Positions 1-64,000 of a DNA stretch of 64,000 nucleotides are shown in pieces. The DNA is taken from positions 62,001-126,000 of the forward strand of contig NZ_JAUSBN010000047.1 of the NCBI RefSeq assembly GCF_030651995.1, in the 5' to 3' direction. Made by a program: the position numbers and the translations under genes. Below the pieces are notes generated by a model. The model worked only from the letters and a program-made list of their open reading frames with translations. It was not told where the DNA came from and did no database searches. How positions within the stretch are numbered: position 1 is the stretch's first letter; each line of letters begins with the position of its first letter. The stretch is from Reyranella sp. GTDB taxonomy: Bacteria; Pseudomonadota; Alphaproteobacteria; Reyranellales; Reyranellaceae.

Positions 1-1090
1 CGTCGAAGCTCACGTCGTTGACGGCGCGGATGGAGCGCGTCGTTCCGCGGCCCATCAGCTGTTCCATCAGCGTATCGGCCTTGCGGATGGTGAACGTCTT
101 GGTGACGTGACGCACCTTGAGCACCGGCGCGTCGGGATTGAACGTCTCGGTGGGGGCGGAGACCGGCTTCTCCTTCAACAGATGGCCGGTCGTGCCCTTG
201 ATCTCGCGGATCGGCTGCAGCCGCTCGCCAGGCTCCATGTCGAAGCGCGGTACCGCATGCAGCAGCGCCTTGAGGTAGGGATGCTGCGGATCGCGGAAGA
301 TGTCGCGCAGGTCGCCCGATTCGACGACCTTGCCGCGATACATCACGACCACGTCGTCGGCGACGTTGGCGACCACGCCGAGATCGTGGGTGATCATCAG
401 CAGCGCCATTCCCAATTCGGACTGCAGATCCTTCATCAGGCGCAGGATCTGGGCCTGGATGGTGACGTCGAGCGCGGTCGTCGGCTCGTCGGCGATCAGC
501 AACGCCGGCCGGCAGACCAGGGCCATGGCGATCATGGCGCGCTGGCGCAGCCCGCCGGACAATTCGAAGGGATAAGTCCTGAGCGCCCGCTTGGGATCGG
601 GAAAGCCCACCATGCGCAGCATGTCCATCGTGAGCCCGTCGATCTCGGCGCGGCTGAGCTTGCGCCCGGCCTCGCCGCCCAGAGGACTGCCGGGTTGCCC
701 GCCGTGCAGCTCGACGGCCTCGCCGATCTGGTCGCCCACCGTGTGGAGGGCCGACAGCGAGGTCATCGGTTCCTGGAAGATGATCGAGATCTGGCCACCG
801 CGGATGCGCCGCATGGCCGGACCAGCGCGATCGATGCGGGCGATGTCGACGACGCCCTGGTTGACGCGCGGGTCCTGGAACAGGATGGAACCGGAGGCGA
901 TGGTCGCGGTGCGCGGCAGCAGACCCATGATCGCCTGGCTGCAGACCGACTTGCCCGACCCCGACTCGCCCACCAGCGCCACCGTGCCGCCGGGCGGGAT
1001 CGAGAACGACACCTTGTCGACGGCGCGCAGCACGCCTTCGTGCACCCCGAATTCGACGGTCAGGTCCTCGACGCGCAGCAGATCCTTCAT
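1..1090 (-). CDS. Dipeptide/oligopeptide ABC transporter, fused tandem ATPase (partial)
   Basis: This gene begins at the ATG at 1090 and runs off the left edge of the window. Its product is a cytoplasmic ATPase that would power a peptide- or nickel-type importer. The N-terminal domain has Walker A GESGSGKS at residues 41-48 and an LSGGLRQR signature near 550-575 of the window. After a linker at about residue 300, a second ATPase domain starts near residue 319 ('[11 protein letters not shown]'), so this is a DppD-DppF type fusion. The start overlaps the stop of the upstream membrane-protein gene (ATGA), which suggests translational coupling to the glycosyltransferase run. The permease and binding-protein genes are not in the window, so the substrate is inferred only from the family. 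Confidence 0.9.
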
Positions 1091-1590
1091 AATTCTTCCC
1101 GACCCACCACCACGATGCCCATCGATCTCAGGTTCGCCCGCGTCGCATCGCTGAGCGGCGCACCTGTCGCCTCGGCCGCCCGCGCCGCCCGCTCCACGAT
1201 ATCGTGAAAGCCTTCCAGCGTGGAATCGACCTTTATCAATCTGCCGCCTGTCGAGCCGACGCTAAGCTGCATCCATCCGTCCGATCGATCGCGCTTGGTC
1301 GAGAAATAGCTGAGTTTCAGCCGGTCGAGACGATTCCACTCCACCAGAGTTCCGACGGGCCCGTCGGCGCAGAGCGTATCCGGCCCCAGGACGAAGCGCG
1401 TGCGATGGCGCAGGGCCGTGCGAACCAGAAACAGCGCAAAGAGCGCGAAACCCACCAGCAGGAATGCCGCCAGCCAGCGGTTGACGTCGAGCAGCAGGAG
1501 CGGCGCGCCGCACAATGCCACGCCCGCCGCGGCGCGCAGATAGTCCGCCACCAGCGTCTGCTGCGGATAGCGCAAATCTGCGGAAGTCAC
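1087..1590 (-). CDS. Hypothetical two-helix membrane protein, 167 aa
   Basis: I do not recognise a named family. The GTG start at 1590 overlaps the TGA of the deacetylase gene (GTGA), and its own stop overlaps the ATG of the ABC ATPase. Residues about 17-60 form two hydrophobic segments, probably a membrane hairpin. The remaining ~105 residues look like a soluble beta-rich domain, as in PH-like 'photosystem assembly' membrane proteins, but this is only an impression of shape. Its position between a carbohydrate-modifying enzyme and a transporter ATPase gives no firm role. Confidence 0.75.
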   Translation of the reverse strand: MTSADLRYPQQTLVADYLRAAAGVALCGAPLLLLDVNRWLAAFLLVGFALFALFLVRTALRHRTRFVLGPDTLCADGPVGTLVEWNRLDRLKLSYFSTKRDRSDGWMQLSVGSTGGRLIKVDSTLEGFHDIVERAARAAEATGAPLSDATRANLRSMGIVVVGREEL

Positions 1591-2366
1591 CCGCGCCCTC
1601 CCCGACGTCCGGCTTCAGGAGCAAACAGCTCGCGCGCGCTGCGCACACGGATGTTCTCCAGCTTTGTCATTCTTTCCCACAAGGACCTTAGGAAATCCCA
1701 TGCCCCGGCGTCCATCGCAAGATGATGACTGAGGATGCCGATCGGCTCGCCGTCGCCGCCGCGTGCACGTGCGAGCGCGGTCACGAGGGCGGCAAGCACC
1801 GTCTCTTCACCCGCGAAGGTGCGACCGCCCTTCCAGTCGATCAGGTCGACATGAGTATTGACCTGCAGCAGGCCGCGAACCGGATGGAGACGCGGGCGCG
1901 GCCCGAACGTCGAAAGGCCGCGATAGCCGATCTCCGGCAGGGTCGGCACCAGCACCGGCGCAATACGGTTCCATGGCGGTACCATGACAGCGAGCGCCCG
2001 CGAGCCGAACAGTCGCTCCAGCGCCATCCAGCCGGTGCCGAGCTCGCCAAGGGTCAGCATCGCAGGGCGCTGCAGGCCGAGCTCGATACTCTTCTCCGGC
2101 GCGACCGAATGACTGGTGTGAGCATAGCCATGCTGCAGCACGTCGACGCCGGGCTCTCCGGCAAGTCGGTCCGCCAGTGCCGCCGTGGCTCGAGCCGGCA
2201 CCACGGCCATCGCCAGCGGCGTTTCCCTGTCGCGTACGATGGCGAGGAGGCGATCGAGAGCAGGGCCGGCATCGGTAGCGTCGTCGTCGCGCCACCACAG
2301 CTCGGCGATTCGGCCCTCGTCGCGCCAGCGCGCTGCCTCGTCGGCGAGCGCCTGCCAGCTGCTCAT
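1587..2366 (-). CDS. NodB-like polysaccharide deacetylase family protein, 259 aa
   Basis: The ATG at 2366 is chosen because it overlaps the TGA of the upstream glycosyltransferase (ATGA); a longer reading frame upstream has no support. An acidic cluster at D27-D29 ('WWRDDDA') and the HGYAH pair H79/H83 match the metal-binding Asp and His-x3-His of the NodB fold used to remove N- or O-acetyl groups from sugars. No signal peptide is visible, so action on a cytoplasmic sugar intermediate is more likely than on a wall polymer. The neighbours (glycosyltransferases, phosphatase) support a role in modifying the same glycan. The substrate is unknown. Confidence 0.8.
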   Translation of the reverse strand: MSSWQALADEAARWRDEGRIAELWWRDDDATDAGPALDRLLAIVRDRETPLAMAVVPARATAALADRLAGEPGVDVLQHGYAHTSHSVAPEKSIELGLQRPAMLTLGELGTGWMALERLFGSRALAVMVPPWNRIAPVLVPTLPEIGYRGLSTFGPRPRLHPVRGLLQVNTHVDLIDWKGGRTFAGEETVLAALVTALARARGGDGEPIGILSHHLAMDAGAWDFLRSLWERMTKLENIRVRSARELFAPEAGRRGGRG

Positions 2367-3511
2367 GGCATCACCATCTGCTTCAGCGCGGCGACCGTGG
2401 CGGCGGCGCCGTTCGCATCGACCGGCGGAAAGCTGCGGATCGAAGGGCCGGCCCATGCCCTGCCGATGGCGGCCGCGAGGCTCGCGGGCGTCAGATCGTC
2501 GGGCGCGACCGAGGCGACCATGCCGCGCTCGACCAGCACGCGCGCGCGATCGGCCTGCTCGGTTTCACGCGCCGTGCCGAACGGCACCAGGACGGCGCGA
2601 TCGCCATGGCAGAGCGTCTCGACCACCGTGTTGTAGCCGGCCTGCGAGACCGACAGCACGGCGTTGCGGAGCAGCGACGGAAAGTCGGCGCGCACCGGCT
2701 CGACGATGATGCCGTCACCGGCAGACGCGCGGAGCACTTCTGTTTCCGCTTCCGGCATGTTCGGCCCGACCAGAAGGCGCCACCGGCGATCGGCCAGGGG
2801 CGAGAGCGGCCGCGCCGCGATGGCGGCATGAAGAAGCGGGGCGCCGACGGCGCCGCCTCCGGCCGACACGATCACCTCACCCTTGCCGACAGTGTCCCCG
2901 GAAGCCGGCATGGCCTCTGAATCCATGACGTAGCCGGTATAGAGCGCGCGGTCCTGGATGTCGGGCCAGGCGGGGAAACTGTCGTCCAGTCGCACCAGGG
3001 CAGGATCGGCGTGGACCAGCACGGTGTCGAAGGCCTCGAACGTCTGGACCATCTCGTCGACCCTTGCCGGCGACGCGGTGCGGCGCAGCACGTCGCGGAT
3101 CGACGATACGATCCACGGCGCCGATGGCCGGTCCTGCGCCGCCTCGAGCAACGGCAGCAGCTCGAAGCGCAGCTGCGTGCGGCCGAAGGGGAACTGCTCG
3201 GTGAGCAGGATGTCGGGTTCCTCGGCCTCGAACAGATCGAGCAGTTGGCGCGTGCGCGTCGCGCGGAAAGCCTCGTCGACCGGCGTGCCGTCGAGCCGCG
3301 CCAGTTCCTTGAGCCGTGCGTCGGCGGCGCGCACCGGGGGCAGTTGATGAAGCCGGGCGCCGCCCAGCGCCAGCCCGTCGACCGGGGCGCCGCCGGAGAC
3401 CAGCAGCACGTCGAAGCCACCTGCCGCCAGCGCCCGCGCCAGGGCAGCGGCGCGGCGCAGATGGCCGATGCCCAGCAGGTGCTGCACGTAGAAGAAGACG
3501 CGCGCGGTCAT
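2363..3511 (-). CDS. Predicted glycosyltransferase (COG4671-like), 382 aa
   Basis: The start at 3511 is fixed by an ATGA overlap with the upstream phosphatase. The N-terminus (YVQHLLGIGHLRRA) has the G-x-GH-x-x-R loop of MurG/GT28-like two-domain glycosyltransferases, and the C-terminal half has the matching 'SQAGYNTVVE' nucleotide-sugar-binding stretch. It is a paralogue of the gene at 6502-7794, which shows 'SFGLGHVSRC' and 'MGGYNTFCE' at the same places. Two such enzymes in one operon suggest successive sugar transfers on a shared acceptor. Donor and acceptor cannot be read from the sequence. Confidence 0.85.
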   Translation of the reverse strand: MTARVFFYVQHLLGIGHLRRAAALARALAAGGFDVLLVSGGAPVDGLALGGARLHQLPPVRAADARLKELARLDGTPVDEAFRATRTRQLLDLFEAEEPDILLTEQFPFGRTQLRFELLPLLEAAQDRPSAPWIVSSIRDVLRRTASPARVDEMVQTFEAFDTVLVHADPALVRLDDSFPAWPDIQDRALYTGYVMDSEAMPASGDTVGKGEVIVSAGGGAVGAPLLHAAIAARPLSPLADRRWRLLVGPNMPEAETEVLRASAGDGIIVEPVRADFPSLLRNAVLSVSQAGYNTVVETLCHGDRAVLVPFGTARETEQADRARVLVERGMVASVAPDDLTPASLAAAIGRAWAGPSIRSFPPVDANGAAATVAALKQMVMP

Positions 3512-4095
3512 GAGGTGAGCGACACGTTGAGCCGCTCGATCGTCACGCGGCCGTCGCCGTGGGCCACGAAGAAGTGCAGACACGTCCAGTCGAGCTTGTG
3601 CGGCGGACGACCCAGCATGTTCCAGCCGGTCGCCCAAGCCAGCAGCGCGCGGATCGCGGCCTTGTGCGATACCGCGACCACGGGTTCCGTCAGCGTCGAA
3701 CTCCAGTGCGACAGGCGGGCCATCGCGAGGCGCGGCGACTCTCCGCCGGGCGGATGGAAGTCGAGGCCGGCCGCTTCCGCCGCCGCGAAGACCTCGCCGC
3801 CGGTCGCGCGCAGCTGCTCCACCGTGAAGCCTTCCCAGACGCCGAAACTCATCTCGCGCAGACGCGAATCGATGGCGACAGGCGCCGAGGGCTGCACGAG
3901 TTCGGCCGTCCGGCGCGCGCGTTGCAACGGGCTGCTCAGGCGCTTCCAGTGCGCGGCCGGCGGCGGCAGGCGCCATTGCCGCGCCGCCGCCTCGCCTTCG
4001 GGGCTGAGGCCGGTGTCGGTCAGTCCCTGCAGGCGGCCGGCGGCATTCCAGCGCGTCGGGACGTGGCGCAGCAGCGCGAAGGGCACGGCCCTCAT
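3508..4095 (-). CDS. Histidine phosphatase family protein, 195 aa
   Basis: This is a branch-1 histidine phosphatase (phosphoglycerate-mutase fold). The catalytic loop reads LLRHVPTRWN near residue 8, so the usual RHG is RHV here, but the nucleophilic His and both arginines are present. The second His lies in 'VAVSHKAAIRALL'. The start at 4095 overlaps the stop of the upstream glycosyltransferase (ATGA). In this operon it might dephosphorylate a sugar phosphate, but that is inferred only from its position. Confidence 0.85.
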   Translation of the reverse strand: MRAVPFALLRHVPTRWNAAGRLQGLTDTGLSPEGEAAARQWRLPPPAAHWKRLSSPLQRARRTAELVQPSAPVAIDSRLREMSFGVWEGFTVEQLRATGGEVFAAAEAAGLDFHPPGGESPRLAMARLSHWSSTLTEPVVAVSHKAAIRALLAWATGWNMLGRPPHKLDWTCLHFFVAHGDGRVTIERLNVSLTS

Positions 4096-5207
4096 CGCTT
4101 CACGCCCCGCAAGGTCGCGAGGGCCGCCCGCAGCGCGTGCGCCGCGGCACGCTCGTCGTGATGCGCCGCCACCCGGTGCGCCGCGGCGGTGCCAAGGCGT
4201 GCGCGTTCGGCCGGATCCTCCAGCAGCCGGGCCACGGCCGCCGCGAAGGAAGCCGCATCGCCGATCGGCGTCAGCTGACCCGTGACACCGTCGGCCACGA
4301 CCGCGGGCACGCCGCCGGTGCGGCCGGCGACGACGGGCAAGCCGGCCGCCTGAGCTTCGAGAAAGGCCATGCCATACGCTTCGTTGATTGCGGGCCAAAG
4401 GTAAAGGTCCGCCGACGCGTAGAGTGCCGGCAACTCGACGTGCGGCACGGCGCCGGCAAAGCGCACGCGGGAGCCGAAAGGCGCCATCAACCCCTCGATC
4501 TCGGCGCGCGCGGGACCGTCGCCGACCAGCAGGGCGCGCCATTCCCTGTCCCCCAGCAGGGCGAAGGCGCGGGCCAGCACGCGATAGGACTCGAGCTTGT
4601 CGCGCGTGCGCATCATGCCGACGCTGAGCAACAGGGGCGGCCGGCCGGGGTCTCGGCCCAACGGAACCTGGAACGGCGCGACGTCGATGAAGGGCGGCAG
4701 CCAGACCTGGCGCGCACCGGGCCGCAGCCGCGCCTTCACCCCGGCCATGTCCCGCGGATTGACGGTCAGCACGAGGTCGGCCGCAGCCAGCGCCCGCTCG
4801 ACGGCGCGATGGCCGGCCCGTGTCGGTCCCTGGGCCCGGCGCGGCGCATGCGAAGCCTCGGCGATCACGTAAGGAACACCCAGCGCCTGGGTCACCACGG
4901 GACCCAGCCAATCGGGCTTGCGATAGTAGCAGTGATAGGTGAACCAGAGATCGAAGCGCTCCGGATGATGCGCGGGCAGCGCCCGCCAGCGTGTGATCAA
5001 CCGCCCTGCCTGCGCGCGCGCGCGCCGCTCCAGCGACAGATGCGCGGCGACCGGCGGCACACCGGGCGCGACGCGGCTCGCGTCCGGCATCGTGACCGCG
5101 TGGCCGATACGTTCGAGGAGGCGCGCCAGCCCGCGCGCCATCTCGCGATCCCCCGAAGGCACGGGACTGTCGGGTGCCTTCAACGGCGTGTGCAGCAGCA
5201 CGCGCAT
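4092..5207 (-). CDS. GT4-family glycosyltransferase, 371 aa
   Basis: The ATG at 5207 begins 'MRVLLHTPLKAPD' with the glycine/serine loop 'PVPSGDREMARGLARLL' of GT-B enzymes. The C-terminal domain has 'EAYGMAFLEAQAAGLPVVAG', the E-x7-E donor-sugar motif of retaining GT4 enzymes. It starts two bases after the stop of the upstream glycosyltransferase and ends in an ATGA overlap with the phosphatase gene, so it is part of one coupled operon. No membrane segment is visible, so it is presumably cytoplasmic or peripheral to the inner membrane. Donor and acceptor are unknown. Confidence 0.88.
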   Translation of the reverse strand: MRVLLHTPLKAPDSPVPSGDREMARGLARLLERIGHAVTMPDASRVAPGVPPVAAHLSLERRARAQAGRLITRWRALPAHHPERFDLWFTYHCYYRKPDWLGPVVTQALGVPYVIAEASHAPRRAQGPTRAGHRAVERALAAADLVLTVNPRDMAGVKARLRPGARQVWLPPFIDVAPFQVPLGRDPGRPPLLLSVGMMRTRDKLESYRVLARAFALLGDREWRALLVGDGPARAEIEGLMAPFGSRVRFAGAVPHVELPALYASADLYLWPAINEAYGMAFLEAQAAGLPVVAGRTGGVPAVVADGVTGQLTPIGDAASFAAAVARLLEDPAERARLGTAAAHRVAAHHDERAAAHALRAALATLRGVKR

Positions 5208-5209
5208 GG

Positions 5210-6487
5210 CTACTCCGCGGCGCGCGCCGTGACGGTGCTCTCGCGGTGCCGGTCCTGCAACGCCGACGCGATCCATTCGACGCCGGCCTCGTAGGAAAAG
5301 CGCGTGCGCACGACCTCTCCGGCGCGCTGCGCCAGCCTCTGCCGCAGCACCGGATCGGCGATCATGCGGGCGAGCGCACCACCGAGCTCGCGCGGCGCGG
5401 CCGGCGGCACCAGCAGGCCGGTCTGGCCATCCTCGACGAATTCGCCGATGGCCGCGGCCTGCGTCGATACGAGGGGCAGGCCCTGATGCGCCGCCTCCAT
5501 CAACACGTTGGGCAGTCCGTCCTGGTCTCCGTCGGCGGCCTTCTTGCTCGCCAGCACGAACAGATCGGCACGGGCCAAGGCCGCGAACACCGCCTTCTGC
5601 GGCTGGCCGCCCTGCCAGGTGCAGCGATCGGCAATGCCGAGGGCGGCAGCCTGGGCCTTCAGAGCGTCGGAGAGTTCACCCGCGCCGACATGCTCGAAGC
5701 GCCAGTGCAGACCGTGCGGCAGCTGTGCCAGCGCGTTCAGAAGATCGTCATAGCCTTTCTTTTCGACCTTGCGGCCGACCGAAAGGATCACGACGGGATC
5801 GGCAGGATCCGAACCGTCGCGCGGCGGTCGCGCCGCCGGCGGCGGCGGCAGATGGGCGAAATCGAGCCCGTGATAGACGAGCCGCAGCTTTTCGGGCGCC
5901 GGCGCCAGTTCCTTCAGCCGTTGCAGGCCGACATTGGTGCAGGTCACCAGCCAGGCGCAATCCGCCAGCTTTTCGCGCACATCCCAGGGCTCGCTGGTCC
6001 AGATGTCCTTGGCATGGGCCGACACGCTCCACGGCAGGCCGCGCAGGGTGGCGGCATAGCGCGTCACCGAGGCCGGCGTGTGCAGGAAATGCGCGTAGAG
6101 CCGCTCGATCGTGTCCGGGAGCTCGGCCGCCAGCACCAGCGCCTGGCCCCAGCGTCGCACGCGATTGGCGGTGCGGTCGCGCCGGAGGTCGGCGAGGAAC
6201 TTGGCGCGCGCCGCGCCGTATCCGGGCAAACGGCGCACCTTGAGCCAGGCCGCGAACACGCGCCTAGGCTCGTCCTTCAGATATTCCGGGAGATAGACGA
6301 CGCGGGCCGCGACGCGATCGTGCACCGGATGGCGTGCCTTGTCGGTCGGACGACGCATCGACCAGAGTTCCAGCACCACGCCCTGCGCCTCGAGGCCTGC
6401 GATCTCCTGGGCAATGAACGTCTCGGAGAGGCGCGGCCAGCCCTTCAGGATGACCGCGACTTTGGGCCCGTTGTTTTCGTTCGACAT
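5210..6487 (-). CDS. GT4-family glycosyltransferase (WcaL-like), 425 aa
   Basis: The N-terminus 'LKGWPRLSETFIAQEI' is characteristic of WcaL/colanic-acid-type glycosyltransferases. 'SVSAHAKDIW' lies in the first Rossmann domain. 'DGLPNVLMEAAHQGLPLVST' is the E-x7-like donor-binding motif, and 'GKVEKKGYDDLL'-type residues mark the start of the second domain. It lies 14 bp downstream of the COG4671-like gene and 2 bp upstream of the next transferase. The family builds exopolysaccharide or lipid-linked oligosaccharide; the actual product is unknown. Confidence 0.88.
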   Translation of the reverse strand: MSNENNGPKVAVILKGWPRLSETFIAQEIAGLEAQGVVLELWSMRRPTDKARHPVHDRVAARVVYLPEYLKDEPRRVFAAWLKVRRLPGYGAARAKFLADLRRDRTANRVRRWGQALVLAAELPDTIERLYAHFLHTPASVTRYAATLRGLPWSVSAHAKDIWTSEPWDVREKLADCAWLVTCTNVGLQRLKELAPAPEKLRLVYHGLDFAHLPPPPAARPPRDGSDPADPVVILSVGRKVEKKGYDDLLNALAQLPHGLHWRFEHVGAGELSDALKAQAAALGIADRCTWQGGQPQKAVFAALARADLFVLASKKAADGDQDGLPNVLMEAAHQGLPLVSTQAAAIGEFVEDGQTGLLVPPAAPRELGGALARMIADPVLRQRLAQRAGEVVRTRFSYEAGVEWIASALQDRHRESTVTARAAE

Positions 6488-6501
6488 TCGCCTTCCGGAA
6501 A

Positions 6502-7794
6502 TCAGCTTCGGTGGCGTTCCGGCAAGGGGGCCAGCTCCGCCGAGGCGAGCTCGCCGGCCGCGTTCGCAACGGGCGACTCCGCAACGCCGAGCGACGCCGG
6601 CCCGCGATGCGGATTGGAAAGCTGCTTGGAGACGAGCCGCCAGACGCTGCCCAGCCCGTCGAGCAGGCCTGGCACCACGACGTCGCTCGGCAGGCCCTGC
6701 TGCGGCAGGTGGCGCAGGGCCGTGGCCATCGCCTGCGGGTCGAGGCCGCGGCCGGGATCGAGCATCTCGATCAGGCCGATGTTGCGGGCGGCGCGGGCGC
6801 GGATGAACTGCTCGAGGCGCGGGTGCGTGCGCGGCACGATGATCGCCCGCTTGTCGAACGACAGGATCTCGCAGAACGTGTTGTAGCCGCCCATCGCGAC
6901 GACACCCGCGGCGCGCTGCATCAGCGCGCCGAGGTTGTTGGTGAAGGTCAACGTCCGGATGTTCGGGAACTTCGCGGCCCGTTCCTTGAAGGCCTCACGC
7001 GCCGTGGCCGGCATGAACGGGCCGAACACGATGACCGCCCCGTAGGGAATGTTCGGGTCGGTCTCGTAGGCGGCCAGCACCCAGTCGACCAGCTCGACAC
7101 CGTCGCCGCCACCGCCCGGCGTCACCAGGATGAAGGGACCCTCGATCTCCTCCAATTCGTGCGGCACCTCGCCATGCAGCGGCAATTCGCGCCGCAGATA
7201 GCCGGTATAGACCATCTTGTGACGCACCGACGGCGGCACATCGATGCCGGTCAGCGGCTTGTTGATCTGCGGCAGCCCATAGACCCAGATCTCGTCATAG
7301 AGATCGCGCAGCGCCGGCACGACGTTCTTGCGTTCCCATTCCTTGGCCAGCTGGGCGGGATCGTCCATCACGTCGCGCAGACCGAGGACCAGCGGCGTGC
7401 CGCGCTCCTTCAGGAGGCGCAGGGCGGGACCGACCTCGCCGCGCAGCCCGAGCGGCTCCTTGTCGACGATGAAGAGGTCGGGGCGGAAGATGTCGGCGGT
7501 GTCGCGGATGATGCGGGTGCGCATCTCGAGCGTGTGCTCGACGTTCATGCGCAGGTTGGCCGAGTCGTATTCGCCGGTCTCGATCTTCACGACACCGGGA
7601 ATGCGCACGAAGTCCACGCCCGAGCGGAATTCATAGGAACCGACGACCGGCGAGCCCGACAGGATGAGCACCGACACGGACTGGTCGGCCTCGACGATGG
7701 CATTGGCGATCGTGCGGCAGCGACTCACATGGCCGAGGCCGAAGGAATCGTGGCTATAGAGTAGTACGCGCTTGGACCGGGTGCTGGTGGGCAT
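6502..7794 (-). CDS. Predicted glycosyltransferase (COG4671-like), first gene of operon, 430 aa
   Basis: A strong ribosome-binding site (GGGAGAGG) precedes the ATG at 7794. The loop 'SHDSFGLGHVSRC' and the C-terminal 'VAMGGYNTFCEIL' mark a two-domain, MurG-like transferase and make it a paralogue of the gene at 2363-3511. It is the promoter-proximal gene of the minus-strand run and is divergent from the ABC transporter at 7965, with about 170 bp between the starts. The last ~60 residues are low in complexity and Ala/Pro rich, perhaps a disordered tail. Confidence 0.87.
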   Translation of the reverse strand: MPTSTRSKRVLLYSHDSFGLGHVSRCRTIANAIVEADQSVSVLILSGSPVVGSYEFRSGVDFVRIPGVVKIETGEYDSANLRMNVEHTLEMRTRIIRDTADIFRPDLFIVDKEPLGLRGEVGPALRLLKERGTPLVLGLRDVMDDPAQLAKEWERKNVVPALRDLYDEIWVYGLPQINKPLTGIDVPPSVRHKMVYTGYLRRELPLHGEVPHELEEIEGPFILVTPGGGGDGVELVDWVLAAYETDPNIPYGAVIVFGPFMPATAREAFKERAAKFPNIRTLTFTNNLGALMQRAAGVVAMGGYNTFCEILSFDKRAIIVPRTHPRLEQFIRARAARNIGLIEMLDPGRGLDPQAMATALRHLPQQGLPSDVVVPGLLDGLGSVWRLVSKQLSNPHRGPASLGVAESPVANAAGELASAELAPLPERHRS

Positions 7795-7964
7795 GGGCCT
7801 CTCCCTCGCCGAAGCGGCTACTGCCCCGACCGGTGAACGTCGAGCCGACTATGCCACAAGCCGGGGGTGCCGCGAACCCGGGTGCGGCAACCCGGCAAAT
7901 ATCTAATGTAATCAAGGCACTGATCGCCTATAGGGTGAGGCGCGACGGCGGCGACGCAGGATTC
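7795..7964. promoter_or_regulatory. Divergent intergenic region with AT-rich core
   Basis: This gap lies between the divergent glycosyltransferase and ABC genes. It holds a distinctly AT-rich stretch (about 7892-7915, including 'aaatatctaatgtaatc') and a 'tatagg' hexamer near 7930, in otherwise very GC-rich DNA. This is where promoters for one or both arms most likely lie. The open frame of the ABC gene continues through it to 7833, so the alternative is a longer N-terminus. Confidence 0.4.
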
Positions 7965-10685
7965 ATGGAACGCAGTCTCTTCTCCTACATCTGGCGGCAC
8001 AGCCGGCCCGAGCAGATCGTAATCCTGCTGCTGGTGGTCCTGGCCCAGGTTTTCTACTTCATGTCGCTGACGGTGCCGAAGTCGGTCATCAATAACGGCA
8101 TCCAGGGCAACGCGTTCAAGGACAGCAAGACCATCCCCTTCCTGGTCTGGGAACTGGACCTCTCCGCCATCTTCCCGGGAAGGGTCATCCGGTTCTTTGA
8201 CGGATTCCAGGTCGACCAGCTCCAGTATCTCGTGGTGATGAGCTTCGTCTTCCTGGGGGCCGTCATCGTCAACGGCCTGTTCAAGAAGACGATCAACACC
8301 CAGAAGGGCCGCATGGGCGAGCGCATGCTGCGCCGCCTGCGCTACGAACTCTACGACCGCATCCTGCGCTTCCCGCCGGCCCATTTCCGCAAGGTCAAGC
8401 AGGCCGAGCTCGCCACCATGGTGAAGGACGAGGTCGAGCCGCTGGGCGGGTTCATCGGCGACGCATTCGTGCAGCCGATGTTCCTGGGCGGCCAGGCGCT
8501 GACGGCCATCATCTTCATCATGATGCAGAACTGGCTGCTCGGGATCATCGTGATCGTGCTGCTCGCCGTGCAGATGTCGATCATCCCGCGCCTCCGGAAG
8601 CCCGTGCTGGTGCTGGGCCGCCAGCGGCAGATTTCGGCCCGCCAGCTCGCCGGCCGCATCGCCGAGACCGCCGACGGCGTGCATGAGATCCACATCCACG
8701 GCGCCGCCAACTACGAACGTGCCGATATTTCCGAACGACTGGGACGCATCTTCAAGATCCGCTTCGACCTCTACCAGAAGAAGTTCGTCGCCAAGTTCTG
8801 GAACAACATCCTCTCGCAGGCGACGCCTTTCGCCATCTACCTGGTGGGCGGCTACTTCGCGATCACCGGCCAGATGGACGTCGGCGCCGTGGTCGGCGTG
8901 CTCCTCGCCTACAAGGACCTGCCGTCGCCGATCAAGGAGCTGATCGACTGGGACCAGCAGCGCCAGGACGTGCAGATCAAGTACGAGCAGGTGATCGACC
9001 AGTTCCAGCCCGAGGGCATGATGCCGCCGGAGCTGCAGGCGATCCCTGACGGGCCGCCGCCGCCGCTCGGCAAGGAGCTGGCGTTGGTCGGGGTGGTCGT
9101 GACCGAGGACGGCCGCGTGAAGCAGCTCGACACCCTCTCGCTGACCCTGCCGACCAGCAGTCGGGTGGCGGTGATCGGTGGTTCGGGGTCGGGCAAGGAA
9201 GTGCTGGGCCAGGTGCTGGCACGCCAGACCCTGCCGGCCAGCGGCACGATCCGCATCGACGGCAAGGATTTTTTCCAGGTGCCGGAGTATGTCATCGGCG
9301 CACGGCTGGCCTATGTCGGACAGGACACCTACCTCTTCCCGCTTACCGTCCGCGACAATCTCCTGTTCGGCCTGAAGCTTCGGCCCGTGGCACCGGCAGC
9401 CTATGACGAGGCCACGAAGGTGATTCGCGAGGCGTTCTGGAAGGAATCGGAGCGCGCCGGCAATCCGGCCTTCGATCCCAATGCCGACTGGGTCGACTAC
9501 GAGCTGGCCGGCGCCACCGGCCCGGCCGACCTGCTGCCCTGCATGGTGCGGGTGCTGAAGCAGGTCGAGCTCGACGAAGACATCTATTCCTTGGGCCTGC
9601 GCGGCACCGTCGACGCGGCCGTGCGGCCCGATCTGGCCGAGAAGATCCTGAAGGCGCGGCATACGCTGCACGAGCATCTGCAGGACGGCACCTATGCCGG
9701 CCTGGTCGAGCCGTTCAACGACGACCACTACAACAAGAACCTGTCGGTCGCCGAAAACCTGCTGTTCGGCACGGCGCTAGGCAAGCAGTTCGATGGCGAC
9801 AATCTCGCGGCCGATCCCTACGTGATGTCGGTGCTGCAGAAGACCGGGCTCGACGTCGAACTGCAGCGCATGGGTCTCAGCATCGCCGAGACCATGGTCG
9901 AGCTGTTCTCCGGACTGTCGCCCGACAATCCGCTGTTCGAGCAGTACAGCTTCATCTCGGCCGACGAGCTGCCCAACGTCCGCCTGCTGCTGCAACGCCT
10001 CGGCGGCAAGGGCATCGAGGCGGTGCCCGAGGCCGACCGCATCCGCCTGATGACGCTGCCGTTCCGCTACATCGAAGCGCGCCATCGCCTCGGCCTGATC
10101 GATGCGGCCATGGAGGAGCGGATCCTGGGCGCCCGCCGCGCCTTCGCCGAGGGCCTGCCGGCCAATCTGCGCGACGCCGTCGAATTCTACGATTTCGAGC
10201 GCTACAACAGCGCCGCCACCCTGCAGGACAACATCCTGTTCGGGCGCCTGGTGTACGGCCAGGCGCAGGCGGGCGAGCGCATCGGCAATTTGATCGCCCA
10301 GGTGTTCGACGAGCTCGGTCTGCGCGATTCGGTGATCGGGGTGGGCCTGGAGTACAATGTCGGCGTCGGCGGCAAGAGGTTGCCGGCGAGCCAGCGCCAG
10401 AAGCTCGGAATCGCCCGCGCCCTGATCAAGAGGCCACAGCTCGTGGTCGTCAACGAAGCGGTGGCCATGTTCGACGGTCGCACCCAGGACCGCATTCGCG
10501 ACAACATCCTGGCCGACGCTTCCGAGCGGGCCTCCGGTGTGTTCTGGATCGCCAACCGGCCCAACCAGGCGGAGCCGTTCGATCAGATCGTCGTTATGCA
10601 GGGTGGCCGCGTGGTCGCCCGGGGATCGCCGTCGGAGCTGGCGGCAAGAGGCGGGCTCTATACCGAGCTGATGGCGTCGGCGTAG
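7965..10685 (+). CDS. ABC transporter, fused permease/ATPase with degenerate, insertion-bearing ATPase domain, 906 aa
   Basis: Residues ~1-330 form an exporter-type membrane domain with several hydrophobic helices. The ATPase domain follows from ~370. Walker A is G405-G-S-G-S-G-K411-E412, with Glu in place of the Mg-coordinating Ser/Thr. The Q-loop glutamine is Q453. The signature is LPASQRQ (806-812) rather than LSGGQ. Walker B reads VVVNE, with N830 for the Asp, but the catalytic-type E831 is kept. About 350 residues lie between Q-loop and signature, against roughly 50 normally. The '(D/E)N(L/I)LFG' motif that usually follows the Q-loop occurs three times (near 464, 597 and 755). The start at 7965 is preferred for its GCAGGA ribosome-binding site; GTG 7833 or ATG 7851 are alternatives. 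The cNMP-binding gene follows 20 bp later. Confidence 0.85.
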   Translation: MERSLFSYIWRHSRPEQIVILLLVVLAQVFYFMSLTVPKSVINNGIQGNAFKDSKTIPFLVWELDLSAIFPGRVIRFFDGFQVDQLQYLVVMSFVFLGAVIVNGLFKKTINTQKGRMGERMLRRLRYELYDRILRFPPAHFRKVKQAELATMVKDEVEPLGGFIGDAFVQPMFLGGQALTAIIFIMMQNWLLGIIVIVLLAVQMSIIPRLRKPVLVLGRQRQISARQLAGRIAETADGVHEIHIHGAANYERADISERLGRIFKIRFDLYQKKFVAKFWNNILSQATPFAIYLVGGYFAITGQMDVGAVVGVLLAYKDLPSPIKELIDWDQQRQDVQIKYEQVIDQFQPEGMMPPELQAIPDGPPPPLGKELALVGVVVTEDGRVKQLDTLSLTLPTSSRVAVIGGSGSGKEVLGQVLARQTLPASGTIRIDGKDFFQVPEYVIGARLAYVGQDTYLFPLTVRDNLLFGLKLRPVAPAAYDEATKVIREAFWKESERAGNPAFDPNADWVDYELAGATGPADLLPCMVRVLKQVELDEDIYSLGLRGTVDAAVRPDLAEKILKARHTLHEHLQDGTYAGLVEPFNDDHYNKNLSVAENLLFGTALGKQFDGDNLAADPYVMSVLQKTGLDVELQRMGLSIAETMVELFSGLSPDNPLFEQYSFISADELPNVRLLLQRLGGKGIEAVPEADRIRLMTLPFRYIEARHRLGLIDAAMEERILGARRAFAEGLPANLRDAVEFYDFERYNSAATLQDNILFGRLVYGQAQAGERIGNLIAQVFDELGLRDSVIGVGLEYNVGVGGKRLPASQRQKLGIARALIKRPQLVVVNEAVAMFDGRTQDRIRDNILADASERASGVFWIANRPNQAEPFDQIVVMQGGRVVARGSPSELAARGGLYTELMASA

Positions 10686-10705
10686 GGCGCATCGAGGAGG
10701 ACGCG

Positions 10706-11155
10706 ATGAACCTCAACGAAGAGGTGGAGCTGCTGAAGGGTGTGCCGATCTTCTCGAAGGTCGAGCAGGCGAGGCTGAAGCTGCTGGCCTTCACCAGCGA
10801 GCGGGTGAACTTCGGCGTCGGCCAGGAAGTCTGTCGCCAGGGCGATCCCGGCGACACGATGTACGTCATCCTGGGCGGCACGGCCGACGTGCTGATCGAC
10901 ACGCCGAGCGGCCAGATCTCGGTGGCCGAGATGAAGCGCAACAGCTTCTTCGGCGAGATCGCCATCCTGTGCGACGTGCCGCGCACCGCGACCATCAAGG
11001 CCAAGGAGCCACTCGCCACGCTCAAGATCACCAAGGACATGTTCTATCGCCTGGTCGCTGAGTTCCCGGAGATGGCGATCGAGATCATGCGCGAGCTGGC
11101 GCACCGGCTCGAGGACACCAACCAGAAACTTCGCGCCGCCACCAAGGCCGGCTGA
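10706..11155 (+). CDS. Cyclic nucleotide-binding domain protein, 149 aa
   Basis: This is a single stand-alone cNMP-binding domain. The phosphate-binding cassette 'FFGEIAILCDVPRTATIKA' has the conserved Gly, Glu and Arg-Thr, and 'FGVGQEVCRQGDPGDTMYVI' is the matching N-terminal beta-roll. There is no helix-turn-helix after the domain, so it is not a Crp/Fnr regulator and probably acts by protein contact. A good ribosome-binding site (GAGGA) lies upstream. It sits directly between the unusual ABC transporter and a methyltransferase on the same strand, which suggests that it regulates or assembles with the transporter. Whether it binds cAMP, cGMP or neither is untested. Confidence 0.88.
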   Translation: MNLNEEVELLKGVPIFSKVEQARLKLLAFTSERVNFGVGQEVCRQGDPGDTMYVILGGTADVLIDTPSGQISVAEMKRNSFFGEIAILCDVPRTATIKAKEPLATLKITKDMFYRLVAEFPEMAIEIMRELAHRLEDTNQKLRAATKAG

Positions 11156-11181
11156 TCACCCGTGAGAGTCATCGCATCATT

Positions 11182-11670
11182 ATGAGTCGTCTCGACAGCT
11201 TCATCGCGCGCATGCAGGCGCAGCGCGACTGCCTGAATTTCCTGAAGCCCGCCCTCGACGCCGTGCCGGGTCCCATCCTTGAAGTCGGCCTGGGCAACGG
11301 CCGCACCTACGACCATCTGCGCGAGCTCTTTCCCGGCCGGGACATCTATGTGTTCGAACGCAAGGTGGCGGCCCATCCCGACTGCGTCCCGCCCGACGAC
11401 CGGCTGTTCCTCGGCGATGCCGACCGCACGATCGACGAAGCCGCCCGAAAGCTCGGCGCAACGGCCGCGCTGATCCACACCGATCTCGGCACCGGCGACC
11501 ACCAGGCCAATGTCGAAATGGGCAAATGGCTGGGGCCGGCCCTCGACCGGCTTGCCGTTTCAGGCGGCTACGTGCTGGCCAACCAGGCGCTCGACGTCGC
11601 GCGCTGGCAGCGCCTGCCCGAGCCTCCGGGCGTGCCGAAGGACCGGTATTTTCTCTATCGCGTGCGTTAG
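11182..11670 (+). CDS. Class I SAM-dependent methyltransferase-like protein, 162 aa
   Basis: This is a short Rossmann-fold protein. Motif I is 'ILEVGLGNGRTYDHL', followed by 'IYVFERKVAAHPDC', whose acidic residue would hold the ribose of SAM, and 'ALIHTDLGTGD'. At 162 residues it is close to the minimum for this fold and has little room for a separate substrate domain. It ends the plus-strand arm of the glycan/ABC cluster and faces the GlsB-like gene, stop to stop, with a 4 bp gap. The substrate is unknown. Confidence 0.78.
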   Translation: MSRLDSFIARMQAQRDCLNFLKPALDAVPGPILEVGLGNGRTYDHLRELFPGRDIYVFERKVAAHPDCVPPDDRLFLGDADRTIDEAARKLGATAALIHTDLGTGDHQANVEMGKWLGPALDRLAVSGGYVLANQALDVARWQRLPEPPGVPKDRYFLYRVR

Positions 11671-11674
11671 AGGC

Positions 11675-11920
11675 TCATCTGCCGAAGAGCTGCACGAGAG
11701 CCAGCAGGACGATCGCGCCGATCACTGAACCGATGAAGCCAGCCGGTCGGCCGGCACGGTAGAGGCCGAGCGCCTGACCGCCATAGGTGGCAATCACCGA
11801 GCCCACGACACCGATCAGGACGGTGATCCAGAAGCCCTGGATCTGGACGCCGGGACCGATCCAGCGGGCCAGGAGACCGACGACGAAGCCGATCAGGATG
11901 GTGACGATGATTTGCAGCAT
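11675..11920 (-). CDS. GlsB/YeaQ/YmgE family stress-response membrane protein, 81 aa
   Basis: This small inner-membrane protein has three hydrophobic helices and the family's glycine pattern ('GFVVGLLARWIGPG', 'TVLIGVVGSVIATYGG', 'GSVIGAIVLLALVQL'). The length is typical. Members are often induced by acid or envelope stress; their biochemical role is not settled. It lies 12 bp downstream of xthA on the same strand and may be co-transcribed with it. Confidence 0.9.
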   Translation of the reverse strand: MLQIIVTILIGFVVGLLARWIGPGVQIQGFWITVLIGVVGSVIATYGGQALGLYRAGRPAGFIGSVIGAIVLLALVQLFGR

Positions 11921-11932
11921 GGCGGGCTCCCC

Positions 11933-12754
11933 CTAGACCTCGAACGTTGCCGACACCGGCACATGGTCCGATGCCTTTTCCCAATCGCGTAGATCGACGT
12001 CGATGTGATGACTGCGGATCGCGCCAGCAAGGGCGGGGCTCGCCAGGATGTGGTCGAGCCGCCGGCCGCGGTTGGAGACGCGCCAGTCGGTGTTGCGATA
12101 GCTCCACCACGAATAGAGCTTCTGGTCTTCGGGCACGAACTTGCGCGGCACGTCGATCCAGTCGAGCGACGCCTGGAGCCGTTCGAACAATTCCACTTCG
12201 ACCGGCGTGTGCGAGACGATCTTCAGGAGCTGCTTGTGGCTCCAGACATCGTGTTCCAGCGGGGCCACATTGAGGTCGCCCACGGTGATGCGGCGCAGGC
12301 CCTTGCGGGCGCGCGGTCCGGGCTTGCGCCCCGCGTACCAGTCCGCCATCTCGCGGTAGAAATCGAGCTTGTGCGCGAACTTCACGTTGAGGTCGGGGTC
12401 GGGAATGTCGCCCCCGGCGGGAATGTAGAGATTGTCGAGCAGGATCGGATCGCCCCCGACATCGAGCGCGACCTCGACATGCCGGCAATCCTCCTTGCCG
12501 CAGCGATGATGGATGGTGCCGGCGGCGAACGGCACCTTCGACAGGATCGCCACGCCGTTATAGGCCTTCATCCCCTGCACGAAGCGATGGGTGTAGCCCA
12601 TGCGTTCGAAGGCCTCGTGCGGGAAGAATTCGTCCGGGCACTTGGTCTCCTGGAGGCACAGCACATCGGGCTGGCGCAACTTCAGGTACCGTTCGACGTT
12701 TCCGATCCGCAGCCGGACCGAGTTTATGTTCCAGGTCGCAATGGTGAGACTCAT
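11933..12754 (-). CDS. xthA: Exodeoxyribonuclease III, 273 aa
   Basis: This enzyme cuts DNA at abasic sites and removes 3'-blocking groups in base-excision repair. It shows the exonuclease/endonuclease/phosphatase fold: 'ATWNINSVRLR' at the N-terminus, 'LCLQETKCPDEFF' with the metal-binding Glu, 'VGDLNVAP' with the Asp-Asn pair, and the C-terminal 'RRLDHILAS' and 'SDHVPV' holding the catalytic Asp-His. The length is normal for the bacterial family. The GlsB-like gene follows closely. Confidence 0.95.
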   Translation of the reverse strand: MSLTIATWNINSVRLRIGNVERYLKLRQPDVLCLQETKCPDEFFPHEAFERMGYTHRFVQGMKAYNGVAILSKVPFAAGTIHHRCGKEDCRHVEVALDVGGDPILLDNLYIPAGGDIPDPDLNVKFAHKLDFYREMADWYAGRKPGPRARKGLRRITVGDLNVAPLEHDVWSHKQLLKIVSHTPVEVELFERLQASLDWIDVPRKFVPEDQKLYSWWSYRNTDWRVSNRGRRLDHILASPALAGAIRSHHIDVDLRDWEKASDHVPVSATFEV

Positions 12755-12821
12755 CGCCGGGCACTATAGACGATCCGGAGACGATCTCGCCGGGAACTTC
12801 CCGGCCAAGGAGACCTAAGCC

Positions 12822-13763
12822 ATGCAGATGGATGGCGACCAGAGCAACAACATCGAGGATCGCCGCGGCGACGGCGGCGGGTTCGGCGGTGGGGGATTGG
12901 GCGGCGGCGGCTTCCCCGTTCCCATGGGCGGAGGTGGCGGCGGCCTGTTCAAGGGCGGCTTCGGCCTGGTGGCCTTCGTCGTCATTGCCATGATCATGGG
13001 CGCCGATCCCGGCGCCATCCTGAGCGACATCGCGGGCGGCGGCGGAGGCACCTCGAGCTACGCGCCGGCGCCGTCCTCGGCCAGCCGCACGCCAGGCACA
13101 CCCGCGCCGGCCGGCGATGCCGAGACCCAGTTCGTGTCGCGCGTGCTGAAGAGCACCGAGGATGTCTGGCAGGACATCTTCCGCGACATGGGTCGCCAGT
13201 ATCGCGACCCCAAGCTGGTGCTGTTCCGCGGCGCCACGCGCACCGAGTGCGGCGTCGGCCAGTCGGCAATGGGGCCGTTCTATTGTCCGGCCGACCAGCG
13301 GGTCTATCTCGACCTCGGCTTCTTCGACGAACTGGCACGGCGCTTCCGCGCGCCCGGCCAGTTCCCTCAGGCCTATGTGATCGCCCACGAGATCGGCCAC
13401 CACGTGCAGAACCTCCTCGGCATCTCGGGCAAGGTCCAGCAGATGCAGCGGAGCATGAGCAAGCGCGACGCCAATGCGCTATCGGTGCGAACCGAGCTCC
13501 AGGCCGATTGCTTCGCCGGGGTCTGGGCCAACCGCGCCGACAGGCAACGCGGCGGCCGGATGATCGACGACAAGGACGTCGATCAGGCGCTGGCGGCTGC
13601 GAGCGCGATCGGCGACGACGCGCTGCAGAAGCAGAGCCAGGGCCGGATCGTGCCCGACAGCTTCACCCACGGCACCAGTGCGCAGCGCGCGCGCTGGTTC
13701 CGCAAGGGGCTCGCAACGGGAGATCCCCGCCAGTGCGACACGTTTAGAGCGCAGCAACTTTGA
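12822..13763 (+). CDS. Neutral zinc metallopeptidase (YpfJ family), 313 aa
   Basis: The ribosome-binding site AAGGAG lies about 10 bp before the ATG. The first ~45 residues are glycine-rich (repeated GGG blocks), followed by one membrane segment ('GLVAFVVIAMIMG') and then a domain with the zinc site 'HEIGHHVQNL' near residue 189. 'CFAGVWA' is also typical of the family. It is probably anchored in the inner membrane with the peptidase domain outside. The family's substrates are not established. Cysteines in the catalytic domain ('ECGVGQ', 'FYCPAD') fit a periplasmic location. Confidence 0.9.
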   Translation: MQMDGDQSNNIEDRRGDGGGFGGGGLGGGGFPVPMGGGGGGLFKGGFGLVAFVVIAMIMGADPGAILSDIAGGGGGTSSYAPAPSSASRTPGTPAPAGDAETQFVSRVLKSTEDVWQDIFRDMGRQYRDPKLVLFRGATRTECGVGQSAMGPFYCPADQRVYLDLGFFDELARRFRAPGQFPQAYVIAHEIGHHVQNLLGISGKVQQMQRSMSKRDANALSVRTELQADCFAGVWANRADRQRGGRMIDDKDVDQALAAASAIGDDALQKQSQGRIVPDSFTHGTSAQRARWFRKGLATGDPRQCDTFRAQQL

Positions 13764-13769
13764 AAGACC

Positions 13770-13879
13770 CCGTCGTCTCGACCGGAGCGCCGCAGGCGCG
13801 TAGTGGAGAGACCTCTTTTCCTCGATCGGAAAAAAAGTCCTTCGACTGCGCGCCTACGGCGCTTCGCTCAGGACGACGG
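13770..13879. repeat. Mosaic palindromic intergenic repeat (left half family D, right half family B)
   Basis: The left part ('cgtcgtctcgaccggagcgc', then 'agtggagagacc') matches the left arm of the element at 22321-22434. The right part ('gtccttcg ... cttcgctcaggacgac') matches the right arm of the element at 20161-20246. The two halves are not complementary to each other along their full length, so this is a hybrid of two families rather than a simple hairpin. Confidence 0.7.
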
Positions 13880-13888
13880 GGGAAGTGA

Positions 13889-14590
13889 TCACACCAGCAC
13901 GCACGTCACCGTGCCACAGCCATCGACGAAACCCGACAGCGTGTCGCCCTTCACCACCGCGGCCACGCCATCGGGCGTGCCGGTATAGATCAGGTCGCCG
14001 GCGGCCAGCTCGACGAGGCCCGACAGGTAGGAAATCGTCTCGGGGACGCTCCAGATCAGCGCGTTGAGATCCGACTTCTGGCGGGTCTTGCCGTTCACGT
14101 CGAGCTGGATGGTGCCCTTGGCGGGATGGCCGATTTTCGCGGCCGGATAAATCTCGCCGATCGGGGCGGACTGGTCGAAGCCCTTGCCCATGTCCCACGG
14201 GCGGCCCATGTCCTTGGCTTGGTTCTGCAGGTCGCGACGCGTCATGTCGAGGCCGACGCCGTAGCCGTACACATGCTCCAGCGCCTTCTCGACGGGAATG
14301 TCGCTGCCACCCGACTTCATCGCCACGACCAGCTCCATCTCGTGATGCAGGTTCTTGGTGGCAGGCGGATAGGCGACCCTGGTGGGATTCTTCGGGTCGG
14401 CGCAGATCACGATCGCGTCGGCCGGCTTGGTGAAGAAGAAGGGCGGCTCGCGGTCGGGATCGTGTCCCATCTCGCGGGCGTGGGCGGCATAGTTGCGGCC
14501 GACGCAGAAGATCCGGCGCACCGGAAACAGATCGCCGGTTCCGTGGACCGGCACGCCGATGGTCGCCGGCGGCGTTACGACATAAGCCAT
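13889..14590 (-). CDS. Fumarylacetoacetate hydrolase family protein, 233 aa
   Basis: The ATG at 14590 has a clear ribosome-binding site (GGGAGAAAG). '[16 protein letters not shown]' and '[12 protein letters not shown]' are signatures of the short FAH family (acylpyruvases, oxaloacetate decarboxylases and similar). A metal site is suggested by 'HHEMELVV', and '[12 protein letters not shown]' is the conserved C-terminal loop. It is a cytoplasmic enzyme hydrolysing or decarboxylating a short keto acid; the exact substrate cannot be told from the sequence. It is divergent from the L,D-transpeptidase gene. Confidence 0.9.
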
Positions 14591-14642
14591 CGCTTTCTCC
14601 CTCAAGAGCGTGCCTTTATGAAGGGCACCGGAGTACTGGGCA

Positions 14643-15254
14643 ATGACCGACGAGACTGTCCTGATCGTGCAGGCCGATACGGCCGATACCTCGCTGGGCT
14701 GGGCCACCCTGGGGGACCGGCGCTGGCGTTGCGCTGTGGGCGCGGGCGGCATCCGCGAAGACAAGGTCGAGGGCGATTCGGCGACGCCCGTCGGCGAATT
14801 CCCGCTGCGCCGGATTTATTACCGCAACGACCTGGTGGTCCTGCCCAAGGTCGCTTTGCCGGCTCGGCCGATCAGCGAGCATGACGGCTGGTGCGACGAC
14901 CCGCGCTCGCCCAGCTACAACAAGCTGGTTCACATCCCCAACGAGTGGGGCGCCGAGAAGATGTGGCGCGAGGACGGGCTCTACGATCTCGTCGTCGTGG
15001 TCGGCTACAACGACGATCCGCCGGAAGGCGAATGGGGCAGCGCGATCTTCCTCCACATCGCGCGCGACGACTATGCCGGCACCCAGGGCTGCGTCGCCTT
15101 CTCGCGGAACGATCTCCTGGAACTGCTGCCGTTGCTCACCCGCGAAACGCGCCTGCGCGTCCTCTCACACGCCGCCGATGAGCAGGCAGCGCCCCCCTCA
15201 GAGGAAGACGAGCGCGCCAAGCAGTTCGAGGATTTCGACGAGAAGGATTGGTGA
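14643..15254 (+). CDS. L,D-transpeptidase (YkuD) family protein, 203 aa
   Basis: The catalytic stretch '[19 protein letters not shown]' supplies the His and Cys of the YkuD active site, near residues 139-152. Upstream, '[17 protein letters not shown]' is also typical. No signal peptide is visible, which is unusual for an enzyme expected to cross-link periplasmic peptidoglycan; many COG3786-type members share this. The last ~30 residues are strongly acidic ('[18 protein letters not shown]'). Biochemical function is inferred only. Confidence 0.87.
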
Positions 15255-15281
15255 GCGCTGACTGTTGTTGCAGGCAAATTT

Positions 15282-15351
15282 GTCATCCCGAGCGTAGCGA
15301 GGGACCTTTAACTGCTTCAGCGCAAAGGTCCCTCGCTACGCTCGGGATGAC
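15282..15351. repeat. Palindromic intergenic repeat, family C, copy 1
   Basis: This is a nearly perfect 70 bp hairpin: arm 'gtcatcccgagcgtagcgag' with 'ggacctttaa', a short loop, and the complementary arm ending 'gctcgggatgac'. It lies between the convergent L,D-transpeptidase and hrcA genes. A second copy lies at 26764-26833. It could act as a transcript end for either gene, but the family's copies in other gene contexts argue that it is primarily a dispersed repeat. Confidence 0.85.
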
Positions 15352-15360
15352 ATCGGTCCC

Positions 15361-16467
15361 CTAACTCACCATCCGCCCAATCGCACGTGCGGTGTAGTCG
15401 ACCAGGGGAATGATGCGCGCGTAGTTGAGCCGCGTGGGTCCGATCACGCCGATGGCGCCCAGGATGCGCTCCTGCGAATCGCGGAACGGCGCCACCACCA
15501 TCGAGCAGCCGGTGTTGGCGAACAGCGGGTTGTCGGCGCCGATGAAGATCTGCACGCCCGACGCGGTATTGGCGAGTTCGAGCAGGCGCACGAAGCTCTC
15601 GCCGCGCTCCAGCGCATCGAACAGGATGCGCACGCGCTCCAGATCCTCGATCGCGGTGATATCCTCGAGCAGGCGCGCCTGGCCGCGCACGATCAGCGCG
15701 CCGCCGCCCGGCTCGCCGGACCAGGTCGCCAGGCCCGATTCGATCACGCGCGCGGTGAGGTCGTTCAGCTCGGCGCGCTTCAGCTTGATGTCTTCCAGGA
15801 TCAGCCGGCGCGCTTCGTCGAAGGTGCGTCCGCTCAGCCGCGCATTGAGATAGTTGCTGGCCTCGGTCAGCGCCGACGGCGGCATGCCGATCGGCGTGTC
15901 GATGACGCGGTTCTCGACATGGCCCGATTGCGTCACCGTGACGACCAGCGCGCGGCCGGGGCCGAGATTGACGAACTCGATGTGCTTCAGCGGCTGTTCG
16001 GTCTTGGGCGCCATCACGAGGCCGGCGCAGCGCGACAGGCCCGACAGCATCGCGGTCGCCTGTTCCAGCGCCTCGGTGACGCTGCGGCCCGAGGGCGCGC
16101 AGCGCGCCTCGATCGATTCCCGCTCTTCCTCCGAAACGTTGCCGACCTCGAGCAGGCCATTCACGAACAGTTTCAGCCCGGCGTCGGTCGGCAGGCGGCC
16201 GGCCGAGGTATGCGGCGCATAGAGCAGGCCCGCATCCTGGAGGTCGGCCATGATGTTGCGGATGGTGGCGGGCGACAGCGTCTCGGTGAGCTTGCGGGTC
16301 AGCGCGCGCGAGCCCACCGGCTCCCCGGTCTCGACATAGCCTTCCACGACGTGGCGCAGCACCTCGCGGGCACGCTCGTTCAGCTCCGCCACGGAGGCGG
16401 ACTGACGTTGTCCTGTCGGGGAATCGCCAAGGGCGCCCCCGGGAATACCGATGCGGTGGATCGCCAT
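15361..16467 (-). CDS. hrcA: Heat-inducible transcription repressor HrcA, 368 aa
   Basis: HrcA represses chaperone operons by binding CIRCE elements. The N-terminal winged helix contains 'EGYVETGEPVGSRALTR' and 'LSPATIRNIMADLQDAGLL', followed by 'HTSAGRLPTDAGLKLFV', all classic HrcA sequence. The C-terminal GAF-like domain ends 'GAIGVIGPTRLNYARIIPLVDYTARAIGRM'-type residues. The start at 16467 (MAIHRIG) was preferred over a longer frame to 16518. I saw no CIRCE element beside it, so its targets lie elsewhere. It is divergent from rph, a common alphaproteobacterial order. Confidence 0.95.
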   Translation of the reverse strand: MAIHRIGIPGGALGDSPTGQRQSASVAELNERAREVLRHVVEGYVETGEPVGSRALTRKLTETLSPATIRNIMADLQDAGLLYAPHTSAGRLPTDAGLKLFVNGLLEVGNVSEEERESIEARCAPSGRSVTEALEQATAMLSGLSRCAGLVMAPKTEQPLKHIEFVNLGPGRALVVTVTQSGHVENRVIDTPIGMPPSALTEASNYLNARLSGRTFDEARRLILEDIKLKRAELNDLTARVIESGLATWSGEPGGGALIVRGQARLLEDITAIEDLERVRILFDALERGESFVRLLELANTASGVQIFIGADNPLFANTGCSMVVAPFRDSQERILGAIGVIGPTRLNYARIIPLVDYTARAIGRMVS

Positions 16468-16601
16468 GGAAAAAATGTAGGTAGTGTGGGCAGGGTGGTC
16501 AATGAACGCCGGCCTCAACGCCGGCCTCGAAACAAGGGATCCCGGCTGGATTCGCCAACGTTCGGGCGCTACACCGGCCGCCCGCCCCTCAGGAGAAATA
16601 A

Positions 16602-17321
16602 ATGCGCCCTTCAGGCCGCGCCCCCGACCAGCTTCGCCCGGTTTCCCTGGAACCCGGCTTTTCCCGTCACGCCGAGGGGTCGTGCCTGGTCAAGTTCGGC
16701 GACACCCACGTCCTCTGCACCGCCTCGGTCGACGAGAAGGTGCCGCCGTGGATGCGCAACAGCGGCAAGGGCTGGGTGACGGCCGAGTACGGCATGCTGC
16801 CGCGCTCGACCCATACCCGCACGGACCGTGAGGCCGCGCGCGGCAAGCAATCGGGCCGCACGCAGGAGATCCAGCGCCTGATCGGCCGCTCGCTGCGCGC
16901 CGTGGTGAACCTGCAGGCCATGGGCGAGCGCCAGATCAACATCGACTGCGACGTGCTGCAGGCCGATGGCGGCACGCGCACCGCCAGCATCACCGGCGCC
17001 TGGGTGGCGCTGCACTATGCCTTTGAGCGCCTGATCAAGGACGGCAAGCTGGCGGTCAACCCGCTCACCGGCACCGTCGCGGCGGTCTCGTGCGGGTTGT
17101 GGGAGGGCACCGCCGTCCTCGATCTCGACTATCCCGAGGATTCCAAGGCCGATGCCGACGCCAACTTCGTGCTGACCGGCACCGGCGGCATCGTCGAAGT
17201 GCAGGGCACGGCCGAGAAGGACCCGTTCACCGAGGCGCAGTTCCACGAACTGCTCACCCTGGCCAAGAAGGGCATCGGCGAACTCGTGGGCCTGCAGAAG
17301 CTGGCCCTCGGGAAGAGCTGA
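16602..17321 (+). CDS. rph: Ribonuclease PH, 239 aa
   Basis: This is a phosphate-dependent 3'-exonuclease that trims tRNA precursors. '[14 protein letters not shown]' and the stretch '[32 protein letters not shown]', with its conserved basic residues, are near-invariant in the family. '[19 protein letters not shown]' is the core phosphorolytic motif. The length is normal. Its stop overlaps the rdgB start by one base (TGATG), and rph-rdgB-hemW form one operon. Confidence 0.97.
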
Positions 17322-17935
17322 TGGCGCGGCGCTTCGCCCTGCCCAGGCTCGTTGTGGCGACCCACAATCGCGGCAAGGCGGGCGAAATCCGCTCCATGCT
17401 GGCCCCGTTCGGCGTCGAGATCGTCTCGGCCGCCGATCTCGGCCTGCCGGCGCCGGACGAGACCGGTACGACCTTCGAGGACAATGCGACCCTGAAGGCG
17501 CTGGCGGCGGCTCGGGCGAGCGGCCTGCCCTCGCTCGCCGACGATTCCGGTCTCAGCGTGCACGCGCTCGATCATCAGCCCGGCGTCTACACGGCCGACT
17601 GGGAAGGCCCGACGCGCGACGCCATGGTCGGCATGCGCCGCATCCAGGACGAATTGGCGGCGCGTCACGTACCGCAGACGGACGTGGCTCGGATCGCGAC
17701 CTTCCATTGCGTGCTGGCGCTGGCCTGGCCCGACGAGCATGTCGAGCTGTTCCACGGCACGCTCGACGGCGCCATCGTCTGGCCGCCGCGCGGCACGGGC
17801 GGTCATGGCTACGATCCCTGCTTCCAGCCGGTCGGCGAGACGCGCACGACGGCGGAGATGTCGGACGCCGAGAAGAACGCCATCAGCCATCGTGGCCGCG
17901 CCTTCCGGATGATGGTCGAGGCCTGCTTCGGATGA
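17321..17935 (+). CDS. rdgB: dITP/XTP pyrophosphatase (HAM1 family), 204 aa
   Basis: This enzyme hydrolyses non-canonical purine nucleoside triphosphates to keep them out of DNA and RNA. 'VVATHNRGKAGEI' is the N-terminal nucleotide loop. 'TFEDNATLKA', 'LADDSGLSVHAL' and 'GTGGHGYDPCF' are the family's conserved blocks, and 'KNAISHRGRAF' is near the C-terminus. The start at ATG 17321 overlaps the rph stop; its own TGA overlaps the hemW start (ATGA). Confidence 0.96.
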   Translation: MARRFALPRLVVATHNRGKAGEIRSMLAPFGVEIVSAADLGLPAPDETGTTFEDNATLKALAAARASGLPSLADDSGLSVHALDHQPGVYTADWEGPTRDAMVGMRRIQDELAARHVPQTDVARIATFHCVLALAWPDEHVELFHGTLDGAIVWPPRGTGGHGYDPCFQPVGETRTTAEMSDAEKNAISHRGRAFRMMVEACFG

Positions 17936-19086
17936 GCCCGGCGCCCCTGGGCGTCTATGTCCACTGGCCCTTCTGCAAGTCGAAGTGCCCCTACTGCGAT
18001 TTCAACAGCCACGTGCGCGAGGGTGTCGAGCAGGCGCGCTGGCGGGCGGCGCTGTTGCGCGAACTCGAACATGCCGCAAGCGAGGCCCCGGACCGGCGGG
18101 TCGAGACGATGTTCTTCGGCGGCGGCACGCCCTCGCTGATGGAACCCGACACCGTCGCCGCCCTGATCGCGCGCACGCGCGCGCTCTGGGACAGCGCGCC
18201 CGGGATCGAGATCACCCTGGAAGCCAACCCGACCTCGGTCGAGGCCAGCCGCTTCGCCGCCCTGGCCGAGGCCGGCGTCAATCGCGTGTCGCTGGGCGTG
18301 CAGGCGCTCGATCCTGCAGCGCTGAAGTTCCTCGGCCGTGAACACTCGGCCGACGAGGCGCTGGAAGCGCTGGCCACGGCGCGACGTCATTTCGCGCGCC
18401 ATTCCTTCGACCTGATCTATGCGCGTCCCGGCCAGACGCCCGAGGCCTGGGCGGAGGAGCTGGAACGCGCGCTCGCGCTGGCCGGCGAGCATCTGTCGCT
18501 CTACCAGCTCACCATCGAGCGCGGGACGCGGTTCTTCACCGACCACGCCCGCGGCACCTTCGTATTGCCCGATGAAGAAGCGTCCGCCGCGATGTTCGAG
18601 CACACGCAGGCGCGGCTGGCCCGGGCCGGCCTGCCGGCCTACGAGATTTCGAACCATGCACGCCCCGGTGCCGCCTGCCGCCATAATTTGATCTACTGGC
18701 GGTATCAGGATTACGTCGGCATCGGGCCCGGCGCCCATGGCCGCTTTGCGGTGGGAGCGACCAAGAAGGCGACCCGCCGGTCGAGCGGACCGGAAGCCTG
18801 GCTCGAGGCCGTTGAGCGCACGGGCCACGGCACGGCGGAAACCTCGTCGGTCGAAGGACGGGACATGGTGGAGGAGGCATTGATGATGGGACTGAGGCTG
18901 GCCGACGGCATCGACCGCGCCACCTTTGCCTCCGTCACGGGTGTCGACCCGGTCGAAGCGATCGACGCGGCGCGGCTCGAACCGCTGGTCCGCGCGGGCT
19001 TCCTCGAGGTCGACGCCACTCATCTGCGCGCGACCGCCGAGGGGCGGCAGCGGCTCAACGCGCTGCTGGAGCGGCTGGTCGCATGA
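17932..19086 (+). CDS. hemW: Radical SAM heme chaperone HemW, 384 aa
   Basis: 'CKSKCPYCDFN' near residue 17 gives the CX3CX2C cluster site. It is followed by 'FFGGGTPSLMEPD', 'EANPTSVE' and 'NRVSLGVQALD', all typical of HemW (formerly called oxygen-independent coproporphyrinogen oxidase-like). Absence of the extra N-terminal part of HemN and the position directly after rdgB support HemW rather than HemN. The protein delivers heme to target proteins and is cytoplasmic or peripheral to the membrane. Start and stop overlap both neighbours by ATGA. Confidence 0.94.
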   Translation: MSPAPLGVYVHWPFCKSKCPYCDFNSHVREGVEQARWRAALLRELEHAASEAPDRRVETMFFGGGTPSLMEPDTVAALIARTRALWDSAPGIEITLEANPTSVEASRFAALAEAGVNRVSLGVQALDPAALKFLGREHSADEALEALATARRHFARHSFDLIYARPGQTPEAWAEELERALALAGEHLSLYQLTIERGTRFFTDHARGTFVLPDEEASAAMFEHTQARLARAGLPAYEISNHARPGAACRHNLIYWRYQDYVGIGPGAHGRFAVGATKKATRRSSGPEAWLEAVERTGHGTAETSSVEGRDMVEEALMMGLRLADGIDRATFASVTGVDPVEAIDAARLEPLVRAGFLEVDATHLRATAEGRQRLNALLERLVA

Positions 19087-19961
19087 GGCTGCTGCTCGGT
19101 CTCCTCGCACTGCTGGCGATGACGGGCGTCGCATCGGCCCAGCAGCAACAACCGCCGGCCCAGCCCCCGCAGAAGCCGCCGGCGAAGCCGGCACCGGCCG
19201 CCAAACCCGCCGCGACAGCGCCGGCCGCCAAGCCGGGGCCGAAGTCGCCGTTCACACCGCCCGCCTTCAAGATCACCATCGCCACCGAGGGTGCCTTCCC
19301 GCCCTTCAACTATCTCGACCGCAAGGGCCTGCCGGCCGGCTTCGAGATGGAGCTGGCGCAGGAAGCCTGCCAGCGCATCAAGGCGGAGTGCGAGTTCGTC
19401 GCGCTCAAGTGGGACGAGCTGATCCCCGGCCTGCTGGACAAGAAGTTCGACATCATCATGTCGTCGATGGAAGTGACGCGCGAACGGCGCCAGCGCATGG
19501 GCCTGTCGCGCCGCTACTACCTGTCGCCCGGCGCCTTCATCGCGCCCAAGGGCGCGCCTTATGACGGGCCGCCGTCGCTTCTGCGCAACAAGCGCATCGG
19601 CATCCAGAAGGATTCGATGCATGCCGACTGGGCCGACAAGAGCTTCCGCCGCTCCGCCCAGCTCAAACGCTATCCCTCGGTCGCCGCGGCGCTGACCGCC
19701 CTGGCCAACGACGAGATCGACGCGGTGTTCGGCGACAAGGCGCAACTCTGGCTGTGGAGCCGCAAGCCGGAAGGCAGTTGCTGCGAGCTGGTCGGCCAGG
19801 ACATCAAGGACACCCAGACGCTCGGCGTCGGCGTCGCCGCGGGCCTGCGCAAGGAAGACGCCAAGCTCCGCGAGGCGCTCAACAAGGCGTTCGGCGAGAT
19901 GATGGCCGACGGCACCTACAAGAAGATCAGCGAGAAGTATTTCCCGTTCGCGCTGAATTGA
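19083..19961 (+). CDS. Family 3 extracellular solute-binding protein, 292 aa
   Basis: A signal peptide (MRLLLGLLALLAMTGVASAQ) is followed by a ~35-residue Pro/Ala/Lys linker and a periplasmic binding domain ('FKITIATEGAFPPFNYLDRKGLPAGFEMELA', shown here only in part: TEGAFPPFNY, GFEMELAQEAC). The family binds amino acids or similar small polar ligands for ABC importers. No permease or ATPase gene lies nearby. The start overlaps the hemW stop, so expression is tied to that operon, which is an odd partner. The ligand is unknown. Confidence 0.88.
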   Translation: MRLLLGLLALLAMTGVASAQQQQPPAQPPQKPPAKPAPAAKPAATAPAAKPGPKSPFTPPAFKITIATEGAFPPFNYLDRKGLPAGFEMELAQEACQRIKAECEFVALKWDELIPGLLDKKFDIIMSSMEVTRERRQRMGLSRRYYLSPGAFIAPKGAPYDGPPSLLRNKRIGIQKDSMHADWADKSFRRSAQLKRYPSVAAALTALANDEIDAVFGDKAQLWLWSRKPEGSCCELVGQDIKDTQTLGVGVAAGLRKEDAKLREALNKAFGEMMADGTYKKISEKYFPFALN

Positions 19962-19991
19962 AGTCTTTCCGCTTCAAGTCGACCCGCACCC

Positions 19992-20102
19992 CCTCATCCT
20001 GAGGAGCGGCCGCGGGCCGCGTCTCGAAGGATGGGCAACGGACGCGGTGCTTGTGCCCATGCTTCGAGACGCGCTCTTGAGGAGCGCTCCTCAGCATGAG
20101 GT
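19992..20102. repeat. Palindromic intergenic repeat, family A, copy 1
   Basis: Arms start 'cctcatcctgaggagc' and end 'gctcctcagcatgagg', with inner 'gtctcgaaggatggg' facing 'cccatgcttcgagac'. It lies between the solute-binding protein gene and the convergent GntR gene. A second copy is at 62274-62385. Together with the next element it fills most of the 294 bp gap at 19962-20255; nothing else is visible there. Confidence 0.85.
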
Positions 20103-20160
20103 GGGTGGTGGTGATTCGATCGGACTCGGAAAGACTCTAGCACACACACCGCCTACTCGG

Positions 20161-20246
20161 GTCATCCTGAGCGCAGCGAAGGATCTCACGCCGGAAACGG
20201 AGTCATCTGGTCGCTCTGCGAGGTCCTTCGCGGCGCTCAGGACGAC
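20161..20246. repeat. Palindromic intergenic repeat, family B
   Basis: The left arm is 'gtcatcctgagcgcagcgaa' with 'ggatct'; the right arm 'aggtccttcg ... gcgctcaggacgac' is its near complement. The right-arm sequence recurs in the mosaic element at 13770-13879. Confidence 0.8.
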
Positions 20247-20255
20247 AACACGACT

Positions 20256-20915
20256 CTAAGCCGCGTTGATCGCGGCGAAGGCTTCGAAGGCGTCCTCCAC
20301 CAGACTCACGTGATGGATCATGGCGGCGTGGGCGCCGGCGGCGTCGCCGGAGACGATCGCGCGGACGACGGCGTCGTGTTCCTGGTTGGAGCGCAGCAGG
20401 CGGCCGTCCATCCGGAACTGGGCACGTCGGAAGGGACCGACGCGCCGGCGCAGGTTCATCGCATACTCGGCCAGCGGCGCATTGTGGGCGCCGGCATAGA
20501 TCGCCGAATGGAAGGCGACGTTGGCGTCGGAGTAGGCTTCGGTCTCGCCCGCCGCCGCCAGCGCCATCATCGCTTCGTGCCGCGCCTGCAGACGCCGTCG
20601 CTCGATCGGCGTCATGCTCATCGCCGCGAGCCGGGCGCAGGTCGCTTCCATCTCGGCCATGGCCACGAACAGACTCTCGATCTCCTCGGGCGTCGCCTTC
20701 GAAACGATCGCGCCCTTGCGCGGGCGCATGTCGATCAGGCCGCTCATCGCCAGCTGGCGCAGCGCCTCGCGGACCGGGGTGCGCGACACGCCATGCTGCT
20801 CGGCGAGGCCCACCTCATCGAGGCGTTCGCCGGGCGGCAACTTGCCGTTGAGGATGCCGTCGGCGATCGCCGCGGCGAGCTTGTCGGCCAGGGTCGGGTT
20901 GGTGTCGCTGCGCAT
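20256..20915 (-). CDS. GntR family transcriptional regulator with FCD domain, 219 aa
   Basis: The N-terminal winged helix reads 'LPPGERLDEVGLAEQHGVSRTPVREALRQL', the signature of FadR-type GntR proteins (seen as GERLDEVGLAEQHG and SRTPVREALRQL). The C-terminal FCD domain has 'ANVAFHSAIYAGAHN' and 'EHDAVVRAIVSGD', whose His and Asp residues usually bind a metal and ligand. The start is uncertain: ATG 20915, ATG 20927 and GTG 20957 are all possible and none has a good ribosome-binding site. It is divergent from the BMP transporter operon and two TTGCATACAA sites lie between them, so it probably controls that operon and itself. Confidence 0.88.
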   Translation of the reverse strand: MRSDTNPTLADKLAAAIADGILNGKLPPGERLDEVGLAEQHGVSRTPVREALRQLAMSGLIDMRPRKGAIVSKATPEEIESLFVAMAEMEATCARLAAMSMTPIERRRLQARHEAMMALAAAGETEAYSDANVAFHSAIYAGAHNAPLAEYAMNLRRRVGPFRRAQFRMDGRLLRSNQEHDAVVRAIVSGDAAGAHAAMIHHVSLVEDAFEAFAAINAA

Positions 20916-20921
20916 GCCGAC

Positions 20922-20931
20922 TTGCATACAA
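20922..20931. promoter_or_regulatory. Putative GntR operator, copy 1 (TTGCATACAA)
   Basis: This 10-mer sits at the start of the GntR gene and is flanked as cTTGCATACAAg, an imperfect inverted repeat. The identical 10-mer recurs 71 bp away. Spacing and symmetry fit FadR-type operators; autoregulation is inferred. Confidence 0.55.
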
Positions 20932-20992
20932 GATGGATGCCAAGGCCGATAGTGCACTCAACCATGCCCAAAAAGAATGCAGTAGGATGAAA

Positions 20993-21002
20993 TTGCATAC
21001 AA
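20993..21002. promoter_or_regulatory. Putative GntR operator, copy 2 (TTGCATACAA)
   Basis: This is an exact second copy, flanked as aTTGCATACAAt, in the gap between the GntR gene and the BMP substrate-binding gene. It lies about 130 bp upstream of the latter's start and is placed to control the transporter operon. Confidence 0.55.
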
Positions 21003-21129
21003 TTACGCCCGGGGAACCGCCGCTTCTTCGCGGATTCACCCGCATTTGGCGCCTCCCGGGCGTGGCACACCGCTTGCTGTCCTCCTCTCAGGCCACGACG
21101 GCCGCATAAGCGATCGAGGGGGACGTTCG

Positions 21130-22242
21130 ATGATCGACAAGTTCAATATCGGCCGGCGGGCACTTCTGGGCGGCGCGGCCAGTGCGGCCGCTCTCGGTCT
21201 CGCGGGCGGCGCCCAGGCACAGAAGCCGCTGGTGGTGGGCTTCATCTATGTCGGCCCGCGCGACGACTACGGCTACAACCAGGCCCATGCCGAGGCCGCT
21301 TCCGTCCTGAAGAAGATGGCCGGCGTGAAGGTCGTCGAGGAAGAGAAGGTGCCGGAAACCGTCGCCGTCGAGAAATCGATGGAGAGCATGATCAACCTCG
21401 ACGGCGCCACCCTGCTGTTCCCGACCTCGTTCGGCTACTTCGATCCGCACATGCTGCGCATGGCGGCCAAGTACCCGAAGGTCCAGTTCCGCCACTGCGG
21501 CGGCCTGTGGAACCAGGCCAAGAACCCGATGAACACCGGCAGCTACTACGGCTACATCGACGAGGCCCAGTATCTCGCCGGCATCGTCGCCGGCATGACC
21601 ACCAAGAGCGGCAAGCTGGGCTTCGTCGCCGCCAAGCCGATCCCCCAGGTCCTGCGCAACATCAACGCCTTCACCCTGGGCGCGCGATCGGTGAACCCGA
21701 AAGCCACCACCCAGGTGATCTTCACCGGCGACTGGTCGCTTCCGGTCAAGGAGGCCGAGGCCACCAACTCGATGATCGCGCAGGGCGTCGACGTCGTGAC
21801 CTGCCATGTCGACAGCCCGAAGGTCGTGATCGAGACCGCGGAGCGCGCCGGCATCTTCACCAGCGGCTACCACACCAACCAGGCGAAGCTCGCACCCAAG
21901 GGCTACCTCACCGGCGCCGAGTGGCAGTGGGAGAAGATCTACGTCGACTTCGTCGAGACGATGAAGAAGGGCGGCGTGCCGGGCAACTTCGTGCGCGGCG
22001 GCCTAAAGGAAGGCTACGTCAAGACGTCGCCCTTCGGTCCTGCCGTATCGGATGCCGCCAAGGCCAAGGTCGAGGAGACGCGGAAGGGCATCGTCGACGG
22101 CAGCTTCGCGATCTTCAAGGGTCCGCTGAAGGACAACAAGGGCAACACCATCATCGCTGGCGGCACGACCTACACCCAGACCGAGCCCGTGCTCGAAGGC
22201 ATGAACTACCTGGTCGAAGGCGTTCTGGGCGCGACGTCGTAA
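21130..22242 (+). CDS. BMP family ABC transporter substrate-binding protein, 370 aa
   Basis: The ATG at 21130 follows a GAGGGGGA ribosome-binding site. The N-terminus 'FNIGRRALLGGAASAAALGLAGGAQA' (RR at residues 9-10, cleavage after AQA) looks like a Tat signal. The mature protein starts 'KPLVVGFIYVGPRDDYGYN', typical of the BMP/PnrA-like group that binds nucleosides or related N-containing ligands. 'RHCGGLWNQ' and 'SYYGYIDEAQYLAGIVAG' are also family stretches. It heads the importer operon with two permeases and a two-domain ATPase. The ligand is unknown; the linked biuret-hydrolase-like enzyme hints at a urea-type nitrogen compound. Confidence 0.9.
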   Translation: MIDKFNIGRRALLGGAASAAALGLAGGAQAQKPLVVGFIYVGPRDDYGYNQAHAEAASVLKKMAGVKVVEEEKVPETVAVEKSMESMINLDGATLLFPTSFGYFDPHMLRMAAKYPKVQFRHCGGLWNQAKNPMNTGSYYGYIDEAQYLAGIVAGMTTKSGKLGFVAAKPIPQVLRNINAFTLGARSVNPKATTQVIFTGDWSLPVKEAEATNSMIAQGVDVVTCHVDSPKVVIETAERAGIFTSGYHTNQAKLAPKGYLTGAEWQWEKIYVDFVETMKKGGVPGNFVRGGLKEGYVKTSPFGPAVSDAAKAKVEETRKGIVDGSFAIFKGPLKDNKGNTIIAGGTTYTQTEPVLEGMNYLVEGVLGATS

Positions 22243-22548
22243 GGACGCCGCGCGCACGCATGAGACGAGCAACTCTTCTCCTCCCCCGTCTCACGCAGGG
22301 CAATCGCATATGAAAGTTTCCGTCGTCTCGACCGGAGCGCGCAGCGCGGAGTGGAGAGACCTTCTTTCCACCATTAGCCGTCAAATGGAGGAAAGAAGGT
22401 CTCTCCACTCCGCTGCGCTCCGGTCGAGACGACGGGGAGTTTGGGCAAATTCGATATCCCTACCGTCTGACGGGGGAGGAAGGGGAGAGCGGCCGGCTCC
22501 TCTTGGTTGGCCGATTCATCTCGCTTCGCTCCAGGGGCTGGCATAGGC
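22243..22548 (+). other. 306 bp gap inside the importer operon, mostly repeat
   Basis: It separates the substrate-binding gene from the first permease. It contains the long family D hairpin (22321-22434) and otherwise no gene I can support. A hairpin here could lower read-through and so favour high expression of the binding protein relative to the membrane genes; that is inference. Confidence 0.6.
22321..22434. repeat. Palindromic intergenic repeat, family D
   Basis: This is a long, nearly perfect inverted repeat: 'cgtcgtctcgaccggagcgc', then 'ggagtggagagaccttctttcc', facing 'gagaaaggaagg...' complement arms ending 'ctccggtcgagacgacg'. Stem arms are about 50 bases. Its left half is shared with the mosaic element at 13770-13879. 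Confidence 0.85.
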
Positions 22549-23604
22549 ATGGGCACCGCCCTCGAACGCATCGCCGTCTCGGCGCTGGCCTTGCTCGCGT
22601 CGGCGGTGATCTTCGGCCTGCTGCTGATCTTCTATGCGGGCGTCGATCCGTTCGAGGCCTATGCGCTCATGTACCAGGGGGCGTTCGGCAGCTGGTTCTC
22701 CTTCCAGAACACGCTCACGCGCGCGGCGCCGCTGATCCTGACGGCGCTGTGCACGGCGCTGCCGGCACGGCTCGGACTGATCATCATCGGCAATGAGGGC
22801 GCGCTGGTGCTGGGCGGCGTCGCGGCCGCGGCCGCCGGCGTCGCCGTCGCGGCCTCCGGGCCACTGGTGACCCATCTCGCCATGGCGGCGGCGGCGATGA
22901 TCGCCGGCGGCGCCTGGATCGCGCTGGCGGGCGGCCTGCGCCAGTATCGCGGCGTCAACGAAACAATCTCCAGCCTGCTGCTGACCTATATCGCCATCGC
23001 CCTGATGAACCATTTCGTCGAGGGCCCGCTGCGCGACCCATCGAGCCTCAACAAGCCCTCGACCCATCCGATCGGCGACGCCAACATGCTGGGCACGATC
23101 GGCGGCAGCGACGTCCATTGGGGCCTGGCGCTCGGCATCGTGGCCTGCCTGCTCTGCTATGGCGTCCAGCGCTTCACGACCTTCGGCTTCGCCATGCAGG
23201 TGATCGGCGGCAACCCGAAGACCGCGCGCATGATGGGCCTGAACGTCGGGCGTTACGTGCTGGTCGCCTGCGCCGCCGGCGGCGCGGCGGCGGGGCTCGC
23301 CGGCATGGTCGAGGTGGCGGCGGTGCACGGCAAGGCCAACGCCTCGCTGGCCGTCGGCTACGGCTTCACCGGCATCCTGGTTTCCTTCCTCGCCCGCCAT
23401 CATCCGCTGGCGATCATTCCCGTCGCCATCTTGATGGGCGGCATCGGCGCCAGCGGCGGCCTGCTGCAGCGCCGGCTCGACCTGCCGGACGCGGCGGTGG
23501 TGGTCCTGCAGGGCATCATCTTCGTCTGCATCCTGGCCAGCGAAACCTTGTACGGCCGCTCGTGGACCTGGCTGTGGCGCTTCCGCGCGGTGGAGGGACG
23601 CTGA
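22549..23604 (+). CDS. ABC transporter permease (BMP/nucleoside-type, first), 351 aa
   Basis: This is a polytopic inner-membrane protein of the BPD_transp_2 type. 'NTLTRAAPLILTALCTALPARLGLIIIGNEGAL' (seen in pieces: TRAAPLILTALCTALPAR, IGNEGALVLGG) and 'NETISSLLLTYIA' are typical of the larger permease (YufP/NupB-like) in BMP systems. 'GGNPKTARMMGLN' is the cytoplasmic loop that contacts the ATPase. The ATG at 22549 is chosen over an in-frame TTG at 22507. It ends 2 bp before the second permease. Confidence 0.9.
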   Translation: MGTALERIAVSALALLASAVIFGLLLIFYAGVDPFEAYALMYQGAFGSWFSFQNTLTRAAPLILTALCTALPARLGLIIIGNEGALVLGGVAAAAAGVAVAASGPLVTHLAMAAAAMIAGGAWIALAGGLRQYRGVNETISSLLLTYIAIALMNHFVEGPLRDPSSLNKPSTHPIGDANMLGTIGGSDVHWGLALGIVACLLCYGVQRFTTFGFAMQVIGGNPKTARMMGLNVGRYVLVACAAGGAAAGLAGMVEVAAVHGKANASLAVGYGFTGILVSFLARHHPLAIIPVAILMGGIGASGGLLQRRLDLPDAAVVVLQGIIFVCILASETLYGRSWTWLWRFRAVEGR

Positions 23605-23606
23605 GC

Positions 23607-24533
23607 ATGGACGGCAGCGACATCGGTCTGTGGGGCGTGCCGTTGGCCATGCTGGCGGGTGCCATCCGCGTCAGCACGCCCTTCATCTTCGTGAGCCTCG
23701 GCGAATGCCTGACCGAGCGCAGCGGCCGCATCAACCTCGGCCTCGAAGGCACCCTGATGATGGGGGCAATGAGCGCCTACGGCACGGCGCTGCTGAGCGG
23801 CTCGCCCTGGCTCGGCGTGCTGGTGGCGGCCGGCGTCGGCCTGATGCTGGGCGCGCTGCACGCCGCCCTCTGCCAGCTGCCCCGGGTCAATGACATCGCG
23901 ACCGGCATCGGCCTGATGCTGTTCGGCACCGGCCTCGCCTTCTTCCTGGGCAAGCCCTACATCCAGCCCAAGGCCCCGAACCTCGGCGCGCTCGATCTCG
24001 GCGGCTGGAGCAGCATCCCGCAGGTGCAGCAGGCGCTGCAGGTCAATCCGCTGTTCATCGTCGGCATCGTGCTCGCCTTCGCGCTGGCCTGGGCGCTGAA
24101 GAACACGCGCTGGGGCCTGATCGTCCGTCTCGCGGGCGAGAGCGTCGACGCGGCCCTGGCGATCGGCGCCTCGGTGGCACGGGTACGGCTGCTGGCAACG
24201 GCGGTCGGCGGGGCCTTCGCGGGCATCGGCGGCGCCTTCCTGTCGCTCTATTATCCCGGCAGCTGGAACGAAGGCCTGTCGAGCGGCCAGGGCCTGATGG
24301 CGGTGGCGCTGGTGATCTTCGCGCGCTGGGACCCGATCCGCTGCCTGTGGGCCTCGCTGCTGTTCGGCGCGGCCGGCGCGATCAGCCCGGCCCTGCAGTC
24401 GGTTGGCGTGACCCAGGGTTACTACCTGTTCAGCGCCGCGCCCTACGTCCTCACCCTCGCCCTGATGATCGCCACCTGTTCGCCCGCCCGCAGCCTGCGC
24501 GGCGCGCCGGCTGAACTGGGCGCGGTCAAGTAG
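23607..24533 (+). CDS. ABC transporter permease (BMP/nucleoside-type, second), 308 aa
   Basis: The smaller partner permease (YufQ/NupC-like). '[28 protein letters not shown]' (in part: [14 protein letters not shown]) is the characteristic N-terminal block, followed by about eight hydrophobic helices. '[21 protein letters not shown]' is the ATPase-coupling loop. It sits between the first permease and the biuret-hydrolase-like gene, 8 bp from the latter. Confidence 0.9.
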
Positions 24534-24541
24534 GAGCCGTC

Positions 24542-25225
24542 ATGAGCAAGACCCATATCGACTCCCGTCCTTATGCCTGGCCGTGGAACGGCGCGCTGCG
24601 CGCCGACAACACCGCGCTGGTCATCATCGACATGCAGACCGACTTCTGCGGCGTCGGCGGCTATGTCGACAAGATGGGCTACGACCTGTCGCTGACGCGT
24701 GCCCCCATCGAGCCGATCCAGAAGCTGCTCGCGGCCGCGCGCAAGGCCGGCTGGACCGTGATCCATACCCGCGAAGGGCATCGGCCCGATCTCTCCGACC
24801 TGCCGCCCAACAAGCGCTGGCGCTCGCGGCAGATCGGCGCCGGCATCGGCGACCCGGGCCCGTGCGGGCGCATCCTGGTGCGCGGCGAGCCGGGCTGGGA
24901 GATCATCCCCGATCTCGCACCGATCGCCGGCGAGCCGATCATCGACAAGCCGGGCAAGGGCTCGTTCTGCGCCACCGACCTCGAGCTGATGCTGCGCACG
25001 CGCGGCATCGACAATCTGGTGCTGACCGGGATCACCACCGATGTCTGCGTCCACACCACGATGCGCGAGGCCAACGATCGCGGCTTCGAATGCCTGATCG
25101 TGGAGGACTGCACCGGTGCCACCGATCGGGGCAATCACGAGGCGGCGCTGAAGATGGTCGAGATGCAGGGCGGCGTGTTCGGCGCCGTCGCCAACTCGGC
25201 GGCAATCCTGAAGGCGTTGGCGTGA
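24542..25225 (+). CDS. biuH: Isochorismatase-fold cysteine hydrolase, biuret hydrolase-like, 227 aa
   Basis: The catalytic triad is D30 ('VIIDMQTDF'), K136 ('[10 protein letters not shown]') and C169 ('TTDVCVHTT'). As I remember the Rhizobium leguminosarum biuret hydrolase numbering (Asp36, Lys142, Cys175, Gln215), all four positions, including Q209 here ('EMQGGVFG'), differ by exactly six, which supports the assignment. The reaction would be biuret + water to allophanate + ammonia. The gene lies within the BMP importer operon, 8 bp after a permease, and overlaps the ATPase start (GTGA). No allophanate hydrolase is in the window. A related amidase specificity is possible. Confidence 0.72.
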
Positions 25226-26730
25226 CCGCGCCGTCCCTCGAACTGATCGGCTTCACCAAGCGCTTCGGCGCGATGGCCGCGCTCGACGACGTTTCGGTGA
25301 AGATCGAGGCCGGCGCCTTCCACGCGCTGCTGGGCGAGAACGGTGCGGGCAAGAGCACGCTCGTGAAGTGCGCCATGGGCTACTACGCCGCCGACCAGGG
25401 CCAGATCCTGCTGAACGATCGCGAGGTCGAGATCGCCCATCCGCGCCAGGCGCACGAGCTGGGGCTCGGCATGGTCTACCAGCACTTCACCCTGGTGCCG
25501 AACATGACGGTGCTGGAGAACTTCGTGCTGTCGCGCGGCGACCTGCCGGCGGTGATCGACTGGGCGGCCGAGCGGCGGGCGCTCAACGCCTACTTCGAGA
25601 CGACGCCGTTCACCGTCCCGGTCGACGTGGCCGTCGCCGACCTCGCGGCCGGCCAGAAGCAGAAGGGCGAGATCCTTCGCCAGCTCTACCTCAAGCGCAA
25701 CCTGCTGATCCTCGACGAGCCGACCTCGGTGCTGACGCCCGACGAGGCCGACGAGGTGTTGACCACGCTCAAGAAGCTGACCGACGACGGGCAGATCACC
25801 ATCGTCACCATCACGCACAAGTTCCGTGAAGTGAACACCTATTGCGACGCCGTCACGGTGCTGCGCCGCGGCCAGCTGATCGGCACGAAGCCGACGAGCG
25901 AACTCGACAACGACATGATGGCCGAGATGATGGTCGGCCGGCGCGAGACGCGCACCGTGGTCGAGCGCGAAATCCGAGCGCCAGGCAAGGCCGTGCTGAA
26001 GCTCGAAGGGCTGAGCGTCGCCGACAATGTCGGCCAGCTCGCGGTCGAGGATCTGGCGCTGGAGATCCGCGCCGGAGAGATCGTCGGTGTCGCGGGCGTG
26101 TCAGGCAACGGCCAGCGCGAGCTCGTCGAGACTCTGGCCGGCCAGCGCGACCACGAGGCGGGCCGCATGCTGGTGCACGGCGAGGTCTATACCGCGACGC
26201 GGCCCGAGATGGTCCGCCACAGGATCGCCTGCCTTCCGGAGGAGCCGCTGCGCAACGCCTGTGTCGCGGACATGTCGGTGGCGGAGAACATGGCGCTGCG
26301 TTCCTTCGACCAGTCGCCCTCCTCGCCCGACGGCATCCGCCTCCGGCGCGGCCCGATGCGCGAGACGGCGCGCAAGCTGATCGAGGCCTACAAGGTGAAG
26401 ACGCCGGGCCCGGATGCTGCCATCCGCGGCTTGTCGGGCGGCAACGTGCAACGCGCCGTGCTGGCGCGCGAACTGTCGAGCGAAGGCGACCTGCTGATCG
26501 TGGCCAATCCCTGCTTCGGCCTCGACTTCGCCGCCGTCGCCGAGATCCGCGCCCGCATCGTGCAGGCGCGCAACCGCGGCGCCGCGGTGCTGCTGGTCAG
26601 CGAGGATCTCGACGAGATCCTGCAGCTCTCCGACCGCATCGTCGTCATGTTCGACGGCAGGCTGGCGCTGCAGACCGACGCGGCCAGCGCCGACGTCGGC
26701 GCCATCGGCCGCGCCATGGCGGGACACTGA
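25222..26730 (+). CDS. BMP-type ABC transporter, double ATP-binding protein, 502 aa
   Basis: Translation starts at GTG 25222, overlapping the previous stop. Domain 1 has Walker A 'GENGAGKST' near residue 34 and Walker B 'LLILDEPTS'; its signature is '[11 protein letters not shown]'. Domain 2 is degenerate, as usual in this family: '[10 protein letters not shown]' for Walker A and '[12 protein letters not shown]' for Walker B, with '[15 protein letters not shown]' as signature. It energises the two permeases. Family architecture matches sugar/nucleoside ATPases such as YufO. Confidence 0.93.
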
Positions 26731-26763
26731 TGAGCGGCGCGAGATGCCGATTCTAGTCTCGTT

Positions 26764-26833
26764 GTCATCCCGAGCGCAGCGAGGGACCTTTAATTGCCGG
26801 CGCGCAAAGGTCCCTCGCTGCGCTCAGGATGAC
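26764..26833. repeat. Palindromic intergenic repeat, family C, copy 2
   Basis: This 70 bp hairpin is almost identical to the one at 15282-15351 ('gtcatcccgagcgcagcgag', 'ggaccttta', complement arm). It lies between the ATPase gene and the second cysteine hydrolase, and may limit read-through. Confidence 0.85.
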
Positions 26834-26863
26834 ACCTGTTTCTGAACCCCTGTTGGTGCGCCC

Positions 26864-27526
26864 ATGAAGACCATCGCTGCCCAACCGTTCGACTTCACTT
26901 TCGATCCCGCGCACACGGCGCTGATCGTCATCGACATGCAGCGCGACTTCATCGAGCCGGGCGGCTTCGGTGCGACCCTGGGCAACGATGTGAGCCTTCT
27001 ATCCGCAATCGTGCCGACGGTCGGCCGGCTGATCGAGGCCTTCCGCAGCGCCGGGCTGACGATCATCCATACGCGCGAATGCCATAAGCCCGATTTGTCG
27101 GATTGCCCGCCGGCCAAGCGGCTGCGCGGCAAGCCGTCGATGCGGATCGGCGATCCCGGCGCGATGGGCCGCATCCTGATCGCCGGCGAACCGGGCGCCG
27201 ACATCGTGCCGGAACTCAGCCCGAAGCCTGGCGAAATCGTGCTCGACAAGCCGGGCAAGGGGGCGTTCTACGCGACGCCGCTCGGCGACATCCTGGCCGA
27301 GCGCGGGGTCACGCATCTCGTATTCGCGGGGGTCACGACGGAGGTGTGCGTGCAGACGACCATGCGCGAGGCCAACGACCGCGGCTTCGAGTGCCTGCTG
27401 GCCGAGGACGCGACCGAAAGCTATTTCCCGGAGTTCAAGAAGGCGGCGCTCGACATGATCCGCGCCCAGGGCGCGATCGTCGGCTGGACCGCCCCCGTCG
27501 ATCAGATCGCCGAGGCGCTGCGCTGA
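26864..27526 (+). CDS. Isochorismatase-fold cysteine hydrolase, 220 aa
   Basis: The triad is D24 ('VIDMQRDF'), K129 ('LDKPGKGAF') and C162 ('TTEVCVQTT'), with Q202 matching Q209 of the biuret-hydrolase-like paralogue at 24542. '[18 protein letters not shown]' and '[16 protein letters not shown]' also align with that paralogue. It is probably an amidohydrolase on a small ureide or amide taken up by the same transporter; the substrate is unknown. The gene is separated from the operon by a family C hairpin and is convergent with hspQ, stop to stop with no gap. Confidence 0.82.
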
Positions 27527-27898
27527 CTAGTGCAGCGCACGCTCGCGCGAGACGTAGTGGCCGCGCTTCAGTTCCTTGAAGAACTGCGGCACCTGCGGAT
27601 GCGACACCGGCTTACCGGTATCGTCGGCCAGCAGGTTCTGCTCCGACACGTAGGCCACGTAGGTGGTCTGGGCGTTCTCGGCCAGCAGATGGTAGAAGGG
27701 CTGGTCGCGGCGCGGCCGCACCTCTTCGGGGATCGACGACAGCCACTCCTCGGTGTTCGCGAACACCGGGTCGACGTCGAAGATCACGCCGCGAAAGGGG
27801 TAGACGCGGTGCTTCACCACCTGGCCGATGGCGAACTTGGCGCAACGCACGGGCGGCGCGGCGAGCGCCGGGGCAGAAGCCTGATTGATGGGTTCCAT
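27527..27898 (-). CDS. hspQ: Heat shock protein HspQ, 123 aa
   Basis: 'FAIGQVVKHRVYPFRGVIFDVDP' (partly: IGQVVKHRVYPFRG) and 'QPFYHLLAEN', 'YVSEQNLLADD' are the core of the HspQ/YccV family, which binds hemimethylated DNA and tunes Lon protease. The start at ATG 27898 gives a ~17-residue Ala/Pro leader before the domain; a longer frame to 28018 has no support. The 199 bp between this gene and the metallo-hydrolase at 28098 holds no other gene and should contain the divergent promoters. Confidence 0.9.
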   Translation of the reverse strand: MEPINQASAPALAAPPVRCAKFAIGQVVKHRVYPFRGVIFDVDPVFANTEEWLSSIPEEVRPRRDQPFYHLLAENAQTTYVAYVSEQNLLADDTGKPVSHPQVPQFFKELKRGHYVSRERALH

Positions 27899-28097
27899 AG
27901 ACAAAGTATTGCTCCGAACTGGCCGGTAGGCAACGCAGTCGGGACGCCGGATTCGACCGCCGACTGCAAGAATACGTGAAAAACAGCCGTATAGATCGCT
28001 ACGCAAGAATGTGGCCAAGGTGCAAGGACCTCGCGCCTCGGTTGACGGGACGCACCTCGGTGTGGACTCTGGCGAAATACTCGGTGGGAAGGGTTGA

Positions 28098-28946
28098 TTG
28101 GTCGAAGGTCTGAAAGTCCGCTTCTGGGGCGTACGGGGATCGATTTCGTGCCCCGGCGCGGAATACGTTCGCTATGGCGGCAATACGTCGTGTCTGGAGA
28201 TCACCGCCGGGGGCCGGCGCCTCATCTTCGATGCCGGCACGGGTATTCGCACGCTGGGGGTAGAACTGGCGCGACAGCCGCCCCACGACATCGACATCTA
28301 TTTCACCCACACCCATCTCGACCACATCTCGGGGCTCACTTTCTTTGCGCCCCTGTTCGACCGACGCAATTCGGTGCGCATGTGGGCCGGCCATCTCGAG
28401 GCGCCCTACACGCTGAAGAAGGTGGTCGGGCACCTGATGCAGGCGCCGCTCTATCCGGTGTCCCTCGACGTCTTCCAGGCCCGCGTCGAATTCCGCGAGT
28501 TCAAGTCGGGCGAGAACCTGTCGTGCGGCGCCGTCGCCGTGCGCACGATACCGCTCAACCATCCCAACGGCGCCACCGGCTATCGCATCGACCATCTCGG
28601 CAAGTCGATCTGCTACATCACCGACACCGAACACCGGGAAGGTGAGCGCGACTCCACGATCGTCGACCTCTGTCGCGGCGCCGACGTGATGATCTACGAT
28701 TCGAGCTACACCGACGAGGAATACGCGCGCTATCGCGGTTGGGGACACTCGACCTGGCAGGAGGGCGTGCGAGTCGCCGATGCGGCCGGCGTCGGCACGC
28801 TGGCGATCTTCCATCACGATCCCAGCCACGACGACGCGTTCATGGACGGTGTCGCGCGGGCCGCCGCCCTCGCACGCCCGGGCGTTGCGGCAAGCGGCCT
28901 GCCGCGTGTCCTCGTCGCCCATGAAGGCCTCACGCTGACGCCGTGA
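28098..28946 (+). CDS. MBL-fold metallo-hydrolase, 282 aa
   Basis: The TTG start at 28098 follows GGGAAGGG. The zinc site is 'THTHLDHISG' (HxHxDH) near residues 70-76, with further ligands in 'YITDTEH' and 'FHHDPSHDD'. 'LIFDAGTGIRTLG' is the usual substrate-loop region. The family spans phosphodiesterases, RNase Z-like and PhnP-like enzymes, so the substrate is open. The product appears cytoplasmic. The methyltransferase gene follows after 10 bp. Confidence 0.87.
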   Translation: MVEGLKVRFWGVRGSISCPGAEYVRYGGNTSCLEITAGGRRLIFDAGTGIRTLGVELARQPPHDIDIYFTHTHLDHISGLTFFAPLFDRRNSVRMWAGHLEAPYTLKKVVGHLMQAPLYPVSLDVFQARVEFREFKSGENLSCGAVAVRTIPLNHPNGATGYRIDHLGKSICYITDTEHREGERDSTIVDLCRGADVMIYDSSYTDEEYARYRGWGHSTWQEGVRVADAAGVGTLAIFHHDPSHDDAFMDGVARAAALARPGVAASGLPRVLVAHEGLTLTP

Positions 28947-28956
28947 GCAGACCGCG

Positions 28957-29793
28957 ATGAGCGCCAGATCAAAGTTGCGCGGCCGCTGGCGGCGGTTCGC
29001 CCTTGGTTTGCCGACCGTGCTCGGCCTGAAGCCGCGCGGCTGGTTCATTCCGCACCGCTATGCGCCCTTGCTGCCGCCGCCGGGTTCGCAGCCGCCCTAT
29101 CCCGCGATCGAGCGCCTGTTCGAGGAGCATGCCGACCAGTTCGCCGCCGTGCTCGACGCCGTCGACGCGCGGGCGGAAGCGCTCGAAAGCTGCACCGCGA
29201 TGTTCGAGCAGTCGTGGTTCCCGTCGCTCGACGCCGCCGTGGCGTATGCGCTGGTCCGCGAGCGCAAGCCGCGACACATCATCGAGGTGGGCTCGGGTCA
29301 TTCGACCCGGCTGCTGTCCAAGGCCCTGGGCGGCGTCGGCGAAATTCTGGCGATCGATCCGGCACCGCGAGCCGACATTGCCGACCTGCCCGGGGTCCGC
29401 GTGAAGTCTTCGACCCTGCAGGCGGCCCCGGACACGGTCTTCGACGGCCTCGTCCAGGGCGACGTCCTGTTCATCGATTCCAGCCACATCCTGATGCCGG
29501 GCAGCGACGTCGACATCCTGTTGAACCGCGTTCTGCCGCGCCTGCCGTCCGGCACGCTGGTCCATATCCACGACATCTTCCTGCCGTTCGACTATCCCGC
29601 GATCTGGGGCTGGCGTGCCTACAACGAGCAGCAGGGCGTGGTTCCCCTGCTGACGAGCGGCGCTTTCAAGCCGATCTTCTCCAGCGTCTGGGCGGAGCGG
29701 CGCATGGCCGACCGCCTGGCCGCCTCGGTGATCTCGCGCCTGCCGCGACCGCCGGATGCGCTCCCCGCCAGTCTCTGGCTGGAAAAGCTCTGA
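28957..29793 (+). CDS. Class I SAM-dependent methyltransferase, 278 aa
   Basis: The Rossmann motif I reads 'IIEVGSGHSTRLLSKAL' near residue 108, followed by 'ILAIDPAPR' and 'DVLFIDSSHI', as in the Methyltransf_24 group. 'VHIHDIFLPFDYP' is a typical post-core motif. The first ~45 residues are basic (MSARSKLRGRWRR) and may contact a membrane or nucleic acid. The stop overlaps the cyclase start by one base (TGATG), so the two are coupled. The substrate is unknown. Confidence 0.83.
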   Translation: MSARSKLRGRWRRFALGLPTVLGLKPRGWFIPHRYAPLLPPPGSQPPYPAIERLFEEHADQFAAVLDAVDARAEALESCTAMFEQSWFPSLDAAVAYALVRERKPRHIIEVGSGHSTRLLSKALGGVGEILAIDPAPRADIADLPGVRVKSSTLQAAPDTVFDGLVQGDVLFIDSSHILMPGSDVDILLNRVLPRLPSGTLVHIHDIFLPFDYPAIWGWRAYNEQQGVVPLLTSGAFKPIFSSVWAERRMADRLAASVISRLPRPPDALPASLWLEKL

Positions 29794-31145
29794 TGCTGCG
29801 CCATCTGCGCGTCTGGTTGTTCGGCAGCGGCGATGCGGCCCAGCTGCCCGAGCGCGTGCGCGCGGCGATCGAACGCCAGCAGGAGCAGAGCGAGATCCTG
29901 ATCGGCTGGGTGCAGCTGGTCATCGTGGTGCTGGTCGCCACGGTCTACGAATCGAGCTCCATGCCGAGTGGTGTGGTGCAGGAGGATTACTCCTTCGAGT
30001 TCGAGGTGCTGGTGATCTACGGCGCCTTCTGTCTGCTGCGACTGGGCCTCGCCTACGCACGCCTGTTGCGGCCCTGGATGCTCTACCTGTCGGTGATCGC
30101 CGACATGCTCCTGCTGATGGGGCTGATCTACTCGTTCCACTACAAGTACGCCCAGCCGGCGGTCTTCTATCTGAAGGCGCCGACGTTCCTCTACGTGTTC
30201 CTGTTCATCGCCCTCCGCGCGCTGCGCTTCGAGGCGCGCTTCGTCGTGTTCACCGGCCTCGCGGCGATCGCGGGCTGGATCGGGCTCATCCTCTACGCGT
30301 TGGGCGGCCGTGGCGGGCCGGCCAATCCGACCGACGACTTCGTCGAGTACATGACCTCGAACGCATTTCTGGTCCACGCCGAGGCCGACAAGATCATCGC
30401 CATCCTGCTCACCACCCTGGTACTGGCGCTGGCCATCTCGCGGGCCCGTCACCTGCTGGTGCAGGCGGTGAGCGAAAGCGCCGCGGCGCAGGATCTGTCG
30501 CGCTTCTTCGATCCCGGAGTCGCGGCGCGCATCCGCGGCGCGGCGATTTCGATCAAAGCGGGTGAAGGCGAGCTGCGCGATGTCGCGATCCTCACCGCCG
30601 ACCTGCGCGGCTTCACACGGCTGTCGATGGAACTCCCGCCGGATGAAGTGATGAAGGTCCTGCAGGACTACCAGAGGCGCGTCTGCCCGCTGATCGCGGA
30701 GGCCGGCGGCAGCATCGACAAGTTCCTGGGTGACGGCATCCTGGCCTCGTTCGGCGCGGTCATGCCGTCGGCGACCGCCGCCGCCGACGCGCTCCGGGCG
30801 GCCGACGCGGTGATGGCGGCCGCCGCAAACTGGGCTTCGGAACGTCGCGCGGCGGGCCTCCCGCCCCTGGAGATCGGCCTTGCCGTCGCGTCCGGGCGGG
30901 TGGTGTTCGGCGCGGTCGGCGATGGCGAACGGCTCGAATTCACGGTGATCGGGGAGGCCGTGAATCTCGCGACGAAGCTCGAGAAGCACAACAAGGAAGA
31001 GGGAACCCGCGCCCTGACGGACGGCGAAACCTATGCGCTCGCCGAGCGTCAGGGCTATCGTGCGCCCACGGTGCCTGAGCGGCGGCCGAATCGGAAGGTT
31101 GGCGGCGTTACGGAATCTGTCGATATTGTGGTCCTTGCCGCCTGA
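29793..31145 (+). CDS. Membrane class III adenylate/guanylate cyclase, 450 aa
   Basis: Five or six hydrophobic helices (residues ~35-215) precede a cytoplasmic cyclase domain from ~260. Metal-binding aspartates lie in 'LTADLRGFTRL' and 'DKFLGDGILASF'; the latter Lys is the usual purine-contact residue. 'FTVIGEAVNLATKLE' keeps the catalytic Asn but has Lys where the transition-state Arg normally sits. Product is likely cAMP, but specificity is not certain. A stand-alone cNMP-binding protein is encoded at 10706, a possible receptor. Confidence 0.88.
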   Translation: MLRHLRVWLFGSGDAAQLPERVRAAIERQQEQSEILIGWVQLVIVVLVATVYESSSMPSGVVQEDYSFEFEVLVIYGAFCLLRLGLAYARLLRPWMLYLSVIADMLLLMGLIYSFHYKYAQPAVFYLKAPTFLYVFLFIALRALRFEARFVVFTGLAAIAGWIGLILYALGGRGGPANPTDDFVEYMTSNAFLVHAEADKIIAILLTTLVLALAISRARHLLVQAVSESAAAQDLSRFFDPGVAARIRGAAISIKAGEGELRDVAILTADLRGFTRLSMELPPDEVMKVLQDYQRRVCPLIAEAGGSIDKFLGDGILASFGAVMPSATAAADALRAADAVMAAAANWASERRAAGLPPLEIGLAVASGRVVFGAVGDGERLEFTVIGEAVNLATKLEKHNKEEGTRALTDGETYALAERQGYRAPTVPERRPNRKVGGVTESVDIVVLAA

Positions 31146-31235
31146 GGCGCGGGACCGCCCGGGAAGCGGCAGGCGGGGTTGCCTTGCCCTTTGCCCATTC
31201 GCAGCCTATGTAATTTGCGACAGTGGAGCGCCATC

Positions 31236-31955
31236 GTGGGTAATAACTACGACATCATCCTGATCGGGTTGGTCGCGGTCTTCTTGATCCTGCGGCTGCG
31301 GTCCGTGCTGGGCAAGCGTACCGGCAACGAACAGCCGCCGGCACGCGATCCCTTCACGCCACCCGCACCGCCACCGCCCCGTGTCGGCGATGCACCGCAA
31401 GGAAACGACAATGTCGTGCCGCTGCCGACGGCCAATGCGCCGGCGCCGCGTCAGTCGTCGCCCACCAGCGGCCCCGGCGGCATTCGCGCCACCGTCCTGC
31501 CGACGGCAACCGCCGGCGTTGCCGCCATTCGCGCCGCCGACCCGGACTTCGAACCGATCGGCTTCACGGGCGGCGCGCGCGCGGCCTTCACCGCCATCGT
31601 CGAGGCCTTCGCCCGCGGCGACACCGCGACGCTGAAGCCGCTGCTCGACAGCACCACCTATGCCAGCTTCGAATCCGCCATTCGCGGTCGCATCGAGCGC
31701 AACGAGAAGGCTGAAACGACGCTGATCGGCTTCGAGGCGTCCGATGTTGCCGGCGCGGACATGGAGGGCACGAACGCCGTCGTCACCGTGCGCTTCGTGA
31801 GCGAGCAGATCAACGTCGTGCGCAATGCCGACAGCCAGATCGTCGATGGCAATCCGAACGAAGTGCAGAAGGTCGTCGACCTCTGGACGTTCCGTCGCGA
31901 CACCACTTCCGGCGATCCCAACTGGCAGCTGGTGAAGACCGAAAGCGAAGGCTGA
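31236..31955 (+). CDS. Tim44-like domain protein, 239 aa
   Basis: A GTG at 31236 with an upstream TGGAG site is taken as start, giving 'GNNYDIILIGLVAVFLILRLRSVLG', a single N-terminal membrane anchor, then a Pro-rich linker and a Tim44 fold from ~100 ('RAAFTAIVEAFARGDTATLKPLL'). 'VDLWTFRRDTTSGDPNWQLVKTES' ends the domain. The domain in mitochondria tethers import motors to membranes; bacterial relatives sit at the inner membrane and their role is little known. mltA follows after 17 bp, an order common in alphaproteobacteria. Confidence 0.88.
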   Translation: MGNNYDIILIGLVAVFLILRLRSVLGKRTGNEQPPARDPFTPPAPPPPRVGDAPQGNDNVVPLPTANAPAPRQSSPTSGPGGIRATVLPTATAGVAAIRAADPDFEPIGFTGGARAAFTAIVEAFARGDTATLKPLLDSTTYASFESAIRGRIERNEKAETTLIGFEASDVAGADMEGTNAVVTVRFVSEQINVVRNADSQIVDGNPNEVQKVVDLWTFRRDTTSGDPNWQLVKTESEG

Positions 31956-31972
31956 GGGAGGCTTTTCCGGGA

Positions 31973-33073
31973 ATGCGAAGGAGCCTCCTCGCCGGTTGCG
32001 TGGCCCTGTTTGCCGCCGCTCTCCTCTCTGCCTGCGCCTCGACCCCCGGCTCCGCGCCCCAGCAGCGCATTGCGATGGAGCCGACCTCCTATAACGAAAT
32101 CGCCGGCTGGGCCGGGGATCGCCACGCCGAGGCGCTTGCAGCCTTTCGCCGTTCCTGCCCCAGGCTGACCGCTGGCCCCGACGTCAGGATCGCCACCGAC
32201 GGTGGCGAGAAGACGATCACCGCCGGCGAATGGAAGCACATCTGCGATGCCGCCGGCGCGGTGAAGGTCGGCGACGCCCGCGGCGCACGCAATTTCTTCG
32301 AATCGAATTTCCGCCCTCTGATCGTCAAGGCGCCGGGCAAGTTCACCGGCTACTTCGAGCCCGAGATGCGCGGCAGCAAGGTGCCGTCCCGCCTCTTCAC
32401 CGTCCCGGTCTACCGCAAGCCGCCCGACCTGACCGATCAACCCTATTTGACGCGCGCCGAGATCGAAGCGGGCGCGCTCAAGGGCAAGGGCCTCGAGATC
32501 GCCTATGTGCAGGATCCGGTAGGCCTGTTCGAGATGCAGGTGCAGGGCAGCGGGCGCATTCAGCTCGCCGAGGGCGGCAGCATGACCCTCGGCTTCGACG
32601 GCTCCAACAACCGCCCCTATACCGCGATCGGCGCCGTGCTGGTCGAGATGGGCATCATGAAGAAGGAAGACGCGACCTGGCCGGCGATTCGCGACTGGCT
32701 GAAGCGCAATCCGCAGCAGGCGCGGGACGTCATGCGCCGGAACGAACGCTACATCTTCTTCAGGGACACAAGGACTTCGGCCCCGATCGGCGCCCAGGGC
32801 GTGCCGCTCACCGCCCAGCGCAGCATGGCGGTGGACCCGACGCTCACGCCATACGGCACGCCGGTCTGGATCGACACGCGCCGTCCGGTGTATCGCAAGC
32901 CCGGCGCCACCGAATCCTATCGCCGGCTGATGATCGCACAGGACACGGGCGCGGCGATCAAGGGCCCGGCGCGCGGCGACGTATTCTACGGCGCCGGCGC
33001 GCAGGCAGCCGACTGGGCCGGCCGCATGAACAGCGACGGTCGCGCCGTCGTCCTCGTTCCAAACAAGAACTGA
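31973..33073 (+). CDS. mltA: Membrane-bound lytic murein transglycosylase A, 366 aa
   Basis: A lipoprotein signal ends 'ALLSACAS' near residue 23, so the enzyme is probably outer-membrane anchored. 'FTGYFEPEMRGSK' and 'VQGSGRIQLAEGG' mark the MltA domain, and the C-terminal 3D domain holds the catalytic Asp ('AQDTGAAIKGPARGDVFYG'). It cleaves the glycan chain of peptidoglycan to 1,6-anhydro ends. A 9-bp GC hairpin (33072-33098) directly after the stop has no T-run and is weak evidence of a terminator. Confidence 0.95.
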   Translation: MRRSLLAGCVALFAAALLSACASTPGSAPQQRIAMEPTSYNEIAGWAGDRHAEALAAFRRSCPRLTAGPDVRIATDGGEKTITAGEWKHICDAAGAVKVGDARGARNFFESNFRPLIVKAPGKFTGYFEPEMRGSKVPSRLFTVPVYRKPPDLTDQPYLTRAEIEAGALKGKGLEIAYVQDPVGLFEMQVQGSGRIQLAEGGSMTLGFDGSNNRPYTAIGAVLVEMGIMKKEDATWPAIRDWLKRNPQQARDVMRRNERYIFFRDTRTSAPIGAQGVPLTAQRSMAVDPTLTPYGTPVWIDTRRPVYRKPGATESYRRLMIAQDTGAAIKGPARGDVFYGAGAQAADWAGRMNSDGRAVVLVPNKN

Positions 33074-33192
33074 CGGCCGGGACGCATTGCCGGCCGTCGG
33101 CGGTCGCGCCGGCAGTCCGCCCCCATCAGTCTGGAACAAATTCCGGACAAGTGGTCGTTGCACGCCAAATTCACCGCTGCCATGTTCGGGCT

Positions 33193-33984
33193 GTGTCCAC
33201 ATCACCGTCCAAACCACCCGCCCGCCCGCGCCGCGTCGCGCTCTTCGTCACCTGTCTCGTCGACCTGTTCCGGCCGTCGGTCGGCTTTGCTGCGGTGAAG
33301 TTGCTCGAGGATGCCGGCTGCACCGTTGACGTGCCGCCGGCCCAGGTCTGCTGCGGCCAGCCGGCCTACAATACCGGCGACCGGGCCACGACCCGCGCCA
33401 TTGCCGCGCAGGTGATCGACGCCTTCGAAGGCTACGACGCGGTCGTGGCGCCCTCCGGCTCCTGCGGTGGAATGCTGTCGCACCACTATCCGGGCCTGTT
33501 CGACGACGATCCCGCCATGAAGGCCCGCGCGCAGAACCTGGCCGATCGCAGCTACGAGCTGATCGCATTTCTGGTGGATGTGTTGGGCGTCAGGGATGTC
33601 GCGGCGCGCTACGACGGTCGCGTGACCTATCACGACTCCTGCTCCGGCCTGCGCGAGCTCGGCGTCAAGGCTCAGCCACGCAACCTGCTGGGATCGGTGA
33701 AGGGACTCGAGCTCCGGGAGATGAAGACCCCCGAAGTCTGTTGCGGCTTCGGCGGCACGTTCTGCGTGAAGTACCCCGAGATCTCGAACGCGATGGTCGG
33801 CGAGAAGTCGGCCGATATCGCATCCACCGGAGCCGACACGCTGCTGGCCGGCGATCTCGGTTGCCTCATGAACATGGCGGGCAAGCTGCAGCGCGAAGGC
33901 AGCGCCATCCGCGTGCGCCATGTCGCCGAGGTACTGGCCGGGATGGGCGACCTGCCGGCGATCGGCGAACCGGAGCGCAGCTGA
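33193..33984 (+). CDS. lutA: Lactate utilization protein A, Fe-S oxidoreductase, 263 aa
   Basis: Two CCG-type cysteine clusters ('QVCCGQPAYNTGD', 'CGGMLSHHY' and 'SCSGLRELGVK', 'VCCGFGGTFCVKY') bind iron-sulfur centres, as in LutA/LldE. With lutB and lutC it forms a membrane-associated complex that oxidises L-lactate to pyruvate. The GTG at 33193 is the likely start; no better one is in frame. The stop overlaps lutB (TGATG). Confidence 0.93.
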   Translation: MSTSPSKPPARPRRVALFVTCLVDLFRPSVGFAAVKLLEDAGCTVDVPPAQVCCGQPAYNTGDRATTRAIAAQVIDAFEGYDAVVAPSGSCGGMLSHHYPGLFDDDPAMKARAQNLADRSYELIAFLVDVLGVRDVAARYDGRVTYHDSCSGLRELGVKAQPRNLLGSVKGLELREMKTPEVCCGFGGTFCVKYPEISNAMVGEKSADIASTGADTLLAGDLGCLMNMAGKLQREGSAIRVRHVAEVLAGMGDLPAIGEPERS

Positions 33985-35402
33985 TGGAATCGACCGCCCA
34001 TGCCTTCAAGGCGAATGTCGACCACGCGCTGGCCGACCCCAACCTGCAGGACTCGCTGGCCAAGCTTAAGGTCGGCTTCTCCGAGCGGCGGCGCCAGGCG
34101 GCCGAGCGGCTGCCGGAGTTCGAGGCGCTGCGCGACCGCGCGCGCGACATCAAGAACCACACGCTGGCCCACCTCGACTTCTATCTCGAAGAATTCGAGC
34201 GCAAGGTCATTGGGCTCGGCGGCCACGTCCACTGGGCGCCGACCGCCGCCGACGCACGACGCATCATCGCCGAGCTCTGCCAGAGCGTGAACGCCCGCAC
34301 CGTCGCCAAGTCGAAGTCGATGGTGGCCGAGGAAATCGCGCTCAACGAGCATCTCGAGGCGCTGGGCATCGCGCCGATCGAGACCGACCTCGGCGAATAC
34401 ATCATCCAGCTGCGCAACGAGCCGCCCAGCCACATCATCGCGCCGGCCGTGCACCTCACCAAGGACCAGGTCGCCGATACGTTCCTCGAGCACCACGCCA
34501 AGCTCGGCTTCGACAAGCGCCTGACCGAGCGCAACGATCTCGTCGCCGAAGCGCGCTATGTCCTGCGGCAGAAATTCCTCGATGCCGATGTCGGGCTGAC
34601 CGGCGCCAATTTCCTGGTGGCCGAGACAGGCTCGTCGATGCTGGTGACCAACGAGGGCAATGCCGACCTCTCCAACACGCTGCCCAGGATGCACATCGTG
34701 CTGGCCAGCATCGAGAAGGTGATCCCCACGCTGGAGGACGCGGCGGTGCTGCTGCGCGTGCTGGCGCGGTCGGCGACGGGCCAGGAATCCTCGGCCTACA
34801 CGACGCTGAACACCGGGCCGAAAAAGCGCGAGGATCTCGACGGGCCCGAGCAGTATCACGTCGTGCTGCTCGACAACGGCCGTTCGTCGGTACTCGGCAC
34901 AGAGATGCAGGACATCCTGCGCTGCATCCGCTGCGGCGCCTGCATGAATCATTGCCCGGTCTACGGCGCGGTCGGCGGCCATGCCTATGGCTGGGTCTAT
35001 CCCGGCCCGATGGGCGCCGTGCTGACGCCGCAGCTCGTGGGCGTGGAGGAGGCCAGCAACCTGCCCAACGCCTCGACCTTCTGCGGTCGGTGCGAGAGCG
35101 TCTGTCCGGTGCGCATCCCGCTGCCCAAGCTGATGCGCCACTGGCGCGAACGGGAATTCGAGAAGCACCTCACGCCCAAGGCCGTCCGCCAGGGCCTGGC
35201 GATGTGGAGCTTCGCCGCCCGCCGGCCCGCGCTCTATCGCAAGCTCACCGCAATGGCCAATCGCGTGCTGGCCCTGTTCGGCCGCGCCGACGGCCGCTAC
35301 CGGGCGCTGCCACTCGCCAGCGGCTGGACGCGCTTCCGCGACTTCCCCGCGCCGCAGCCCGGCGGCACGTTCCACGCACGCTGGGCGAAGAGGAAGGCAT
35401 GA
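33984..35402 (+). CDS. lutB: Lactate utilization protein B, iron-sulfur protein, 472 aa
   Basis: An N-terminal LUD domain (about residues 65-295, with 'ETGSSMLVTNEGN') is followed by two 4Fe-4S motifs: 'CIRCGACMNHCPVY' near 314 and 'CGRCESVCPVRIP' near 367. This is the LutB/LldF layout. Both ends overlap neighbours by one to four bases, giving a strict lutABC operon. No lactate permease or regulator lies next to it. Confidence 0.95.
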   Translation: MESTAHAFKANVDHALADPNLQDSLAKLKVGFSERRRQAAERLPEFEALRDRARDIKNHTLAHLDFYLEEFERKVIGLGGHVHWAPTAADARRIIAELCQSVNARTVAKSKSMVAEEIALNEHLEALGIAPIETDLGEYIIQLRNEPPSHIIAPAVHLTKDQVADTFLEHHAKLGFDKRLTERNDLVAEARYVLRQKFLDADVGLTGANFLVAETGSSMLVTNEGNADLSNTLPRMHIVLASIEKVIPTLEDAAVLLRVLARSATGQESSAYTTLNTGPKKREDLDGPEQYHVVLLDNGRSSVLGTEMQDILRCIRCGACMNHCPVYGAVGGHAYGWVYPGPMGAVLTPQLVGVEEASNLPNASTFCGRCESVCPVRIPLPKLMRHWREREFEKHLTPKAVRQGLAMWSFAARRPALYRKLTAMANRVLALFGRADGRYRALPLASGWTRFRDFPAPQPGGTFHARWAKRKA

Positions 35403-36085
35403 GCGACGCCCCGAACGACGCCCGGGCCCAGATCCTGGGAGGCATCCGACGCTCGCTGCGTCGCGGCGAACTCACCGGCGAGGCCCGCAGCGCCGTCGAG
35501 ACACGCTTGGCCGAACCACCGCGCGGGCCGTCGGTGGCGCGCGGACAGCTGCCCCAGGCCGAGAAGGTTGCGCTGTTCTGCCAGTGGGCCGAGACGCTCA
35601 ACGCCACCGTGGCCAGGGTCGGGCCGGCTGAGGTGCCGGGCGAAGTGAGCGCCTACCTCGCGCGCAACAACCTGCCCGCGAACGTCGCGATGGCGCCCTC
35701 GCCCCTGCTCGAAGGCTACGACTGGGCGAGCCAGAAGATGCTTTCGATCCGGCGCGGTCACGGCCAGGGCAGCGACCAGGTCTCGGTCACCGGCGCCTTT
35801 GCGGCCATTGCCGAGACCGGTACCGTCGTGATGGCCTCCGGTCCCGACCATCCGGTCTCGCTCAACCTGCTGCCGGACACGCATGTCGTCGTGCTGCGGG
35901 AGGCCGATATCGTGGGCGGCTACGAGGACGTCTGGGGTCGGCTGCGCGCGCGCTATGGCAAGGACCTGATGCCCCGCACGGTCAACACCATCACCGGGCC
36001 ATCCCGAACGGGCGACATCGAGCAGACGATCGAACTGGGCGCCCACGGCCCGCGCCGCATGCACATCCTGGTCGTGCGCGACTGA
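35399..36085 (+). CDS. lutC: Lactate utilization protein C (LUD domain), 228 aa
   Basis: A single LUD domain with 'VTGAFAAIAETGTVVMASG' and 'LPDTHVVVLREADIVGGYEDVWGRL' (in pieces), matching LutC/YkgG. It completes the three-protein L-lactate dehydrogenase complex. Its ATG overlaps the lutB TGA, and its own stop overlaps the start of the methyltransferase at 36085. Confidence 0.93.
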   Translation: MSDAPNDARAQILGGIRRSLRRGELTGEARSAVETRLAEPPRGPSVARGQLPQAEKVALFCQWAETLNATVARVGPAEVPGEVSAYLARNNLPANVAMAPSPLLEGYDWASQKMLSIRRGHGQGSDQVSVTGAFAAIAETGTVVMASGPDHPVSLNLLPDTHVVVLREADIVGGYEDVWGRLRARYGKDLMPRTVNTITGPSRTGDIEQTIELGAHGPRRMHILVVRD

Positions 36086-36852
36086 TGGCCGGCGGCGGCG
36101 CCACTCCTGGTGAGCAGCGCCCCGGTGAGCTACGTGTCGTCGGCACGAGCGTTGCGCGCGAGATCGACCTGGTGCTGGACCGGGTGGCCCAGTCGGTCGG
36201 GAAGCGGGCGCCCCGGGTCCTGCAGGTCGGATCGCGCACGCTGGTCGCCGACCGCAACGTGCGCAACTGGCGCAAGCTCGTGGCCACGCGCTTCGGCCCC
36301 AAGGCCCGATTCGTCGGCCTCGATCTCGTCGAGGGCGCCAACGTCGATTGCGTCGCCGACATCTGCAGCGATCGGCGGACCCTGAAGGGGAAGCTGGGCG
36401 AAGAGCCGTTCGACCTTGCGATCTGCTGTCACGTTCTCGAGCATACGCGCCATCCCGCGCGGGCGGCCCGCAACATCGAGCAGGCGCTGCGGCCCGGCGG
36501 GTTTGCCTTCGTGGCGGCGGCCTGGTCGCAGGCCTTCCAGGCCACGCCCGATGATTACTGGCGCTTTTCGGTGCGGGGCTTGATGCTGTTGTTCGGGCGG
36601 CTCGAGGTTGCCTCGTCCTTCTACAGCGGCGGCGATGTCGGCCTCGACGTCGCCTATCGGATCGAACGGGATGGCAGGCCGGAGCTCGACCCGCGTGCCG
36701 GCGCGGTGGAACAGGGCCTCTTCCAGCTCGTCCTCGATCACGAGGACAATCGGGCCGTGCTGGCGCGCCAGGCGACCGAACGCCTGCCGGTGTCGCGGAC
36801 TTACCTGCCCAGCCTGTTCGTCAACCTGATCGGCCGCCGCGTCTCGCGATAG
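36085..36852 (+). CDS. Class I SAM-dependent methyltransferase, 255 aa
   Basis: 'VLQVGSRTLVADRNVRNWR' replaces the classic glycine loop, 'FVGLDLVEGANVDCVADIC' gives the acidic ribose-binding site, and 'LAICCHVLEHTRHPARAARNIEQALRPGGFAFV' (in part: CCHVLEHTRHP, LRPGGF) is clear Methyltransf_11. It is translationally coupled to lutC but has no obvious link to lactate use. A strong terminator follows 28 bp after its stop. Confidence 0.82.
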   Translation: MAGGGATPGEQRPGELRVVGTSVAREIDLVLDRVAQSVGKRAPRVLQVGSRTLVADRNVRNWRKLVATRFGPKARFVGLDLVEGANVDCVADICSDRRTLKGKLGEEPFDLAICCHVLEHTRHPARAARNIEQALRPGGFAFVAAAWSQAFQATPDDYWRFSVRGLMLLFGRLEVASSFYSGGDVGLDVAYRIERDGRPELDPRAGAVEQGLFQLVLDHEDNRAVLARQATERLPVSRTYLPSLFVNLIGRRVSR

Positions 36853-36879
36853 AAGGCGAACGTCGACCCGCACAAAAGA

Positions 36880-36905
36880 AAAGAGCGGGCTTTCGCCCGC
36901 TCTTT
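36880..36905. terminator. Bidirectional rho-independent terminator
   Basis: Perfect 11-bp stem 'aaagagcgggc / gcccgctcttt' with a TTTC loop; A- and T-tracts flank both sides. It ends the lut/methyltransferase transcript on the plus strand and the porin transcript on the minus strand, which converge here. Confidence 0.9.
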
Positions 36906-36928
36906 CCGATTTATCGTAGGGTCTGCGA

Positions 36929-38311
36929 CTAGAAGCGCAGATCCATACCCATCAGCAGACCCCAGCTGTTGCCCGAGACGGCAGCAGACGGACCCGACGC
37001 CGAGTACAGCAGACCACCGCCGGTGAGCTTCACGCCCGGCCCGAGCGCGTAGTTCACGCCGATTTCCCACTTGTTGACCGACTCCTGGCCAAAAGCGAGG
37101 TTGGCGGGGTTGTTACCCGGACCGAAGGCGGTCGAGTTCACACCCGGAACGCCGGTGGCGGCCGGATTGGTGCAGGTGGCAGCGTTGACGGCGATCGTGT
37201 TGCAGCCGACGGAGCCGTTACCGTTGTTGTTGTAGGAACCGGTCCAGCCGACCGACATCTGCCACGGGCCGGTCTCGTACATCAGACCCGCGGTGTAGAA
37301 GCGCGTGTCGTTGTTCTGACCGGTGAAGTAGTTCGAGCCAAGGCCCTGGTTGTCCCAGCCAAGCGCGCCACCGAGGGTGAAGCCCTTGAAGCCGACCTGA
37401 GCGCCGACGACCCACTGCTTCCAGGCGGTCGCGTTGGCACCGGTCGACATGTTGGCGGCACCGGCGAACGGCTGGTTGCCCGGGATGAAGCTGCCGTACA
37501 GGAACGCACCGTACAGAGCGACACGGACGTCGCCGAACTTGTTCAGGTAGTTGGCGCCGACGTCGAACACGTCCTGATACGAGTAGTCGTTCGTCAGGCA
37601 GTTCGGCGCCGAAGTGGCGTTGGAGTAACCGCAGACACCGGTCGTGCCCGAACCCGGACCGACGCCGAGGCCGGAGCCAGCACCGCCCTGCGGGTTCACG
37701 TTGACCTTCGGACGATAGCCGACGCCGATCTGCAGGCCCTGGAAGCGCGGGGTGAAGTAGTTGATGCCCTGCGCGTCCTGGAACTGACCGGCGTTGGTCG
37801 TCGTCGTGGCGTGGAACCACGCCTTGTTGTTGGCGATAACGCTCTGGTTGGCCCAGGCGAAGTTCGAGTTGTGCTGGACGGCGCCGAAGCCGATCAGCGC
37901 CGACGGCGTGCCGTAGTACATACGGTAGGTCGCCGGGTCGCGCGCACCGAACTCGACGCGGCCCCAGTCGCCGAAGGCGAACAGGAAGGCTTCGTCGATC
38001 CAGGCCGCGCCGGCCGTGGCCGTGCTGCCCTGCGCCCAGCCCTCGAGCTCGACGTGCACGCCGACCGAGGTGCCGTTGTCCAGCTTGGTCTGGCCGATGA
38101 AGTGGATTTCACCTTCCTGCTGGAAATTGAGACCCTTGTACTGCGCCCAGGTGCCGTTGGTGGCATAGGTCGACTGGATGCCGCCGGCGATGGCGTAGAA
38201 GGTGTAATAACCGCCCACACCGAGCTTGATCGGATCGGCAGCCATGGCCGGGGCGGCCATCAACCCGCCGACGACCAAGGCGGTCGAGCCAAGTAGAAGC
38301 TTCTTCATCAT
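36929..38311 (-). CDS. Outer-membrane porin, 460 aa
   Basis: A signal peptide (cleavage after PAMAADP near residue 24) precedes alternating amphipathic strands rich in Gly, Asn, Tyr and Trp, ending in '-MDLRF' with the terminal Phe required for outer-membrane insertion. 'LNFQQEGEIHFIGQTKLDNG' (in part) and 'GRVEFGARDPATYRMYYG' are common to alphaproteobacterial porins. Two cysteine pairs in Asn/Gly-rich loops could form loop disulfides. A strong AGAGGGAG ribosome-binding site and its own promoter suggest high expression. Confidence 0.92.
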   Translation of the reverse strand: MMKKLLLGSTALVVGGLMAAPAMAADPIKLGVGGYYTFYAIAGGIQSTYATNGTWAQYKGLNFQQEGEIHFIGQTKLDNGTSVGVHVELEGWAQGSTATAGAAWIDEAFLFAFGDWGRVEFGARDPATYRMYYGTPSALIGFGAVQHNSNFAWANQSVIANNKAWFHATTTTNAGQFQDAQGINYFTPRFQGLQIGVGYRPKVNVNPQGGAGSGLGVGPGSGTTGVCGYSNATSAPNCLTNDYSYQDVFDVGANYLNKFGDVRVALYGAFLYGSFIPGNQPFAGAANMSTGANATAWKQWVVGAQVGFKGFTLGGALGWDNQGLGSNYFTGQNNDTRFYTAGLMYETGPWQMSVGWTGSYNNNGNGSVGCNTIAVNAATCTNPAATGVPGVNSTAFGPGNNPANLAFGQESVNKWEIGVNYALGPGVKLTGGGLLYSASGPSAAVSGNSWGLLMGMDLRF

Positions 38312-38711
38312 TCTCCCTCTCTCATTGATCAGAGACTGGTACGTACCAAAAGGCCTGTCCGACCGGCGGGAACTGGAAGCCTGAACACGAGGCCCACCGA
38401 ATCCACCAATGCGGCAAGGCTATAAAACACTTCGCCAAATCGAGGGTCAAGAAATGGTCGCCCGACGGCTTCATTCTGCCCGCACCTGTGGCGTCTTTGT
38501 CACATTTTGCGGGCCTTGCGAGCGGTGGCGGAAGCCTCAGGCACAACAGGTTGCGTGACGAGATTTACAAAAGATCCAAGTCCGTTGCAATGGAGAACTA
38601 TATGTGCCACATCGCCCACCCGCTTGCAGTTCAGGTATCGTTGAGCCTATGGTCCCCGCCTCTGTCTCCGCCGCGGAATTGCGGCCCATGGGAAGATCAA
38701 GGCGCCATTCT
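38312..38711. other. 400 bp intergenic region between porin and DUF3576 genes
   Basis: It carries the divergent promoters. A perfect 10-bp palindrome 'ggtacgtacc' lies at 38338-38347, in the porin 5' leader. The porin promoter is listed separately. I see no gene in it; short open frames lack a ribosome-binding site. Confidence 0.6.
38421..38450 (-). promoter_or_regulatory. Putative sigma70 promoter for the porin gene
   Basis: On the minus strand TTGACC (38445-38450) is followed after 18 bp by TTTATA (38421-38426), close to consensus and AT-rich compared with the surroundings. The predicted leader to the porin start is about 100 nt. Confidence 0.5.
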
Positions 38712-39272
38712 ATGACGGGACCGTCCAGATTCGTGAGCATTGTCGCAGCTGCGTTGGTGGCTGTCGCCGCTTCCGGCTGCGCCGACGAAACCAGCAAGTA
38801 CGAGAGGGCTACCGGTCCGTCCGGCGATCGCAGCAGGAACGACGTCCGATCCGGATTGGGTGGCCGTACCCAGGAGCAGGGCACCCTGTTCGGCCCGGGC
38901 GGTCTCCTGGGGTCCAAGGCGGAGAAGAGAGACGACACCGGCACCGGCGTGGCGGTGAACGCCTATCTGTGGCGGGCGTCGCTCGACACCATCAATTTCA
39001 TCCCGCTGGTCTCGGCCGATCCGTTCGGCGGCGTCATCATCACCGACTGGTACACGCCCGCGGAAACGCCCAACGAGCGCATGAAGGTCCAGGTCACCAT
39101 TCTGGACCGCGAACTGCGGGCCGACGGTATCCGCGTCTCGGTCTTCAAGCAGCAGACCAGCCCCCGGGGCGGCAACTGGGTCGACGCCCAGGTCGATCCG
39201 CGCACCAACATCGACATCGAGAACGCGATCCTCACGCGCGCCCGCCAGCTCCGGATCGCCGGCGGGTCCTGA
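38712..39272 (+). CDS. DUF3576 family lipoprotein, 186 aa
   Basis: The N-terminus 'FVSIVAAALVAVAASGCADE' is a lipoprotein signal with lipobox ASGC. The rest matches the alphaproteobacterial DUF3576 family ('AVNAYLWRASLDTINFIPL', 'DPFGGVIITDWYTP'). The protein is probably in the outer membrane; function is unknown, though the family normally lies just upstream of leuS, suggesting an envelope role linked to the LPS lipoprotein genes there. Here a 7 kb block separates the two. An in-frame ATG at 38688 is an alternative start. Confidence 0.85.
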   Translation: MTGPSRFVSIVAAALVAVAASGCADETSKYERATGPSGDRSRNDVRSGLGGRTQEQGTLFGPGGLLGSKAEKRDDTGTGVAVNAYLWRASLDTINFIPLVSADPFGGVIITDWYTPAETPNERMKVQVTILDRELRADGIRVSVFKQQTSPRGGNWVDAQVDPRTNIDIENAILTRARQLRIAGGS

Positions 39273-39302
39273 GACGGCCCTTCTGCAGGTCAGAAGCCGC
39301 CT

Positions 39303-40025
39303 TCAGTCTTCGGGCGGCACGAACATGTAGCCCGCGCTGCGCACGGTGCGGATCGACGTCGGGCGGGCGGGATCGACCTCGATCTTGCGGCGGATTCGCA
39401 GGATTCGAATATCGATGGCGCGGTCGAAGGCTTCCATCTCGCGATGGCTGGTGGTCTCGAGCAGCCAGTCGCGGCTGAGCGGCCGGTTCGGATTTTCGGC
39501 GAACAGCCTCAACAGTTCATACTCTCCCGCCCGCAGGGAAATTTCCTCGCCGGACAGCGTCACCAGCCGACGCGACTGCAGATCGAGCAGGCACTTGCCC
39601 ATGCGCACGCGCTCACCGGTCGTCGCCGCCTCGGCCCCGCCGGCGCGGCGCAGGACCGCCTTGATGCGCGCGAGCAGGGCGCGCGGGTCGTAGGGCTTGG
39701 CGACGTAGTCGTCGGCGCCGGTTTCCAGCCCCACCACCTGGTCGATCGTGTCGCCGCTCGCCGTCAGCATGATGATGCCGGTCTTTCGGCTGCGCTCGCG
39801 CAGGAAGCGGGCGAGCGCGAAGCCGTCCTCGTCGCCGGACAGCCGGAGATCGAGCAAGACGAGGGCGGGTGGATCCTTTTCGACCAGCTTGCGCAGCGCC
39901 GCACCCGACTCGACACCCGAGGCGCGATAATGATTCCCGCCGAGAAATTCGATCAGCGTCTCGCGCTGGAAGGCCTCGTCCTCGACGACGATGAGGTGCG
40001 GTCGCTGGTCTTTTGGCTTCGCCAC
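39303..40025 (-). CDS. OmpR/PhoB-family response regulator, 240 aa
   Basis: The receiver domain has acidic pocket E15/D16, phospho-acceptor D59 ('VLLDLRLSG'), T in 'MLTASGD' and K in 'YVAKPYDP'. The C-terminal winged helix shows 'LRAGEYELLRLFAENPNRPLSRDWLLE' (in part) and 'IRTVRSAGYMFVP'. Start is GTG 40025, with no obvious ribosome-binding site. It is encoded 1.6 kb from, and opposite to, the giant hybrid kinase whose HPt domain would need such a partner, so the two may form a phosphorelay. It is convergent with the DUF3576 gene. Confidence 0.9.
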   Translation of the reverse strand: MAKPKDQRPHLIVVEDEAFQRETLIEFLGGNHYRASGVESGAALRKLVEKDPPALVLLDLRLSGDEDGFALARFLRERSRKTGIIMLTASGDTIDQVVGLETGADDYVAKPYDPRALLARIKAVLRRAGGAEAATTGERVRMGKCLLDLQSRRLVTLSGEEISLRAGEYELLRLFAENPNRPLSRDWLLETTSHREMEAFDRAIDIRILRIRRKIEVDPARPTSIRTVRSAGYMFVPPED

Positions 40026-40065
40026 TGCAATAAGTTAGCGCAAGACCGCACGGGATGAAAGAGCG

Positions 40066-40512
40066 TCAGAAGGAGCGCGACCAGCGAAGGCTGCCCGTGA
40101 AAAGACCGATCGAGCCTTGGTCGAAATAGTAGCGGTGGGCGCCCAATCCGACCGCAAGCGTTCCGCCGGACACGTCGGAGATCGCGTGACCGATCGAAAC
40201 ACTCGTCAGCCTGGCCGTCCCGACAGTGTAACTCGGCAGCACATACTGCGCGTAGTCCATATGCCCGGCCGAAACGCCCACCGAGAATCCGCCGCGGGAC
40301 CATGAAAGGCCGACCGTCGCCAGGCGCGTCATCGTCAGTCGATCGCCCGAGGGATTCTCGGCCAGGGTCGTGTCGAGGCCGGAAAGCCCGATCGCGAAAC
40401 CGTGGTGGCTGCCCAGGTCGGTGATCTGAGCGGTGGCGCCTTCGGGACTGAAGGCATGCGCCCTTCCGGCGAGTAGCAGGGCAATGAGGAAGAGGAGGAG
40501 AGAGCGAAACAT
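40066..40512 (-). CDS. Hypothetical secreted beta-rich protein, 148 aa
   Basis: Unrecognised. ATG 40512 has AAGAAGG about 9 bases upstream; an ATG at 40521 overlaps that site. A signal peptide 'MFRSLLLFLIALLLAGRAHA' is followed by alternating Gly/Ser/aromatic strands ('TVGLSWSRGGFSVGVSAGHMDY', in part) and it ends '-WSRSF', with a C-terminal Phe, so a small outer-membrane barrel is possible. It lies 40 bp upstream of the response regulator on the same strand. Confidence 0.65.
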   Translation of the reverse strand: MFRSLLLFLIALLLAGRAHAFSPEGATAQITDLGSHHGFAIGLSGLDTTLAENPSGDRLTMTRLATVGLSWSRGGFSVGVSAGHMDYAQYVLPSYTVGTARLTSVSIGHAISDVSGGTLAVGLGAHRYYFDQGSIGLFTGSLRWSRSF

Positions 40513-40576
40513 GGGGGCCATCCTTCTTCGACGACGCCAGTGTGTTCGGGTGCGGTATCCGGGGGACTGCCGGCGA

Positions 40577-40858
40577 TCAGCGCCTGATCCGCTGCAGCGT
40601 CGGCTGCGAAGACGGAGTCGACACCGCGGGCACGACGCGACCCGGCACCCATGGCGGCAGCACGGACGGACGCGTGGCCGTCGCGCCGGCGATGCTCGCA
40701 GCCGGCGCGGACCCTGGGTGCGCGTTCGGGCTCGCCGACCTTTGCGACGGCTGGTCCTCGACGCCGTTGCCATGAAGGTGCTGGGCATGGGCCGCCTGAG
40801 CGACCGCGAGGGCAAGAAGGGCGGTTGTGGCAGCCCTGATGGCAGACCTGACAAGCAT
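40577..40858 (-). CDS. Hypothetical small secreted Pro/Ser-rich protein, 93 aa
   Basis: Signal peptide 'LVRSAIRAATTALLALAVAQAAHA', then a low-complexity His/Pro/Ser-rich tail ending in three basic residues. No family recognised. It lies on the same strand as two other small secreted proteins and the response regulator. Lack of conserved domain makes the call tentative. Confidence 0.45.
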   Translation of the reverse strand: MLVRSAIRAATTALLALAVAQAAHAQHLHGNGVEDQPSQRSASPNAHPGSAPAASIAGATATRPSVLPPWVPGRVVPAVSTPSSQPTLQRIRR

Positions 40859-41035
40859 CGGAGTCTCCGGTTGAGGTGGCGAGCGGCGCACGACGTGCGT
40901 CGATGGCAGAACGATAGGACCGTCGCGTTTCCAGAGGACTGCTCGGAAGGTTCATCCGGTTTCGTAGGTTGCGCGGCTCCGGCATGACGGGACACAGGCG
41001 CTCGCAAAGTGTGGGGAGCGCCACCCGCCAATGAA

Positions 41036-41060
41036 AACGGCGCCCGCGAGGGGCGCCGTT
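41036..41060 (-). terminator. Rho-independent terminator after the repeat-bearing small secreted gene
   Basis: A perfect 10-bp stem 'aacggcgccc / gggcgccgtt' with a 5-base loop is followed on the minus strand by TTTTCATT. It lies 40 bp after the stop of the gene at 41101-41388, so that gene is probably a separate transcript. Confidence 0.8.
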
Positions 41061-41100
41061 CCTGGAGGTGCCGGCGACGAACCGGCCTTGATCGGGTTTC

Positions 41101-41388
41101 TCAGCGCGAGGGAAGCTTCGGCGGCTTCGGCGCGGGAACCGGCTTCTGCGGGGGGGCCGGCTTCGGCGCGGGCGGTACGTTCATGGTGCCGCTGGTCGGC
41201 CGCGGCGGCTGGTGCATCGTGCCGCTGGTGGGCCGGGGCGGCTGGTGCATCGAAGTCGAGGACGTCGAGGCCGATACGGAGTGATTGGACATCGAAGAGT
41301 ACTTGGACACGAACTGGGCGCTGGCCGGCAGGGCGATGGCGGTGGCGAGAACGGTAGCGGCGGCGGCGATGGCGAACTTGGCGAACAT
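41101..41388 (-). CDS. Small secreted proline-rich protein with tandem repeat, 95 aa
   Basis: Signal peptide (AIAAAATVLATAIALPASA), a Ser/Thr-rich middle, two tandem copies of the 11-residue unit 'MHQPPRPTSGT' and a Pro/Lys tail ('PAPKPAPPQKPVPAPKPP'). It resembles a periplasmic spacer or surface peptide, but no family is recognised. It has its own terminator and is divergent from the kinase gene. Confidence 0.6.
   Translation of the reverse strand: MFAKFAIAAAATVLATAIALPASAQFVSKYSSMSNHSVSASTSSTSMHQPPRPTSGTMHQPPRPTSGTMNVPPAPKPAPPQKPVPAPKPPKLPSR
41186..41251. repeat. 33-bp tandem repeat, two copies
   Basis: Units 41186-41218 and 41219-41251 differ at only a few bases and encode the duplicated MHQPPRPTSGT unit of the small secreted protein. 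Confidence 0.85.
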
Positions 41389-41596
41389 GGGTCTCTCCCC
41401 TTGGATGTGGCGGGCGGCGGGATGCCGTCCGTCGATGGGAGAAAGGTAGTCCCCGCCGGTTTCCCGCCGACTGCGCGAGCCGCCCGGTTGGTTTCGTGCG
41501 TTGCGCCTTTACGGGGCCGGCGCCTCGCGAAACACACGAAACACTTCCGGGCCTTCGCGTTACAAGCGGGAAACGCGGGAGAGTGTAGAACAAGTC

Positions 41597-44500
41597 ATGT
41601 CAGACACCCGTAAAACGATCAGCGGCGAGTCCGCACCCGTTACCGACATCAACGCACTGCAAGCCGAACTCGGGGCAGCCCGCGAACAGGTGGCGACCCT
41701 GCATGGGCTGATGGAAACCATGTGCGACGGCATGACGGACGGCATCGCCCTGTTCGACGCCGATCGCCGGATCGTTCACATCAACAAGGCGGCGCAGGAC
41801 TTCCTCGGGGTCGGGCCGGTGCTGCCCGGCATGAAAGCTGAAGACATCCTGCTGGCGAGGCAGGCCGCCGGCGACGTCGCGGTCGTCGAGGGCGAGACCC
41901 TGACGATCGATCAACGCATGGCGCGAATCTTCGTCCCGGAAGGCAGCCGGTTCGAACGCGCGCTGGCGAACGGCCGGCACGGCGAGGTCGTGTTTCGCCC
42001 GTTGGCTGGGAGGCAGACGCTCTGCATCTGCCGCGACATCACCGAGCACAAGCGGCGGCAGCGCGAACTCCAGGACGCGCGCGACGCGTTGGCGGACGCG
42101 CACAGGCTGACGAGCACGATCCTCGACACGATGCCCGATGGCGTCGCGCTGTTCGACGCCGATCGCCGGCTGGCCTATGTCAACGACGCCCTCCACAAGC
42201 ACATGGTCCTGCCGGGCAAGGAGGCGATCCGCCTGGGCATGTCGATGGAAGAAATCGCGCGCAGCCGGATCGCGGCCGGCGAGACGATCGTGGAGACGGA
42301 CCACACGCTCTCGGCCGAGGCGCGTGTCGAGCTCGCCCTCAAGCCCGGGGGAAACCGGTTCATCCGCGAGCTGGCTACCGGCCGCCATGTCGAGTTCATC
42401 TTCCAGCCGGTGGGCGATGGCCGGACGCTCGGCATCTATCGCGACATCACTGAACTGAAGCAGCGTGAACGGGACCTGGAGCAGGCGCACGCCGAGACGC
42501 AGGAAGCCCGCGAGCTGATGGAGGCCGTGCTCGGCAGCATGAGAGACGGCGTCGCGTTGTTCGGCGACGGCCGGATCCTCTATGGCAATCCGGCGCTGGC
42601 CCGGAATTTCGACTTTGCCGATCGGTTCGATCCCTGCGGCATGAAGATCGTCGAGGCTCTCGCTATCCTCGAAGCCGCCGGCGATCGCATGGTCGAGAAC
42701 GGCGTGCTTCTGTCCACCGAGGAGCGCGCGCAGCGCATCCTCGCCGGCCACCCGGCCACCTACGAACGGGAACTGCCTTCCGGCCGGCACATCGAATACC
42801 GGTTCGAACGACTGCCGGATGGCCGGACGGTCGGCCACTACCGCGACATCACCGCCCGCAAGCGCCGGGAAGCCCAGCTGGAGCAGGCACACGCGGAGAC
42901 CACAAAGACGCGCGCCTTGCTGAGCGAAGTGCTGGACAACATGACGGACGGCCTCGTGCTGTTCGATGCCGACCTGCGGCTCCTCTATTCGAACCAGGCC
43001 CTGCGCGACTACTTCGACGTCAAGTCGGCGACGTCGATCCAGGGCAGGACGCTGGCCGAACTCCTGGAGAAGCAGGAGGCCACGGGCCACCGTGTTTTCG
43101 CCGACGGCAAACCGATGTCGGTCGAGGAAAGACTGGCACGAATCGCCGATCCGGAGGGAGGACGGGCCGAGCGCGTACTTCGATCGGGCCGGCATATCGA
43201 ACGCTTCTATCGCCCGCTGAGCGACGGCAGGCGGCTCGGCATCTACCGCGACATCACCGATATCAAGCAGCGGCAGGTGGCCCTGGAAAGGATCCTCGAC
43301 AAGGTGGAGGCCGGCGAGCGCCTGATGCGCGTCGTGCTGGATGCCATGCCCGACGGGGTCGGCCTGCTCGACGGCGAAAAGGTTCTATATGCCAACAGGA
43401 CGATGTCGGAACTGTTCGGCTATGCCGGGCTGACCATCCGGCCCGGCACCACGCTGTCGGACATCGTGCGTGCCCAGGAGGCGGCGGGCGACCGCGTGTT
43501 CGTCGACGGCCGCCCGCTCACGGTCGACGAGCGGCTGTCGCGGGTCCTGGCGCCGGGCGGGAGCCGCTTCGAGCGCAAGCTGCCCTCGGGCCGCCATGTC
43601 GAGTTCCTCTTCATGCCGGTCGGCGCCGATCGGACTCTGTGCGTCTATCGCGACATCACGACCCTGACGGACAAGCAGGGGGAACTGGAAAGGGCGCAGG
43701 ACGAGGTCAAGGCAACGCGCAACCTCATGTCCGACATCCTCAAGGGTCTGCCGCTCGGCGTGACCGTTTTCGATTCGGAGCGCCGGCTGATCTACTCCAA
43801 CCGCGAATTCTCCGCCAAGAACCTGGGCCTGGCACCGGAGGCGCTGCCCGATCCCGTTCGGCTGGACGACATCATCCGCGCCCAGATTGCGGTCGGCGAC
43901 CATCTCTACAGCGACGACGGCACGCCGCTGACGCTCGAGCAGCGGCTGGCGCTCTGCCTCGCTCCCAAAGGCAGCCGCTCGCACCGCGTCCTGCCGTCGG
44001 GCCGCCATTTCGAGTTCTCCTTCAAGCCGGTGGGCCAGGGCAACACGATGGCGCTCGTCCGCGATGTCACGGAACTCCGCCGCCGGCAGGCCGAACTGGA
44101 ACAGGCGCGTGACGAACTGGCCGATGCCCATAAGCTCACCGTCACCATTCTGGAATCCATGACGGACGGGTTCAGCCTCTTCCTGCCCGACGGCCGCATC
44201 GCCCTCATGAACAACACCGTTCGTAGAGAATTCGGAATCCCGGAAGACAAGGCGCGCGACATTACCCTCGCAGAACTCGTGCAGATGCAAATTGCGGCGG
44301 GCGACCAGGTCGTGGTCGACGGCAGGATCCTTTCGGTCGAGGAACGGATCGCACGCATCCTCGATCCCGCAGGCTGCCAGTTCGAGCGCGTGATGCCATC
44401 TGGGATCCATGTCGAGTTCAACTTCCGGCCGGTGGGCGACGGGCGCACGCTCGGCATCTACCGCAACATCACCGAACTCAAGCGGCGGCAGACCGACCTC

Positions 44501-46405
44501 GAACTCGAACGCGACAGAACCGCAGCGGCGCGCCAGCTCATGAGCACGGTGCTGGATGGCATGACGGACGGGGTGGCCTTGATCGATGCCGAGCAGCGGC
44601 TTGCCCTCGTCAGCAGAGGAGCGCGGAAGATATTCGGCTTCCCGTCGGACTCATTTGGACTGGGCAAGAAAGTCGTCGACCTCCTGCAGGCAGAAGTTGC
44701 CTCCGGCGATGTCATGATCATGGATGGCAAGGTTCTGTCGATCGAGGATCGAATGGCGCTGATCTTTGATCCCAACGGAAGCCGCTTCGAGCGCGAGCGG
44801 TCGGGTGGACGCCATATCGAGTATACCCACATACCGTTGAAGGACGGCAGCACGGTGGCTCTCTACCGCGACATCACCGAACTCAAGCGTCGGCAGTCCG
44901 AACTTGAATCCGCCCGCGATGCGGCCGAGGCCGCCAACCAGGCCAAATCCACCTTCCTCGCGACCATCAGCCACGAGATCCGCACGCCGATGAACGGCGT
45001 CATCGGCACCGCCGAACTTCTGGAACGCGAACCGCTCGACGAGCGCCAGAAGCGGCTGGTGCGCACGGTGCGCACGTCGGCGACCGCCCTGCTGCGCATC
45101 ATCGACGACGTGCTCGATTTCTCCAAGATCGAAGCCGGCCGCATGGAACTCGAGGACGCGCCGTTCCAGCTGCGCGCCGTCATCGAGGGCACCGGCGAGA
45201 CCCTGTCCGTCCAGGCCGAGAGCCGGGGCCTTGCCGTCACCACCGTGATCGAGCCCGGCACCCCCGAACATCTGCGGGGGGATGCGACGCGGGTGCGCCA
45301 GATCCTGTTCAACCTGATCGGCAATGCCATCAAGTTCACCGAGGTTGGCGAAATTCGCGTCCATGTCCGAACCGTGTCGGAGTCCAAGGAACGCGTGCGC
45401 CTTGCCCTTTCGGTGACCGATACCGGCATCGGGGTGAGCGCCGAGCAGGCGGCCCGGCTGTTCCAGCCGTTCTCCCAGGCCGACAACTCGACGACCCGGC
45501 GGTTCGGCGGCACCGGACTTGGCCTTTCGATCGTGCGTCGACTGGCCGAGTTGATGGGCGGCGGAGTCACGGTCGAAAGCGCGCCCGGACGGGGTTCGAC
45601 CTTCACCGTCACACTCGATCTCGGCCGTGCCGAAGGGCCGGTCGCCGAAGCCACGCCGAAGCCGGCATCGCCCGGCGGGATTGGCAACGGCCGGGTCCTG
45701 GCGATTGACGACTATCCGATCAACCTCGAGGTCCTGACCGGTCAGCTTGAAATCCTGGGCGTGTCGGTCGACACGGCGGCCGACGGAATCGAGGGCCTCA
45801 CCATGTGGCGCAGCAAGACCTATGCGCTGATCCTGACGGACATCCACATGCCCGACATGGACGGCTTCGAGTTGACGCGCCAGATCCGCGCCGAAGAGGC
45901 GACAGACACCACCGGCCGTCACACGCCCATCGTCGCCCTGACCGCCAATGCGCTGAAGGGAGAGGCCGAGAAGTGCCTTGCCGCCGGCATGGACGGCTAC
46001 CTCACCAAGCCCCTGACACTCGACCGCCTGCGCGAGGCGGTGGAACGCTGGATGAGTGCGCCCGCCGAAGGTGCGTCCGGCGAGACGGCCGGCGGGGCCA
46101 ACGCCCCCATCGATCGGCTGGTCGTCGCCCGGATGTTCGGCGACAACCCGGCCATGATCGACCGCGTGCTCCTGCGCTTCCGCGAGGCCGGCGCCGGACT
46201 CGTCGCCGAGATTGTAGCGGCGGGCGAGGACGCGTCGCGGCTGATCGATCTCGCGCACAAGCTCAAGGGCGCCGCGCGCGCCGCGGGTGCGGTGCGCCTG
46301 GGCGACCTGGCGGCGGCCCTGGAACAGTCCGGCAGCGCCGACGCCGCCGCCGCGGTACAGGCCGAGTGGCTGCGGGTCATGCGGGTCCTGCCGGGTCCCG
46401 CCTGA
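41597..46405 (+). CDS. Hybrid sensor histidine kinase with eight PAS-like repeats, REC and HPt, 1602 aa
   Basis: Residues ~35-1100 are eight tandem PAS-like units of about 135 residues, each starting near 'DGMTDG(I/V)ALFDAD' and ending near 'YRDITELKRRQ', with short coiled linkers. Then come a HisKA domain (H1126 in 'ATISHEIRTPMNG'), a HATPase ('GTGLGLSIVRRLAELMGG'), a receiver (D1415 in 'ILTDIHMPDMDG') and an HPt (H1554 in 'DLAHKLKGAARAAGA'). There is no membrane helix or signal peptide, so it senses a cytoplasmic signal. Its phosphoryl group would pass to an external regulator, perhaps the one at 39303. A terminator follows. Confidence 0.93.
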   Translation: MSDTRKTISGESAPVTDINALQAELGAAREQVATLHGLMETMCDGMTDGIALFDADRRIVHINKAAQDFLGVGPVLPGMKAEDILLARQAAGDVAVVEGETLTIDQRMARIFVPEGSRFERALANGRHGEVVFRPLAGRQTLCICRDITEHKRRQRELQDARDALADAHRLTSTILDTMPDGVALFDADRRLAYVNDALHKHMVLPGKEAIRLGMSMEEIARSRIAAGETIVETDHTLSAEARVELALKPGGNRFIRELATGRHVEFIFQPVGDGRTLGIYRDITELKQRERDLEQAHAETQEARELMEAVLGSMRDGVALFGDGRILYGNPALARNFDFADRFDPCGMKIVEALAILEAAGDRMVENGVLLSTEERAQRILAGHPATYERELPSGRHIEYRFERLPDGRTVGHYRDITARKRREAQLEQAHAETTKTRALLSEVLDNMTDGLVLFDADLRLLYSNQALRDYFDVKSATSIQGRTLAELLEKQEATGHRVFADGKPMSVEERLARIADPEGGRAERVLRSGRHIERFYRPLSDGRRLGIYRDITDIKQRQVALERILDKVEAGERLMRVVLDAMPDGVGLLDGEKVLYANRTMSELFGYAGLTIRPGTTLSDIVRAQEAAGDRVFVDGRPLTVDERLSRVLAPGGSRFERKLPSGRHVEFLFMPVGADRTLCVYRDITTLTDKQGELERAQDEVKATRNLMSDILKGLPLGVTVFDSERRLIYSNREFSAKNLGLAPEALPDPVRLDDIIRAQIAVGDHLYSDDGTPLTLEQRLALCLAPKGSRSHRVLPSGRHFEFSFKPVGQGNTMALVRDVTELRRRQAELEQARDELADAHKLTVTILESMTDGFSLFLPDGRIALMNNTVRREFGIPEDKARDITLAELVQMQIAAGDQVVVDGRILSVEERIARILDPAGCQFERVMPSGIHVEFNFRPVGDGRTLGIYRNITELKRRQTDLELERDRTAAARQLMSTVLDGMTDGVALIDAEQRLALVSRGARKIFGFPSDSFGLGKKVVDLLQAEVASGDVMIMDGKVLSIEDRMALIFDPNGSRFERERSGGRHIEYTHIPLKDGSTVALYRDITELKRRQSELESARDAAEAANQAKSTFLATISHEIRTPMNGVIGTAELLEREPLDERQKRLVRTVRTSATALLRIIDDVLDFSKIEAGRMELEDAPFQLRAVIEGTGETLSVQAESRGLAVTTVIEPGTPEHLRGDATRVRQILFNLIGNAIKFTEVGEIRVHVRTVSESKERVRLALSVTDTGIGVSAEQAARLFQPFSQADNSTTRRFGGTGLGLSIVRRLAELMGGGVTVESAPGRGSTFTVTLDLGRAEGPVAEATPKPASPGGIGNGRVLAIDDYPINLEVLTGQLEILGVSVDTAADGIEGLTMWRSKTYALILTDIHMPDMDGFELTRQIRAEEATDTTGRHTPIVALTANALKGEAEKCLAAGMDGYLTKPLTLDRLREAVERWMSAPAEGASGETAGGANAPIDRLVVARMFGDNPAMIDRVLLRFREAGAGLVAEIVAAGEDASRLIDLAHKLKGAARAAGAVRLGDLAAALEQSGSADAAAAVQAEWLRVMRVLPGPA

Positions 46406-46440
46406 CGCGTCGCCGTTTCCAGCTGGCGCTTGACGTGAGG

Positions 46441-46476
46441 GGCCGCAGCGGGCATCCGCTGCGGCCTCAGTCTTTT
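46441..46476 (+). terminator. Rho-independent terminator after the hybrid kinase
   Basis: A 10-bp perfect stem 'ggccgcagcg / cgctgcggcc' with a 6-base loop is followed by 'tcagtctttt'. It separates the kinase gene from leuS. Confidence 0.85.
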
Positions 46477-46504
46477 CTGGGAACACCTTTTCGGGAAGAA
46501 CTCC

Positions 46505-49099
46505 GTGTCGCCGACGCAAGCCGCACCCACCGTGCGCTACAATTTCACCGAAACCGAGAGCAAGTGGCAGAAGGTCTGGGAAGAGCGCCAGACCTTCCGG
46601 GCCGTGATGGATAAGGCGCGGCCGAAATATTACGTGCTCGAGATGTTCCCCTATCCGTCGGGGCGCATCCACATGGGGCACGTGCGCAACTACACGCAGG
46701 GCGACGTGATCGCCCGCTACAAGCGCGCCAAGGGCTTCAACGTGCTGCATCCCATGGGCTGGGACGCGTTCGGGCTGCCGGCCGAGAACGCCGCCATGGA
46801 GAAGAAGGTCCATCCGAAGAAGTGGACCTACGAGAACATCGCCGCGATGAAGAAGCAGCTGAAGTCGATGGGCCTGTCCCTCGACTGGAGCCGCGAGCTG
46901 GCGACCTGCGACCCGAGCTATTACCGCCACCAGCAGAAGATGTTCCTCGACTTCTGGAAGGCGGGCCTCGCCTACCGCAAGGAGGCCTGGGTCAACTGGG
47001 ATCCCGTCGACAACACCGTGCTGGCCAACGAGCAGGTGATCGAGGGCAAGGGCTGGCGCACCGGCGCGCCCGTGGAGCGCCGCAAGCTCACCCAGTGGAA
47101 CCTCAAGATCACCCACTTCGCCGACGAGCTGCTGAGCCGCCTCGATACGCTCGACCGCTGGCCCGAGAAGGTGCGCCTGATGCAGGCCAACTGGATCGGC
47201 AAGAGCCGCGGCGCCCGCGTCTTCTGGCAGCTCACCGACGCCTCCGGTGCCGATCGCGGAAAGCTGGAAATCTTCACGACCCGCCCCGACACGCTGTTCG
47301 GCGCCTCGTTCATGGCGCTGTCGGCCGAGCATCCGCTGGTCCAGGGACTCGCCCCGAGCGATCCCGGCCTGCAGCACTTCGTCGCCGAATGCCGCAAGAC
47401 CGGCACGGCGGCCGCCGAGGTCGAGACCGCCGAGAAGCAGGGCTACAAGCTGCCGCTGCTGGCCAGGCATCCGCTGGTCCCGGGCATGACCGTGCCGGTC
47501 TACGCCGCCAACTTCGTGCTGATGGAATACGGTACGGGCGCGATCTTCGGCTGCCCCGGCCACGACGAGCGCGACCATGAGTTCGCGACCAAGTACGGCC
47601 TGCCGATCCTGCAGGTCGTGGCCCCGGCAGACGGCACGAAGCTCGACATCGCCGCCGCGCCCTATGTCGAGGACGGCCTCATCGTGAACTCCGAATTCCT
47701 CGACGGGCTCGGGGTCGAGGAGGCGAAGGCCCGGGTGATCGCGCGCCTCGAGGAGATGGGCGTCGGCAAGGGCACGACGCAGTATCGCCTGCGCGACTGG
47801 CTGGTCTCGCGCCAGCGCTACTGGGGCTGCCCGATCCCGGCGATCCATTGCGAGAGCTGCGGCGTGGTGCCGGTGCCCGACAAGGACCTGCCGGTGCAGC
47901 TGCCCGATGACGTGACCTTCGACCGTCCGGGCAATCCGCTCGACCGCCATCCGACGTGGAAACACGTCCCGTGCCCGACCTGCGGCAAGCCCGCCCGCCG
48001 CGAGACCGACACGTTCGACACGTTCATCGATTCCAGCTGGTACTTCGACCGCTTCACCTCGCCGCATCTCGAAACCGCGCCGTTCGATCGCGACGAGAAC
48101 CACTACTGGATGCCGGTCGATCAATATATCGGCGGCGTCGAGCACGCGATCCTGCACCTGCTCTATTCGCGCTTCTGGACACGCGCCATGCGCGAGGTCC
48201 AGATGACCAGCCGCGACGAGCCGTTCGACGGCCTCTTCACCCAGGGCATGGTCTGTCACGAGACCTATCGCGCGAGCGACGGGACGTGGCTGACGCCCGA
48301 GGAGATCGAGCGCGAGGGCGGCAAGGTCGTGCGCCTCTCCGACAAGAGCCCGGTCGAGGTCGGCCGCTCGGAGAAGATGTCCAAGTCGAAGAAGAACGTC
48401 GTCGACCCGGACGAGATCATCCGCGACTACGGCGCCGACACGGCGCGCTGGTTCATGCTGTCCGACAGCCCGCCGGAGCGCGACCTCGAATGGACCGAGG
48501 CCGGCGTCACCGGCGCCTGGCGCTTCCAGCAGCGCCTGTTCCGCATCGCCTCTCAGGCGATCGCGACGCTGCCGGCGATCGGCACCGCGAGACCCGCGAC
48601 TTTCTCGGACGCCGCCGTCGCGCTCCGCCGCGCCGCGCACAAGGCGATCGCCGGCCTCTCGGCGGACATCGAGGCCTTCCACTTCAACAAGGCCGTGGCG
48701 CGTCTCTACGAGTTCGCCAACACGATCGATTCGGTCGAGGCCAGCGACGACAGCACGAGGTGGGCGCTGCGCGAGGCGCTGGAGATCTTCGTGCGCCTGA
48801 TCGGCCCGATGACGCCGCATCTCGCCGAGGAACTCTGGCACGCGCTCGGCCACAGGAGCCTGCTGGCCGACGCGCCGTGGCCGCTGCCTGAAGATGCACT
48901 GCTGGTCGACGACACGGTCACCGTCGCAGTGCAGTTGAACGGCAAGCTGCGCGGCACCATTTCCCTGACCAAGGACACGCCCAAGGAGGCGGCGGAAGCC
49001 GCTGCCCTGGCGCTGCCGGAACTTGTCCGGGGGCTCGACGGCAAGACGCCCAAGCGGGTGATCGTCGTGCCGAACCGTATCGTAAACGTCGTGGTGTAG
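46505..49099 (+). CDS. leuS: Leucyl-tRNA synthetase, 864 aa
   Basis: Class I synthetase charging tRNA-Leu. The HIGH motif is '[14 protein letters not shown]', the KMSKS loop '[15 protein letters not shown]', and the CP1 editing domain lies between. '[19 protein letters not shown]' is in the usual insertion. The GTG at 46505 follows a GGGAAGAA site. Length is normal. The cluster leuS - small protein - holA continues on the plus strand. Confidence 0.98.
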
Positions 49100-49127
49100 G
49101 GCTTCAAAGCCAGGAAGGGGCCAGAAC

Positions 49128-49298
49128 ATGGCACGCAAGCCGAACTACGATTTCGAGCGTCGCGAACGCGAGCGCTTGAAGGCCATCAAGGTTGCCGAGA
49201 AGGCGGAAGCCAAGCGCGCCGCGCGCGAGCGCGCCAGGCTGGAAGAGGGCGGCGAGGCCGCGGCGGGCGACACCGAGCCGTCAGCCGACAAGGCCTGA
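49128..49298 (+). CDS. Small highly charged conserved-type protein, 56 aa
   Basis: Read directly: it starts MARKPNYDFERRERERLKAIK, continues as an Arg/Lys/Glu-rich helix and ends in an acidic tail '-AAAGDTEPSADKA'. A strong ribosome-binding site (AGGAAGGGG) lies 8 bases upstream of ATG 49128. Strong charge periodicity suggests a single long helix or coiled coil. It sits where the LPS-assembly lipoprotein gene lptE is often found between leuS and holA. No function can be assigned. Confidence 0.75.
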   Translation: MARKPNYDFERRERERLKAIKVAEKAEAKRAARERARLEEGGEAAAGDTEPSADKA

Positions 49299-49335
49299 CG
49301 TCGTTGGCGGCCCGGCCCGTGCTATAGACGGGGCC

Positions 49336-50379
49336 GTGAAGATCGAAGCACGCCAGGTCGAAGCCTTCCTGAAAAAGCCCGATCCCAAGGTGCGGGGGGT
49401 GGTGATCTACGGCAACGACGACGGGCTCGTCGCCGAGCGGGCCGTGGCGTTGGCCAGGACCGTCTGCGAGGACCTCAAGGATCCGTTCCGGGTCGTCGAC
49501 ATCAGCGGCGACGTGCTGAAGCAGGATCCGGCCCGGCTGGCGGACGAGTTCGGGGCCCTGTCGATGATGGGCGGCCGCCGCGTCATCCGCGTGCGGCCGG
49601 CCGGTGAGGAAACCGTCGCGGCCCTGGAGAACCTCGTCGAGGCGACCGCCGGCGATGCGCTCATCATCGTCGAGGGTGGCAACCTCACGCCACGCTCGAC
49701 CCTGCGCACCTTGGCCGAGACCGAGGCCACTTTGGCTGCCCTGCCCTGTTACATGGACAACGAGGCCGCCCTCGAAGGCCTCGTCGAGAGCGCCGCGCGT
49801 GCGCAGGGCCTGACCGTCGAGCCCGATGCGCTGGAATGGATCGTCGAACGGCTGGGCGGCGATCGCGGCCAGACCCGCGGTGAGATCGACAAGCTGCTGC
49901 TCTACAAGGGCACGGATGCCGGCAAGTCCGTAACCCTGGAAGATGCCATGGCCGTTCTGGGCGACACGGCCTCGATCGGAATCGACGACGTGATCGCCGC
50001 GACCTTCGATGGCGAACTCGTGGCCCTCGATCGCGCCCTCGACCGCGTCTTCGCGGAAGGAGGCAACCCGGTCCAGCTCGTGCGTTCGCTGCAGCGGCAC
50101 GCCGACCAGCTGCATCTCGTGTCGGGTCACGCGACAAAGGGCGGCAATCTCGAAGGCGCGATGTTCAAGGCGCGCGGGCTGCCCCGCGGCGGTCCGGTTC
50201 GCCAGCGCTTCGAGCGCCACCTGCGCACCTGGCCGCTTTCGCGCCTCGGTGCGGCCCTGACCACGATCCTGGAGGCCGAAATCGACTGCAAGCGAACCGG
50301 CTTGCCCGACGAGGCGATTGCGCGTCGCCTCTGTCTGCGGCTGGGGCAGGCCGCGCGTTCGGCGAAAGCGCGGCGCTGA
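49336..50379 (+). CDS. holA: DNA polymerase III subunit delta, 347 aa
   Basis: The delta subunit opens the sliding clamp in the clamp loader. 'VVIYGNDDGLVAERAVAL', 'DPARLADEFGALSMMGGRRVIRVR' (in part) and 'GGDRGQTRGEIDKLLLYKG' are family stretches. GTG 49336 is chosen as start; the frame upstream is open but without a site. It ends 4 bp before the convergent encapsulin gene, closing the replication half of the cluster. Confidence 0.93.
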   Translation: MKIEARQVEAFLKKPDPKVRGVVIYGNDDGLVAERAVALARTVCEDLKDPFRVVDISGDVLKQDPARLADEFGALSMMGGRRVIRVRPAGEETVAALENLVEATAGDALIIVEGGNLTPRSTLRTLAETEATLAALPCYMDNEAALEGLVESAARAQGLTVEPDALEWIVERLGGDRGQTRGEIDKLLLYKGTDAGKSVTLEDAMAVLGDTASIGIDDVIAATFDGELVALDRALDRVFAEGGNPVQLVRSLQRHADQLHLVSGHATKGGNLEGAMFKARGLPRGGPVRQRFERHLRTWPLSRLGAALTTILEAEIDCKRTGLPDEAIARRLCLRLGQAARSAKARR

Positions 50380-50383
50380 GCTT

Positions 50384-51199
50384 CTATTTGCCCGTCGGTG
50401 TCAGCGGGATCGCCGCCTGCGGCGACAGCACGAGGAAGGTGAAGCTCTCCTCGATGTAGAGCCGCACGCGCTCGGTGTCGTGCTCGAGATAGCCGATCGA
50501 GAAATCCTGGCCGACCGTCAACTCGAAGTCACCACCCCGCAGGGAGATCACCAGACCACCCTCGAGACCGGGGGCGGCGTAGACCTCGCCGTCGATCAGG
50601 CGCTGGACGTGGCTCAGGATCGGGTAGCCGCCATCGGTGCGCGAGGTCAGATCCTTGTAGAGCTGCTCGCTCAGCACGACGGCGAAGGGGCCTTCGATGC
50701 CTTCGTCGCGCAGCTTCTTCAGCGCTGCGGCGACGGCATCCGGATAGTCGGCGTGGCTGGTGCCCAGCGCCACGGACTGGCCCCTCTGGGCCTCGCAGAT
50801 GCCGGTGATCTGGGCCGCCTCGTAGCCGTGGAAGATGGCACGGTCCTCGGCGATGGCGATCTCGCGCGCCGCAGCCGTCACGCTGTCGAGGTCGGGATCG
50901 CGCGCACCGCGGTCGATCGCATCGAGTTCGGCGCGAGTGACTTCGAAGGGAATGCGCAACTCGACCAGCGGCTGGATACGGCGCAGCAGGGCCCGCACGT
51001 TGCTGCCGCCCGGCGGCGAGGCGATGGGATCGGCCCGGCCCAGCTCGACATCGGATGCGCCCCAACCCAGCGGCCCCCGGAAATCGACGACACGCCGCGC
51101 CGCCAGCAGGGTGCGCAGGGTGCGTTTAGCTTCCTGCTCGATCTCTTCCCAGCCGGCTTCGGTGATGGGCGCGCGGTCGCGGAACAGATGGTTCTTCAT
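50384..51199 (-). CDS. Encapsulin shell protein (family 1), 271 aa
   Basis: The HK97-fold shell protein of an encapsulin nanocompartment. 'MKNHLFRDRAPITEAGWEEIEQEAKRTL' (in part: RDRAPITEAGWEEI), 'ARRVVDFRGPLGW', 'EDRAIFHGYEAAQITGI' and the C-terminal 'IEESFTFLVLSPQAAIPL' are characteristic of the linocin M18/encapsulin family, and length is typical. The start overlaps the stop of its cargo gene (ATGA at 51196-51199), giving coupled translation. It probably self-assembles into an iron-storing shell. Confidence 0.96.
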   Translation of the reverse strand: MKNHLFRDRAPITEAGWEEIEQEAKRTLRTLLAARRVVDFRGPLGWGASDVELGRADPIASPPGGSNVRALLRRIQPLVELRIPFEVTRAELDAIDRGARDPDLDSVTAAAREIAIAEDRAIFHGYEAAQITGICEAQRGQSVALGTSHADYPDAVAAALKKLRDEGIEGPFAVVLSEQLYKDLTSRTDGGYPILSHVQRLIDGEVYAAPGLEGGLVISLRGGDFELTVGQDFSIGYLEHDTERVRLYIEESFTFLVLSPQAAIPLTPTGK

Positions 51200-51591
51200 T
51201 TTTTCACCTGATCTGGAGTCCTGCGCAGGCTGCCGATGCCGAGGCTGCCATCGGAGGCGGGGTTCGCTTCGCTGCCGTCGGGGCCACCGCTCTTCATGTC
51301 GGCCTCGATCTCCTTGATCGGACCTTCCTTGAACAGGAACGTCCGGAGATGCTCGTCCATCTTCGGATCGTTGCGCCGCAGCCACTCGAGCGCCATTGCC
51401 GCGTGTTCCTTCTCCTCGTCACGGTTGTGTTCGAGGATGGTCCGCAACTCGGCATTGGCGGTGGCCTTGGCGCGCTGGTCATACCAGTCGACGGCCTCCA
51501 GCTCTTCCATCAGGGAAACGATCGCGCGATGGCGATCCATGACCTCGGGGCCGAGCTTGGCCGGGTCTTCGTGCAGCGTTTCACTAGCCAT
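51196..51591 (-). CDS. Encapsulated ferritin-like protein (encapsulin cargo), 131 aa
   Basis: A short two-helix ferritin-like protein, with 'IVSLMEELEAVDWYDQR' and 'HNRDEEKEHAAMALEWLRR' providing E30, E60 and H63 as the likely metal ligands of the EncFtn ferroxidase centre. The C-terminal 'DGSLGIGSLRR' (114-124) is the standard peptide that docks cargo inside family 1 encapsulins. Iron is presumably oxidised here and mineralised in the shell encoded next. Gene order cargo-then-shell is as in other EncFtn operons. Confidence 0.95.
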   Translation of the reverse strand: MASETLHEDPAKLGPEVMDRHRAIVSLMEELEAVDWYDQRAKATANAELRTILEHNRDEEKEHAAMALEWLRRNDPKMDEHLRTFLFKEGPIKEIEADMKSGGPDGSEANPASDGSLGIGSLRRTPDQVKK

Positions 51592-51714
51592 GGCGCAGCA
51601 ACGTTACATTCCCCGCCAGGTTCCACAGTTAATGACGGTCGACACGGGGCCGGGGGAACGACGTCGCGCCGGTCCCGTTGCGGCTCTATCGTTGTAATTT
51701 CTGTGGAGAGGGAC

Positions 51715-52185
51715 GTGCGCGCTTTGTATTTCTTTGTAGCGACGTCGTTCCTGTTGGGCGCCTGCGCAACCGTGCCCCTGGCAGGGACCGCAGCGGATAT
51801 GGAGGGGAAGCGGTTCGACCCGCCACCGCCGGGTCAGGCCGCCCTGTACCTCTATCGCAGTTCGGTCCTCGGGTCTGAGGTGGTATTCTCGCTGGCCGAC
51901 AATCAACAGCCGATCGGCTCCCTGGCCAACAAAACCTGGATCCGCATCGAGGTCGCGCCCGGGCAGCACGTCATCACCTGCAACGCGCCGAGCTACGCGC
52001 CGCTCACCCAGACGCCGGCCGAGGCGGCGACCGTCGAACTCGCGCCGGGGGAAACGCGCTTCCTCGAGGTCGATGTCTGGCCGGGCCTGCCGCTCAGTCC
52101 GCGATGCACGGCGACGGAAGTGTCGGCCGACAAGGGCCGCACCGGGGTGACGGGCGGCAACCGCGCGATCGCGTCCGCCAACTGA
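51715..52185 (+). CDS. DUF2846-like lipoprotein, 156 aa
   Basis: GTG 51715 has GGAGAGGG just upstream. The N-terminus 'ALYFFVATSFLLGACATV' is a lipoprotein signal (LGAC). The rest is a beta-sandwich-like domain with 'GQAALYLYRSSVLGS' and 'KTWIRIEVAPGQHVITC', resembling DUF2846. Two cysteines lie in the mature part. It is divergent from the encapsulin operon and convergent with rutD (5 bp apart). No function known. Confidence 0.78.
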   Translation: MRALYFFVATSFLLGACATVPLAGTAADMEGKRFDPPPPGQAALYLYRSSVLGSEVVFSLADNQQPIGSLANKTWIRIEVAPGQHVITCNAPSYAPLTQTPAEAATVELAPGETRFLEVDVWPGLPLSPRCTATEVSADKGRTGVTGGNRAIASAN

Positions 52186-52190
52186 AGCGA

Positions 52191-52973
52191 TCACGCCTGA
52201 CGGTCGAGGAAGCCCAGCAACAACTCGTTGAACGCCGCAGGCTCGGTAACGTTGTGCGCGTGCCCACCGAAGGGTGCCACGTCGAGAAGAGCGTCGGGCA
52301 GGCGCGCTGCCAGCGCCTCCGACTGGCTGCACGACACCAGCACGTCGTCGCGGGCTGCCGACAGCAGAACGGGCAGGTTCAGCGCGTCGAGCTGTGCTGT
52401 GGCGTCGAAGGACAGCAGGGCCTCGATGCGGCGCAGCAGGTTGTCGCTGCCCTGGAAACCGGAGAGCGCATGGGCGTCCTCCGTCGCCATGCGTTCCGCA
52501 TTCGCCGCCAGCCAGGTCGCGGGGTAGAGGAAGATCGGTTGTGCCCGGACGTAGGCTTCGGGACCGGCGCTCTTCAACAGGGCGACGCGAATCTCGAAGC
52601 AGCGCCGCGTATGGGCATCGGCCGTCGCCCAGCCGTTGACGATGGTGAGGGACCGCACGCGGTCCGGATGGCGCAGCGCCAGGTCGACGCCGGCGAGGCC
52701 GCCCAGCGCGTGACCGACGAAGTGGCAGCTCTTCGTCGACGTCGCATCGAGGATCTCGCGGACCTCGTCGGCCATATCCGCGATGGCATAGCCCGCGGGA
52801 AGGCGGGTCGCGCGGGCGCGGCCGGTGCCGCTCTGGTCGTAGGTGATGACGCGATATCGGGCGGTGAGGGCAGCGAGCTGCGGCGTCCAGTAGCCGGCCG
52901 CGCCGCCGAGGCCGGCCGACAGCAGAACCGTCGCGGCCCCGGGCCGTCCGCATTGGTGGACGTCGAAGATCAC
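52191..52973 (-). CDS. rutD: Alpha/beta hydrolase, RutD-like, 260 aa
   Basis: 'LLSAGLGGAAGYWTPQLAAL' (in part) and 'VITYDQSGTGRA' match RutD, which speeds hydrolysis of aminoacrylate in uracil breakdown. The nucleophile elbow reads 'FVGHALGGLAG', where Ala takes the usual Ser position; the catalytic His is in 'FGGHAHNVTEP'. Many RutD proteins show such an altered elbow. GTG 52973 is the start, 10 bp after rutC. The operon context with rutB and rutC supports the name. Confidence 0.87.
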   Translation of the reverse strand: MIFDVHQCGRPGAATVLLSAGLGGAAGYWTPQLAALTARYRVITYDQSGTGRARATRLPAGYAIADMADEVREILDATSTKSCHFVGHALGGLAGVDLALRHPDRVRSLTIVNGWATADAHTRRCFEIRVALLKSAGPEAYVRAQPIFLYPATWLAANAERMATEDAHALSGFQGSDNLLRRIEALLSFDATAQLDALNLPVLLSAARDDVLVSCSQSEALAARLPDALLDVAPFGGHAHNVTEPAAFNELLLGFLDRQA

Positions 52974-52983
52974 GTACCGATGA

Positions 52984-53370
52984 TCACTTGCCGATATGCG
53001 CGACGGTCGCGATCTCGATCAGCGCGTCCTTCTTCACCAGGCCGCACTGGATGCAGTAGCGCGCCGGCTTGTCGCCCGGAAAATACTGCGCATAGACGGC
53101 ATTGATGGCGGCGTAGTGCGCCCAGTCGGTGAGGAAGATCGAATTGAAGGTGACGTCGGCCATGGTGCCGCCGGCGGCTTCGATCACCGACTGGATGGTC
53201 TTCAGCACATGATGCGTCTGCGCGGTCGGATCGCCGACATGCACCACGTTGGTGTCGGCATCGAGCGGCAGGGTGCCCGAGACGTAGACGATGCCGTCGG
53301 CCACCACGCCGGGCGAATAGGGCGCCAGCGTCTTGCCGGTGCCGGGCGGGATCACGGGCTTCATGGGCAT
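52984..53370 (-). CDS. rutC: Rid-family aminoacrylate deaminase, RutC-like, 128 aa
   Basis: A YjgF/YER057c/UK114 (Rid) fold with '[25 protein letters not shown]' (in part), '[26 protein letters not shown]' (in part) and the conserved Arg in 'PARYCIQC'. In the Rut pathway it acts on 3-aminoacrylate. Its ATG overlaps the rutB TGA by one base (TGATG). Confidence 0.88.
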
Positions 53371-54128
53371 CAGGTTGGTCCTTCCGTGTTGAGGCCAGGA
53401 TGGGCATTGGCCTGCAGGGCATTGCGGAACGCCTCGACTGACGACACCCAGCCGAAGAAGCTCTCGATGTTGAACAGCGACGCCTTCTGGATGTAGTCGG
53501 GCCCGGCATGATGCGTGGCGTCGTGCAGGACGATGCCGAAATACTCGAGGAAGAAGCCGTCGCGTAGAGTCGACTCCACGCAGACGTTGGTGGCGATGCC
53601 GGTGAAGACCAGCGAGCGGATGCCGCGGGCGCGCAGCACGCTGTCGAGGTTGGTGTTGTAGAAGGCGCTGTAGCGCGGCTTCGAAATGACGATGTCGCCC
53701 TTCTGCGGCGGCAATGCGTCCACGAGCTCGTAGTCCCAGCCGCCCTTGGCCAGGAGCTTGCCCTGCAGTTCGGGACGCGCGCGCATCGTCTTCATGGCGT
53801 TCGACTTGTGCCAGTTGGGCGAGCCCGGCCCGCCCGCCTCGACATAGTCGGGATCCCAGCCGTTCTGGAAATAGATCACGGGAATGCCGGCGGCACGCGC
53901 CGCCGCGGCGGCCTCGCGGATCTTCTCGATCGCCGGTGCGGCCCCCGAGATGTCGAAGCCCGCGAGATCGAGATAGCCGCCGGGCGAGGCATAGGCGTTC
54001 TGCATGTCGACGATGATCAGCGCGGTTTCCGACGGCTTGATCAGCATCGGCTCGGGCCGCGCCTCGAGCCGCCGCGCGTCGGGATCCTCGGGCGGGAAGT
54101 AGCTGACGGGCTTTGGACCGGTTTCCAT
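53370..54128 (-). CDS. rutB: Ureidoacrylate amidohydrolase, RutB, 252 aa
   Basis: An isochorismatase-fold hydrolase with triad D41 ('IIVDMQNAY'), K150 ('[10 protein letters not shown]') and C183 ('ATNVCVEST'). '[11 protein letters not shown]' and '[20 protein letters not shown]' (in part) are typical of RutB. It releases carbamate and aminoacrylate from ureidoacrylate. A GGAAGG site lies before ATG 54128, 56 bp after the parB stop on the same strand. No rutA oxygenase is nearby. Confidence 0.9.
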
Positions 54129-54184
54129 GGGGACCTTCCGTGGTGCGTCACGGAGTCCAGCAAGAACCTGACCAGATTGAAGAG

Positions 54185-55168
54185 CTAACGCCGCGTGAGT
54201 TTGTCGACCACCGTGTCGAGCTGATCGAAGTCGCGGATTTCCAGGGTCTGCACGCTATGCTCGCCGAGGCCGCGCAAGCTGAGATCGACCTTGAGCCCGA
54301 GTGCCTCCTCGAGGCGCTTCTCCAGCGCCTTCGTGTCGGCACTCTTGGCCGCGCCGCCGGCGGCACCGCCGGCCTTGGTCTTGCCGGCGCCGCCCGGCTT
54401 GGCCTTCGTCTTGGTTTCGCCGGCGAGCCGCTCAAGATCGCGCACGGTGAGCTTCTCGGCGATGGCCCGCTGCGCCATTGCCACAGGGTCAGGTACACCG
54501 ATCAGTGTACGCGCCTGACCGGCGGAAAGTGCGCCGTCCCGGACCATCTCCTGCACCGGCGGCGGCAGGTCGAGCAGACGCAGCGTGTTGGCGATGTGGG
54601 GCCGGCTCCGGCCCATCATGCGCGCCAGGTCCTCCTGGGTGTGGCTGTAGTCCTCGACCAGCCGCTTGTAGCCCTGCGCCTCGTCGATCGCGGTCAGGTC
54701 GGAACGCTGCAGGTTCTCGACCAGGCCGATCTGCAGCGCGTCCCTGTCGTCGATCGTGCGGATGACGACCGGCACGTCATGGAGCTGGGCCTTCTGCGCC
54801 GCCCGCCAGCGCCGCTCCCCCGCGATGATCTCGTAGCTGTCGGCCGAGTCGCGCAGGGGGCGCACAAGTATGGGTTGTAGAAGGCCATATTCCTTGACCG
54901 ACTCGACCAGCATCTCGATGTCCTCGAAGCTGGTGCGCGGCTGCATCTTGCCGGGCTTGAGCTGGCCGATCGGCAGGGTCAGCGGCGGCAGCCTGCCAGG
55001 CGAGGGGCGCACGGCTTCGGCCTCGGTCGGCCCGGCTTGTGCAGTGGCCGGTGGCGGCGCCGGCGAACCAGCGGGTGCGGCCGGCGTCACGGCGGAGGCG
55101 ACTTCGTCGTCGCCGAGCAGGGCGGAGAGGCCACGGCCGAGGCCGCGGGGTTTGGGGGGCTGGCTCAT
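54185..55168 (-). CDS. parB: Chromosome partitioning protein ParB, 327 aa
   Basis: '[15 protein letters not shown]' is the N-terminal ParA-stimulating segment. '[15 protein letters not shown]' is the conserved CTP/arginine patch, followed by '[23 protein letters not shown]' (in part), the helix-turn-helix '[24 protein letters not shown]' (in part) and a C-terminal dimer domain after an Ala/Gly/Lys linker. It binds the parS sites listed here and spreads. The start overlaps the parA stop (ATGA). Confidence 0.97.
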
Positions 55169-56001
55169 GGGGCGATTGCCTGTTCTGCGGCGAGGCGCCG
55201 GCGGCGGATGAACTCGCTCGCCAGCAGGATGTAGGCCTGCGACCCGGCACAGGCATTGTCGTAGATCAGCACCGGCATGCCGTGCGACGGCGCCTCGGCG
55301 ATGCGGACGTTGCGCGGGATCGTCGTTCCGAACACCAGCTCACCGTAATGCGCGCGCACGTCGGCCACGACCTGCTGGCTGAGCGTCATGCGGCGATCGA
55401 CCATGGTCAGGACGACCCCTATGATATGCAACCGGGGATTGAGTCTCTTCTTCACCCGGTCGATCGTGTTGCCGAGCGCCCCGATGCCTTCGAGCGCCAG
55501 GAACTCCGCCTGCAGCGGAACCAGCACGGCGTCGACCGCGACGAGGGCGTTCAGGGTGACGAGGCCGAGCGAAGGTGGGCAGTCGATCAGGACGATCGTC
55601 CAGCGCCGCCGCGCGTCGTTGCCGGGTGCGGCCAGCGCCTCGGCCAGCCGGCGCTCTCGACGGTCCATGTCGATCAGTTCAATCTCGGCCCCGGCGAGCT
55701 GACCCGCCGCCGGCATCACGTCCAGGCCGGGAATCTGGGTGGCCCGAACAGAGGCATCCAGCGGGTTGAGGCCCAGCAGGAACTCATAGGAACCGGGTGA
55801 GCGCTCATTTCGCGCTATACCTAGACTCGTAGAGGCGTTTCCCTGCGGATCAAGGTCGATCAAAAGGACCTTCTCGCCTACGGCCGCCAGGGCTGTGGCG
55901 AGGTTGATCGCCGTCGTGGTCTTACCGACGCCGCCCTTCTGGTTGGCGATCGCGAAGATCTGCGGCGGTGTAGGAGCCGATTCTGAGGAGGACGGCGTCA
56001 C
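55165..56001 (-). CDS. parA: Chromosome partitioning ATPase ParA, 278 aa
   Basis: Deviant Walker A 'NQKGGVGKTTTAINLATAL' near residue 20, 'DLDPQGNASTSLG' and 'VLIDCPPSLGLVTLNAL' are diagnostic. It segregates origins with ParB. The GTG at 56001 gives an 80 bp overlap with the end of rsmG, an unusually long one. A shorter N-terminus cannot be excluded but no other good start is close to the Walker motif. Confidence 0.97.
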   Translation of the reverse strand: MTPSSSESAPTPPQIFAIANQKGGVGKTTTAINLATALAAVGEKVLLIDLDPQGNASTSLGIARNERSPGSYEFLLGLNPLDASVRATQIPGLDVMPAAGQLAGAEIELIDMDRRERRLAEALAAPGNDARRRWTIVLIDCPPSLGLVTLNALVAVDAVLVPLQAEFLALEGIGALGNTIDRVKKRLNPRLHIIGVVLTMVDRRMTLSQQVVADVRAHYGELVFGTTIPRNVRIAEAPSHGMPVLIYDNACAGSQAYILLASEFIRRRRLAAEQAIAP

Positions 56002-56560
56002 GATCGGTCACGCTCGCAAATGCTTCGGGGGAAAAGTCCCATCTCTTCTTGGCCTCGTCCACCTCTGCCTGCCAGTCCTTCCCCTTGTGGAAAAGACAAA
56101 TAGCGGTATTCATCCTGTGTCGGTCGGACCATTCAAGCAACTGGGTCAAGGGCGCCAAGGCCCTGGCGGTCACCACCTCGGCGTTAGCCGGTGGCGCCGC
56201 CTCGATTCGCTTGATCACCAGCTTTGGCTGGCGGACCAGCCCCATCTTACGGCCGGCTTCGCCTAGAAACGCCGCTTTCCGGGCATCGGACTCGATCAGA
56301 GTAATCTCCAGATCCGGCCGCATTGCGGCGATGACGAGCCCCGGAAATCCGCCACCGCTTCCCAGATCGGCCAGCGTTTTCGCCTCGGCTGGTATGAGAG
56401 GAACAAGTTGTGCCGAGTCGAGGATGTGCCGCTTCCAGACACCGTCCAAAGTCGTCTTACCGACCAGATTGATGGCCTTCTGCCACCGCTCCAGGGTCTC
56501 CACCAGTACTTCCAACTGACGGCGTGTTTCACGTGAAACATCGGCGAGCAAGTCGGCCAT
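55922..56560 (-). CDS. rsmG: 16S rRNA (guanine527-N7)-methyltransferase RsmG, 212 aa
   Basis: 'LADLGSGGGFPGLVIAAMRPDLEITLIESDARKAAFL' (seen in pieces: DLGSGGGFPG, LIESDARKA) is the SAM site, and 'VVTARALAPLTQLLEWS' is family-typical. Start at ATG 56560 lies 1 bp after the mnmG stop; an ATG at 56584 would overlap mnmG. A perfect parS site lies inside the reading frame and encodes 'DVSRET'. The order mnmG-rsmG-parA-parB is conserved in many bacteria. Confidence 0.95.
   Translation of the reverse strand: MADLLADVSRETRRQLEVLVETLERWQKAINLVGKTTLDGVWKRHILDSAQLVPLIPAEAKTLADLGSGGGFPGLVIAAMRPDLEITLIESDARKAAFLGEAGRKMGLVRQPKLVIKRIEAAPPANAEVVTARALAPLTQLLEWSDRHRMNTAICLFHKGKDWQAEVDEAKKRWDFSPEAFASVTDRDAVLLRIGSYTAADLRDRQPEGRRR
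56525..56540. other. parS centromere-like site, inside rsmG
   Basis: A perfect 16-bp palindrome TGTTTCACGTGAAACA, the consensus ParB-binding site. It is 491 bp from the second copy. Confidence 0.95.
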
Positions 56561-56561
56561 G

Positions 56562-58421
56562 TCACGCCGCCCGGCGGCGGACATGCTTCAGCAAGGCCAC
56601 CAGCGCCGCCGGCGTGACCCCCGAAATCCGCGCCGCCTGACCGAGGGTAGCCGGCCGGTTGGCTTCAAGCTTCTGGCGGACTTCCGTCGAAAGACTCCCA
56701 ATGGCGCCGTAATCCAGATCGGCCGGAAGGGCCAAGGCCTCGTCCCGACGGTAGGCGGCAATGTCACCCCGCTGGCGGCTCAGGTATCCCTCGTAACGGG
56801 AGTCGATCGTCAACTGTTCCGCCACCTCGGCAGATACCGTCCCGAGTTCGGGCCAAAGGCCGACGAGCCGGCTCCAGTCGATCTCAGGATAGGCCAGTAG
56901 ATCGAGGGCCGACCGCGCGACCCCATCCTGGTTGATGGGGATCCCGCGCTTGGCCAGGGCGGAGGGGCTGATCTTCAGGCCCCCGGCCAGGGAGCGAGCC
57001 GCCTCCAGCGCCTGATGTTTCACGTGAAACATTGCCGCCCGCTCGGGCCCGACACACCCGACTTCGACGCCCCGTTGAGTGAGGCGCTGGTCGGCATTGT
57101 CGGCCCGGAGCCAGAGGCGATACTCGGCGCGCGAGGTGAACATCCGGTAGGGCTCGGTCACGCCGAGCGAGACCAGGTCGTCGATCAGGACGCCCAGATA
57201 GCCGTCGGCGCGATCCACGATGAAGGGCTTTGCCAGCACCGCATTCAGGCCGGCGATGAGACCCTGGGCGGCCGCCTCCTCGTAGCCGGTCGTGCCATTG
57301 ATCTGGCCGGCCATATAGAGTCCCGGAACCCGGCGGGTTTCCAGGGTCGCGTTCAGCTCCCGCGGATCGATGTGGTCGTACTCGATGGCATAACCCGGCC
57401 GCAGCATCTCGGTACGCTCCAGACCGGGAATGGTCTGAAGCATCGCCACCTGGACGTCCTTGGGCAGCGAGGTGGAGATCCCGTTCGGATAGACGGTGAA
57501 ATCGTCCAGACCCTCGGGTTCGAGGAAGATTTGGTGGCGGTCGCGCTGGCCGAACCTGACGACCTTGTCCTCGATCGACGGACAATAGCGAGGGCCAACA
57601 CTCTCGATTTGGCCCGAGTACATCGGGGCGCGGTGCAGGTTGGCGCGAATGATCTCGTGCGTCGCCGCCGTCGTCGTCGTGATGTGGCAAGGGACCTGGG
57701 GCGTCGTGATGCGCTCGGTCAGGTAGGAGAATGGCCGCGGTGGGTCGTCGCCGTCCTGCCGCTCGAGCGAAGCGTAGTCGATCGTACGGCCGTCCAGCCG
57801 TGCCGGCGTCCCGGTCTTGAGGCGTCCCAGCTTGAAGCCAAGCCGATGCAAAGTCTGGGCAAGCGCCGTCGACGGCTCCTCGACTCCATCGCCCCGCACC
57901 CGACCGGCCGGAATCCTGGTCTCGCCCATATGGATCAGGCCGCGCAGGAACGTACCCGTCGTCAGGATCACCCGCCCGGCGCCGATCTCGGCTCCGGACT
58001 CGGTGACGACCCCGGCACACGCACCGATTGAATCGATGATGATATCCGCAACCGCATCGGCGCGGATCTCGAGACTCGCCTGCTCCGCCAGCAACGCCTG
58101 GATGGCCTGCCGGTAGAGCTTGCGATCGGCCTGCGCCCGCGGACCGCGGACCGCCGGGCCCTTCGAGAGATTGAGGGTCCGGAACTGAATCCCGCCACGG
58201 TCGATGGCCCGGCCCATGATCCCGTCCAGCGCATCGATCTCGCGAACCAGGTGGCCCTTGCCCAACCCGCCGATCGCCGGATTGCACGACATTTCGCCGA
58301 TCGTCTCGATCCGATGCGTGAGAAGCAGGGTGCGTGCGCCGAGGCGCGCCGACGCGGCGGCAGCTTCACAGCCGGCATGGCCGCCGCCCACCACAATCAC
58401 ATCATATGAGAAGGCCCGCAT
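56562..58421 (-). CDS. mnmG: tRNA uridine-5-carboxymethylaminomethyl modification enzyme MnmG, 619 aa
   Basis: The FAD-binding loop '[14 protein letters not shown]' and '[20 protein letters not shown]' (in part) are diagnostic of MnmG/GidA, which with MnmE modifies U34 of several tRNAs. '[20 protein letters not shown]' (in part) and '[16 protein letters not shown]' are also conserved. ATG 58421 replaces a longer open frame. Length is normal. mnmE, the usual upstream neighbour, is not here. A parS site lies inside and encodes 'MFHVKH'. Confidence 0.98.
57016..57031. other. parS centromere-like site, inside mnmG
   Basis: A second perfect TGTTTCACGTGAAACA palindrome, read in a different frame from the rsmG copy. 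Both sites lie within 2.9 kb of parB, as expected near a chromosome origin. Confidence 0.95.
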
Positions 58422-58443
58422 GCCGGGCCATTTACGCCTCCGG

Positions 58444-59070
58444 TCAGCCCCGGTCCAGACGGTCGAGATGGCTGGTGTCGTTGATGAACCCCACCCGCAC
58501 GTTGCCGTCCGCCAGGATCTCCACCTCATTCAATGCGCATGGGTCCTGCGCCAGCTTCCAATACGCCGACAGCGGCTGGTCGAGGAGCTGCAGCAACAGC
58601 GCGCGGTTCACGCTGTCATGGCCGACCAGGACGACCGTTTCGTCGGCGTGCCGCTCCAGGACCATGCGAAGTGCGTTCGAGGTCCGCGCCACCACGTCCT
58701 GCAGCGACTCGCCGCCGGGAAAGCGCACGAGATGCGGCGCCCGTCGCCACAGGCGATAGGCCTCCGGCGACTCCATCTCGATCTCCGCGTGGGTGCGCAT
58801 CTGCCAGGTGCCATAGTCGATGTCGCCCATGCCATCGTGGACCGATGCGGGAATGTTGCCGACTTCTGCAACCCGACCACCGGTGACGACGCAGCGCTGC
58901 AGCGAACTCGTATAGACGGCAACGGGCTTCCAGCGCGCGGCGATGCGGGCGGCCAGCGCATCGGCCTGCGCCAACCCCAGGGCCGTGAGCGGCAGCTCCG
59001 CGCGTCCGCGGAAGCGGGCGGGATGGATCCCGTCGACGTGACCGTGACGGGTCAGCAGGATGCGAGTCAT
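58444..59070 (-). CDS. Histidine phosphatase family protein, 208 aa
   Basis: Catalytic loop '[10 protein letters not shown]' near residue 5, second His in '[14 protein letters not shown]', and '[13 protein letters not shown]' for substrate binding, all of the phosphoglycerate-mutase-like superfamily. It ends 22 bp upstream of mnmG on the same strand. The B12 riboswitch lies just upstream, in the opposite direction, so a CobC-like alpha-ribazole phosphatase role is possible, but nothing in the sequence proves it. Confidence 0.87.
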
Positions 59071-59133
59071 GCCCGAGTGTAGCGTGCGCGCCACACGGCG
59101 CACCCGTGTCGCAGGGCAGCCGATCACGAAATC

Positions 59134-59162
59134 TTGACGGAGGCTGCCGACGTGCCTTAACG
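59134..59162 (+). promoter_or_regulatory. Putative promoter of the cobalamin riboswitch transcript
   Basis: TTGACG at 59134-59139 is followed after 17 bp by TTAACG, a fair -35 and a weak -10. It lies just upstream of the riboswitch. Confidence 0.35.
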
Positions 59163-59164
59163 AT

Positions 59165-59350
59165 CACCCATCGACGGTCCTCCTTAACCGGAGGCTAACA
59201 GGGAATGCCGTGCTGCTCCTTCGGGAGCTAATCGGCAGCTGTACCCGCAGCTGTAAGCGGCGAGCGACTGCCCAAGAGTCACTGGACTTCGGTCTGGGAA
59301 GACGGGCAGGAGCTGCGACCCGCGAGCCAGAAGACCTGCCGGCGATAGCG
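59165..59350 (+). promoter_or_regulatory. Cobalamin (adenosylcobalamin-type) riboswitch
   Basis: Conserved pieces occur in order: 'aacagggaa' (about 59197), 'cagctgtacccgcagctgtaagcg', 'agtcactgg' near 59277, 'tctgggaagacgggcag', and the B12 box 'gagccagaagacctgcc' at 59324-59340. It lies in the leader of btuB, 90 bp before its start, and would repress the B12 uptake operon when cobalamin is plentiful. Confidence 0.93.
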
Positions 59351-59439
59351 TCGCTCTTCCGATGGACGGGACAATCCAACGGGACGGTCAACCGAGCGGT
59401 GACGCGCCTTGTGCGTGTTCTGTCTTGGGAGATCCGTCT

Positions 59440-61368
59440 ATGACGCCGATCCGTCGATTTCTTTTTGTTTTTCCGTTCCTGGCGCCCCTTGCAGCACCCA
59501 TGACGGCGCAGGCGCAGACCGAACCGGACGCCATGATGCCCGCGACGGTCGTGACGGCCGACCGCTTCCCGACCGACCCGAGCAAGGTCACCGCCAGCTA
59601 CACCGTCGTCATGCAGGAAGAGATGCAGCGACGGCAGCTTCGCAATGCCGCCGAAGTGCTGAGGACCATCCCCGGTGTCTCCGTGCAACAGTCCGGCGGC
59701 GTGGGCACACAGACCTCCGTCTTCGTGCGCGGCTCGAATTCCAACCACGTGCTGGTGCTCATCGACGGCGTCAATGTCAGCGATCCGTCCAGCGGCAATG
59801 GCGCGGTCGACTTCGGCAACTTCCTCACCGAGAACCTCGACCGCATCGAAGTCGTGCGCGGCCCGATGTCCACGATGTACGGCAGCCAGGCGATGGGCGG
59901 CGTCATCAACATGGTCACCAAGGCCGGCAAGGGGCCGATGAACGGTGCGGCCTTCACCGAACTCGGCACGCGGCTGACAAGCAACAGCGGCGCCTATGTT
60001 CGCGGTAGCGAAGGACGTTTCAACTACAACCTGAGCGTCGCCGGCACGTTCAGCCCGAACGACACGCCGGTGCCGGCGCGGTTCACGCCGAACGGCGGCT
60101 TCGTCGACATCGATCCCTATCGCAACATCACGCTCGCGGCGCGCCTCGGCTTCGAGATCAACGAGAACACCCAGTTCAACTGGTACGGCCGCTACATCGA
60201 CGCCAAGGTGAACTACGACCAGGTCGGACTGGAAGATCCGAACACCAACACCTACACATCGCAGTTCTACACGCGCGGCGAAATCGAAGGCTCGTATTTC
60301 GACGGCCGCTGGAAGCCCGTCGTCGGCGTCAACTACAGCACCATCACGCGGCACGATCTCGACTATGCCAGCGTGCAGAACCCGTTTCCGTTCAACACCG
60401 ACAGCTGGTTCAACGGTCGACGCCTGCAGGCCGATTTCAAGAACCTGGTTAAGGTCATCGACCAGATCGAGGTCATCGGCGGCATCGATTACGACCGGCA
60501 GTGGGCCTACACCAACACGGTCGGTCCGTTCACGCCCTACACACAGGCCTGGGGCACGATGGCCCAGACCGGCATCTATGGTCAGCTCCGGCTCAACCCG
60601 TTCGAAGGGTTCAACCTCAACGTCGGCGGCCGCGTCGACATGAACGACATGTTCGGCACCGTGGGCACCTGGCGTGCCGGCGCGTCCTACCTGTGGGCGC
60701 CGACGGACACCAAGATCAAGGCGTCGTACGGCACCGCCTTCAAGGCGCCGGCGCTGATCGAGATGTTCGGTCCCGGGCCGTTCTGCGGCGGCAATCCCAA
60801 CCTGCAGCCGGAATACAGCCGCGGCTATGAGGTGGGCGTGGAGCAGGGGATCTTCGACCGCAAGGTGAAGGCCGGCATCACCTACTTCTTCAACACCTAC
60901 TCGAACCTCATCCAGTGCGCGCCGCCGACCTTCGCCCTGATGCAGAACGTCGCCAACGCGCAGACCGAAGGCTTCGAAGTGACGCTGCAGATCAGCCCGG
61001 TGAAGTGGTTCGATCTCTATTTCGACTACACCCACCTGATCGCGCGCAACGTCGATGCCAACCAGCCGCTGCTGCGCCGTCCCGGCGATGTCTTCAACAT
61101 CCGCGCCGAGGTGCGGCCGTGGGAGAACACGCTGTTCGGCGTCGGCGTGCTGCAGGTCAACAGCCGATTCGACGCCAATGCCGTCACCGGGGCGATCATG
61201 ACGCCGGCCCCTTACACGCTGGTGCGAATCACGGCCCAGTACGACGTCATCCCGTCCGTCCAGCTCTTTGCCCGCGCCGAGAACGTTCTGGACCGGGTGT
61301 ACGAGGAGCCGGAAGGCTTCCAGGCGCCGTATTTCCAGGCCTTCTTCGGCGTGAAGGCGAGGTTCTGA
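59440..61368 (+). CDS. btuB: TonB-dependent vitamin B12 outer-membrane receptor, 642 aa
   Basis: Signal peptide (cleavage after AQAQ), then a TonB-box-like 'ATVVTADR', a plug domain ('LRTIPGVSVQQSGGVGTQTSVFVRGSNSNHVLVLIDGV' seen in pieces: SVFVRGSNSNHVLVLIDG, VRGPMSTMYGSQAMGG) and a 22-strand barrel ending '-VKARF' with terminal Phe. The upstream cobalamin riboswitch makes B12 the likely ligand. The nitrilase-like gene follows after 8 bp. Confidence 0.95.
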   Translation: MTPIRRFLFVFPFLAPLAAPMTAQAQTEPDAMMPATVVTADRFPTDPSKVTASYTVVMQEEMQRRQLRNAAEVLRTIPGVSVQQSGGVGTQTSVFVRGSNSNHVLVLIDGVNVSDPSSGNGAVDFGNFLTENLDRIEVVRGPMSTMYGSQAMGGVINMVTKAGKGPMNGAAFTELGTRLTSNSGAYVRGSEGRFNYNLSVAGTFSPNDTPVPARFTPNGGFVDIDPYRNITLAARLGFEINENTQFNWYGRYIDAKVNYDQVGLEDPNTNTYTSQFYTRGEIEGSYFDGRWKPVVGVNYSTITRHDLDYASVQNPFPFNTDSWFNGRRLQADFKNLVKVIDQIEVIGGIDYDRQWAYTNTVGPFTPYTQAWGTMAQTGIYGQLRLNPFEGFNLNVGGRVDMNDMFGTVGTWRAGASYLWAPTDTKIKASYGTAFKAPALIEMFGPGPFCGGNPNLQPEYSRGYEVGVEQGIFDRKVKAGITYFFNTYSNLIQCAPPTFALMQNVANAQTEGFEVTLQISPVKWFDLYFDYTHLIARNVDANQPLLRRPGDVFNIRAEVRPWENTLFGVGVLQVNSRFDANAVTGAIMTPAPYTLVRITAQYDVIPSVQLFARAENVLDRVYEEPEGFQAPYFQAFFGVKARF

Positions 61369-61376
61369 GCGGCACG

Positions 61377-62228
61377 ATGCGTCCTCGCCACCGGCGAAAC
61401 TTGCTGCAAGTCTTCGCCGGTGGCGTAGCTTTCGCTACCGTGACCACAGCCACCGCCACTCCGACGTCAACGATTGCCCTGCTTCATCTCGCGCCCCTGC
61501 CCGGGGAGCTCGCGGCGAACAGGTCCGCCCTCGAGCAGGCCGTGCGCCGGGCCGCGGCGAGCGGCGCCCGGCTGATCGTCACGCCCGAGCTTGCCGTGAG
61601 CGGCTATGGGTTTCGCGACCTCGTGGGCACCGACTGGATCGCGAGCGGGCAATCCGCGCTGTTCACCTGGGCCGGCGCGCTCGCTCTCGAACACAAGGCG
61701 TCCTTGGTGCTCGGCACCCCGGAGGCCGCACCGGAGAACGGTGCCTTATTCAACAGCATGGTGCTGTTCGCCCCGAAGGGCTCGGCAGTGGGCCGGCACC
61801 GCAAGGTGAACGCTTTGCGAATGGGGTCGGAATCCTGGTCGACGCCGGGTGATCGTCCCACGGTGCTGACGGTCGACGGCATCGGCCGGGTCGGCTTCTT
61901 CGTCTGCGCCGACATGTATTCGACCCGTCTCGTCGACGAGACCGCGGTCCAGGGCGTCGACCTGCTTCTGTCCGCCGCCGCCTGGGCACCGGGCCTTCAC
62001 GGCCCCGACGGCGAATGGGAACGCGCGTCCGCGACGACCGGCCGGCCCGTCCTCGTCTGCAATCGCACCGGCCGGGATGTCCTCGATTTCGAGGCGGCCC
62101 GATCGGTCGCCGCCATCGACGGCGCGATCGCCTTCTCCCACGCCTCGCCCGAACCGAGGATCGCGCTGGTCGACTGGACGCCGGGGACACGCCACCTAAC
62201 CAACTGGCGCGTTGCCGCGGCGGCCTAA
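61377..62228 (+). CDS. Carbon-nitrogen hydrolase (nitrilase superfamily), probably exported, 283 aa
   Basis: The nitrilase triad is Glu in 'VTPELAVSGYGF', Lys in 'GRHRKVNALR' and Cys in 'GFFVCADMYST'. The N-terminus 'HRRNLLQVFAGGVAFATVTTATA' resembles a Tat signal (RR followed by a hydrophobic stretch), so the enzyme may act in the periplasm, unusual for the family. It lies between btuB and the btuF-like gene within a riboswitch-led B12 uptake locus. An amidase or deamidase acting on corrinoids or on another ligand is a possibility only. A palindromic repeat follows. Confidence 0.85.
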   Translation: MRPRHRRNLLQVFAGGVAFATVTTATATPTSTIALLHLAPLPGELAANRSALEQAVRRAAASGARLIVTPELAVSGYGFRDLVGTDWIASGQSALFTWAGALALEHKASLVLGTPEAAPENGALFNSMVLFAPKGSAVGRHRKVNALRMGSESWSTPGDRPTVLTVDGIGRVGFFVCADMYSTRLVDETAVQGVDLLLSAAAWAPGLHGPDGEWERASATTGRPVLVCNRTGRDVLDFEAARSVAAIDGAIAFSHASPEPRIALVDWTPGTRHLTNWRVAAAA

Positions 62229-62273
62229 GGCAGTGAGATCATGCAGATTGGATTGAAGACACCCCAACAAAGA

Positions 62274-62385
62274 CCTCATCCTGAGGAGCGCTCCGCAGGA
62301 GCGCGTCTCGAAGGATGGGCGCGAGCACCCCGTCCGTTGCCCATCCTTCGAGACGCCGCGCGACGCGCGGCTCCTCAGGATGAGG
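62274..62385. repeat. Palindromic intergenic repeat, family A, copy 2
   Basis: Arms 'cctcatcctgaggagcgctc' and '...gcggctcctcaggatgagg', with inner 'gtctcgaaggatgggc' facing 'gcccatccttcgagac'. Nearly identical to 19992-20102. It lies inside the B12 uptake locus, between the nitrilase-like and btuF-like genes. Confidence 0.87.
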
Positions 62386-62404
62386 TTGTTGTCGAACTTT
62401 GACG

Positions 62405-63223
62405 ATGGCGCTCCTCCGCAGCTTCGCTAGCTTTGTGCTGCTATTCTTGGCCCTCCCGGCCGCCGCGCAGACCCCGCAGCGGGTGGTCACCCTCAATCTC
62501 TGCCTCGATCAGATGGCCCTGCGTCTTGCCGCGCCCGGACAACTCGTGGGTGTCAGCTACCTCTCGCAGGACCCGCGCCTCTCCGCGCTGGCCGACCAGG
62601 CTGGCGCCCTCGCCCCGGTGCGCGATTCCTTCGAATCGATCCTGACCCTCCGGCCCGACCTCGTGATCCTGGGCCAGGGCTCGCACGCTTCCCTGAAGCG
62701 GCTGCTGCGAGGGGCAGGGGTGCAAATCCTCGAATTGCCGTGGGCGACGTCGATCGGCGAAGCCGAGAGCGTCATCGAGCAGATGGCGACGGCACTGGGC
62801 CGCGAAGAAGTGGGCCGAAGCCTGATCGCCGGCATGCAGGTGGAGCGTCGCCGGCTGACCTGGACAGGCGCTCCCCTCGGCACGGCGGTCTATCTCGAGG
62901 CCAATCGCGGCACGTCGGGGAAGGACAGCCTGATGGACGAACTGCTGCGACTCTCCGGTTACCGCAATCTCGCCGCCGAGCTCGGCATCGGCTCCTTCGG
63001 CCGCCTGTCGCTCGAAACCGTTCTCGCCGGCCAACCCGACCTCGTGGTGTTCGACGGGACCGCCAATGACAACCCGGCCCGGGCCACCGAGTTCGTCGGC
63101 CATCACGCCCTGCTCGCCCTGGCGGGCAAGACGAAGCTCGCGTCGGTGCCGACCCGATTTTCAATCTGCGCCGGCCCGGACAATTTCGAGGTCATGCGAC
63201 GCCTGGCAGAGGCACGGCGATGA
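62405..63223 (+). CDS. btuF: Cobalamin ABC transporter substrate-binding protein, BtuF-like, 272 aa
   Basis: Signal peptide (FLALPAAAQ), then a Class III binding-protein fold with 'RVVTLNLCLDQMALRLAAP' (in part), 'ILTLRPDLVILGQGSHASLKRLL' (in part) and 'LSLETVLAGQPDLVVFDG'. The family binds B12 or iron-siderophores; the upstream riboswitch and btuB favour cobalamin. ATG 62405 is in frame with a TTG at 62399. It overlaps the permease start (ATGA). Confidence 0.82.
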   Translation: MALLRSFASFVLLFLALPAAAQTPQRVVTLNLCLDQMALRLAAPGQLVGVSYLSQDPRLSALADQAGALAPVRDSFESILTLRPDLVILGQGSHASLKRLLRGAGVQILELPWATSIGEAESVIEQMATALGREEVGRSLIAGMQVERRRLTWTGAPLGTAVYLEANRGTSGKDSLMDELLRLSGYRNLAAELGIGSFGRLSLETVLAGQPDLVVFDGTANDNPARATEFVGHHALLALAGKTKLASVPTRFSICAGPDNFEVMRRLAEARR

Positions 63224-64000
63224 ACCGCTGGCTCCTCCTGCTGATCGCGGCGCTCTACCTCCTGTCCCTGGCGGTCGGTCCGGCCTGGTGGCCGTGGCGC
63301 CTCGGCAACGAGGTCGGCTGGGCCATCGTCTGGGAGCTGCGCCTGCCCCGCGCCACCCTCGGCCTGCTGATCGGCGGTGTGCTGGGCCTGAGCGGTGCGG
63401 TGCTGCAGGGCTGGCTGCGCAATCCGCTGGCCGAGCCCGGCGTCATCGGCGTGTCGGCGTGTGCGGGTTTCGCCGCCGTCTGCGCCTTCTACAGCGGCCT
63501 CGCCGCCGCCTTTGCGCTGGCGCTGCCACTGGCGGGCATCGCCGGTGCGGCCGTCGCGGTCGCGCTGCTGATGGGCGCGGTGCGGTCGGGGACGGGAACC
63601 GTATCGCTGCTGCTGATGGGCGTGGCGATCAATGCCATCGCCGCGGCCCTGATCTCCCTGGTCCTGGCCCTGTCCCCGAACCCCTTCGCCTACCAGGAGA
63701 TCTCGCTCTGGCTGGCCGGCTCGATCGTCGACCGCGACCTGCACTACCTCGCGATGGCCGCGCCCTTCATGATTCTGGGCGCAGCCATCGTGCTGGGGGC
63801 CGGCCGCTGGATCGACGCCCTGTCGCTGGGGGAGGACACGGCGCGCAGCCTCGGCGCCGATACGAGATCGCTGGGCCTCAGGCTCACCCTCGGTGTCGGG
63901 CTGATGGTGGGAGCCGCCACATCGGTCGCGGGGGTCATCGGCTTCGTCGGCCTGATCGCGCCTCATCTCGTCCGCGCCAAGGTCGGCTTCCGCCCGGGGG
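63220..64000 (+). CDS. btuC: FecCD-family ABC permease, BtuC-like (partial)
   Basis: Reads MNRWLLLLIAALYLLSLAVG, followed by 'LRLPRATLGLLIGGVLGLSGAVLQGWLRNPLAEPGVIGVS' seen in pieces (RLPRATLGLLIGG, LQGWLRNPLAEPG), the hallmark of FecCD/BtuC permeases. It continues past the right edge, with 'GVIGFVGLIAPHLVRA' still in frame. It would form the inner-membrane channel for the BtuF-like protein; the ATPase is presumably beyond the window. Confidence 0.92.
   Translation, partial: MNRWLLLLIAALYLLSLAVGPAWWPWRLGNEVGWAIVWELRLPRATLGLLIGGVLGLSGAVLQGWLRNPLAEPGVIGVSACAGFAAVCAFYSGLAAAFALALPLAGIAGAAVAVALLMGAVRSGTGTVSLLLMGVAINAIAAALISLVLALSPNPFAYQEISLWLAGSIVDRDLHYLAMAAPFMILGAAIVLGAGRWIDALSLGEDTARSLGADTRSLGLRLTLGVGLMVGAATSVAGVIGFVGLIAPHLVRAKVGFRPG

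Follow-up and report, generated by a model that had tools for sequence, protein, structure and literature searches.

An ABC-exporter-shaped protein family of Alphaproteobacteria with degenerate catalytic motifs, linked to a cNMP-binding protein and a glycosyltransferase cluster

The locus and its genes

The window, i.e., the whole stretch of 64,000 nucleotides of Reyranella DNA that was analysed, contains a gene for an ABC-exporter-like protein with altered catalytic motifs, named here the pseudo-ABC protein. It is followed by the genes of a cNMP-binding protein and of a SAM methyltransferase, and four divergently transcribed glycosyltransferase genes lie upstream of it (Table 1). The longest ORF (7833-10685, plus strand) encodes 950 aa from a GTG at 7833. 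The gene probably starts at the ATG at 7965 (Met45 of this ORF), yielding a protein of 906 aa, because this is where the alignment with the homologues begins and because the divergent gene has its start at 7794. Residue numbers (e.g., Q497, K455, E875) follow the 950-aa ORF unless Met45 numbering is stated.

Table 1. Positions of the genes, domains and motifs in the window; residues are those of the 950-aa ORF.
Feature	Position	Strand	Residues	Remarks
GT28b, glycosyltransferase with GT28 C-terminal domain	2363..3976	-		neighbourhood and genome-sample search
GT4-family glycosyltransferase b	4092..5276	-		neighbourhood analysis
GT4-family glycosyltransferase a	5210..6487	-		neighbourhood analysis
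GT28a, divergent glycosyltransferase	6502..7794	-		co-occurs with the pseudo-ABC gene
Pseudo-ABC protein gene	7965..10685	+		906 aa from Met45 (probable start); homologue alignment, AlphaFold model
ABC-exporter-type transmembrane domain	8016..9062	+	62-410	Pfam ABC_membrane at residues 62-356
Degenerate Walker A, GGSGSGKEV	9177..9203	+		canonical S/T replaced by E
Unit 1: strand, Q-loop (Q497), DNLLFG helix	9312..9392	+	494-520
Family-specific insert	9393..10178	+	521-782
Unit 2 core (R2), LVEPFNDDHYNKNLSVAENLLFG	9702..9776	+	624-648
Unit 3 core (R3), AVEFYDFERYNSAATLQDNILFG	10176..10250	+	782-806	runs on into the signature region
Degenerate signature, LPASQRQ	10380..10400	+		sequence and homologue alignment
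Degenerate Walker B, VVVNE	10443..10457	+		D replaced by N
Degenerate H-loop, IANRPN	10545..10562	+		His replaced by Asn (N908)
cNMP-binding protein gene, 149 aa	10706..11155	+		20 bp after the pseudo-ABC gene; Pfam, neighbourhood
SAM methyltransferase, Methyltransf_17 (PF12692)	11182..11670	+		follows the cNMP gene; near in about half of relatives

The pseudo-ABC protein matches PF00664 (exporter transmembrane domain) and PF00005, the latter covering half an NBD. The transmembrane domain and its intracellular loops, one of which is the very conserved GERMLRRLRYELYDRILRF, are among the best-conserved stretches of the protein. The best NCBIfam match is MsbA (TIGR02203), with 181.8 bits that fall below the equivalog cut-off of 602; a separate, more MsbA-like gene of the same genome reaches 499.8 bits.

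An AlphaFold model, which had been proposed as a check when the sequence was first read, is confident (pLDDT 90.7, pTM 0.86). The modelled NBD fold is whole and carries in addition an inserted helical region, since VIA-align superposes the ComA NBD over 239/239 residues (2.0 Å, Z 29.6) and complete exporters (PCAT1, TM287/288, MsbA and P-glycoprotein) match the model across residues 6-910 with a Z of about 28-29. With an ABC_membrane domain and an NBD in one chain and an exporter-like predicted structure, the protein has the type IV ABC exporter fold by Pfam and structure match. The model of a cNMP-fused homologue reaches a pLDDT of 88.8.

Family-wide loss of the catalytic motifs under purifying selection

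Judged by sequence, the pseudo-ABC protein is a member of a widespread, ABC-exporter-shaped bacterial family that is conserved throughout its class. A homologue at E <1e-100 was found in 78 of 240 alphaproteobacterial genomes, a collection scan returned 68 loci, mostly from Reyranella and Enhydrobacter, and 262 plasmid records carry a homologue, mainly from Rhizobium and Sinorhizobium. All 28 matches in a phylum-wide sample belong to Alphaproteobacteria, the share of other classes in that sample not being stated. Two genomes hold two divergent family copies each, G154 (L143 and L146) and G042 (L145 and L149). Searches of the open-access literature for pseudo-ATPase ABC exporters, and for cNMP, ABC and glycosyltransferase together, did not return a description of the family, which apparently is undescribed in that literature.

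The sequence-only reading had listed an altered Walker A and Walker B, an altered signature, a long spacing between Q-loop and signature and three (D/E)N-x-LFG motifs, and all these elements are present. Walker A ends in K-E (GGSGSGKE) where a functional ABC ATPase has GxxGxGK[S/T], Walker B is VVVNE instead of hhhhDE, and the signature, which begins at L850, reads LPASQRQ instead of LSGGQ. To these we add the H-loop, whose His is also substituted (IANRP). The motifs GK(S/T), LSGG and DE are found in canonical exporters of the same genome, namely in four half-exporters and in the two halves of a fifth ORF.

The catalytic residues were counted in an alignment of 71 non-redundant alphaproteobacterial homologues (<70% identical), and the full set is found in 0/71. 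The Walker A S/T is kept in 4 and replaced by E/D in 54; the Walker B D is kept in 11, with N in 37, and the following E in 36; the H-loop H persists in 22, and the signature GG is mostly gone. The Walker A Lys/Arg (67/71), the D-loop D (61/71) and the QRQK after the signature are retained. In a set of 52 Reyranella-like copies, the substitutions have become fixed (position 456, D in 44 and E in 8; position 874, N in 51/51; position 908, N in 46 and S in 5), and their dN/dS of about 0.09-0.36 indicates purifying selection. In the tree, the pseudo-ABC family forms one clade, apart from the canonical exporters; the acidic residue after K/R prevails throughout it, and the losses of E and H are scattered over many branches. 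This pattern would fit a scenario in which the ancestor lost hydrolysis and constraint was relaxed afterwards.

The absence of a full catalytic set from the 71 homologues argues strongly that the pseudo-ABC protein does not hydrolyse ATP in the normal way, as had been suggested before. The protein may still bind some ATP, because the Walker A Lys/Arg and, in 36/71, the Walker B Glu remain. A protein that has retained the exporter fold, the coupling loops and the NBD fold, but in which both halves of the composite ATP site are gone, is not capable of a normal ATP cycle. The composition of this site in ABC exporters has been described (PMC7756269). In the pseudo-ABC family, the E/D conserved after the lysine of the P-loop would occupy the position of Mg-ATP.

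Three Q-loop modules, a cNMP-binding partner and co-occurring glycosyltransferases

The motifs DNLLFG, ENLLFG and DNILFG lie, as first noted, at residues 464, 597 and 755 in Met45 numbering (508, 641 and 799 of the 950-aa ORF), and the spacing of ~350 residues between Q-loop and signature amounts to 353 (Q497 to L850). Within this spacing, an insert of ~275 residues (247-308 in all family members) contains the near-invariant blocks ADWxDY, GLRGxxDP, TMVELFADLPPGHEFFEQFSFI and ARHRLGLID, and searches of Pfam, NCBIfam and the PDB sequences found nothing related to it. Apart from the insert, the NBD can be aligned over its full length with a canonical exporter.

Profile-profile comparison relates the three units to one another. 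Units 2 and 3 match with E 3e-12 on the original segments, and with an hhalign probability of 98.6% (E 9e-16) when the segments are extended to 48 columns that include the preceding "iLxAR..." helix; unit 1 matches unit 2 with E 2e-6 and unit 3 with E 6e-6. Control segments taken from other parts of the protein do not reach 5%, one control that overlapped unit 3 by design matching there only. Unit 3 also matches the Q-loop-to-signature stretch of canonical ABC exporters (98.8%, E 1e-16), and units 1 and 2 align with the Q-loop part of this stretch, unit 2 weakly. Because the units match one another and the canonical stretch, the module formed by strand, Q-loop and (D/E)N-x-LFG is present three times, which bears out the proposal of an internal duplication of the Q-loop-proximal region. 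A coincidental occurrence of three LFG motifs is ruled out by these E values and the negative controls. The homologues keep the repeats, so that the condition under which the first reading was to be abandoned, homologues lacking them, did not arise. The motif Asn is conserved in 97%, 100% and 100% of the 71 sequences (R1, R2 and R3, respectively), and all of them have the Gly that closes R3; the three repeats are better conserved than the catalytic residues. The tripled Q-loop/helical module is probably a docking and coupling platform.

The cNMP gene is preceded by GAGGAGG, which resembles a ribosome-binding site. Its counterpart lies directly downstream of the pseudo-ABC gene, or is fused to the C terminus of the pseudo-ABC protein, in 66 of the 70 assessable loci, and was not seen within the locus DNA examined in the other four. 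Seven loci (L137, L140, L135, L141, L143, L146 and L147) encode such C-terminal fusions, of 1043-1080 aa; both copies of G154 are fused. The neighbouring protein has a PF00027 domain with the GE...PR(T/S)A phosphate-binding cassette, which is near-invariant among these cNMP proteins (G 100%, E 94%, R 100%). That the cNMP domain now acts as the switch is suggested by its conserved ligand site, by the fusions and by the additional helical platform. The idea that the neighbouring cNMP-binding protein controls the pseudo-ABC protein is supported by the adjacency of the genes, by the seven fused proteins and by the intact predicted ligand motif, and the control itself is what we infer from them. 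The Reyranella genome encodes 27 class III cyclase domains. A domain of the class III adenylate/guanylate cyclases (41 bits) is encoded at 30576-31001 of the window, some 20 kb away from the cNMP gene.

GT28a occurs in 74 of the 78 genomes with the pseudo-ABC gene, also where the genes are unlinked, and the presence of both agrees in 233 of 240 genomes (74 with both, 4 and 3 with a single one, 159 with neither; Fisher p 7e-53, uncorrected for phylogeny, shared ancestry being ignored). Of the same 240 genomes, 79 contain GT28b. The arrangement varies: the glycosyltransferases lie downstream and in the same orientation as the pseudo-ABC gene in some relatives (L136 and L138), three lie upstream in the same orientation in Phyllobacterium, and in others they are unlinked. 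Judging from the co-occurrence, the four glycosyltransferases most likely make the substrate of the pseudo-ABC protein. At the position of the methyltransferase, Sinorhizobium meliloti has a different one, FkbM-like by eye. An exodeoxyribonuclease III gene (xth; 11936-12754, minus strand) lies just downstream of the cluster and is near in many relatives.

Interpretation and comparison with known systems

The explanation that we prefer, to which we give a probability of about one in two, is that the pseudo-ABC protein is an ATP-dead protein with the ABC exporter fold that belongs to a glycan pathway, that its cNMP partner replaces the control by ATP and that the tripled module is the platform for this. 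According to this explanation, the common ancestor of the family would have lost ATP hydrolysis, carrying, as judged from the tree, G-(K/R)-(E/D), N-E and LS-A-A instead of GK(S/T), DE and LSGG. The NBD, its fold still whole, would now have a structural role and serve in coupling. The Q-loop/(D/E)N-x-LFG module, the normal docking place of the transmembrane domain, would have been multiplied to three copies, of which the two additional ones, together with their linkers, would form the conserved helical platform. On this platform the neighbouring or fused cNMP protein might most likely dock, and cyclic-nucleotide binding might take over the conformational control once exerted by ATP. The pseudo-ABC protein would work in one pathway with the four-glycosyltransferase cluster, and it could most likely pass or gate the membrane-bound glycan product of this pathway. 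A bolder version, which we put forward tentatively, is that the whole family is ATP-independent, with a docked or fused CRP-like domain acting as the switch through the triplicated Q-loop/coupling module, so that an exporter would have become a second-messenger-gated glycan conduit.

A different possibility, somewhat doubtful in our view, is that of a non-transporting scaffold or receptor, in which the ABC-fold platform would hold the glycosyltransferases at the membrane and relay the cNMP signal to them. SUR, an ABC protein that regulates and does not transport, offers a parallel. The dead catalytic site, the large conserved cytosolic insert and the near-perfect co-occurrence with glycosyltransferases would all be consistent with such a role, but the high conservation of the transmembrane domain and of its intracellular loops is what one would expect if a conduit and its coupling still matter.

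We consider it unlikely that the protein still uses ATP to drive export by means of an atypical active site. The residues retained in the family (the Walker A K/R, the Walker B E in about half of the homologues, the D-loop D and QRQK) speak for it, but the Mg-coordinating S/T and the Walker B D have become E/D and N/S family-wide, the signature GG is mostly gone, and E and H have been lost independently in many branches while the gene persists. Still less probable is a degenerate half of a heterodimer whose canonical partner is encoded elsewhere: heterodimers in which one site is degenerate are common among ABC exporters (PMC7756269) and canonical half-exporters are present in the Reyranella genome, but both Walker motifs and the signature are degenerate in one chain, so neither composite site would be standard, and no linked partner exporter gene appears among the conserved neighbours in the loci examined. 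Finally, a decaying gene, as the broken catalytic motifs could suggest, is ruled out for practical purposes by purifying selection and class-wide conservation.

ABC exporters are seen as engines that run on ATP. If our preferred explanation is true, the family would show a route from a primary transporter to a ligand-gated or scaffold protein. Across Alphaproteobacteria, Rhizobium and Sinorhizobium among them, the fold and the transmembrane domain would have been kept, the engine lost, the coupling module triplicated and a cNMP partner gained. The class-wide conservation and the tie to the glycosyltransferase cluster go beyond the sequence-only reading, and they point to an uncharacterised glycan pathway in tractable bacteria.

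Among known systems, the pseudo-ABC protein resembles the type IV exporters (MsbA/TmrAB/PCAT-like) in having the transmembrane domain and the NBD in one chain and in its structural Z of about 28, and it differs from them in its about 275 extra residues between Q-loop and signature, its three Q-loop/helix modules and the lack of a canonical catalytic set. With the degenerate-site heterodimers it shares altered Walker B and signature motifs, but these exporters keep one consensus site per dimer (PMC7756269), whereas every motif of the pseudo-ABC chain, Walker A included, is altered.

In S. meliloti, MsbA2 (SMb21191) is likewise an exporter-like gene within a glycosyltransferase operon; the msbA2 operon follows an acyltransferase gene at about 938 kb of pSymB (PMC3687685), whereas the pseudo-ABC relative lies near 842 kb in strain 2011 and adjoins a cNMP gene. 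Both are apparently different loci. A search for a mutant phenotype attached to this relative, through the tags SMb20804-20814, SMb21189-21195 and SMb21267-21273, led to other loci or to nothing.

HetC of Nostoc PCC 7120 is a precedent for an ABC exporter that depends on a cNMP-type domain: this domain is required for function and bound ppGpp, not cAMP (PMC10986499). It is N-terminal in HetC, where an ATPase residue is essential (PMC10986499), whereas the pseudo-ABC family has lost the ATPase motifs and has its cNMP domain either on a neighbouring protein or at the C terminus.

Follow-up and report, generated by a model that had tools for sequence, protein, structure and literature searches.

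What is a nitrilase-superfamily enzyme doing in the middle of a predicted vitamin B12 uptake locus? The question arises from a stretch of 64,000 nucleotides of Reyranella sp. DNA (hereafter the window), near whose end lie the following features:

59158 to 59357, + strand: cobalamin riboswitch RF00174, heading the operon (122.9 bits; gathering score 31.5)
59440 to 61368, + strand: btuB-like TonB-dependent receptor gene (PF00593/PF07715), start codon ATG
61377 to 62228, + strand: NIT, a carbon-nitrogen hydrolase (nitrilase superfamily) of 283 amino acids, with E71, K143 and C177
61377 to 61463, + strand: NIT leader with a Tat-like RRNLLQ, residues 1-29 (from the motif and ortholog comparison)
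61387 to 61424, + strand: 17-bp mRNA hairpin overlapping NIT leader codons (from folding; window clade only)
62267 to 62392, no strand: palindromic repeat element in the gap between NIT and btuF, arms 62267-62289/62370-62392 and 62303-62320/62339-62356
62405 to 63223, + strand: btuF-like periplasmic binding protein gene (Peripla_BP_2, PF01497)
63220 to 64000, running past the window end, + strand: btuC-like permease gene (PF01032)

The predicted uptake locus and its nitrilase-superfamily gene

The locus has the make-up of a B12 uptake operon, with a cobalamin riboswitch and BtuB-, BtuF-, BtuC- and BtuD-like genes on one strand. Judging by the genes of the related locus L044, btuC ends at the equivalent of position 64176 and is followed by btuD, just beyond the window; BtuD was assigned by sequence likeness and place. 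The best NCBIfam model for the receptor is TonB-B12 (305.8 bits, under its cut-off of 599.7), and BtuB, BtuF and BtuC all score under their NCBIfam equivalog cut-offs, the BtuC sequence ending at the window edge; the predicted function in corrinoid transport rests on the riboswitch and gene order. This riboswitch is the sole cobalamin riboswitch found across the whole window genome. The start previously given for the region, 59165, lies 7 nucleotides within it. Arms of a second copy of the palindromic repeat are found at 19992 and 20086.

A sequence-only reading of this DNA had placed a nitrilase-family gene with an intact Glu-Lys-Cys triad and an RR-containing leader between btuB and a btuF-like gene, in a riboswitch-led B12 locus. 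The RF00174 and Pfam matches bear out that placement, RRNLLQ is present within residues 1-29, and the triad (E71, K143 and C177) is invariant across 30 aligned sequences, in which E152, another Glu, hardly varies. NIT matches a single Pfam family, PF00795 CN_hydrolase (E 4.5e-23, 82.3 bits, cut-off 23.2), and its own family carries the motifs W-x-x-G-x-HGP-x-GEW and VCNR. The predicted structure (pLDDT 84.5, with residues 1-24 below 50) has an alpha-beta-beta-alpha fold that, as modelled, resembles amidases at a VIA Z of about 26; scores are 26.4 against PH0642 (1j31) and 26.2 against its glutaramide complex (6ypa). The best structural matches of the model are NAD+ synthetase and amidases, and a cyanide hydratase has a Z of 23.4. 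By computation, NIT has the fold and catalytic residues of the nitrilase superfamily.

Recurrent linkage to B12 genes in two genera

Lack of recurring linkage with B12 genes had been named as an outcome that would undo the idea of a role in B12 uptake; linkage in fact recurs strongly within Reyranella, and again in a second genus. Across 65 genomes of the genus, NIT and a window-type BtuC occur together in 24, NIT alone in one (where the contig breaks within btuF), BtuC alone in one, and neither in 39 (Fisher p 1.5e-15, a value that ignores kinship). NIT lies immediately 5' of btuF on the same strand in 23 of 25 loci, and a cobalamin riboswitch lies 5' of the locus in 21 of the 22 whose sequence extends far enough; three loci (L049, L055, L059) were read by tblastn, the gene-finder frames being wrong there. 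Four loci (L046, L047, L060, L061) lack btuB, and there the NIT leader is fused in frame to the btuB start region, with the riboswitch 5'. Genome G051 carries NIT behind another cobalamin riboswitch, away from btuFCD, following an AMP-binding ligase gene with a 4-nt overlap. Genome G013 retains riboswitch-btuB-btuF-C-D without NIT, which is therefore dispensable.

The second genus, g292, is a distant alphaproteobacterial one in which five NIT copies were found in four genomes. All five adjoin riboswitch/TonB-receptor/DUF7676/CbiZ genes, in two different arrangements; four of the copies precede the riboswitch instead of following it, and the fifth is convergent with it (at L079 the gene finder recovered only the second part of CbiZ). 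Six relatives outside both genera (L039-L043 and L074) have no recognisable B12 neighbours and no riboswitch nearby, and the five aligned (L074 left out) show the same invariant motifs as NIT. A scan of the class at E 1e-40 found matches in 3 of 385 genomes, all from one genus, and a phylum scan in 2 of 398, the window genome (G000) and G618; on these counts we reject NIT as a broad alphaproteobacterial B12 gene.

Linkage of NIT to B12 genes is thus recurrent in two genera, and co-occurrence with BtuC, adjacency to btuF, the riboswitch, the btuB-less loci and the second genus together indicate that NIT is very probably a member of the corrinoid-uptake regulon. It could nonetheless be a passenger: the operon would have captured a housekeeping amidase that acts on some common small metabolite, with a reaction unrelated to corrinoids. 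Members of the family that stand alone and leaderless in Nitrospiraceae, Desulfuromonadales and Bacillaceae fit such an origin, as do the invariant residues common to the aligned outside relatives and the G013 operon, complete but for NIT; B12 linkage in two genera with different arrangements, the presence of NIT behind the riboswitch where btuB is absent, its position after another riboswitch in G051, and its near-perfect co-occurrence with BtuC all speak against it. We consider a passenger rather unlikely, while granting it some weight.

The leader and the hairpin beneath it

In the NIT leader, MRPRHRRNLLQVFAGGVAFATVTTATA, RRNLLQ precedes a moderately hydrophobic segment whose highest mean hydropathy over 12 residues is 1.89, as expected of a Tat leader; the published Tat consensus is S/T-R-R-x-F-L-K. 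RR-[N/D]-L-L is kept in 17 of 25 NIT orthologs of the genus, and the spacing from RR to the core is equal in 16 of these 17, L057 being one residue longer. The leader is absent from the other eight orthologs and from 11 of 11 relatives read outside the genus. Tat export, as suggested in the sequence-only reading, is on this motif conservation plausible in the window's lineage; given the leaderless orthologs and relatives, it would be a lineage-specific trait and not a general property of the family.

The leader codons of the window clade also overlap a hairpin (z -5.53 against shuffles), whose stem is 99.3% paired by cell across the clade with no double change. Against synonymous recoding, z ranges from -1.57 to -3.08 in nine window-clade rows, L031 and L044 being weakest, and the seven other rows scored (L057 left out) show no such excess. 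Differences by codon position in the window-clade leader are 84/30/79, a blurred pattern for which the hairpin overlap is one reason. It may be, then, that the leader is unused: translation would start from the GTG at 61440, NIT would be cytoplasmic, and the conserved upstream DNA would be an RNA hairpin. This would account for the strength of the hairpin and the near-invariant silent positions of the window clade, for the GTG kept in all 13 rows from the window group and the R. aquatilis group, for the three leader-bearing orthologs (L031, L033, L035) with no ATG, GTG or TTG 5' of the RR, and for a third-position excess that among five representatives is weaker in the leader (113/96/132) than in the core (72/66/122). 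Yet seven leader-bearing orthologs without the hairpin excess still keep RR-[N/D]-L-L, L056 and L057 have ordinary-looking Tat leaders ending in QAQ, and in the btuB-less loci the reading frame joins the btuB start to RRNLLQ. An unused leader is, we judge, unlikely.

Role of NIT and comparison with known systems

We put the chances at about even that NIT is a nitrilase-superfamily amidase turned dedicated accessory of corrinoid uptake, acting on corrinoids or on corrinoid-borne amides. Because it is placed behind a cobalamin riboswitch with btuB and btuFCD, NIT would be made when corrinoids are scarce. The window-lineage protein is probably exported by Tat after folding in the cytoplasm, and once in the periplasm it would encounter corrinoids on their way from BtuB to BtuF; the leaderless proteins of sister lineages would act after BtuCD. 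The likeliest task of NIT would be to hydrolyse an amide of the corrinoids being taken up, or of a compound that travels with them, and the benefit may be that unusable or inhibitory corrinoid variants are cleared, or that a usable form is released. Regulation, export, activity, substrate and benefit are what we infer for NIT. Several points count against this reading: the outside relatives with no recognisable B12 neighbours, the leaderless orthologs, the three leader-bearing orthologs with no standard start 5' of the RR, the G013 operon that lacks NIT, and the g292 copies that do not follow the riboswitch. Hydrolysis of a primary amide would, moreover, normally damage a cobamide. The bolder proposal, that NIT is exported to the periplasm and, before import, edits or breaks down certain corrinoids at the envelope, independently of CbiZ and CbiR, is in our estimate improbable; if true, a corrinoid scavenger would gain selectivity or protection from antagonists that resemble corrinoids, and NIT would represent a cobamide-processing enzyme of a kind not described before.

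Two other roles have to be weighed. NIT might be a riboswitch-repressed stand-in for a B12-dependent reaction, in the way that MetE substitutes for MetH, and no uptake accessory at all. NIT tracks BtuC, however, and none of the B12-dependent reactions known to us is one that an amidase could take over. Cobalamin riboswitches do control such isozymes too (PMC3766115, in part), and the G051 riboswitch is followed by both an AMP-binding ligase gene and NIT; even so, a stand-in is very improbable. Alternatively, NIT may be a functional analogue of CbiZ that releases cobyric acid from foreign cobamides by cutting their nucleotide-loop amide, for rebuilding with the preferred lower ligand. Rebuilding from cobyric acid needs CbiB. 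The window genome, 99.5% complete, has CobU and CobS matches and no match for CbiB, CbiZ or CbiC, and CbiB is without a match in 9 of 25 NIT genomes, this one included; a CbiZ-like cut for rebuilding is therefore unlikely in the window genome, and it is in this nucleotide-loop version that the trimming of corrinoids in the periplasm, as imagined in the sequence-only reading, fits poorly. Nor does NIT stand in for CbiZ: of the 11 genomes in the order that have CbiZ, 10 carry NIT as well, on which we reject it as a replacement, and the two coexist in g292. The setting of NIT does resemble that of some cbiZ genes, which adjoin transport genes according to part of PMC7733943, CbiZ is itself a C-N amidohydrolase, and the g292 copies lie near cbiZ. 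On balance we think a CbiZ analogue quite improbable.

In the portions of the literature seen on nitrilases, carbon-nitrogen hydrolases or amidohydrolases with B12, and on cobalamin regulons, Reyranella cobalamin, Tat nitrilases and CbiZ with transport, we found no description of a nitrilase in B12 uptake. An amidase in an uptake operon that is unrelated in fold to the named remodelling enzymes, and is exported in some lineages, would add a new step to bacterial choice among B12-like molecules; even with a non-corrinoid substrate, the NIT gene would be a marker of amide chemistry under cobalamin riboswitch control. Its role is open to direct test in the cultured Reyranella aquatilis KCTC 52223 (L037).

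The cobamide remodelling enzymes named in part of PMC7733943 are CbiZ, CbiR and CobS, all of which act on the nucleotide loop. CbiZ (adenosylcobinamide amidohydrolase, PF01955) resembles NIT in being an amidohydrolase encoded close to riboswitches and to genes for B12 uptake (PMC7733943, in part); NIT, in contrast, matches CN_hydrolase alone, with no match to PF01955 (a family for which no match was found in the window genome either), and occurs both with CbiZ and in genomes without a CbiB match. CbiR, a cobamide phosphodiesterase, likewise serves accessory corrinoid processing, and 25% of its homologs adjoin transport genes by the same partial source, but it belongs to the AP-endonuclease-2 superfamily and cuts a different bond. 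A B12-salvage role was predicted for the DUF71-B12 proteins from clustering with btuCDF (PMC3541065, in part), much as for NIT; these are of the PP-loop ATPase family, with a different fold. NIT has its fold and catalytic Glu, Lys and Cys in common with PH0642, Nit2, NitN and the glutaminase domain of NAD+ synthetase; at about 20% identity to the CN_hydrolase amidases of the nitrilase superfamily, it is set apart from them by its W-x-x-G-x-HGP-x-GEW and VCNR motifs, its B12 operon, and the leader carried by some of its orthologs.

The riboswitch-led operon and its variants in Reyranella

The operon has the layout that the sequence-only reading had described, with NIT, a 283-aa nitrilase-superfamily amidase, between the genes for the receptor and the BtuF-like protein:

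59158-59357, cobalamin riboswitch, operon leader
59440-61368, BtuB-like receptor
61377-62228 (+), NIT, Pfam CN_hydrolase
62405-63223, BtuF-like protein
from 63220, BtuC
just beyond the window end, BtuD

Divergent to the riboswitch lies a histidine phosphatase (58444-59127, minus strand) with a sub-threshold match to the alpha-ribazole phosphatase CobC (118.6 versus 162.9 bits). A palindromic repeat element occupies 62267-62392, between NIT and btuF; the arms of a second copy lie near 19992-20101 in the window.

The host lies in or near Reyranella, judging from its relatives. We sampled 76 genomes of the order, 65 of the same genus and 11 others, and found NIT in 25/65 and 0/11 respectively (E 1e-15). 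Window-type BtuC (E 1e-60, at least 79% identity) also occurs in 25 of the 65; in the other group, nine of 11 genomes encode a BtuC of 51-56% identity and no NIT. NIT and window-type BtuC occur together in 24 genomes (Fisher p 1.5e-15, kinship ignored), with two exceptions: G013 lacks NIT and retains the riboswitch, btuB, btuF, btuC and btuD, and G048 has NIT without BtuC, its contig breaking inside btuF.

NIT lies 5' of btuF on the same strand, with no other searched gene between, in 23/25 genomes, and a cobalamin riboswitch precedes the NIT unit in 21 of the 22 loci with enough upstream sequence, a count that leaves out G038, G047 and G070 (contig end). The exception is G066, where NIT stands behind a tRNA gene, 2.5 kb from btuB. 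Four genomes lack btuB at the NIT locus itself (L046, L047, L060, L061); there the riboswitch is followed by the btuB start region (ATGACGCCGATCCGTCGA in the window), which runs in frame into NIT's CGAAACTTGCTGCAAG, keeping the arginine-pair (RR) leader, with TTG replacing ATG in three of the four. In G051, NIT follows another cobalamin riboswitch, 3' of an AMP-binding ligase, with a 4-nt overlap between the two, and btuB and btuFCD lie on a different contig with their own riboswitch. Neighbours change, yet in the btuB-less loci and in G051 NIT stays behind a B12 sensor.

AMP-binding (acyl-adenylating) enzymes, each with its own cobalamin riboswitch 5', were seen in four Reyranella genomes:

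L056:5330-7437
L054:12006-14080
L058:12107-14181
L070:3196-5271

DUF6925 proteins also recur near the B12 locus, 5' of the riboswitch or 3' of btuD:

L050:11503-12168
L052:4643-5557
L054:4440-5354
L057:3925-4656
L058:11100-12053
L071:8125-8778

A second lineage with NIT beside B12 genes

A scan of 385 genomes of the class (E 1e-40) found NIT in three, all of the window's genus; a phylum-wide scan of 398 genomes found it once in the window's own genome and twice in G618. Among 347 genomes of G618's family, five copies occur in four genomes of one genus, g292. All five adjoin a cobalamin riboswitch, a TonB receptor, DUF7676, a small membrane protein and CbiZ; a re-check found CbiZ in 5/5 and upheld DUF7676 and the TonB receptor. 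In four the riboswitch is immediately 3' of NIT, with both on one strand; L078, the fifth, has NIT convergent at the opposite end, beside a Peripla_BP_2 protein, and its CbiZ is part of an adjacent unit that has a separate riboswitch. DUF7676 and the membrane protein, of ~185 aa, recur 3' of the TonB receptor (L068, L069, L078, L079, L080). The genus g292 may be methanotrophic, to judge from insertion sequences in L078 that have matches in Methylocystis plasmids.

Linkage of NIT with B12 genes, whose failure to recur would have spoken against the sequence-only reading, is seen in Reyranella and again in g292. The five g292 proteins form their own clade, separate from the Reyranella clade of 25, so the link is either old or of double origin. 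Near the six further relatives (L039-L043, L074) we found no recognisable B12 gene in the translations and annotation read, part of them scanned, and no riboswitch in the stretches searched.

The NIT protein, its leader and a hairpin

CN_hydrolase is the sole Pfam match of NIT, and the best NCBIfam models score far under their cut-offs, placing it in no named NCBIfam subfamily. Across an alignment of 30 sequences E71, K143 and C177 are invariant, as are the fixed letters of the distinctive motif W203-x-x-G-x-HGP-x-GEW and VCNR. A structure predicted for NIT (pLDDT 84.5; residues 1-24 < 50) matches NAD+-synthetase glutaminase domains and amidases with a VIA Z of about 26, and Foldseek puts N-carbamoylputrescine amidase in its first ranks and PH0642 with glutaramide ninth; from these fold matches the reaction is probably amide hydrolysis. 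The window's own genome encodes a second nitrilase-like protein (L073:6746-8617, contig C66, 623 aa), with a Sec-like N-terminus and 27% identity to NIT over the matched part.

The suggestion that NIT is exported is partly supported. An RR-[N/D]-L-L leader is present in 17/25 Reyranella orthologs, 24 residues from the conserved core in 16 and, by count, one more in L057; it is absent from eight (L048, L050, L051, L053, L054, L055, L058, L059) and, on re-checking, from 11 relatives outside the genus, among which L068 has one RR in the open frame 5' of NIT, followed by charged residues. L056 and L057, which form one clade, starred on the tree, beside the remaining 23, have classical-looking leaders (GRRDLLVSAVAGGVLLAMSSVQAQ and RRRDLLAGGAAAGVTTFAMSPLQAQ). 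Leader-bearing and leaderless orthologs are interspersed on the tree, and the leader was therefore lost or gained several times. Speaking against use of the leader, L031, L033 and L035 have no ATG, GTG or TTG 5' of the RR, leaving CTG or a start after it. We consider export likely in the window's lineage, judging from sequence.

A 17-bp mRNA hairpin (61387-61424), confined to the window clade, covers the leader codons from 10 nt past the NIT start and lies at the same position in L045, L029, L030, L034, L032, L031, L033 and L035. Its z is -5.53 versus shuffles and, across the clade, -1.6 to -3.1 versus synonymous recoding. The hairpin is near-invariant there, silent sites included, and may itself explain the conservation of those sites; a covariation search found no double changes, and shuffles scored equally well. 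Hairpin excess is missing from the seven other leader-bearing rows scored, so the leader is no side effect of the hairpin. The hairpin may tune how strongly NIT is expressed compared with btuB.

Corrinoid metabolism and the role of NIT

The window's genome (99.5% complete) has CobU and CobS matches and, in a genome search, no CbiC, CbiB or CbiZ match; the host is probably a corrinoid scavenger that can finish cobinamide. The one cobalamin riboswitch found in it is the operon's own. CbiC is absent from 12/25 NIT genomes versus 6/40 other genus members (p 0.009, kinship ignored), and CbiB from 9/25 versus 5/40, some genomes being incomplete. Cutting to cobyric acid in the manner of CbiZ would serve no purpose without CbiB. 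CbiZ occurs in 11/76 order genomes, and as ten of these carry NIT the two are not mutually exclusive. The lack of a CbiB match in the window's genome, together with this co-occurrence, leads us to favour an uptake accessory over CbiB-dependent remodelling. We suggest that NIT would clear or edit certain corrinoids, or amides that accompany them. The main rival to an uptake accessory is that NIT is a passenger of the operon, a reading to be weighed against its place behind a B12 sensor where btuB is missing or distant.

A literature search, with most subscription journals outside its range, found no description of a NIT-type gene in B12 uptake. Content classes of cobalamin-riboswitch regulons have been described, with no mention of a nitrilase or amidase in the main text (PMC3766115). 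A salvage role for DUF71-B12 was predicted from clustering (PMC3541065), and genes for the remodelling enzymes CbiZ (in some cases) and CbiR (in 25%) adjoin transport genes (PMC7733943).
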